Origin: Alphaproteobacteria bacterium
GTDB lineage: Bacteria; Pseudomonadota; Alphaproteobacteria; JAPYRI01
Length of the DNA: 35,848 bases
Assembly: GCA_029941135.1 (NCBI GenBank)
Contig: JAPYRI010000024.1
Location: forward strand, 1-35,848
Reading direction: 5' to 3'
Shown in pieces: positions 1 to 35,848 of this stretch (within the stretch, counting starts at the first letter, position 1; the number at the start of each line of letters is the position of its first letter). The notes beneath the pieces are model-generated. The model was not told the origin of the DNA. It did no database searches and saw nothing but the letters and a program-made list of their open reading frames with translations. The position numbers and the translations under genes are program-made.

Positions 1-724
1 GTTCGTCATTTACGTAAATGCGAAGCGCTTGGAAACTTCGTGTGGCGGGATGGATTTTTTGCGCCTGCCGTCCTGATCGGCCGATAGCGCCTCCAATGAT
101 GCCTGCCAGCTCAAGGGTCCCCGTAATCGACTTGCTTTTCCGGGCGGCAACAATGGCTCGGGCGATGCGGCGGGACTTCCGTTCGTCGCCGAAATTGAAT
201 AACACGTCGGCCAAGGCCTCTTCTTCGAGGCTATTGACGATATCAGCGGCGCTCGGTCCAGCAGCAGCGTCCGGCCCATCCATGCGCATGTCGAGGGGGC
301 CATCGAAGCGAAATGAAAATCCGCGAGCCGGATTGTCTAATTGAAATGATGAAACGCCAAGGTCAAGAGTAATGCCCTGCACTTCCTCAATGCCCTCCCG
401 TCCGAGGAGGTGCTCCATCTCTGAAAAATTGCCGTGAAGTACGCGTAGCCGGCCTTCATACTTCGCTTCAAGATCACGGGCCCGCGCGACCGCATCCGGA
501 TCCCGGTCAATGCCCCAAACCGTACAATTCGCCGCCTCCAAAATAGCCCGGCTGTACCCGCCGCCACCAAACGTAGCGTCGACCAACACGGCTCCTTCTC
601 CGAGCGCCAGGGCATCGAGCACTTCATCCAGCATGACCGGTATGTGCCCACGGGCGGATGCAAAGATATCCGTTGGATGCGGTCCATCCAGAGGATGATC
701 AGAACGGTCGTTACCGTCGCCCAT
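1..724 (-). CDS. rsmH: 16S rRNA (cytosine-1402-N4)-methyltransferase RsmH, N-terminal part (cut by window edge)
   Basis: SAM-dependent methyltransferase that adds the N4-methyl group to C1402 of 16S rRNA. The reading frame is open from the ATG at 724-722 to the window edge, giving about 241 residues of a protein that is usually 300-330 long. Visible motifs are HIPVML near residue 27, the SAM-binding stretch [10 protein letters not shown] near 50, a GIDRDP acidic loop, [10 protein letters not shown], and [14 protein letters not shown] followed by [15 protein letters not shown]. All are typical of the RsmH family. The start overlaps the mraZ stop by one base (TAATG), so the two are translationally coupled at the head of a division/cell-wall cluster that continues off the left edge. 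Only the C-terminal end is missing. Confidence 0.95.
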
Positions 725-1194
725 TATTGTGCCCCTCCTTCGTCCGAATCTTTCCAGCGCAATTCGTTCCGCCGATCGAGAGCCCGCGACCGCGCCTCGG
801 CCGCATAGGCCTCGAATGTTTCGGGATGCCAAATCTGAAAGGTCTTACCGCGGCCGACGAAAGAGACGTTGTCCGTGATGCCGGAATGATCCAGGAACCC
901 CTCGGGCAAAACGATGCGTCCTTCGCCGTCTAACTTGAGCTGGCGGGCTGCGGACGGTACTGCCGTCGCAAAATCGTCGAAGGATTCTGAAAACGGATCG
1001 AACGCATCGATGCTTTCGACCAGCTTCTGCATATGTGCCTGGCTCCAGCCCTCGATCGCCGAGTTGACGAATGAGGGGAACAGCACCGGGTCTTCGCAGC
1101 CACTTTCTGCTAACGCCACCCGAAACGGTGCCGGAAGGGACACGCGTCCCTTCTTGTCGATCCGGTTCAGATAGGTGGACAAAAACAACGGCAT
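724..1194 (-). CDS. mraZ: Transcriptional regulator MraZ
   Basis: DNA-binding regulator of the division and cell wall (dcw) cluster, which in other bacteria represses its own promoter through TGGG repeats. The protein has the two tandem AbrB/SpoVT-like halves of Mra[14 protein letters not shown] near residue 14 and [12 protein letters not shown] near residue 90, about 156 residues in all. I chose the ATG at 1194 because MraZ proteins normally begin a few residues before FLSTY. An in-frame TTG at 1209 would add five residues and cannot be excluded. rsmH follows with a one-base overlap. Five TGGG repeats lie about 75-120 bases upstream, which fits autoregulation. Confidence 0.93.
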
Positions 1195-1267
1195 TGCGGC
1201 CCCAAACAATTGAAGTTAAGCCGCCCCTCCCCGCGGACGCATTGGAAAGCGCCTCTTTGTCTCGGTT

Positions 1268-1312
1268 TGGGACGATATGGGATATCATGGGATTTAATGG
1301 GGGTCAATGGGT
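1268..1312. promoter_or_regulatory. MraZ box: five TGGG repeats with a 10-base period
   Basis: TGGGA occurs at 1268, 1278 and 1288, TGGGG at 1298 and TGGGT at 1308, each separated by five bases. Direct TGGGN repeats spaced by five bases are the known MraZ operator, usually three or four copies. Here there are five. They read TGGG on the plus strand, whereas mraZ itself is on the minus strand. The position 75-120 bases before the mraZ start fits self-repression. Confidence 0.85.
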
Positions 1313-1649
1313 TTAGATAGTAATAATAAAGGACTACCTGGGGTTAGCCGCCTCTTCGCCGGGTAAAAAACAACTTCCGATAACCGAACTGGATGTCACT
1401 CGGACCGTACCTGCTGGGGACCGACGCCGCGTCCAAGGTCGTGTCGGTTCCTGGTGGAGAAGAATAAGTAATTATTTTCAAACGGTTACAAATATTCCCG
1501 ATCCGCAGTTGAGCCAGCGGCAGTGAATTTTGTCAGCAAACCCGACAAGCTCGCCAGTTCCGTTTCACACCATCTGACCGGTCCGTAAGCGCCGATAGAT
1601 AGTATTGGCGAAATTATGGTTTAATTATGGCGGTCGGCTTAAAAGATAA

Positions 1650-1664
1650 GAACAAATATAGAAC
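1650..1664. promoter_or_regulatory. LexA-type SOS box (GAAC-N7-GAAC)
   Basis: The sequence GAAC-AAATATA-GAAC (GTTC-N7-GTTC on the minus strand) is an exact match to the alphaproteobacterial LexA operator. It lies in an AT-rich stretch between rnpB and mraZ, about 440 bases before the mraZ start. Any transcript leaving it leftward would enter mraZ-rsmH; rightward it would be antisense to rnpB. The match is seen directly; its function is inferred. Confidence 0.6.
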
Positions 1665-1719
1665 ATTAAAACCCGGCTCCGAATCAAAGATTCCCAAGAA
1701 AAAGTGAAGGCGGCCGGTT

Positions 1720-1744
1720 TCCCCGCCCTAACAAGCTGCGGGGA
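1720..1744 (-). terminator. GC hairpin after the rnpB 3' end (weak terminator candidate)
   Basis: TCCCCGC at 1720-1726 can pair with GCGGGGA at 1738-1744, eleven bases in the loop. On the minus strand this follows the end of rnpB by a few bases, as a terminator would. There is no U-run directly after it; a T5 run comes only about 20 bases later. It may instead mark a processing point. Confidence 0.3.
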
Positions 1745-1751
1745 GAAGGAA

Positions 1752-2176
<425 letters not shown>

Positions 2177-2180
2177 TCTT

Positions 2181-2209
2181 GACCTAACCGCCTGGAACGG
2201 CGCCGTCAA
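2181..2209 (-). promoter_or_regulatory. Sigma-70-type promoter of rnpB
   Basis: On the minus strand TTGACG (2209-2204) and TAGGTC (2186-2181) are separated by exactly 17 bases. Transcription would start near 2175, where helix P1 begins. The -35 element is good and the -10 element is weak, so the position relative to rnpB is the main support. Confidence 0.55.
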
Positions 2210-2229
2210 GACGACGGAAAACGGAGGCC

Positions 2230-2994
2230 TTACGCCTGATACTTGTCGCCGCGCTTCGTCCGGTTGCGGGCGGCCCGAATCACCAGATGATCGAGCAAGC
2301 TGCGCGTTTCGGGATCGGCCATGCCGCTAACCAACAAAGGGCGAAAGTGGCGTTGAAATTCAGCAACTACAATTCGGGTCTGTTCGCCAAAGTCACCGTC
2401 TTCAATAATCCCGTAGCCAAATGTTTCGAGTGACCCCTGTAGTGCGGCAACTTCCGCACCCCGTTTCCCTGGTTGGTAGCTGGGGCCGGTGCGTCGCGCC
2501 CGGAAGCTACGGTCCGGCCACAGGCCGACGCCGGCCGACGCCAAGGCAGCCCAATCGAACAGTTCGCCCGGATCCTGCTTACGGCCTGGCGCCACATCCG
2601 AATGTCCCAGGACATTTTCTTCCGGGATGCGATAGCGTAATACGATCTCCGATGCGAGGGTGGCCAGGGTTTCCATTTGAGGCGGTGTAAATGGGCGGTA
2701 GCCAAACGCATGACCGGGATTCACCACTTCAATACCGATCGAGCGGGCATTGATATCGGTATCTCCCCGCCACGTAGACACACCCGCATGCCAGGCCCGG
2801 TGTTTATCTTTGACCAATTGATAAACGGCGCCATCTTCGTCGATCAAGTAGTGCGCACTTACTTTGCTGTCCGGGTCGCACAAGTGATCGAGAGCTGCGT
2901 CGGCTGATTCCATGCCGGTGTAATGCAAGAGCAGAATATCTATCACGGTGTCTGCTGGACGCCGGTCGTAATTGGCTGAAACCCTGTCGATCAT
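2230..2994 (-). CDS. N-acetylmuramoyl-L-alanine amidase (Amidase_2) with C-terminal peptidoglycan-binding domain
   Basis: Zinc amidase that cleaves the bond between N-acetylmuramic acid and the stem peptide of peptidoglycan or anhydro-muropeptides. The Amidase_2 domain spans about residues 15-160: the first zinc histidine lies in LLHYTG, a second conserved histidine in AWHAG, and the last ligands in LGHSDVAPGRKQDPG. A PG_binding_1-type domain follows at about 190-245 (EVAALQGSLETFGY...DGDFGEQT). This layout resembles AmiD/AmpD. I see no signal peptide from the ATG at 2994, so it may act in the cytoplasm on recycled muropeptides unless a different start is used (in-frame GTG at 3000). The start lies 8 bases after the EamA gene stop, so the two are probably co-transcribed. 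Confidence 0.88.
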   Translation of the reverse strand: MIDRVSANYDRRPADTVIDILLLHYTGMESADAALDHLCDPDSKVSAHYLIDEDGAVYQLVKDKHRAWHAGVSTWRGDTDINARSIGIEVVNPGHAFGYRPFTPPQMETLATLASEIVLRYRIPEENVLGHSDVAPGRKQDPGELFDWAALASAGVGLWPDRSFRARRTGPSYQPGKRGAEVAALQGSLETFGYGIIEDGDFGEQTRIVVAEFQRHFRPLLVSGMADPETRSLLDHLVIRAARNRTKRGDKYQA

Positions 2995-3002
2995 TGTCAC
3001 CG

Positions 3003-3902
3003 TCACAAAATCTCGGAGGACACTTCGGCTTCGGTCGTCGCACGCGAGTCCGACTTTGCCTGCGCCATGGTAATAGCCCAGACACCGCCCAATGTGATCA
3101 ACCCGCCAACGGCCATCAGTAGGGTCACTGTATCGCCCAGGAAGATAACCCCGCCGACCGTACCCCAGACCGGTGCGAGCAGCCACAAGGGCGCAACTCG
3201 GGTCACTGGATATTTTTGAATAAGGTAATACATACCTCCGTGCCCAATCAGCGAAACCGCCACCGCATTATAGAAAATCGCGCCGGCGCCTACCCAACCC
3301 GAAGCGACCAGGCCCGCGATTTGGTTTTGCTCGAACAGCAGGGTGATCGCACCAAGACACAGGGCGCTCACCACGGCCATCCAGCCTTGCATTTCGAACA
3401 CACCTACGCCTTCGACCCGGCGCATCAGAACAAAGCTGACAGCTTGTACAAAAGACGACGCGGCGATCAGTAACATGGCGAATTTGTACTGGAAGACCGC
3501 TGGGTCATAGCCGAGGAGCATTACCCCGCCAAACGCGGCGCCTACCCCAAGTGCACGCCAAAATCCGAGCACTTCGCCGAGAAAAATAACCGATAAAATA
3601 GTAGCGAACGGTACATTCAATTGAGCGGCGATGGCGATCGGCGCCACGTCGCCCGAATAGGCAAGACCCAATATGATAAGAGCGAAGTGTATGGCGCCGC
3701 CAAAGATCGCGATCATCATAATCTGAGGCATGACTTTCCGCCGGAACTGCAACCATGGCAAAAGCAATATGGCCAGCAACGAGAACCGAAAAGCGGTAAA
3801 AAATATCGGCGGTAGGTACTCGAGTGCCACTTTGGAGACGACGAAGTTCGATCCCCAAATGAGCCCGATCAAAATACCAAACGCAAAGTGATGAGCTTTC
3901 AT
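3003..3902 (-). CDS. EamA/DMT-family exporter
   Basis: Inner-membrane transporter of the drug/metabolite (EamA) superfamily, about 299 residues with ten predicted helices in two repeated halves. GLIWGSNFVVSKVAL near residue 13 is typical of the first EamA repeat, and PVTRVAPLWLLAPVWG near residue 230 marks the second. I chose the ATG at 3902 (MKAHHFAFG) because the first helix starts directly after it; a longer frame upstream is hydrophilic and unlike the family. The substrate cannot be told from sequence. It precedes the amidase gene by 8 bases and diverges from the 5-oxoprolinase gene. Confidence 0.88.
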   Translation of the reverse strand: MKAHHFAFGILIGLIWGSNFVVSKVALEYLPPIFFTAFRFSLLAILLLPWLQFRRKVMPQIMMIAIFGGAIHFALIILGLAYSGDVAPIAIAAQLNVPFATILSVIFLGEVLGFWRALGVGAAFGGVMLLGYDPAVFQYKFAMLLIAASSFVQAVSFVLMRRVEGVGVFEMQGWMAVVSALCLGAITLLFEQNQIAGLVASGWVGAGAIFYNAVAVSLIGHGGMYYLIQKYPVTRVAPLWLLAPVWGTVGGVIFLGDTVTLLMAVGGLITLGGVWAITMAQAKSDSRATTEAEVSSEIL

Positions 3903-4001
3903 ATGGGGGTTCTCATCGGCACTCGCCGTACAATGAGCCTGACCTTCGCAAATCCAGAGGTGGGTCAGCATACCCAGCCTCGCCATCCCCGCAACCCCAC
4001 T

Positions 4002-4030
4002 TTGACATTACTCATTAAATTAAATACATT
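4002..4030 (+). promoter_or_regulatory. Sigma-70-type promoter of the 5-oxoprolinase operon
   Basis: A perfect TTGACA at 4002-4007 is followed, after 17 bases, by TACATT at 4025-4030 (four of six -10 bases). This would start a transcript with a leader of about 40 bases before the ATG at 4079. Confidence 0.6.
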
Positions 4031-4047
4031 ATATATATAATTTGTAT
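4024..4047. promoter_or_regulatory. AT-rich palindromic operator candidate overlapping the -10 element
   Basis: ATTATATATATAAT (4028-4041) is a perfect 14-base palindrome flanked by ATACA on the left and TGTAT on the right. The site covers the -10 hexamer and the probable start point. A MarR-like regulator is encoded at the end of the same operon, so autoregulation through this site is a reasonable inference, not a demonstrated one. Confidence 0.45.
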
Positions 4048-4078
4048 CTAAACATATTGCGCTTCATCGAACGAAACC

Positions 4079-7734
<3,656 letters not shown>

Positions 7735-7738
<4 letters not shown>

Positions 7739-8238
7739 GTAAGTCCATCGTTTCGTCGGCCCATTTGGTATCCAAAAAAAGTGCCGAGCTGTCGGAGTAC
7801 GAATACGGCCTTATCATTGCGTCCAATACTTTCGACCGCTGGATCGTGCGCTGCGCGGCGGCGGCTGGGCTAAAGGATTTGGGGCCGCTTGATGTGCTGC
7901 TGATGCATTCGATTAATCACCGGGAACGGGCAAAAAAACTCGCCGATTTATGTTTTGTCTTGAACATCGAAGACACCCACACGGTGGCCTATGCCTGCCG
8001 CAAACTGCAAAAACTTGGCCTTGTTGCAAGCGAACGGCGCAAGAAAGAAAGCTTTTATGCACTTACCGACGAAGGCCGGGCGGCCTGCGAACGCTACCGG
8101 CAGGTGCGCGAAGATTGTCTGGTGGGCGCGCTCGCAACCCTGGGTGTCAGTAATGCTGACGTGGGTGCGGCGGCGGCAACCTTGCGGGCACTCTCCGGCC
8201 TTTATGATCAAGCCGCCCGCTCTGCCGCGTCTTTGTGA
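7735..8238 (+). CDS. MarR-like winged-helix transcriptional regulator
   Basis: A 167-residue protein with a central winged-helix region: HRERAKKLADLCFVLNIEDTHTVAYACRKLQKLGLV is the probable helix-turn-helix with its recognition helix, followed by the wing ERRKKESFYALTDEGRAACERY. This matches the MarR-type regulators often found beside hydantoinase/oxoprolinase genes. It overlaps the 5-oxoprolinase stop by four bases, so it is co-translated and is likely the local regulator of that operon. The palindrome at 4024-4047 is the obvious candidate target. The effector is unknown. Confidence 0.8.
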
Positions 8239-8296
8239 CCATCGGCATTACAATCTGACGGTTTACCCACCGGACCCTATTTCCTAGTATGCCGCC

Positions 8297-8980
8297 ATGC
8301 TGAATATACTCATTACCGGCGCGAACCGGGGTATCGGTCTCTCGTTCGCCCAACAATATGCGCGCGACGGCTGGCGGGTTTACGCCACCTGCCGTACTCC
8401 CGAAACTGCCTCGGAATTAAAAGCATCGGAAAGCGCAAAACTGTCGGTGCACGCACTCGACGTAACCGTCGCCGCAAGCATTGCGGCCTTGCACGATGAA
8501 CTGAGCGATGTCGCACTCGATATCCTGCTCAACAATGCTGGATACCTCGGCCCCGAACCGCAAGGCCTTCATCAAACCGACGACGAGCAATGGCTGCAGC
8601 AGTTTCGCGTGAACACAATCGCACCCTTGCGCATGACCGAAGCTTTTCTTGAAAGCATTGAACGGAGCGAGCGCAGACAAATTCTCAACATCTCAAGCAT
8701 CCTTGCGTCCAACGGCAACGCCTTCGGCGGTTACTATCCGTATCGCGCGACCAAAGGTGGCCTCAATGCGGTGACCAAAAACCTCGCCATCGACTTGGAA
8801 GATCGCGGGATTACTGTTGCCGTTTTTCACCCCGGTTGGGTGCGCACGGAAATGGGCGGCCCCCGCGGCGACCTCAGCGCCGATGAGAGCGCCGAAGCCT
8901 TGCGCGCGATCTTCAACAAGCTCACCCCGGCCGATAGCGGCAAATACTTCAATTACACCGGCAAAGAACTCGCTTGGTAG
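8297..8980 (+). CDS. Short-chain dehydrogenase/reductase (C-factor-like SDR)
   Basis: NAD(P)-dependent oxidoreductase of the classical SDR type, 227 residues, somewhat short but complete. It shows TGANRGIG for dinucleotide binding at residues 7-14, NNAG near 80, a serine in NISSI near 135, and the catalytic YRATK near 152-156. HPGWVRTEMGG follows as in C-factor (CsgA-like) proteins. The substrate is not predictable. It stands 58 bases after the regulator gene on the same strand, so it may be read through from the oxoprolinase operon, but it has no translational coupling to it. Confidence 0.88.
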   Translation: MLNILITGANRGIGLSFAQQYARDGWRVYATCRTPETASELKASESAKLSVHALDVTVAASIAALHDELSDVALDILLNNAGYLGPEPQGLHQTDDEQWLQQFRVNTIAPLRMTEAFLESIERSERRQILNISSILASNGNAFGGYYPYRATKGGLNAVTKNLAIDLEDRGITVAVFHPGWVRTEMGGPRGDLSADESAEALRAIFNKLTPADSGKYFNYTGKELAW

Positions 8981-9043
8981 TCCCTTAGTATTGGCTAATT
9001 GACCAGCACGTGCGGCGACCATTGCCGCAGGGGTTTGCCTCGG

Positions 9044-10294
9044 TCAGCCATGCGGGTCGTTCGCGTACAAAATACTGAACACATTGTGGTTGTCGGTAAC
9101 CGGACGGGCATCCCCCAGCACCTCTGGCGTTATCGTCCTTCCGGAGGAGAGTGCCGCAGTGACGCCCTTAAACATAAAATTGGGCACATGATTCATCGGC
9201 GCCGTGGGGTCAGTCGGCAGCAGTGCATTGGATGCGACGAGGTACCCGTTACGTGTCTTCGCGGTCGAGTCTTCCGGCACCGGCAGCAGGAAATCGCGCA
9301 CATGACGGAAGGCGTCGCTGACTGTCGCCAGCAACCGCCTGTGAGCGAGATCGTTGTTCCGGTCGAGCACGGCATTCATCACAATCGTGCCCGAAGGGCT
9401 AACACACTTCGAAAGATCCTGGAAAAATTCTGCCGTCAAAAGATGATCGGGAATGGTGCCTCCTTGGAACAGATCAATGACGATGACATCGAACCGGTTC
9501 CGGCATCGGCGGGCGAAAGTACGCGCATCCCCCCAATTGAGCTCAATTCCACTCGGATCAAAATCGAAATAGGTGGTTGCCGCCGACAGGCTGTCCGGGT
9601 TGATGTCAACCACCACAACCAAGGCCGCCCCATCCCGTTTGAACGCCCGTGGGACCACTCCTGCCACCAGGCCGAGGATCAACCCGATGCAAGCAACCGA
9701 GCCCATTAACAAGCGCATCCGATTGCGCAGCGACAAGGTGTTGTCTTTCAACACCGGCACGGCTGTCCCCGCGCACAATATGCACCCGATGAGCAACAAG
9801 GCGCGAAAATTTACGAGATTGGGAATAAACAAAAACGCAGTCACCAATACGCCGGCGACGGATCCGACCGTGCTGATAAAGAAAACCCGTCCGGCACCGC
9901 CATCGCCACCGCTCACAGTCTCCCGCATTAAGGCAACCAAAAACGGGCTCATCGCGGAGAGGACGACCAAGGGCAGGGCCAGCAATAAAGCTGCCGGCAA
10001 GCAGGCTAACCTCGGCCAAGGGCGGAAAAAGGATGCAGGCAACAACAATCAAGAGCGCCGACAGGGGGACGCCGCAAGAAAAGCAATCTCCACTTCGTCT
10101 CGATCCAGTTTGCGCGTGAGCCAACCGCCAAGGCTATAGCCGACGGCGAGAAAGGTGAGCGTTATCGACAGGATGCCGGCCCAAATGTAGAGGCTGACCC
10201 CGAAATAGGGGGTCATCACCCGCGACGCCAGCAATTCCATGGACAGGGTCGCCGCCCCAGTGAGGAATATAAGTATTTGATACCACACAAGCAT
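9044..10294 (-). pseudogene. Membrane-fused spermidine synthase-like protein, broken by two compensating frameshifts
   Basis: The family joins an MFS-like membrane part to a spermidine-synthase (Rossmann methyltransferase-like) domain. The N-terminal frame (from ATG 10294) gives two helices ending VEIAFLAA, then a one-base loss in or near the G5 run at 10064-10068 (plus strand) shifts the frame. The middle, reading PLSALLIVVACILFPPLAE, is in another frame, and an extra base near 9980 restores the first frame at LLALPLVVLSAMSPFL. The remainder is intact: further helices, then VVVDINPDSL, ELNWGDARTF, VIVIDLFQGGTIPDHLLT and EFFQDL, all typical of the spermidine-synthase domain. The joined protein would be about 417 residues. 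With no net frame change, either sequencing error or paired mutation is possible. Confidence 0.85.
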
Positions 10295-10495
10295 TGTTCA
10301 ATCTGATCCTTCACCCAAGAATTGGCACCCACATCAATATAAATTAAGCCGACCATAAAACTTATTAACGAATGTACCCCTTCAACCCCAATCCGCGTTG
10401 CGCGGACTTGACCGATCCGGTAAGTATGCGCACCGCGCGCCGCCGCGTATGTATGCGGCGTGCCCTCATTTCACACAATGCGGAGACCCAGGCGA

Positions 10496-12178
10496 ATGGC
10501 AGCCTATCAATATGTTTATGTGATGCGAGATCTGGCCAAAACCTATCCAGGCGGTCGCCAAATCATGAGTGACATTTCGCTATCGTTCTTGCCGGGCGCC
10601 AAAATTGGCGTACTGGGTGTGAACGGCGCCGGTAAATCCACTTTACTTAAGATCATGGCCGGATTGGATTCGGAACACACCGGCGAAGCCTGGGCCGCCG
10701 ACGGCTTAAAAATTGGCTATCTGTCCCAGGAGCCCGACCTCGACCCGGACAAAAACGTTCTCGACAATGTGATGGAAGGCGTGGCTGAGACTAAAGCCTT
10801 GCTCGACCGTTTCAACGAAGCGAGCGAGCGCTTCGCCGAACCCATGGACGATGACGAGATGAATGCTCTCATCGAAGAGCAGGGCGAATTGCAGGAACAA
10901 ATTGAAAACGCCAACGCCTGGGAACTGGACCGCACCGTCGATATAGCCATGGACGCGCTCAGGTGTCCGACCGGCGACGGGGACGTCACAAAACTTTCAG
11001 GCGGTGAGCGGCGCCGGGTCGCCCTCTGCCGACTGCTGTTGTCGCGCCCGGATTTGCTGCTGTTGGACGAACCCACCAACCACTTGGACGCGGAATCGGT
11101 GGCTTGGCTAGAGCATTTTTTGGAAGAGTACCCCGGCACCGTGGTTGCGGTTACCCACGACCGATACTTTCTCGACAACGTGGCGGGTTGGATATTGGAA
11201 CTGGATAGGGGTCATGGCATCCCCTGGGAAGGCAACTATTCCTCGTGGCTGGAGCAGAAGCAGTTACGGCTGGAACAGGAAGGCAGGCAGGAAGAATCCC
11301 GCCAGCGCGCTCTGGGCCGTGAATTGGAATGGATCCGCCAATCACCCCGTGCCCGCCAGGCCAAAAGCAAAGCCCGCGTGACCGCCTATGAAAATCTGCT
11401 GAAAGACGCCCAGGCCGAAAAAATTAGCAAAGCTCAAATTGTCATTCCGCCCGGACCGCGACTGGGCAATTTGGTGATCGAGGCCGTCAACTTGACCAAA
11501 GGCTATGATGACCGGCTGCTGTTGGATGAGCTCAATTTTAAGTTACCTCCGGGTGCGATTGTCGGTGTCATTGGCCCCAACGGCAGCGGCAAGACGACGC
11601 TACTGCGCATGATCACCGGGCAAGAACAAGCCGATGGCGGTGACCTTCGCATCGGCGATTCCGTCGTGCTCGGCTATGTGGATCAATCCCGCGACACGCT
11701 CAGATCGGATGCGACGGTGTGGGAGGAAATATCGGACGGCAACGACATCCTGCTGATCGGCAAGCGGGAAATGCCGAGCCGCGCCTATGTGGGTAACTTC
11801 AACTTCAAAGGTTCCGATCAGCAAAAGAAAGTCGGTCAACTATCGGGCGGCGAACGCAATCGCGTCCATTTGGCCAAAATGCTCAAATCAGGGGCTAATT
11901 TCCTCATGCTCGATGAGCCCACCAACGATCTGGACGTGGATACGTTACGCGCGCTCGAAGAAGCTTTGCTCGATTTTGCCGGTTGTGCCGTTGTGGTTTC
12001 CCATGACCGCTGGTTTCTCAACCGGATCGCGACCCACATTTTGGCTTTCGAAGGCGACAGCCATGTGGAATGGTTCGAAGGCAATTACGACGACTATGAG
12101 GCTGACCGCAAGCGCCGGCTGGGCGCCGAAGCCGAGCAACCGCACCGCATCAAATACAAAAAATTCAGTCACGACTGA
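10496..12178 (+). CDS. ettA: Energy-dependent translational throttle protein EttA (ABC-F)
   Basis: ABC-F ATPase that binds the ribosomal E site and gates the first steps of elongation according to the energy state. It has two ABC domains in one chain of 560 residues (E. coli EttA is 555). Walker A motifs are GVNGAGKST near residue 41 and GPNGSGKTT near 360; signatures are [11 protein letters not shown] and [11 protein letters not shown]; Walker B motifs are [12 protein letters not shown] and [12 protein letters not shown]. The arginine-rich linker with [10 protein letters not shown] and the C-terminal RIKYKKF are typical of EttA. I chose the ATG at 10496 because MAAYQYVY is the usual EttA start and GGAG lies 10 bases upstream. 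Confidence 0.95.
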
Positions 12179-12294
12179 GATTGAGGGTCACAGTGACGTG
12201 ACTCGACCCGCGGACGCAATGGTTGATCATAAGCGCGGGAAGCGCTTGAATGGGTGTGAATGCTATTTAGGTTTAAAAAAGGAAGGGGCGTTAG

Positions 12295-13200
12295 ATGATT
12301 TGGTTGAGAAATACCATGGTGGCAGTGGCGCTGTTGGGCGTGGTTGCCTGCGACAGCGAACCTGAAATCGAGTTTCAAGTCGAAACCCGGACTGTGCGTC
12401 CGGCCGGTTTTTATGCCAATGCGCATTTGATCATGGGTCAGAAAGACGCCATCCTCATCGACGCCCTGATGCTGAAGGCAGACGCAGTAAATGTCGTCAA
12501 AACCATCAAGTTTGAAGAAAAGAACCTGACCACGATCTTCATTACCCATCCCCATGCCGATCACTATTTGGGTCTGGATGTGCTCAAAGCAGCCTTTCCC
12601 GAGGCCAAGATCGTGGCCACGCAAGGAACGGTAGACGAGATTAGGAAAACCGCCGCCGCCGAAATCGAGTACTGGAAGCCGACACTGGGTTACAGCCTGA
12701 CCGATACCTTCGTGGTGCCCGATGTTCTGGAAGGCGATACGCTCATACTGGAAGGCGCTGAACTTAAGGTGATCGAACTTCCCGCAGCCGAAAGCGTACA
12801 CCCGACGGTGGTGTATTTTCCGGCCATGAAAGCGGTCTTCACCGGCGATTTGGCATTTTCGGAAATTCACATGTGGCTTGCCGAAAACCGGCCTGATGCG
12901 TGGCTCGAGAACATAGCGGCGATTAAAGCGTTGGGTCCGATCGAATTGGTCTACCCGGGCCACGGCAATCGGAATGACCCTGGCGTGCTGGACGACACCG
13001 CCAGCTATATTCGCGACTTTCAAGCCTCTGCCGAATTGGCGTCAACCTCGATCGACATCATTGCCGATATGAAAAGTAAATATCCGGAGTTGATGTTGAT
13101 CGATGTGTTGAACTTTAGCGCCTATGGCGTGATGGGTGAAAAAATGCCCACCCCGGCAGAAAACATTGGCGAGTTGGTCCACGGCTTTAAGCAGAATTAA
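12295..13200 (+). CDS. Metallo-beta-lactamase-fold lipoprotein
   Basis: A 301-residue exported zinc hydrolase of unknown substrate. The N-terminus is a lipoprotein signal: hydrophobic segment then LLGVVAC, with Cys19 as the lipidation site, so it is probably membrane-anchored in the periplasm. The metal site is complete: HPHADH near residue 85, a histidine in AAESVHPTVV near 168, the aspartate of FTGDLAF near 183, and the histidine of YPGHGNR near 223. GGAAGGGGCG-type purines before the ATG (AAGGAAGGGGCG) act as ribosome binding site. The gene is 116 bases after ettA on the same strand and converges on mlaA. Confidence 0.85.
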   Translation: MIWLRNTMVAVALLGVVACDSEPEIEFQVETRTVRPAGFYANAHLIMGQKDAILIDALMLKADAVNVVKTIKFEEKNLTTIFITHPHADHYLGLDVLKAAFPEAKIVATQGTVDEIRKTAAAEIEYWKPTLGYSLTDTFVVPDVLEGDTLILEGAELKVIELPAAESVHPTVVYFPAMKAVFTGDLAFSEIHMWLAENRPDAWLENIAAIKALGPIELVYPGHGNRNDPGVLDDTASYIRDFQASAELASTSIDIIADMKSKYPELMLIDVLNFSAYGVMGEKMPTPAENIGELVHGFKQN

Positions 13201-13215
13201 ACGCCTGCACATTGT

Positions 13216-14040
13216 CTACTCAAATTCGTCGAAGGCGTCTTCGTTGAAATCGGCATTTACCGTGCTGTCGCCGTAAATATGTTTTTGCCGGGCTTGCTGG
13301 TAGGCGCTGCGGACAGTCGCGTAAAAATCGATCGACGTGGCCTGCAATTCGTCAATCTGTTCCATGTTGACGGCGCGAAAATTGATGGCACCCAGGGTAC
13401 GTTGAGCCGCACTCCCGTATTCGATATCGTTGAAGAAGTAGACGTAAGTCAGGGGATCAAAGAACACATCCACGGTACCGCCGATACTGTCGCGCAGATT
13501 GGACGGGCCCAAAAGCGGCACCATCAAATAAGGACCCTCTCCCGCACCCCACACGGCGAGCGTCTGACCAAAGTCGGACGTATGTTTGGGCAGGCCGATG
13601 CGCCCGGCAACATCAAACAAGCCGCCGATGCCGGCTGTCGAATTGGCAAACAACCGGCCCAAAGTGACGCCACTCCGCTTAAATTCGCCCTGCAATAAAT
13701 CATTTGCAAAGGTGACCGGTGACGATGCGTTGTCGAGCATATTGCCTACCGAATTTTGGACTTGGCCGGGTAATACAAATTTGTAGCCCACGGCGACGGG
13801 GCGCAGGAAATACTTGTCGACTTGCAAATTGAACCAAAAGGTCCCCCGGTTCATATTCTCCCAGGGGTCATGAATTTCCGCTCCTTCTTTGGAAATTCCT
13901 TTGGCAATATCGGGGACAGGGCCGAGTTCAACCTCGGGTAAATCACCCGCGCACGCTTCGAGACCGAGAACAAAACCCAATAAGAAAGCGTTCTCCGACC
14001 AGGTATGGCGCCAAAATCGCCGGTTTCCGTTATCACTCAT
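13216..14040 (-). CDS. mlaA: MlaA/VacJ-family outer-membrane phospholipid transport lipoprotein
   Basis: Outer-membrane lipoprotein of the Mla system, which removes misplaced phospholipids from the outer leaflet. The core DPWENMNRGTFWFN is the family hallmark, followed by VGNMLDNASSPVTFANDLLQ, RLFANSTAGIGGLFDVA, DFGQTLAVWGAGEGPYLMVPLLGPSNLRD (given here as adjoining motifs) and a PLTYVYF segment. A hydrophobic stretch ending GLEAC places the lipid cysteine at residue 30 from the ATG at 14040; the glutamate before the cysteine pair is unusual for a lipobox. An in-frame GTG at 14064 would add eight residues. No other mla genes are in this window. It diverges from the SahR-like regulator. Confidence 0.92.
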   Translation of the reverse strand: MSDNGNRRFWRHTWSENAFLLGFVLGLEACAGDLPEVELGPVPDIAKGISKEGAEIHDPWENMNRGTFWFNLQVDKYFLRPVAVGYKFVLPGQVQNSVGNMLDNASSPVTFANDLLQGEFKRSGVTLGRLFANSTAGIGGLFDVAGRIGLPKHTSDFGQTLAVWGAGEGPYLMVPLLGPSNLRDSIGGTVDVFFDPLTYVYFFNDIEYGSAAQRTLGAINFRAVNMEQIDELQATSIDFYATVRSAYQQARQKHIYGDSTVNADFNEDAFDEFE

Positions 14041-14194
14041 GGGGCCACGGATCTCCCTTGCCACAATATTTGGTCAACCGCCTCTATTATTACGGTTTAA
14101 CTTGTCCACACGTGAAGTTTACCCGACAGGAGAAAATATATCATTTAAATCGAAGGGGAAATTTCAGCTTCGAACGTCCCCGCGGGCAATACAA

Positions 14195-14240
14195 TTCCCA
14201 TATATAGAGGTAGCATACTAATAATCCCAATATATGGGAA
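14195..14240. promoter_or_regulatory. Inverted repeat with 11-base arms (operator candidate)
   Basis: TTCCCATATAT at 14195-14205 is exactly complementary to ATATATGGGAA at 14230-14240, with 24 bases between. The right arm is itself inside a near-palindrome, CCCAATATATGGG (14226-14238), and a further CCCA follows at 14247. The site sits between mlaA and the ArsR-type regulator and may bind that or another regulator. Confidence 0.45.
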
Positions 14241-14320
14241 AATATACCCATTTTTACCACATTCGGCGGTCTCACTTTCGTGGCTGTCGGGGCAAAATAT
14301 TCCACGCACGTTGATAATAT

Positions 14321-14343
14321 ATAAAGATATGCTTATGTATAAT
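14321..14343 (+). promoter_or_regulatory. Putative -10 element and overlapping palindrome of the methionine operon
   Basis: TATAAT at 14338-14343 lies 27 bases before the first ATG of the operon. Just upstream, ATAAAGATATGCTTAT (14321-14336) is an imperfect palindrome with 12 of 16 symmetric positions, placed where a repressor would block the promoter. A TTGATA occurs at 14311, but at 21 bases it is too far for a standard -35. The call is tentative. Confidence 0.35.
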
Positions 14344-14369
14344 CCAATAGCAGTTACCCGGCGTCATCT

Positions 14370-15422
14370 ATGAACAGGCCCCATCCTATGTCCCCACGTC
14401 CGGCTCAAAGTTCCTCCACCGGAAGAGCCGATGCCGTGGCCGGACTGACGCTGGACCAACTCTTGGCCGGGCTCAAATCGGCGGGTGAGCCAACTCGAAT
14501 GCGTTTACTCGCAATCCTCGCACAAGGGGAACTCACTGTAACTGAACTCACACAAATTCTCGGCCAGAGTCAGCCAAGGGTTTCGCGTCACTTGAAGCTC
14601 ATGTGTGGGGCGGGTCTGCTCGAGCGCTTCACCGAAGGGACATGGGTCTTCTATCGGTTGGCCGAGCACGGGGAACAAGCTCGCTTGGCGCGCACACTGG
14701 TCGATCTATTGCCGGATAAGGACGAAACGCTCGCGCGCGATCTGGTGCGCCTGGACACGGTCAAACTGACGCGCGCGAATGATGCCGCCGCGTATTTCAA
14801 AACTGTTGCGGCCGATTGGCACCAAGTGCGATCCCTCCACGCGCCGGAAGCCGAGGTTGAGGCTGCCATGCGCGCCTTTGCCGGCGAGAGCCAGATCGAT
14901 CAACTACTGGATATCGGCACCGGGACTGGGCGTATTCTTGAGCTTTTTGCCGATCTTGTGGAACACGGAATAGGCATAGACCTCAGCCACGATATGCTGT
15001 CCATTGCCCGCGCCAATCTGGAGCGGGCAAACCTGTCCCACTGCCACGTGCGGCAGGGGGATATGTACAACCTGCCCATGCCCGACGGCAGTATGGATAC
15101 GGCCATCATTCACCAGGTCCTTCATTACGCTGACAGTCCATCAGATGTGATTGCCGAGGCGGCACGGGTATTGCGGCCTGACGGACGTTTGCTGATCGTC
15201 GACTTTGCCCCCCATGAGCTGGAACAATTGCGCCAAGATCACTCCCACCGACGCCTCGGGTTTTCGGATCGGGAAGTGACCGACTGGGCGCGGCGCGCAG
15301 GATTACATATGGAACCGGTGCGACAGCTCGCTGGTGGTAAGCTAACAGTTTCCGTGTGGATGGGCCGAAAAGCTGCTGGCGGTGACGTGACCAAATTGCA
15401 TGCCCAGGGGAACACCCCATGA
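14370..15422 (+). CDS. ArsR-family regulator fused to a SAM-binding methyltransferase domain (SahR-like)
   Basis: A 350-residue two-domain regulator. Residues about 28-105 form an ArsR winged helix (AGEPTRMRLLAILAQGELTVTEL, then SQPRVSRHLKLMCGAGLLE as recognition helix and GTWVFYRL as wing). Residues about 145-330 are a class I methyltransferase fold (LLDIGTGTGRILELF, GIDLSHDML, DTAIIHQVLHYADSP, VLRPDGRLLIVDF). This architecture is that of SahR, a proteobacterial regulator of methionine/SAM-cycle genes that senses S-adenosylhomocysteine. The gene overlaps metF by four bases, which supports the same role here. No metal-binding cysteine pair of arsenic sensors is seen. The ATG at 14388 is an alternative start. 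Confidence 0.85.
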   Translation: MNRPHPMSPRPAQSSSTGRADAVAGLTLDQLLAGLKSAGEPTRMRLLAILAQGELTVTELTQILGQSQPRVSRHLKLMCGAGLLERFTEGTWVFYRLAEHGEQARLARTLVDLLPDKDETLARDLVRLDTVKLTRANDAAAYFKTVAADWHQVRSLHAPEAEVEAAMRAFAGESQIDQLLDIGTGTGRILELFADLVEHGIGIDLSHDMLSIARANLERANLSHCHVRQGDMYNLPMPDGSMDTAIIHQVLHYADSPSDVIAEAARVLRPDGRLLIVDFAPHELEQLRQDHSHRRLGFSDREVTDWARRAGLHMEPVRQLAGGKLTVSVWMGRKAAGGDVTKLHAQGNTP

Positions 15423-16315
15423 CGAAGACATCGCCTCCGCCGGTTTCATTCGAGTTTTTCCCTCCAAAATCGTCGGAGATGGAAGCCAAATTATGGCGCT
15501 CGCTCACCCGCTTAGCCCCTCTGGACCCCCAGTTTGTGTCCGTCACCTATGGGGCTGGCGGGACCACGCGCGAGCGCACCCATGCGACGGTCAAGCGCGT
15601 TGTCGACGAAACACCGATTCCGCCCGCCGCTCATTTAACCTGTGTCGGTGCGAGCAAACACGAAGTAAACCGGGTGGCCCTTGCCTACTGGGACGCGGGT
15701 ATCCGTCACATCGTTGCTCTGCGCGGCGACCCGCCGCCAGGCGAAGGCAGTTTCACCCCTCATCCTGACGGTTATCAAAACGCGGCCGAATTGGTGAGCG
15801 GTCTCGCCGAACTGCGAAACTTTGAAATCAGCGTCGGCTGCCACCCCGAGGTGCACCCGGACGCGATGTCTGCCGAATCCGATCTGGATAACTTGAAAAG
15901 CAAGATCGACGCCGGCGCATGCCGGGCGATCACACAGTTCTTTTACGCGAACGATGCTTTTTTGCGCTTTCGCGACCGGGCGGCAAGCGCGGGCATTACG
16001 ATCCCTATCACGCCTGGCATTATGCCGGTCACCAATTATGCCCAAGTTCTGAAGTTCGGCAAAACCTGCGGCGTTTCAGTGCCCCAAGACTTTGCCGAGG
16101 CGTTTGAGGGCTTGGATGACCAGCCTGATATCAGAAAATTGGTTTCCGCCGATATTGCCATCCAGCAATGTACGGCGCTGATGGCTGAGGGTGTCTCCGC
16201 CTTTCATTTCTACACCCTCAACCGGGTGAGCCTTACATATGCCATTTGCCACATGCTCGGTTTGCGGCCCAATCCCGATATCATCGCACCGCAAAAAGAA
16301 GGCGGAACAAGTTGA
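15419..16315 (+). CDS. metF: 5,10-methylenetetrahydrofolate reductase
   Basis: FAD enzyme that reduces methylene-tetrahydrofolate to 5-methyl-tetrahydrofolate, the methyl donor for MetH. The 298 residues cover the whole TIM barrel: SFEFFPPKS near residue 10, [14 protein letters not shown] near 39, HLTCVGAS near 72, ALRGDPP near 99, [10 protein letters not shown], and [15 protein letters not shown] near 165 with the family glutamine. FHFYTLNR near the C-terminus is also typical. The start overlaps the regulator stop (ATGA) and the stop overlaps the metH start (TGATG), so the three genes are translationally coupled. Confidence 0.96.
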
Positions 16316-19300
16316 TGCTGACCCGTGTCGAAAACGATCGCACCCAACTGCTGAAACAACAATTGGCCAATCGCATCCTGGTCTTGGATGGGGCTATGGG
16401 TACGATGATTCAGGCGCATAAGCTCGACGAAGACGGTTTTCGCGGCTCCCGCTTCGGAGACCACTCGTCTCCACTTAAAGGCAATAATGATCTGCTGACC
16501 CTAACGCAACCGGAGATCATCAGCACCATTCACATGGAGTTCCTGGAGGCCGGGGCGGACATCATCGAGACCAACACCTTCAACTCAACGTCGATTGCAC
16601 AAGCCGACTACGCCATGGAAGACTTGGTCTACGAGCTCAACTTGGAAAGCGCACGGCTCGCCCGCGCGGCCGTCGACCAAATTACGGCAGAAACGCCGGA
16701 CCGGCCTCGCTTCGTTGCCGGCGCCATGGGCCCCACCAACCGCACGGCCAGCATGTCACCGGACGTGAACGACCCGGGTTTTAGAAACATTTCCTTTGAC
16801 GCGCTGGTTGAAGCTTATACCGAGGCCATACGTGGTCTGATAGACGGCGGCGCGGACTTGCTGCTGATTGAAACCGTGTTCGACACGCTGAATTGCAAAG
16901 CGGCAGTGTTCGCCCTCGAAAGTTACTTCGACGCCCACCGCACCCGCCTGCCGGTGATGATTTCGGCGACAATCACCGATAAATCCGGGCGCACTTTGTC
17001 CGGGCAGACTGCCGAAGCGTTTTGGAATTCAGTGGCGCACGCGAAACCGTTTAGCGTTGGCCTCAACTGTGCCTTGGGGGCTACCGACTTAAGACCGTAC
17101 GTGCAGGAATTGTCGCGGATTGCGCCCGTGCCGGTGACGGTTCACCCGAACGCCGGCCTGCCGAACGCATTTGGCGAGTATGACGACACGCCGGAGCATA
17201 TGGCCGACGTGCTGGGCGAGTTTGCCGACAGTGGTCTCATCAACATTGTCGGCGGCTGTTGCGGCACCCGGCCTGAACACATCGCCGCTATAGCCGCCCG
17301 AGTTACCGATGTCAAAACGCGCCCGCTGCCCGAGATACCCGTGCGGTGCCGTCTCGCCGGATTGGAGCCTCTGAACATCGGCACCGAGACCGGCTTCATC
17401 AACATCGGCGAGCGCACTAACGTGGCCGGCTCGGCTAAATTCAAAAAACTGATCATGGCCCGTGACTTCGACACCGCCCTCGATGTTGCCCGGGACCAGG
17501 TGCGCAATGGCGCGCAAGTGATCGACATCAACATGGACGATGCCATGCTGGATGCGCTTGAGGCCCTGCCCGCATTTATGCGTCTGGTCGCGTCCGAGCC
17601 CAACATCTGTAAAGTACCGGTGATGATCGACAGCTCCAAGTGGCCGGTCATTGAAGCCAGTCTCAAGTGTCTCCAAGGCAAAGGCATTGTCAATTCGATC
17701 AGCCTCAAGGAAGGCGACGGGCCATTTATTGCGCAAGCGCGCACGATCTTGCGCTATGGCGCGGCTGTGATCGTCATGGCGTTCGACGAAAAAGGCCAAG
17801 CCGATACGACCGAGCGCAAAATAGATATCTGCGCACGTTCCTACAAAGTCTTGACCGAGCAAGTGGGCTTTCCGTCCGAGGATATTATTTTCGACCCCAA
17901 TATTTTTGCCGTCGCGACCGGGATTGAGGAGCACAACAACTATGGCGTCGATTTTCTTATCGCCACACAGAAGATTAAAGAGACTCTGCCCCACGCCATG
18001 GTCAGCGGCGGCCTTAGTAATTTGTCGTTCTCCTTTCGGGGCAACAATCCGTTGCGCGAGGCCATACATGCGGTGTTCCTGTTTCATGCCGTGCGCATCG
18101 GCATGGATATGGCGATTGTAAACGCCGGCCAGTTAGCGATCTATGCGGACATCCCAAAAGACTTGCGCGACCGGGTTGAAGACGTGGTGTTGAACCGGCG
18201 TCCTGACGCAACCGACCGCCTGCTCGAAGTTGCCAATACTATCAAAGGACAAGCCAGCGGACAGGAAATTGATTTGTCGTGGCGCGAGCAGCCGGTGGCG
18301 GCGCGCTTGGCGCACGCATTGGTCCATGGCGATCCGGAATATGTGGTCGCTGATACCGAGGAAGCTCGGCTCGAGACCGCGCGCCCAATTGAAGTCATCG
18401 AAGGCCCCTTGATGGATGGCATGAATGTGGTCGGCGATTTGTTTGGCTCAGGCCAAATGTTCCTGCCCCAGGTGGTCAAGTCCGCGCGGGTGATGAAAAA
18501 GGCAGTGGCCCACCTGCTCCCTTTTATCGATGCCGAAAAAGCAGACACCGGCCAGAGCAGCAGCAAAGGCAAGATTTTGCTTGCGACCGTCAAGGGCGAC
18601 GTCCACGACATCGGCAAAAACATCGTCGGAGTTGTGCTTCAGTGCAATAACTTCGAAGTGATCGATTTGGGCGTAATGGTGCCGACCGAGAAAATTCTCG
18701 AGGTCGCACGGGCGGAGAACGTGGACATGATCGGCCTGTCCGGATTGATCACGCCTTCGCTCGAAGAAATGGCCCTGGTCGCGTCGGAAATGGAGCGGCT
18801 GAAAATGAACACGCCCCTGCTGATCGGGGGCGCGACCACGTCCAAGGTTCACACGGCGGTGAAGATCGCGCCCAATTACTCGAACCCGGCAGTTTACGTG
18901 GTCGATGCGTCGCGCGCGGTTGGCATCGCCAGCAGCCTGATCAGCGATACGCTTAAAGAAAACTTTGTCGCCGAGTTGCGTGACGAATATGAGACCGTCA
19001 GGACCCGGCACGCTAAAGGTCGGGAGCGCAGCATGCTGCGCTCGATCCAAGGGGCCCGTGGCTCCAAATTTCATGTGGACTGGTCGGTCGCCAAGGCATC
19101 CAGACCCACCCTGTCTGGGATCAAAGTATTCGACAACTATGACCTCGGTGAATTGACCTCACGGATCGACTGGACCCCCTTCTTCCGAACCTGGGAACTG
19201 AAGGGCAATTATCCGAACATCCTTAAGGATGCCACGGAAGGTGAAGCGGCCCGCGACCTATTCGCCGACGCCAGCGCCATGCTGCAGAAAATTATTGACG

Positions 19301-20019
19301 AAAAATGGCTAACCGCCCGGGGCGTCATCGGCATTTTTGCTGCCAACGCGACCGGCGACGACGATATCGAGGTTTACACCGACGAAGACCGGACGGACGT
19401 CAAAACGGTGTTCCACTTCCTGCGCCAGCAGCAAGTCAAATCGGAAGGCCGCGCGAATATGTGCCTGGCCGATTTTGTCGCCCCGCAGAGCTCAGGCGTG
19501 CCGGACCACTTGGGCGCCTTTGCCGTCACCACCGGCATCGGGATCGACGAACGGGTGGCCGCTTTCGAGCGGGACCACGACGATTACAGCGCAATCCTGC
19601 TGAAGGCGCTGGCTGACAGGTTGGCCGAGGCGTTCGCCGAGCGCATGCATGAGCGGGTGCGAAAAGAGTTTTGGGGCTACGCGCCCGGTGAGGAAATGGA
19701 CAACAAAGGCCTTATTCGCGAGCAATACCGGGGCATTCGCCCGGCGCCCGGTTATCCGGCCTGCCCCGATCACAGCGAAAAACCGGCCCTTTTCGAACTG
19801 CTAAGCGCCACCGACAACGCCGGCGTTAGCCTGACCGAAAGTTTCGCCATGCTGCCCGCATCGTCCGTATCGGGTTTTTATTTCGCCCACGTGGACAGCC
19901 GCTACTTCGGCATTGGGCGCATCGGACGGGACCAGGTGGAAGACTACGCCCGACGCAAGGGCGTCTCGGTCGGGCAAGTCGAAACCTGGCTCGCACCGAA
20001 CCTCGGTTACAACGACTGA
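16315..20019 (+). CDS. metH: Cobalamin-dependent methionine synthase
   Basis: Transfers the methyl group of 5-methyl-tetrahydrofolate to homocysteine through cobalamin. At 1234 residues it is full length (E. coli 1227). Domains in order: homocysteine-binding domain (about 15-325) with [10 protein letters not shown] and the zinc cysteines in [10 protein letters not shown] (near 248) and VGGCCGTRP (near 312); pterin-binding domain (about 355-620) with [12 protein letters not shown]; cobalamin cap and Rossmann domain (about 650-880) with the DVHDIGKNI histidine ligand near 764; and the SAM-dependent reactivation domain (about 900-1230). It shares one base with metF, so the start is fixed at 16315. 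A cobalamin-independent MetE is not in the window. Its last 13 bases overlap the nitrilase gene on the other strand. Confidence 0.97.
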
Positions 20020-21044
20020 GTAGGGACCAGAGTAAGCACGTCATCCGGCTCTTCGGTGTCGGCAGCTTTAAAGGTAATGGGCCGGTTTGCCGATCGATCC
20101 ACCGTCAGCTTAAAAATGTCGAAGCGATTGTACTGTCCGGCAAGGTCGTGAAATTGCTTGGGCTCGACACAGGCCGACAAATCAATATCAACATACAAAA
20201 GTCCCTCGCTGTCGCAGAGACTGTCGCCAACCTGCGCGCCGGTGGGATCGATGATCATGGAGACGCTGCGTGGGCTGTTGTCGAGAATACGTGCGGCATC
20301 GTCGCCCAGACCGGCGAGTGCGTCGCGCATGTCCCGGCCCATAAAGCCTGACGCCACCAGGTTAAAACACTTGCCTTCAAACGAGTGAGCCGCCGCCCGG
20401 ATGCGAATGGCATTGGCCAAGTCGTAATTTCCACCCTCTTCAGGATCACGGGTCGGCCATATCGGCGGGTAGCTTGAGATATGCACCTGTTGCCCCTGGG
20501 CAATCAGCGTAAAGCGCGCCAGCGGATTGGTGTTTTCGCCGCAAATCAACATTCCAACGCGGCCGAGGCGCGTATCGCTGACTACCAAGCCGGCGCCATC
20601 CCCGTTCGCCCAGGTGAGCTTCTCATAATACGTCGGCACCAACTTTCGATGATGATTGAGCACCGATCCATCGTCGCCGATAAGAACGTTAGAGTTCCAC
20701 AGGCATCCCACGCTAGCCGTCGTCCCCTCGTTAAAGCCCAGCGACACGAATATTCCGGCGGTCCGTGCGGCGGCGCACACGCGCGCCAATTCCGGTCCGG
20801 GGACCTCGATCGAATTTGCCGCCAATCGACCGAACAATTCGTGATTGTGAATAGGCGCGCGCAAGGCCGACCACACCGGGAACGCCGGGATAAAGGTTTC
20901 AGGGAACGCAACCAACTGCGCGCCGTTCCGAGCCGCCTCGTCGATGATCGAACAGGCCTTGGCGACGCTGGCATCGACGTCAAGAAACACCGGCGCGACG
21001 TGGGCCGCTGCGACCCGGTATTTGGGGTAGGTTTTGGCCGGCAT
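20007..21044 (-). CDS. Nitrilase (carbon-nitrogen hydrolase family)
   Basis: Thiol hydrolase that converts organic nitriles to carboxylic acids and ammonia. The catalytic triad is visible: Glu49 in VAFPETFIP, Lys134 in [12 protein letters not shown], and Cys168 in [12 protein letters not shown]. The CGEN...PLAR context and the length of 345 residues fit true nitrilases (aliphatic/aromatic) better than amidases of the same superfamily. The start at 21044 is fixed by an AGGAGG eight bases upstream. The gene lies 19 bases after the M24-family gene and is probably co-transcribed with it; its 3' end overlaps metH by 13 bases. The natural substrate is unknown. Confidence 0.92.
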
Positions 21045-21063
21045 AGAGCTGCCTCCTAATCGG

Positions 21064-22311
21064 CTAATCCTTGATCACAAGCCCAAAAGGTCGCTCATGA
21101 AGGGACACGCCGCCGCTTTGTGTCACCCGGTTGAGGTCACCTGTAAACACGCCTGCCGTGGTGTCGGGCAGGCAAGGGCTGGGCTCCACGACGATCAGTT
21201 GATCTTCTTCAAAGGGAACGTCCAGTTCTGCCGCAAATACCTGCGAATCCGGAAGGTCGGCGAACGGCGGTATGATCCGCTGGCCCCAGCCATGGATCGT
21301 TGGGCATTGCGTCGAATATCCGGCGTCGAGGATCTTCTGGGACACTTTCAGGACGTCCCGCGGCGTATTTCCCGGTTTCAGGACTTCCCTGACGCCGAAG
21401 TACACCTCCTCGGCCAGATCGAACAGGTCCTGGTACAGAGGCGGCGGCTTTCCAAGCATCACCGGCCGCATAATCTGACCGGCATAGCCATGGTAGGCGC
21501 CGCTGATTTCGGTCAGGATGATGTCGCCCTTTTGCAATGTGCGCCCGGATGGCAGGCCAAAGGGATAGGAGCAGGCCGGATCTGCCATCGGAGTCGAGCC
21601 CATCCAGGTGAAGTAAAACACCCCATTGGGTTGCGACATGTAGGCCTGCTGAATCTGAGCGTAAAGTTGGTTATCGGTGACCCCGGGTTCGGCAGCATCG
21701 AACAGCGCTGCAACTCCCAGATCGCTGTAGGCGGCACCTTTTTTGTACCATTCCAGCTCCTCTGTGCTCGGGATCTTCATCAAGGAATGCATCGTGAAGG
21801 TGAAGTTTTCGAAGATCGCATTGGGCGCATCGCCCGCCAGGTATTCGAAATGATCGTGGGGAACAGAGCTGCTCAGGATATCTTCGCCCACCAGGCCAAT
21901 CTTTGTGTTTTCAAGACCAAGCTCTTTAATTCGCGCGGCGGGGCCGTCGGCACCCAGCGACCAGCGAACATCGTCAAGGTTGGAAATCGCCCGCCCGCCC
22001 GGAATAAAGGAATAGATCATCATGTACAATGTCGGCTCGCCTTCCAAGGGAAACACGAGGTACGCCGGCAAGTACGAAATCAGGTTGGTTAAATAGTGGA
22101 GGTTCTTCTGATTACCAACGCAGTAGCCGGACGAGTACATAACCAGGCAGGACAGATCCTGCTTCGCCATTTCCTCCCGAACCGCCTGGCGCCGTCGCTC
22201 ATATTCCTGATCCGAAAACCGGGGATAAAAAGGGCGCATTGCGTCCTGGACTTTCTGGTGTCCGATTTCAGCATTTTCTGTGCCTGGCGGCGTGATCACC
22301 CGCTGTAACAT
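21064..22311 (-). CDS. M24/creatinase-fold (pita-bread) hydrolase with incomplete metal site
   Basis: A 415-residue protein with a creatinase-type N-terminal domain (about 30-170) and a C-terminal M24 fold (about 180-410). The family includes Xaa-Pro peptidases, creatinase, ectoine hydrolase (DoeA) and DMSP lyase DddP. In metal-dependent peptidases two aspartates, a histidine and two glutamates bind the metals. Here the aspartate positions appear as Glu268 (LTEISGAY) and Gln279 (YAGQIMR), the last glutamate is missing around residues 391-396, but His340 (IHGWG) and Glu376 (VVEPSP) remain. This points to a non-peptidase member, perhaps cleaving C-N bonds of a small molecule as creatinase or DoeA do. 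The start at 22311 has a strong GGGAGGGAAGG upstream. Confidence 0.82.
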   Translation of the reverse strand: MLQRVITPPGTENAEIGHQKVQDAMRPFYPRFSDQEYERRRQAVREEMAKQDLSCLVMYSSGYCVGNQKNLHYLTNLISYLPAYLVFPLEGEPTLYMMIYSFIPGGRAISNLDDVRWSLGADGPAARIKELGLENTKIGLVGEDILSSSVPHDHFEYLAGDAPNAIFENFTFTMHSLMKIPSTEELEWYKKGAAYSDLGVAALFDAAEPGVTDNQLYAQIQQAYMSQPNGVFYFTWMGSTPMADPACSYPFGLPSGRTLQKGDIILTEISGAYHGYAGQIMRPVMLGKPPPLYQDLFDLAEEVYFGVREVLKPGNTPRDVLKVSQKILDAGYSTQCPTIHGWGQRIIPPFADLPDSQVFAAELDVPFEEDQLIVVEPSPCLPDTTAGVFTGDLNRVTQSGGVSLHERPFGLVIKD

Positions 22312-22357
22312 GCCTTCCCTCCCCTTTTTCCCACGTCCGTCGAATCTGCCGGGCTTA

Positions 22358-22378
22358 CTGTGCCAATATTTATCACAG
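22358..22378. promoter_or_regulatory. Inverted repeat in the divergent promoter region (operator candidate)
   Basis: CTGTG (22358-22362) and CACAG (22374-22378) are separated by an AT-rich 11-base spacer. The site lies in the 160-base gap between the divergent M24/nitrilase and transaminase operons, where one regulator could control both. The arms are short, so chance is possible. Confidence 0.3.
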
Positions 22379-22471
22379 CTGCGCAATAGTCGTGGGCGCA
22401 GAAAAATGGCGCGATCGGACCGCAAATCCCCTAAACTGGGCGAGGAACAAGCTGCAAAGGGAAGTCGCGTC

Positions 22472-23416
22472 ATGGACCAGCGTGTGAACGAATCAATCCA
22501 AGTACCGGACGAACACCCATTTCCCGACGACGCGGGCGTTGCCTACATTGACGGCGAATTCATGCCGATCGCCGAAGCGAAAATTCCGGTGACCGATTTC
22601 GGTTTCTCGCGCAGCGACGTAACTTACGACGTGGTGCATGTGTGGAACGGTCAGTTTTTTCGCCTGGACGATCATATCGACCGCTTCGCCGCGTCCGTCG
22701 CTGGCACCCGATTAACCCTTCCCTTCGGCACGGATATTCTGCGCGAGACACTTCTCGAGGTGGTCGCCCGCAGTGGTTTGCGCGAAGCGTATGTCGATAT
22801 GATCTTGACGCGCGGCGTGCCACCGCGGGGCTGCCGCGATTTGCGTCTGTGCACCAATCATTCATTGATCCTCTATGCGGTGCCGTTCGTCTGGGTCGTG
22901 CCCCGGGAGAAAATTGCCTCTGGCGGTCATATGATCATCAGTGACATTCCGCGCATTCCGAAAGAGTCGGTCAATTCTAAGTATAAAAATTTCCATTGGG
23001 GGGACTTTACGCAAAGCCTCTTCGACGCCTACGAGAAGGGCGGCGACACGACCGTATTGCCCGACGCAGACGGTAATATCACCGAAGGCCCCGGCTTTAA
23101 TGTGTTCATGATCCGTGAGGGCGCTGTGTTCACCGGCCCTGATAATGTGCTGGAAGGTATCACGCGGCGGACGGTCTTGGAGCTGTGCGCTGAAATAGGC
23201 GTTGAAACGCGCGTACAGACATTCAAGGCCGATGATATGCGCGCGGCGGACGAGATCTTCATCTCAAGCACGGCGGGCGGCATTATGCCTATCACTAAAA
23301 TTGACCACACCATTTTGGGAAATGGAGTCCCCGGGCCCCTCACCACCCGCCTCTTCAATTTATATTGGGCCAATAAACTAAGCGGTTGGCATGGCACGCC
23401 GGTGAATTATGACTAG
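22472..23416 (+). CDS. Class IV (fold type IV) aminotransferase, (R)-amine transaminase-like
   Basis: PLP-dependent aminotransferase of the BCAT/D-amino-acid transaminase fold, 314 residues. The catalytic lysine is Lys172 in KYKNFHWGDF, and ITEGPGFNVF near 203-212 carries the conserved glutamate. The sequence resembles the (R)-selective amine:pyruvate transaminases such as the Arthrobacter enzyme: AYIDGEFMPIAEAKI, SDVTYDVVHVWNGQFFRLDDHI (split here as adjoining motifs), KNFHWGD, SSTAGGIMPI and NGVPGPLT all recur there. It differs from them by Arg in FSRSD where the Arthrobacter enzyme has His. The start at 22472 follows AAGGGAAG. It heads a plus-strand operon and diverges from the M24/nitrilase pair. 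An amine or D-amino acid substrate is inferred. Confidence 0.85.
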   Translation: MDQRVNESIQVPDEHPFPDDAGVAYIDGEFMPIAEAKIPVTDFGFSRSDVTYDVVHVWNGQFFRLDDHIDRFAASVAGTRLTLPFGTDILRETLLEVVARSGLREAYVDMILTRGVPPRGCRDLRLCTNHSLILYAVPFVWVVPREKIASGGHMIISDIPRIPKESVNSKYKNFHWGDFTQSLFDAYEKGGDTTVLPDADGNITEGPGFNVFMIREGAVFTGPDNVLEGITRRTVLELCAEIGVETRVQTFKADDMRAADEIFISSTAGGIMPITKIDHTILGNGVPGPLTTRLFNLYWANKLSGWHGTPVNYD

Positions 23417-23488
23417 AATTTTCGGCCAATAGAGGCGATACCTTCAGCTTCTGAGCATCCCCATAGTTAAGTAGAAAGACACTCGACA

Positions 23489-25492
23489 ATGACCGTGACC
23501 GAAGGCGAACTTCTGTGGACTCCGTCTGACGACTTTGTGGCCAACTCCAATGTGATGAAACTGATCGCCTGGTTGAAGGAAAATCGGGGTCTCGAGTTTG
23601 CCGACTATCAATCGTTGTGGCAGTGGTCGGTCACCGACACTGAGGCGTTCTGGGGCGCACTGTGGGATTACTTCGGGATCATGTCCGACACCCCTTTTGA
23701 CAAAGTCATTGATAATCTGAAGATCAAACCGGGCGGCCGCTGGTTCACCGGCGCGAAGGTCAATTTGACCGAACATGTGATGCGCATGGCCCGGCCGGGC
23801 GAGCCGGCCTTTTATCATCTGTCCGAAACCCGGCCTTTAGGCGTAATGAATTGGGAAGAACTGGGCCGGCAAATTCGCATCATGGGAAGCCAGTTGCGGG
23901 TGATGGGAATAAAGCCGGGCGATGCGGTCTGCGCCATCATGCCCAATATCCCCGAGACCGCCATGCTGATGCTGGCAGTAATTGCAGTTGGTGCGGTGTG
24001 GTCGGTGGCCGCGCCGGAGTTTGGTGAACGCACTATTCTGGATCGATTTACCCAAATAAAACCCAAATTACTGGTGGTTGCGGATGGCTATCAGTTCGGC
24101 GGCAAGGACTTCGACCGCAGAACGCAGATCAAGACCATCGTCGGCGAACTGCAAGATAGTTTGGAGCAGGTGATCTACCTTCCCTATTTGATGCCGGATA
24201 ATCCGGAACCCTGCGTGGACGCGGTGCTGTGGGACACGGTGATGTCGGGCGACGATCCGGGCGCAGACAATTTCAAATACGAAAGGGTGGGATCAGACCA
24301 CCCCATGTGGGTGCTGTTTTCATCCGGCACCACGGGCCTGCCCAAAGCCATTGTTCATGGCCACATAGGCATCCTCATTGAATTGCTGAAAACCCATAAC
24401 TTTCACATTAATCTAAAACCCGGCGACGTCGGCTTCTTTTACACCACCGCCGGCTGGATGATGTTCAACTACGTGGTCACCATGTTGCTGGCCGGTGCGA
24501 CCGCGGTTTTGTATGACGGCAACCCCGCCTACCCCACGGCAGACGTGCTGTGGAAAATGGCCGCCGACACCGGCGCCACGTCGTTCGGCGCCAGTCCCAC
24601 ATACGTTCAAGCGCTGCAAAATCTCGGTCTTGAGCCCGGCAAAAACCATGACCTGAGCGCCCTATCGAGCATCATATTGGGGGGCGCGCCATCGACCCCT
24701 GAAACCTTCGAGTGGTTCTACAAATCGGTCAAACCGGACCTGTGGGTCACCTCCCAAAGCGGCGGTACCGAGCTGTGCAGCGGCCTTGTGGGCGCAACCC
24801 CTACCCAGCCCGTGTACGCGGGCGAAATTCAAACCCGGAATTTGGGCATGGATATCGATACCTGGGGAGAAAACAATGAGTCACTCGTTGGCGACGTGGG
24901 CGAATTGGTGTGCAAAACACCGTTCCCATCCATGCCGCTTTACTTTCTGAACGATAAAAATAATGAACGCTACAACTCATCCTACTTCGATGACATTCCC
25001 GGCGTATGGCGGCACGGTGATTTCATCAAAATCAATGAACGTGGCGGCTGCTACATCTATGGGCGCTCGGATTCAACGCTCAATCGGTTTGGCGTCCGCA
25101 TCGGCACCGCCGAGATATATCGCATTGTCGATAATCTGCCGGAAATCGCCGACAGTCTTGTGATCTGCATTGAGCTTCCGGGCGGCAGCTATTATATGCC
25201 CATGTTCGTGCATTTAGCCGAAGGGCAAACGCTCGATGATGCCTTGACCAAAAAGATCGCCAGTGAACTGCGGACCCATTGCTCGCCCCGTCACGTACCG
25301 GATAAAGTCATCCAAGTTAACGCAGTGCCCTACACGCTGACCGGCAAAAAGATGGAAGTCCCGGTGCGCAAACTATTGATGGGATGGACATTTGAGAAAG
25401 CCGCCAGCCGGGACGCTATGAGCAACCCGGAGTCGATCGAGTTTTTCGTCAATTACGTGGCCACCACCGATGATTACTCGCTGGACGGGTAA
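23489..25492 (+). CDS. Acetoacetate-CoA ligase (acetoacetyl-CoA synthetase)
   Basis: AMP-forming ligase that converts acetoacetate, ATP and CoA to acetoacetyl-CoA. The 667 residues match the family length. The N-terminal cap (LWTPSDDFVANSNVMKLIAWL, shown as a family hallmark; FADYQSLWQWSV) is typical of acetoacetyl-CoA synthetases, followed by the P-loop FSSGTTGLPKAIVHGH near residue 275, TSQSGGTELCSG near 425, WRHGDFIKIN near 505, the hinge GRSDSTLNRFGVRIG near 525, and the catalytic lysine in LTGKKMEVPVRKL near 620. The gene follows the transaminase by 72 bases. It gives a sink for the acetoacetate released by the converging homogentisate operon. Confidence 0.93.
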   Translation: MTVTEGELLWTPSDDFVANSNVMKLIAWLKENRGLEFADYQSLWQWSVTDTEAFWGALWDYFGIMSDTPFDKVIDNLKIKPGGRWFTGAKVNLTEHVMRMARPGEPAFYHLSETRPLGVMNWEELGRQIRIMGSQLRVMGIKPGDAVCAIMPNIPETAMLMLAVIAVGAVWSVAAPEFGERTILDRFTQIKPKLLVVADGYQFGGKDFDRRTQIKTIVGELQDSLEQVIYLPYLMPDNPEPCVDAVLWDTVMSGDDPGADNFKYERVGSDHPMWVLFSSGTTGLPKAIVHGHIGILIELLKTHNFHINLKPGDVGFFYTTAGWMMFNYVVTMLLAGATAVLYDGNPAYPTADVLWKMAADTGATSFGASPTYVQALQNLGLEPGKNHDLSALSSIILGGAPSTPETFEWFYKSVKPDLWVTSQSGGTELCSGLVGATPTQPVYAGEIQTRNLGMDIDTWGENNESLVGDVGELVCKTPFPSMPLYFLNDKNNERYNSSYFDDIPGVWRHGDFIKINERGGCYIYGRSDSTLNRFGVRIGTAEIYRIVDNLPEIADSLVICIELPGGSYYMPMFVHLAEGQTLDDALTKKIASELRTHCSPRHVPDKVIQVNAVPYTLTGKKMEVPVRKLLMGWTFEKAASRDAMSNPESIEFFVNYVATTDDYSLDG

Positions 25493-25587
25493 ATGAATGT
25501 ATGTTCACTTTCTAATGACGTCCGAGCCTGAGAAAGGTACGTTGGGGTAAGGATTAATCCAAAGATTTTTACCGTGGGGAAAAACCA

Positions 25588-26856
25588 ATGCGTTTCGTTG
25601 AAGAGCTAACAATTCCGTTTACTGAACTGTCCGGCGCCGACGCTGATTTGACCGAAGAAGAGCGTGCCATTCAGCAATCCATCCGTCGTTTTTCCTTGGA
25701 CGTGCTGCGTCCCAATGGCGTTATCTGCGACAAAATGACAGCCGAGGAGATGATCGCGCCCGGGTCGTTGTTTTGGGACACCATGGAGCAGTTCAAGGAA
25801 CTGGGTCTGGATTACAAGTCGACCGAAGGGATGGAACCCAAAATTGCCGGCCGCATGATGTCGATCGTGTTTGAGGAGCTGTCCTGGGGCGATATCGGCC
25901 TGGCGTTCAGTGCGCTGGTTTCAAGCTTCCCAGATGGGGCGGCCCATGGCGCTGGCCGTGATGATTTGGCCGAGTGGTGCGCTCCTCAGTTTGGCTGCTG
26001 GATCATCACCCAACCGGATCGCGGTTCGGATTCGCTGTTTACCGACGCCAATGAAATCGCCGCAGGTGGGAAACCCAGCCGCGGCAACCTCACCGCCAAA
26101 TGGATGGACGATCATGTGGTGTTGAACGGCCAATCATCGGCCTGGGTGTCAGGTGGTCCCGTGGCGACCTGCGCCATTGTCCAAGTACCCTGCGATTATG
26201 GTGACGGCATCCTCAAGGAAGACGGCAGCGCCAACGGGGTTTCGCTTATCTGCGACCTCGCCAAAGATGGTGTCAGCAAAGGAAAGCCACTGGAGAAATT
26301 AGGTCAGCGCTGTTTGCCCCAGGGCGAAGTTTTCTTCGACAACGTAAAAGTATCCCATGACAACGTATTGTGGTCCCATGACCAGTACGCCAATTCGGTT
26401 TTCTCCATGCTGACCGACGGCAACATGTCGCTGGGGCCGTCGTTTGTTGGCCTCGCCCAGGCGGCACTGGATCACGCCACCGCCTACGTGCACGAGCGCA
26501 AACAAGGCGGTGCGACCTTGATGGAGCATCAGCACGTCCGTCATCGGCTTTACAAAATGTTCGAAAAAGTTGAAGCCGGGCGCGCCCTGGGCCGCCGGGT
26601 GATGGAATACAATCACGTGGCGCCCTCGCCCCACCTCATGTACTCGGTCCCCAGCAAAGTATTCTGCGGGGACGTGGCGGTCGAAGTGACCAATGAAGCC
26701 ATGCAATTGTTTGGCGGCAATGGCCTCACCAAAGAATATCCGATGGAGAAGTTGATGCGCGACGCGCGCCCAGCAACCGTCGAAGATGGCGAAAACCACG
26801 TCCTCGGTTTGATGGCGGCCAATTGGATATCGAAGTGCTTCGACGCCTCTAACTAG
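25588..26856 (+). CDS. Acyl-CoA dehydrogenase family protein
   Basis: FAD-dependent dehydrogenase of the acyl-CoA dehydrogenase superfamily, 422 residues with N-terminal helical, middle beta and C-terminal helical domains. Markers are CWIITQPDRGSDS near residue 137, VLNGQSSAWVSGGPVA near 180, LGQRCLPQGEVFFDNV near 240, and QLFGGNGLTKEYPMEKLMRDA near 372-393 (adjoining segments). Where many family members have the catalytic glutamate in IYEGT, this protein reads VEDGEN, so aspartate appears at that position. It may therefore use another base or act on an unusual substrate. It is last in the transaminase - acetoacetyl-CoA synthetase gene row and converges on the DUF2783 gene. Confidence 0.88.
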   Translation: MRFVEELTIPFTELSGADADLTEEERAIQQSIRRFSLDVLRPNGVICDKMTAEEMIAPGSLFWDTMEQFKELGLDYKSTEGMEPKIAGRMMSIVFEELSWGDIGLAFSALVSSFPDGAAHGAGRDDLAEWCAPQFGCWIITQPDRGSDSLFTDANEIAAGGKPSRGNLTAKWMDDHVVLNGQSSAWVSGGPVATCAIVQVPCDYGDGILKEDGSANGVSLICDLAKDGVSKGKPLEKLGQRCLPQGEVFFDNVKVSHDNVLWSHDQYANSVFSMLTDGNMSLGPSFVGLAQAALDHATAYVHERKQGGATLMEHQHVRHRLYKMFEKVEAGRALGRRVMEYNHVAPSPHLMYSVPSKVFCGDVAVEVTNEAMQLFGGNGLTKEYPMEKLMRDARPATVEDGENHVLGLMAANWISKCFDASN

Positions 26857-26875
26857 ACTAACAATTAAAGTCTAC

Positions 26876-27091
26876 TCAGGCGCCGCTGCTCTCACCGGGT
26901 GGCGGCACTGCTGCGTTCAGGGCCTGCTTGAGCACATCCATGTCGCCGATGTGATTGGCAAGGATCAGGATCAGCCGCGCGTTCAAGTCTCGGCTTTTGT
27001 CTTCGGACAGGCCGTAATGCGTATTCAACAACGCTTCATAAAAATCGTCCGGGCGGTCCAAGTTGGGATCAAGGTTGAGATTTTCGGTCAT
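26876..27091 (-). CDS. Small DUF2783 protein, likely partner of the adjacent flavin monooxygenase
   Basis: A 71-residue acidic protein; RPDDFYEALLNTHYGLS and the helix LNARLILILANHIGD are the hallmarks I associate with DUF2783. The start overlaps the monooxygenase stop by four bases (ATGA), which couples their synthesis one to one. Small proteins of about this size act as the coupling component (MhaB) of the two-component 3-hydroxyphenylacetate 6-hydroxylase of Pseudomonas putida. The same role here is an inference from size, position and pathway context. Confidence 0.75.
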   Translation of the reverse strand: MTENLNLDPNLDRPDDFYEALLNTHYGLSEDKSRDLNARLILILANHIGDMDVLKQALNAAVPPPGESSGA

Positions 27092-28692
27092 GGCTCCAGT
27101 CCTATTGCGCGCCCTACGGCGGTTTCCACTTTTTTGATATCGAACGCGCGCCAGCGCCCTGCAATATGCTGGTCCGGGCGGATCAGATACGCCGTGCCCG
27201 GCTGTCCATCATAACGCGCGGCAGTTTGACTTTCCGGGTCTACAGCGACGATAGACACCGGAACTCTTGATACTACCATCACCGGTGGTGCTTGATCGGA
27301 CGAGCCAAAATAAAGCACCACAAATTGACCGCCCAATTGTTCGAGCAACCAGGTGCCGTTCGCCAATGGCGCGTCGATTGCCGGCGCGCCCGGAGCTGGG
27401 CCGCAGGCAAACACATGCGCGTCGGGGGTGTTGAGGGGCGACCCGTCATAGCGCGTTGGCAGGGACAGGCGGCCGCTGTTGACCAACGGACGGGCAAACG
27501 GGTAGTGCTCGGCCAAATCCAGAACCGCATCGCGGAACAACCGGCTGATCGGGCTTTTGGGGGTGATAAAATCAGTGCTGCGGGTCGAATTCATCAAATT
27601 CTCATGAGCTGCCCGACCGCGCTCATCATCGTAACTATCGAGCAAGCCGTCGGGCGCGAGATCCTTGGTAACCAGCGCCAATTTCCATGCCAGGTTATCT
27701 GCATCCTGCACCCCACTGTTGGCGCCGCGCGCGCCAAAGGGCGACACCTGGTGGGCCGCATCCCCCATAAACAGGACGCGCCCGTGACGAAATTGATCCA
27801 AACGGCGACACTTGAAAGTATAGACGCTGGCCCACTCGATATCGAAAGCGACATCGTCGCCGAGCATGGCGCGGATACGCGGCACCAGGCGATCTGTCCG
27901 GGTTTCCAACTCTGGATCCGCCTCCCTACCGATCTGGAAATCGAGCCGCCACACATTGTCGGCCTGCTTGTGCAGCAGCGCCGATTGGCCCCGGTTAAAG
28001 GGCGGATCGAACCAGAACCAGCGCTCGCTGGGAAAATCCGCCGTCATGATGATGTCACAGATGAGAAACTGGTCGTAGAACACCCGGCCTTCGAAATCGA
28101 GGCCCATCAGGGCACGCAGGGAGCTGCGGGCCCCGTCGGCAGCAATGACGGTGTCGGCCAGAAGCGTGTAGGGTTCATCGGGGGTGTCGATAGTCAGTGC
28201 CGCTCGATCCGGCGTTTGATCAAATCCGGTGACGGCGTTCTTCCAACGCAGGTCAATCCCGTCGAGCTCTGTCGCGCGGGCGACCAGCATTTCTTCCATG
28301 TGATATTGCTGTAAGTTAACGAAGGCTGGCATGCGGTGGCCTTCTTCGGGCAGTAGGTCAAAGCTGTACACCAGCCGCTCACCAAAGCGCACCCGTCCGA
28401 CTTTCCACGTGACGCCTTTATCAACCATGGGCGCGGCGACCCCGAGCCGGTTCCATATCTCAAGTGTGCGCTTCGCGTAGCAAATGGCGCGGGAGCCGAC
28501 GCTTACCGTGTCGTCATCATCCAGCACCACCGAACGCACCCCGTGTTGCGCCAAGTCGATGGCCATGCTGAGCCCAACCGGCCCGGCGCCAACAATAACA
28601 ACCAGGTGGTGGGCGGATGCAGCCGCGCTCTGATCCGGGCTGCGGACGTAATCAAAGGTGGGATTTTGCCGAGGCCTCAGCCGGGTTTCCAC
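27088..28692 (-). CDS. FAD-dependent aromatic-ring monooxygenase (MhpA/MhaA-like)
   Basis: Class A flavoprotein hydroxylase, 534 residues. It has the FAD GxGxxG motif VIVGAGPVGLSMAIDL near residue 32, the DG motif VIAADGARSSLRALMG near 183, and the second FAD motif RVLFMGDAAHQVSPFGARG near 305. The C-terminal thioredoxin-like domain follows from about 400. The start is a GTG at 28692 with GGAGC just upstream; the N-terminal YVRSPDQ fits relatives. The gene is sixth in the homogentisate operon, 24 bases after the MBL gene, and overlaps the DUF2783 gene. The likely job is ring hydroxylation feeding homogentisate, for example on 3-hydroxyphenylacetate, but related enzymes act on other phenols. 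Confidence 0.88.
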   Translation of the reverse strand: METRLRPRQNPTFDYVRSPDQSAAASAHHLVVIVGAGPVGLSMAIDLAQHGVRSVVLDDDDTVSVGSRAICYAKRTLEIWNRLGVAAPMVDKGVTWKVGRVRFGERLVYSFDLLPEEGHRMPAFVNLQQYHMEEMLVARATELDGIDLRWKNAVTGFDQTPDRAALTIDTPDEPYTLLADTVIAADGARSSLRALMGLDFEGRVFYDQFLICDIIMTADFPSERWFWFDPPFNRGQSALLHKQADNVWRLDFQIGREADPELETRTDRLVPRIRAMLGDDVAFDIEWASVYTFKCRRLDQFRHGRVLFMGDAAHQVSPFGARGANSGVQDADNLAWKLALVTKDLAPDGLLDSYDDERGRAAHENLMNSTRSTDFITPKSPISRLFRDAVLDLAEHYPFARPLVNSGRLSLPTRYDGSPLNTPDAHVFACGPAPGAPAIDAPLANGTWLLEQLGGQFVVLYFGSSDQAPPVMVVSRVPVSIVAVDPESQTAARYDGQPGTAYLIRPDQHIAGRWRAFDIKKVETAVGRAIGLEP

Positions 28693-28716
28693 GCTCCGTG
28701 GTCCTCGGGGAGCCGG

Positions 28717-29685
28717 TCAGTCGCCCTCCAATGCCACCCACATGTCGCGATCCCGGTCGGCCGTCCAAATCCGCGGATCGTCGGTGCCCCCGGCCTCGTC
28801 ATAAGCGCGCGAAACGTCAAACGGTAGGCAATGGTCGAAGATCACCCATTCGCCAAACTGGGGTTGCAGCAAATTATAGGTTTCGGTGTAGGCCTCACCC
28901 AATGACTTACCCGCCTTGACCCCGTTTTCAACCGCGCCATACATTTGAGTAACGAACGAGCGCGTGCCTTCAATGGCGGCGGCGACCGTCTCCGGCGTTG
29001 TGAGTGCATCGCCACGCCCCGGCACCAGCGCGACCGGGTCAAGCGCCATTGCATTATCGAGAGTTTGCGGCCAGTCGCGTAAGTAGGCGTCGCCGGTGTA
29101 AGGGGTCGCGCCATATTCCACCAGATCGCCACTGAACAGCACCCTCTCTTTCGGCAACCAGGCGACGATGTCGCCCTTGGTGTGGGCGCGGCCGATGTGC
29201 ATCAAGCGCACTTCGCGATTGCCCAGCCACAAGGTCATTTCGGTCTCGAACGTTTGCGTGGGCCAGGTGAGACCCGGCACGGTCTCGACCGACTGGAACA
29301 GTCGCGGGAAGCGGGCAACCTCGGATTCGTAATCCGCCTGACCACGCTCGACGATTAGGTCGCGGGTGGCCGCGCTCGAAATAATCTCGCTCGCTCCGTA
29401 GCCCGATGCGCCCAGCACCCGCACAGCGTGGTAGTGGCTCAGCACCACATATTTAATCGGTTTGTCGGTCACCTCTCGGATGCGCTTAATCACGTCCTGA
29501 GCCATCACCGGCGTTGCTTGGGCGTCCATCACCATCACGCAATCATCGCCAATGACAACGCCCGTGTTTGGATCGCCCTCGGCAGTGTAGGCGTACACGC
29601 CGTCGGCCAGCTCGGCGAAAGTAATGTTCTTTTCTTCCAAATCCGCCGCCGATGCGAAGGTTTTAACTTCCCCGTCTATTGCCAT
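28717..29685 (-). CDS. MBL-fold protein with altered second zinc site
   Basis: A 322-residue metallo-beta-lactamase-fold protein with no signal peptide. The first zinc site is present: His84 and His86 (LSHYHAVR) and His168 (GRAHTKGD). Asp187 (FSGDLVEYG) is present too. The usual HxHxDH motif reads HYHAVR, so the aspartate is Val88 and the next histidine is Arg89, and the last ligand (PGHG) is Arg224 (VPGRGDA). A single-metal or non-hydrolytic function is likely. GAGGGAAATCACC precedes the ATG. The gene is fifth in the homogentisate operon. Its substrate is unknown; a thioester or lactone intermediate of aromatic breakdown would be a reasonable guess. Confidence 0.82.
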   Translation of the reverse strand: MAIDGEVKTFASAADLEEKNITFAELADGVYAYTAEGDPNTGVVIGDDCVMVMDAQATPVMAQDVIKRIREVTDKPIKYVVLSHYHAVRVLGASGYGASEIISSAATRDLIVERGQADYESEVARFPRLFQSVETVPGLTWPTQTFETEMTLWLGNREVRLMHIGRAHTKGDIVAWLPKERVLFSGDLVEYGATPYTGDAYLRDWPQTLDNAMALDPVALVPGRGDALTTPETVAAAIEGTRSFVTQMYGAVENGVKAGKSLGEAYTETYNLLQPQFGEWVIFDHCLPFDVSRAYDEAGGTDDPRIWTADRDRDMWVALEGD

Positions 29686-29742
29686 GGTGATTTCCCTCTT
29701 GTGTTCAATTCTGTATCTCCATCATACCCGTTCACAGGATTT

Positions 29743-30197
29743 CTACAGGACAAATTCCATCGTCGGCAAAAACCGTCCTTCAATACTGTCAGACGGCACA
29801 CGACCCAAGGTAATCGCCCCATACGGTGATAAAAGCCCTCGGCGTTGGGATCGGCATCAATCCTGATTTTACGCAATCCATGGCGCTGGGCGATAAGGAT
29901 CATGTTGCCCCACAATTAAGCGCCAACGCCTGTCCCTATTTGCTCGGGGTCAACGAAAAAAAAGGTGAGCTCAGCCAACCCTGTCTCCGACGTTCTGGTC
30001 AGCAGGTAAAATCCGTAGATGGCCAAGCCGTCCTGGAAAATCCCACTCAATTCAGTGTTGAGATATGCGGGCGGCACCGTCAGTTCGCCTCGGCATGCGG
30101 CCATGAAGCCCGCGTCATAACCCCAGTGCGCTTTGGAGCGGAACGCGAGGTCGGTTAGCGCCACCGCGTCCTCGGACATCGCCCTTTTGATGCTCAA
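29743..30197 (-). pseudogene. GNAT-family N-acetyltransferase, broken by a stop codon and a frameshift
   Basis: The reading frame starts at ATG 30197, overlapping the NAT stop by four bases. It runs as SIKRAMSEDAVALTDLAFRSKAHWGYD to FFVDPEQIGTGVGA, then meets an in-frame TAA at 29918-29916, exactly inside the acetyl-CoA-binding loop (V/I-G-T-G-V-G). The frame continues as LWGNMILIAQRHGLRKIRIDADPNAEGFYHRMG. At the G4 run (29820-29817) one base is missing; after it the next frame reads AITLGRVPSDSIEGRFLPTMEF and ends at TAG 29745-29743, as GNAT proteins of this type do. Restored, it would be about 151 residues. Two separate lesions argue for a decayed gene, although the single-base loss alone could be a sequencing error. 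Confidence 0.82.
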
Positions 30198-31003
30198 GAA
30201 AGTGCCTTGGTGAGCGGTGTAAATGCTGTATCCGGCGGCACTTCGATGCCGAAATAGGTTTTCAATGCGTTTACGTAGTCATCCCCCGGGGCGATCACAG
30301 ACGTTGTTGTATCGCTGTTGTGGCGCACTTTTAATTCGTTTTCCACGAGGATCGTGCGTCCTTCCGGGTTCGGCAGGGCGACGATGCGGGTTTGCCCAAA
30401 CGGTGACTGGGGCGATGTGGACATAAAGTAGTTGGCAGGTTCGTAGTCGACCCGATAAAGCGGCTCCAAGGTAAAGGCGTAGAGATCGAGCCAACCATCG
30501 GGCAGCAGCGCTTCCAGCACATACAAGTCGTCGCGCTCCCGCTTGAGGCGGAAGGTCTCACCGTGCTGCGAGATCTCCAAGTTGAACAGGAACTTTATCG
30601 GCGCAATCATACCGTTGCCGCCAAACCCCACGTCGGCCAGCCAACGCTCGCCGTCGATGGTGACGCTGAGCAACTGATGCAAACGGGGGGCAACCAGGAG
30701 ACTACCGTAGCGGACCCGCGCCGCCAAACGCTCCATTTGAAATCCGAGGGCTTCCAGCACTACCGAAAACAATCCATTTAACTCAAAGCAGTAGCCACCG
30801 CGCTTGCCATAAACCATCTTGTTCATCATCTCGGCAATCCCCAGTGATATGGGCTCGCCCATCTGGATAGCGAGGTTCTCAAACGGGATCGAAAATACTT
30901 GCGCCGTATGCAGGTCGTGCAAAACTTGAAGCGTTGGCTCGCGCGACCCGGCATAGCCGATGCGTTTCATATATACGTCCAAATCCAAGGCATCGGTGCT
31001 CAC
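30194..31003 (-). CDS. Arylamine N-acetyltransferase
   Basis: Cysteine-dependent acyltransferase that moves an acyl group from acyl-CoA to arylamines or hydrazines. The triad is visible: Cys72 in RGGYCFELN, His109 in PRLHQLLSV, and Asp124 in LADVGFGG. The length of 269 residues is normal. The start overlaps the stop of the fumarylacetoacetate hydrolase gene by four bases, and its stop overlaps the GNAT gene start by four, so it is a built-in member of the homogentisate operon. In actinobacteria NAT genes sit in steroid ring-cleavage operons, so a role with acyl-CoA made during ring breakdown is possible. Confidence 0.92.
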   Translation of the reverse strand: MSTDALDLDVYMKRIGYAGSREPTLQVLHDLHTAQVFSIPFENLAIQMGEPISLGIAEMMNKMVYGKRGGYCFELNGLFSVVLEALGFQMERLAARVRYGSLLVAPRLHQLLSVTIDGERWLADVGFGGNGMIAPIKFLFNLEISQHGETFRLKRERDDLYVLEALLPDGWLDLYAFTLEPLYRVDYEPANYFMSTSPQSPFGQTRIVALPNPEGRTILVENELKVRHNSDTTTSVIAPGDDYVNALKTYFGIEVPPDTAFTPLTKALS

Positions 31004-31992
31004 CTTCCCTCTCCTTTGGTCACCACAACGGTTTGATCGATCGCGCCAAAAATACTGCGTCCGTGCCGGTTCAGCATCTCGATCCGTACCCGGTCGCCAT
31101 TTTTGAGAAAGGATGTTTTGGGTTCTCCCTCGTCCAACGTTTCAATCATCCGGCGCTCGGCAATACAGCATGACCCTCGGCTGCGGTCCGCATTGGCGAC
31201 CGTGCCCGAGCCAATAATCGTACCGGCGCACAGATTGCGTGTCCGCGCAGCGTGTTGAATGAGACGTGGAAATCCGAACACCATGTCGTCACCGGCTTCG
31301 GGCGCACCGAATGGCACATCATTCAAGTGGCACACCAGCGGCAAGTGTACGCGGCCCTCCCGCCATGCGGGCTCAAGTTCGTTTGGGGTTACCGCCACCG
31401 GCGAAAATCCCGTGGCCGGTTTGGATTGGTAGAAACCGAAACCTTTCGCGAGTTCAGCCGGCACCAGGTTCCGCAGCGAAACGTCGTTTGCCAGCATAAT
31501 CAAGCGGATCGCCGCCCCCGCCGCGCCTTCGTCCGCACCCATGAAAACGTCGCCGGTGATAATCGCAATCTCTCCTTCGAAGTCGATGCCCCAGGCCTCA
31601 TCAAGGACGACGATATCGTCCCGAGAGCCGATAAATCCGTCCGACCCGCCCTGATACATGAGCGGCTCGGTCCAATAACTTTCGGGCAACTCGACGCTGC
31701 GTGCTTTCCGGATCAACTCAACGTGCGTGACATACGAACTTGCGTCCGCCCATTGATACGCCCGTGGTAATGGCGCCGCACACTCGGATGGATCAAAGGG
31801 GAAGGCCTCGTCGACCGCCCCTTGTTCCAGGGATATTGACACTGTCTCCAATTGCGGCGCAACCGACGTCCAATCATCCATCACTTCTTGAAGCGTAGCC
31901 GCGATATCCGGCACTTCAACCGCTTGGGTTAGGTCCCGGCTCACCACCACCAGATTGCCGTCGCGGCCACTTTTAAGGGAAGCGAGTTTCAT
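31000..31992 (-). CDS. Fumarylacetoacetate hydrolase family protein
   Basis: Metal-dependent C-C hydrolase, the last step of the homogentisate pathway, giving fumarate and acetoacetate. It has 330 residues, the length of the shorter bacterial fumarylacetoacetases. Conserved segments are YQWADASSYVTHVEL near 79, YQGGSDGFIG near 113, IDFEGEIAIITGDV near 136 with metal ligands Glu139 and Glu141, and GTIIGSGTVAN near 255. It starts 13 bases after the hmgA stop and overlaps the NAT gene. The position beside homogentisate dioxygenase makes fumarylacetoacetate the likely substrate. Confidence 0.9.
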   Translation of the reverse strand: MKLASLKSGRDGNLVVVSRDLTQAVEVPDIAATLQEVMDDWTSVAPQLETVSISLEQGAVDEAFPFDPSECAAPLPRAYQWADASSYVTHVELIRKARSVELPESYWTEPLMYQGGSDGFIGSRDDIVVLDEAWGIDFEGEIAIITGDVFMGADEGAAGAAIRLIMLANDVSLRNLVPAELAKGFGFYQSKPATGFSPVAVTPNELEPAWREGRVHLPLVCHLNDVPFGAPEAGDDMVFGFPRLIQHAARTRNLCAGTIIGSGTVANADRSRGSCCIAERRMIETLDEGEPKTSFLKNGDRVRIEMLNRHGRSIFGAIDQTVVVTKGEGR

Positions 31993-32005
31993 AAAGTGGG
32001 CGCGT

Positions 32006-33148
32006 TCACGCGTCCTTGTACGCGTCCGGGTCGAACCAGGACTTCACATAACCATCCCATTCCACTGTGGGCATCGCTGGTCCCGGGTCTAAAGGATCGC
32101 GGGTGTCAATCATCACCGCCACTTCATCGATGTTAGTTTTGGGCTTGGTCAAAGACGCGCGATATGCCTTGGGGTGCGGCCCATGGGAGAAGCCCGCCGG
32201 GTGCCAGGTCATCATGCCAGGGTGGATGTTGTCGCGGCTGAAGAAGTCTCCGCGGTGGTAAAATAACACTTCATCATAATCGTCGTTGCTGTGGAAGAAC
32301 GGCACTTTAAGGGCGCCCGGGTCGCTTTCTACCGGTCGCGGACAGAACGTGCAGATAACGAAGCGATCGGACACAAACGTCGTGTGCGCCGAGGGCGGCA
32401 CATGGTAGCGGTGGCTCATGATCGGGCGAATGTCACGCCAATTGACCCGCACCACCACATTGTCGCCCTTCCAGCCCTGGGCATCCAAGGGGTTATACGG
32501 ATAAGTCACCGTCGATAGTTCATTTCGGCGCTTGACCACCACCCGCCACTCATTGTCGGTCTGCTGCGCGCGGAACGCATCATCGATGCGCGGCGTATCC
32601 AGCACTGCCGGGTCGAATATGGCGTGGTCGCCGAGCATGCCCTTGTCGGGTAGAGTGAAGCCGCTGTTGGTCGCCTCCACGAGCAACAAGTCTGTGGTTT
32701 CCGAAGGTTCGAGCCGCCACAAGGTGCCGCGCGGCAAAACTATATAGTCACCGTCGCGATAATCTAAACGACCGAAATCGCAATAGAGGTCTCCCTTGCC
32801 TGCATGCACAAACAGAACATCGGCGCCATCGCTGTTACGGGCGAGCATGCCCATGGCGCGTTCGCACCGCCACGCGCGGATTTTGACGTGGGTATTGCCG
32901 AGCAAAGCCTTCGCCGTCCACGGCGTTGGTCCGCCGCAATCCAGGTCGTTGATGTCGTAGGCGCGCGGGCGCAGCGGTCCTTCCCAATCGGTCCAGCCGG
33001 TGGGTGGATGGGCGTGGTAAATATGAGTGGCAGCGCCGAAAAAGCCTTCGCGTCCCATTTCGCGCTCGTAGGTGCCTTCGGGTAAGTCGGCGTGAGCCTG
33101 ACGCGACACCCGCCCTTCCATGCGCGGCAGACTAATTTGTCGTTTCAT
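32006..33148 (-). CDS. hmgA: Homogentisate 1,2-dioxygenase
   Basis: Fe(II) dioxygenase that opens homogentisate to maleylacetoacetate. The 380-residue form is shorter than the classical enzyme of about 440, as in a known bacterial subgroup. The iron site is seen in FHSNDDYDEVLFYHRGDF (His286, Glu293) and in WHPAGFSHGPHP (His322 or His325). RPIMSHRYHVPPSAHTTF and KGDLYCDFGRLDY are further family segments. A strong GGGAGG precedes the ATG. It is the first gene of the seven-gene minus-strand operon. No maleylacetoacetate isomerase and no 4-hydroxyphenylpyruvate dioxygenase are in the window. Confidence 0.93.
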   Translation of the reverse strand: MKRQISLPRMEGRVSRQAHADLPEGTYEREMGREGFFGAATHIYHAHPPTGWTDWEGPLRPRAYDINDLDCGGPTPWTAKALLGNTHVKIRAWRCERAMGMLARNSDGADVLFVHAGKGDLYCDFGRLDYRDGDYIVLPRGTLWRLEPSETTDLLLVEATNSGFTLPDKGMLGDHAIFDPAVLDTPRIDDAFRAQQTDNEWRVVVKRRNELSTVTYPYNPLDAQGWKGDNVVVRVNWRDIRPIMSHRYHVPPSAHTTFVSDRFVICTFCPRPVESDPGALKVPFFHSNDDYDEVLFYHRGDFFSRDNIHPGMMTWHPAGFSHGPHPKAYRASLTKPKTNIDEVAVMIDTRDPLDPGPAMPTVEWDGYVKSWFDPDAYKDA

Positions 33149-33262
33149 GGTCTGTCGTTTCCTCCCTCATGCGCAGACCCAGCAAATTAGCACAATCTAT
33201 CTGGCCATGAGCGATACAGACCACGGGAAGGTACGGTTGAGCCGGAGAACCTTCTGGATTCC

Positions 33263-34342
33263 TCAACTTTCCGGCAATTGAGTGATCTTTTCGTCGGCCA
33301 TTAGCTTCGCTTCTTCAATTTGCTCGGGGGTCATCCGGTCTTCAACCTGAGCCATCAAGAAATGCGCGCGGCTAACACCGCCCTTTGCGGCCAGATTGAA
33401 CCACAGGTGTGCCTTGAGAATATCGATCGGCACGCCGTTACCGAAAAAGTACAAAAAACCAAGGTTCGCTGCCGAAGAAGGGTCGCCCTTGAGGGCCGCC
33501 TTTTCAAATTTTATCGCGGCCTCCGTATATTTCGCCTCCAGCTCTTCACCATACTGATAATATTTCGCAATACTGACGTTCTCAGGTGCTTTTTTGGTTA
33601 TATCTTTGTCGATCGTGGTCCATCTACGCTCTTTTTGCGTCTCAAGCACGTCCATCATATAGCTCGGAATACCTATAAATATTTCGTACCACTCGTCCAA
33701 AATTTCGCCGGCGGTTCGAGTCGTCTCTGCTCCATTTGAAAATCTGCGCACACCGACCACCCTATTGCGCTCGCGCATATACTCTCGCTGAAACATGTTT
33801 TTGGCGTCCCGCAGCGTCTTCGCCAAGATCTTGTCTTCGGACTTACGGGGTTGATAGGGCGACTCTGCCGCCGCCTTGGTGGCCCGTGCGATCTGGTCTG
33901 CCGTCATCATCTTTGAAATTTTAACGAGGCGTGTATTGGTGCGCTCAAAACCGCCTTTTTGTGCCAGCAGGTACCACATGTAGGCCTTTTCCAAGTCCTG
34001 GGTAAAATTGCCTCCGCCATCGGCATAGAGGTCAGCCAAGTTAAACTGCGACCACGGGTGGCCGGCCCGAGCGGCCTTGGTAAAGTATACCGAGGCTTTC
34101 TGGTGATCGACTTCCAGACCTTCGCCATACCGATACATCCAGCCGATGCGAATGAGGGTACTGGCGTCGGTCTGTTCTCCGAAGGCCATCCAAGCGGCGA
34201 TCGCCCCCTCATAATCTCTAATGGTATACGCATCCCATCCGGGCTCATCCCAACCGCCAACGACGACTTTTTTGGCAAACGCCCCTGGTGATCCTAGAAG
34301 CAGCCCAAAAATCAATACTGCTGTGAACCACAATCGAATCAT
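33263..34342 (-). CDS. Exported Sel1-repeat (TPR-like) protein
   Basis: A 359-residue protein with a clear signal peptide: hydrophobic residues 5-20 and cleavage after AFA near residue 23. Sel1-type helical repeats are seen at about 60-130 (IGWMYRYGEGLEVDHQKASVYFTKAARAGH in adjoining segments, FNLADLYADGG) and at about 265-345 (ANLGFLYFFGNGVPIDILKAHLWFNLAA in parts). A charged linker of about 120 residues separates the two groups. Such proteins are scaffolds for other envelope proteins; the partner is unknown. GGAGGAAGGC precedes the ATG. It stands alone, 114 bases upstream of hmgA on the same strand. Confidence 0.8.
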   Translation of the reverse strand: MIRLWFTAVLIFGLLLGSPGAFAKKVVVGGWDEPGWDAYTIRDYEGAIAAWMAFGEQTDASTLIRIGWMYRYGEGLEVDHQKASVYFTKAARAGHPWSQFNLADLYADGGGNFTQDLEKAYMWYLLAQKGGFERTNTRLVKISKMMTADQIARATKAAAESPYQPRKSEDKILAKTLRDAKNMFQREYMRERNRVVGVRRFSNGAETTRTAGEILDEWYEIFIGIPSYMMDVLETQKERRWTTIDKDITKKAPENVSIAKYYQYGEELEAKYTEAAIKFEKAALKGDPSSAANLGFLYFFGNGVPIDILKAHLWFNLAAKGGVSRAHFLMAQVEDRMTPEQIEEAKLMADEKITQLPES

Positions 34343-34453
34343 GCCTTCCTCCGCGCGACTTAAGGTGAGAACCTGACGTTTTCGTAATCTCGCTGGCGGC
34401 TATGAACAACACAAACGCTAAGAAAGCAAGTATAAGCAGCGTCCGCCCGCACA

Positions 34454-35515
34454 ATGTATAGTGCCTCGATTCTTAAAATATCTAACAAAGTACCCCCTGT
34501 GACGAAGCCCCTTATTCTCAGTGTTCTTGACCAATCGCCAATCCGCTCGGGTGCAACCGCCGCCGACGCGGTCAATGAAACCATCGCGCTCGCCCAAGCA
34601 ACGGAACGCCTTGGCTATCAGCGATATTGGCTGGCTGAGCACCATAATACCGAGGGACTCGCCGGGTGCGCGCCCGAGATCATGATCACGCGCGTGGCCG
34701 CTGCCACGTCGAGCATCCGGGTCGGATCGGGTGGCGTGATGATCAACCATTACAGTCCCTACAAATTAGCCGAGATGTTTCGCCTTTTAGAGGTTATGTT
34801 TCCGGGCCGCATTGATTTGGGTCTCGGCCGCGCGCCCGGGTCCGACCCGCGCACGGCACAGGCGCTGGCCTACGGCTCCAACATTGGCGTCGACTATATC
34901 CCGACCAAACTCCACGACCTGGTTGCCTTCTTGACCGATACCGACCCTTCGAACGATGGCTTCCGCACGGTGCATGCGACCCCTCGCCCCGAAGGTGTGC
35001 CCGATCTTTGGATGCTGGGCTCGAGCAATGGCGGCGGCGCCTTTGCCGCGCATTTCGGTTTTGGCTTTTCGTTCGCCGATTTCTTCGGCGCCATGGATGG
35101 CACAGAAGTCATGGCGAGCTACTTTCGCGACTATCAACCCTCAGACCTGTGCCCCGAGCCACGCGGGAATGTTTGCGTTTTTGTGCTGTGCGCCGACACC
35201 CATGCCCGGGCGGAAAAATTGGCCAAAAGCCGCGACTTGTGGAGGCTCAAGATCGACAAAGGCGATATCGGGCCCTATCCGTCGCTTAAGGAAGCTGAGG
35301 CTTATGAGTATCAGCCGTACGAGCAAGACCAAGTGGACGCGCATCGCCGCAGCGCAATTATTGGCACGCCCGGTGAGGTCAAACAGGAAATCGAAGCCGT
35401 CGCCGCACGCTACGGGGTGAATGACATCGCAATCGTGACCATCTGCCACGACCCCCAGGCCCGCATCCACTCCTACGAACTCGTCGCCGAGGCATTTGAG
35501 CTTACACCCTTATAA
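34454..35515 (+). CDS. Luciferase-like (LLM class) flavin-dependent oxidoreductase
   Basis: Flavin-dependent monooxygenase of the bacterial luciferase/F420 superfamily. Family markers are LSVLDQSPIRSG near residue 22, YWLAEHHNTEGLAGCAPEI near 58, IRVGSGGVMINHYSPYKLAE near 87 (adjoining segments), FPGRIDLGLGRAPGSDP near 115, and a C-terminal IIGTPGEVKQEIE segment. This matches the subgroup annotated as alkanal monooxygenase-like proteins. The substrate is unknown. The ATG at 34454 and the GTG at 34499 are both possible; the conserved part begins soon after the GTG, and neither has a strong ribosome binding site. It diverges from the Sel1 gene. Confidence 0.87.
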   Translation: MYSASILKISNKVPPVTKPLILSVLDQSPIRSGATAADAVNETIALAQATERLGYQRYWLAEHHNTEGLAGCAPEIMITRVAAATSSIRVGSGGVMINHYSPYKLAEMFRLLEVMFPGRIDLGLGRAPGSDPRTAQALAYGSNIGVDYIPTKLHDLVAFLTDTDPSNDGFRTVHATPRPEGVPDLWMLGSSNGGGAFAAHFGFGFSFADFFGAMDGTEVMASYFRDYQPSDLCPEPRGNVCVFVLCADTHARAEKLAKSRDLWRLKIDKGDIGPYPSLKEAEAYEYQPYEQDQVDAHRRSAIIGTPGEVKQEIEAVAARYGVNDIAIVTICHDPQARIHSYELVAEAFELTPL

Positions 35516-35588
35516 GTAAAGGGTGTTTCAAAGCGGCTGCTGGCTGATTTGTGATCCGAGCGGATAAGGATATAGTATTAGGTTCTTG

Positions 35589-35620
35589 GCCCGCGCCTGG
35601 CCCAACACCGGGCAGCGGGC
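35589..35620 (+). other. Stable GC hairpin in the leader of the last gene
   Basis: GCCCGC (35589-35594) pairs with GCGGGC (35615-35620), with an inner GCCC/GGGC stem. It lies between the LLM gene and the next start. No U-run follows, so it is not a standard terminator; it may be a leader structure or a rho-dependent end. Confidence 0.3.
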
Positions 35621-35648
35621 TAAATGTGACACTTAGGGGGAAGGGCGT

Positions 35649-35848
35649 ATGTCCAACAGATTGTGGGTATTCGAAGACCGGTGGAGTCGGCGGGATGAAG
35701 TGCATTACGGCGACCGGGTGGTGCGCTGCTACAAAGACCGACCGGCAACCCTGGACCAGGTGTTTCGCAACACGGTAGCTCAATCCCCCGATGCGCCCGC
35801 CGTGGTGCTGGAGCGCGATACGGTTGATTACGCGACCCTCGACACCCT
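35649..35848 (+). CDS. AMP-binding acyl-CoA synthetase-like protein, N-terminal fragment (cut by window edge)
   Basis: An open frame runs from the ATG at 35649 to the window end, 66 codons, with a strong AGGGGGAAGGG just upstream. TLDQVFRNTVAQSPDAPAVV followed by VDYATLD is the usual opening of AMP-dependent acyl-CoA synthetases (a helix, then 'acid of the substrate and its use' strand with the LT/DYATL motif). The first 30 residues are charged and unlike the core. The ligase P-loop and catalytic parts lie outside the window, so the substrate cannot be guessed. It follows the LLM gene by 133 bases. Confidence 0.7.
   Translation, partial: MSNRLWVFEDRWSRRDEVHYGDRVVRCYKDRPATLDQVFRNTVAQSPDAPAVVLERDTVDYATLDT

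Follow-up and report, generated by a model that had tools for sequence, protein, structure and literature searches.

A LexA box upstream of mraZ in Alphaproteobacteria: possible SOS control of the division and cell-wall cluster

Introduction

Division arrest upon DNA damage is known mainly through dedicated inhibitors, such as SulA, SidA and YneA. The Caulobacter proteins SidA and DidA are small membrane proteins acting on FtsW and FtsN, and SidA is SOS-induced (PMC4211646). A connection between LexA and mraZ has been described elsewhere: Escherichia coli mraZ was reported to have three SOS boxes (PMC3265435), and a mraZ-linked metagenomic site from gut Firmicutes bound Bacillus subtilis LexA in vitro in EMSA (PMC3998124). 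When MraZ was overproduced in E. coli, the cells became severely elongated and died (Eraso 2014, as cited in PMC4446571). In Rhodobacteraceae, the abundant RNA UpsM is produced from the long mraZ leader, where the only promoter lies 268 nt from mraZ (PMC5089854). A study of the Caulobacter SOS response limited its search for LexA boxes to the 200 bp preceding each gene (PMC12700426), a range exceeded by the usual distance of the mraZ boxes described below.

Here, we analyzed a 35,848-nucleotide stretch of an alphaproteobacterial genome (contig JAPYRI010000024.1, hereafter the window), in which a first-pass annotation had pointed to a LexA box between rnpB and mraZ and proposed SOS control of the head of the division cluster or, alternatively, an SOS-induced small peptide or RNA.

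Materials and methods

The comparative sample comprised 385 genomes of Alphaproteobacteria, all from orders other than that of the host. MraZ was found in 316 of them (best identity 52%), and in 127 of these the sequence preceding mraZ was read over as much as 900 bp. Sites in the host genome (3.02 Mb, 178 contigs) were ranked by a matrix trained on the mraZ-upstream boxes of other genomes, the host genome being left out.

Results

The LexA box and its surroundings

Features of the locus are listed in Table 1. The exact GAAC-N7-GAAC sequence reported between rnpB and mraZ is indeed present and is the only copy in the window, where 1.34 matches would be expected by chance on the basis of shuffled sequence; in the sense of mraZ, it reads GTTCTATATTTGTTC (GTTC-N7-GTTC). 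The whole genome contained 70 matches to this pattern versus 101 for the reversed control pattern. With about one chance match per window and no genome-wide enrichment, the bare motif proves nothing, and significance from the pattern alone was ruled out. The LexA-box sequence is real, and what makes it remarkable is comparison rather than pattern.

Table 1 Features of the window around the LexA box
Feature	Position	Strand	Basis or remark
rsmH (mraW)	1..724	-	PF01795; truncated by contig end
mraZ, 156 aa	724..1194	-	Pfam PF02381 (3e-19) and NCBIfam MraZ; ATG at 1194
mraZ upstream region and leader	1195..1649	-	No recognisable gene, RNA family or terminator
MraZ operator	1268..1311	-	CCCAT-type repeats, 10-bp spacing; overlaps mraZ promoter; operator expected for MraZ
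mraZ promoter	1279..1307	-	-35 TTGACC (1307-1302), 17-bp spacer, -10 TATCCC (1284-1279)
LexA operator GAACAAATATAGAAC	1650..1664	+	Predicted; pattern, matrix score, comparison across the class
rnpB, RNase P RNA class A	1753..2173	-	RF00010, 316 bits

Both rnpB and mraZ are read leftward, and the box lies 88 bp from the 3' end of rnpB and 455 bp from the ATG of mraZ; the distance of ∼440 bases given previously had been counted from an upstream TTG. The remaining part of rsmH opens another contig (C49). Next on that contig come an ORF without a Pfam match, taken as ftsL-like from its position, and an ORF reading as FtsI, an arrangement that places mraZ at the head of a dcw cluster. No ORF longer than 45 aa and no Rfam family at threshold were found in the rnpB–mraZ interval, and the mraZ leader of the window showed neither a terminator nor a significant or unusual fold. 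The statement that no other leftward gene separates the box from mraZ was thus upheld. A 26-codon frame (MAVGLKDKNKYRTLKPGSESKIPKKK) at 1627-1707 (+) overlaps the box, with no evident ribosome site.

The mraZ promoter had been overlooked in the first-pass annotation. Its -35 element is located 113 bp from the gene and 342 bp from the box, and the same promoter arrangement is common to the other 60 of 61 genomes measured. A TTGAC-CCCAT-CCCATGATATCCCAT layout recurs across Alphaproteobacteria. The matrix scan revealed no second LexA site near the mraZ promoter of the window.

SOS sites in the host genome

A single lexA gene, with both DNA-binding and S24 domains, was found in the host genome, and its own box, GAACCAAACTAGAAC, is immediately upstream of it, on the lexA -10. 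Most of the 70 genomic matches fall within ORFs and have G+C-rich cores. A+T-cored matches outside genes or at a gene edge occurred at ssb/uvrA, imuA-imuB, a PA0069-family radical-SAM gene, lexA and the window site (ImuA scored under the NCBIfam curated cut-off, but an ImuB-like frame comes next). The highest scores were obtained for the radical-SAM (30.9), uvrA/ssb (28.7) and imuA (28.1) sites, followed by the window box in fourth place (26.5), while the lexA box scored 17.9; these first four are the intergenic sites that combine an A+T core with a score in the range of SOS operators. Scores over 10 were reached by 20 matches in the real sequence versus 8 in the reversed control, one of the latter at 25.0. 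The site therefore resembles alphaproteobacterial LexA operators in its GTTC-N7-GTTC direct repeat, in the presence of a two-domain LexA with an autoregulatory box, in a core and flanks scoring like the SOS operators of the same genome and in its conservation at orthologous genes, the last of these at class level and in orders other than that of the host.

Several other sites were observed in the scan. The top site (L020:1537-1551) lies between the PA0069-family radical-SAM gene and a glycosyltransferase gene, and its position suggests that one or both of these genes may be under SOS control. An imperfect second LexA-like site (GAACAAATCAGAAAC) follows the lexA operator and precedes the start of that gene (L079:2623-2637), and another LexA-like site (GAACATTTAGCGAAC) lies ahead of a gene resembling UMP kinase (pyrH; L049:1528-1542).

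Conservation across Alphaproteobacteria

A perfect box within 600 bp upstream of mraZ was identified in 65 of 105 LexA-bearing genomes versus 5 of 19 LexA-negative genomes, and the reversed pattern in 2 of 127. The five carriers without LexA are all fragmented draft assemblies, and for four of them the same sample includes LexA-positive members of the family; direct search of the five assemblies revealed no lexA. The boxes are also restricted in position: among LexA-bearing genomes, 64 of 104 had one between -480 and -180 and none of 104 between -900 and -600. For eight control repeats matched in base composition, the count was 0–3 genomes each; dinucleotide-shuffled sequences yielded 2 genomes on average and never more than 6, versus the 65 observed. 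By the matrix, a site was present upstream of mraZ in 78 of 105 LexA-bearing genomes (74%) and in no shuffled sequence at the same threshold; because those very sites went into the matrix, this figure serves as a summary and not as an independent test. The other 27 LexA-bearing genomes had no match. The metagenome-assembled genome of Proteobacteria bacterium B35T3L14 (L113) is one example, with a box at -275. Thus, scanning of orthologous mraZ upstream regions, as proposed in the first-pass annotation, showed that the box recurs in the class and tracks the presence of lexA; its absence from relatives, which would have spoken against SOS control, is not seen at class level, and relatives of the same order are absent from the sample. 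On the basis of these sequence comparisons, we suggest that the LexA box upstream of mraZ in most LexA-bearing Alphaproteobacteria sampled may represent an ancient link, so far little noticed, from DNA damage to the head of the division genes.

Some genomes have two boxes upstream of mraZ, or three half-sites 11 bp apart, as in L171 and L142 (GTTC-N7-GTTC-N7-GTTC). In addition, the 8-base element GCCnYATT is over-represented at ∼23 bp beyond forward boxes, where a single 4-bp bin contained 8 occurrences compared with an average of 0.18. It is kept over several families (for example, L088, L105 and L156).

Which gene the box serves

Across 61 genomes belonging to 35 families, the distance between the box and the mraZ -35 element shows a cluster at 138–142 bp, which comprises about 16 of the families (jitter p about 6e-4), and the best 5-bp window contained 37% of families versus 20% after 15-bp jitter. 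The corresponding values were 18% for the -35 to ATG distance and 10% for the rnpB to box distance, the latter having an interquartile range of 113 bp. A weak signal of helical phasing between box and promoter (vector 0.36–0.37 near 10.5–10.75 bp) follows from the 138–142 bp cluster. Within a genus of 11 genomes, the alignment was conserved from the box to mraZ and lost upstream of the box, where the contents vary. In two very small genomes the box is at -103, ∼20 bp from a TTGACT. The constrained spacing to the mraZ -35 and the free spacing to rnpB point to mraZ as the likely target, so that the box probably belongs to mraZ and not to rnpB. Since it stays with mraZ, a role as antisense to rnpB was ruled out.

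The same measurements bear on whether LexA could act as a roadblock or insulator, blocking transcripts that run from rnpB or another upstream gene into mraZ until damage opens the gate. Such an arrangement would require no promoter at the box, and rnpB is co-directional and 35–335 bp upstream in many genomes. However, among LexA-bearing genomes the box is found not only in 48 of 70 with rnpB upstream but also in 17 of 35 without it, and a roadblock would leave the fixed distance to the mraZ -35 unexplained. We consider this explanation quite unlikely.

It should be noted that the window copy departs from the class pattern, being reversed and located at the largest of the 61 measured distances from the -35, and confidence is lower for this organism in particular. 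This unusual spacing and orientation, together with the chance rate given above, would fit a match, fortuitous or belonging to the 26-codon frame, that has no connection with the conserved boxes. Yet a site with this high matrix score and genomic rank, at an orthologous position where about three-fourths of LexA-bearing relatives carry one, is hard to reconcile with coincidence, and the frame has no recognisable start signal for ribosomes; we regard this as very improbable.

Architecture at the box

Boxes of lexA itself were used as controls, and all seven cover the -10 of a TTGACN-N17-TAGAAC promoter, in which TAGAAC is the -10 and a half-site at once. In contrast, the mraZ boxes lie far upstream with no recognisable promoter overlapping them: around 56 such boxes, the only promoter recurrent in position was that of mraZ, ∼165–180 bp further on, in the same test that the lexA boxes pass. 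A lexA-like promoter at the mraZ box was thus ruled out, and the operator appears to be promoter-distal. A LexA operator with no promoter beneath it is an unusual layout that counts against SOS control of mraZ, although we treat overlap between a box and the promoter it controls as the usual layout and not as a condition for LexA binding.

One way to account for such a box would be a separate short transcript, either a small RNA or a SidA-like peptide, between it and mraZ. This is in line with the UpsM precedent, in which a small RNA is made from a 268-nt mraZ leader (PMC5089854), and the GCCnYATT element beyond forward boxes may also be compatible with it. Arguing against it, no conserved promoter was found at the box, and the leader of the window showed no significant fold, terminator or ORF. 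Moreover, the consensus fold of the genus alignment reached only -1.9 kcal/mol with one two-sided change, and lengths within the genus vary by 1–2 bases, which excludes a shared frame. A small RNA in the leader (no Rfam match, terminator or fold) and a short peptide of the SidA type (no conserved ORF) were each rejected as candidates. The peptide or RNA alternative raised initially thus found no conserved ORF, structure or promoter at the box, and a short transcript of any kind seems unlikely.

Discussion

Our data favor the view, to which we assign a probability of roughly 0.6, that the box is a genuine LexA operator of mraZ and the dcw cluster dating from an early alphaproteobacterium. Operator identity, class-wide conservation, association with lexA, a constrained distance to the mraZ promoter and the absence of a recognisable promoter, ORF or RNA at the box were computed; from these we infer LexA binding, the sign of its effect, action over a distance (by a loop, or by contact with MraZ or RNA polymerase) and an effect on division. 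LexA bound well upstream of the promoter would most likely lower mraZ transcription, and DNA damage, through RecA-stimulated cleavage of LexA, would raise MraZ. MraZ is annotated as a repressor of its own cluster and is toxic in excess in E. coli, so a rise after damage would repress the division and cell-wall genes and brake division. SOS control of mraZ is thus likely judging from sequence, and the original proposal for the cluster head is well supported at class level by box recurrence, lexA tracking and promoter spacing.

The direction of the effect might also be the opposite. LexA has been described as an activator in Rhodobacter, and a remote upstream position fits an activator as well as a repressor; damage would then lower transcription of mraZ and the dcw cluster. 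However, almost every known LexA site is one of repression, and activation appears improbable. LexA may tentatively be pictured as acting on mraZ from a distance, ∼140 bp upstream of the -35, looping to or cooperating with the MraZ operator or RNA polymerase, which would amount to a two-repressor damage control of the division cluster; we think this specific mechanism possible but doubtful.

An operator kept across many families would add to the known inhibitors a transcriptional route that reaches the division and cell-wall cluster as a whole. It would also provide a physiological trigger for MraZ, the role of which is under debate. If true, such a distant class-wide operator would have been missed by surveys confined to 200 bp upstream. 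The Caulobacter SOS literature examined makes no mention of mraZ, one study in it having that limit (PMC12700426), and our literature search found no alphaproteobacterial LexA box at mraZ; central older regulon studies were outside this search, and we make no claim of priority.

Compared with known systems, the mraZ boxes are similar to Caulobacter SOS operators (PMC12700426) in half-sites, spacing and A+T-rich core. One frequent form of the mraZ box, GAACATAACAAGAAC, is complementary to GTTCttgttatGTTC, which acts as operator for two SOS genes of Caulobacter (PMC12700426). SidA and DidA (PMC4211646) share the link between damage and division, but no such protein is recognisable at the window site. 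UpsM of R. sphaeroides (PMC5089854) likewise involves a regulatory element ∼270 bp upstream of mraZ in an alphaproteobacterium; unlike UpsM, the window has a nearer promoter, at 113 bp, and no terminator, fold signal or other sign of an RNA, and does not belong with UpsM-type leader RNAs. The E. coli and gut Firmicutes cases come from other phyla or classes with other LexA motifs, and we found no description there of a promoter-distal, distance-constrained layout, but in both of them LexA is tied to mraZ at the head of the dcw cluster, as here.
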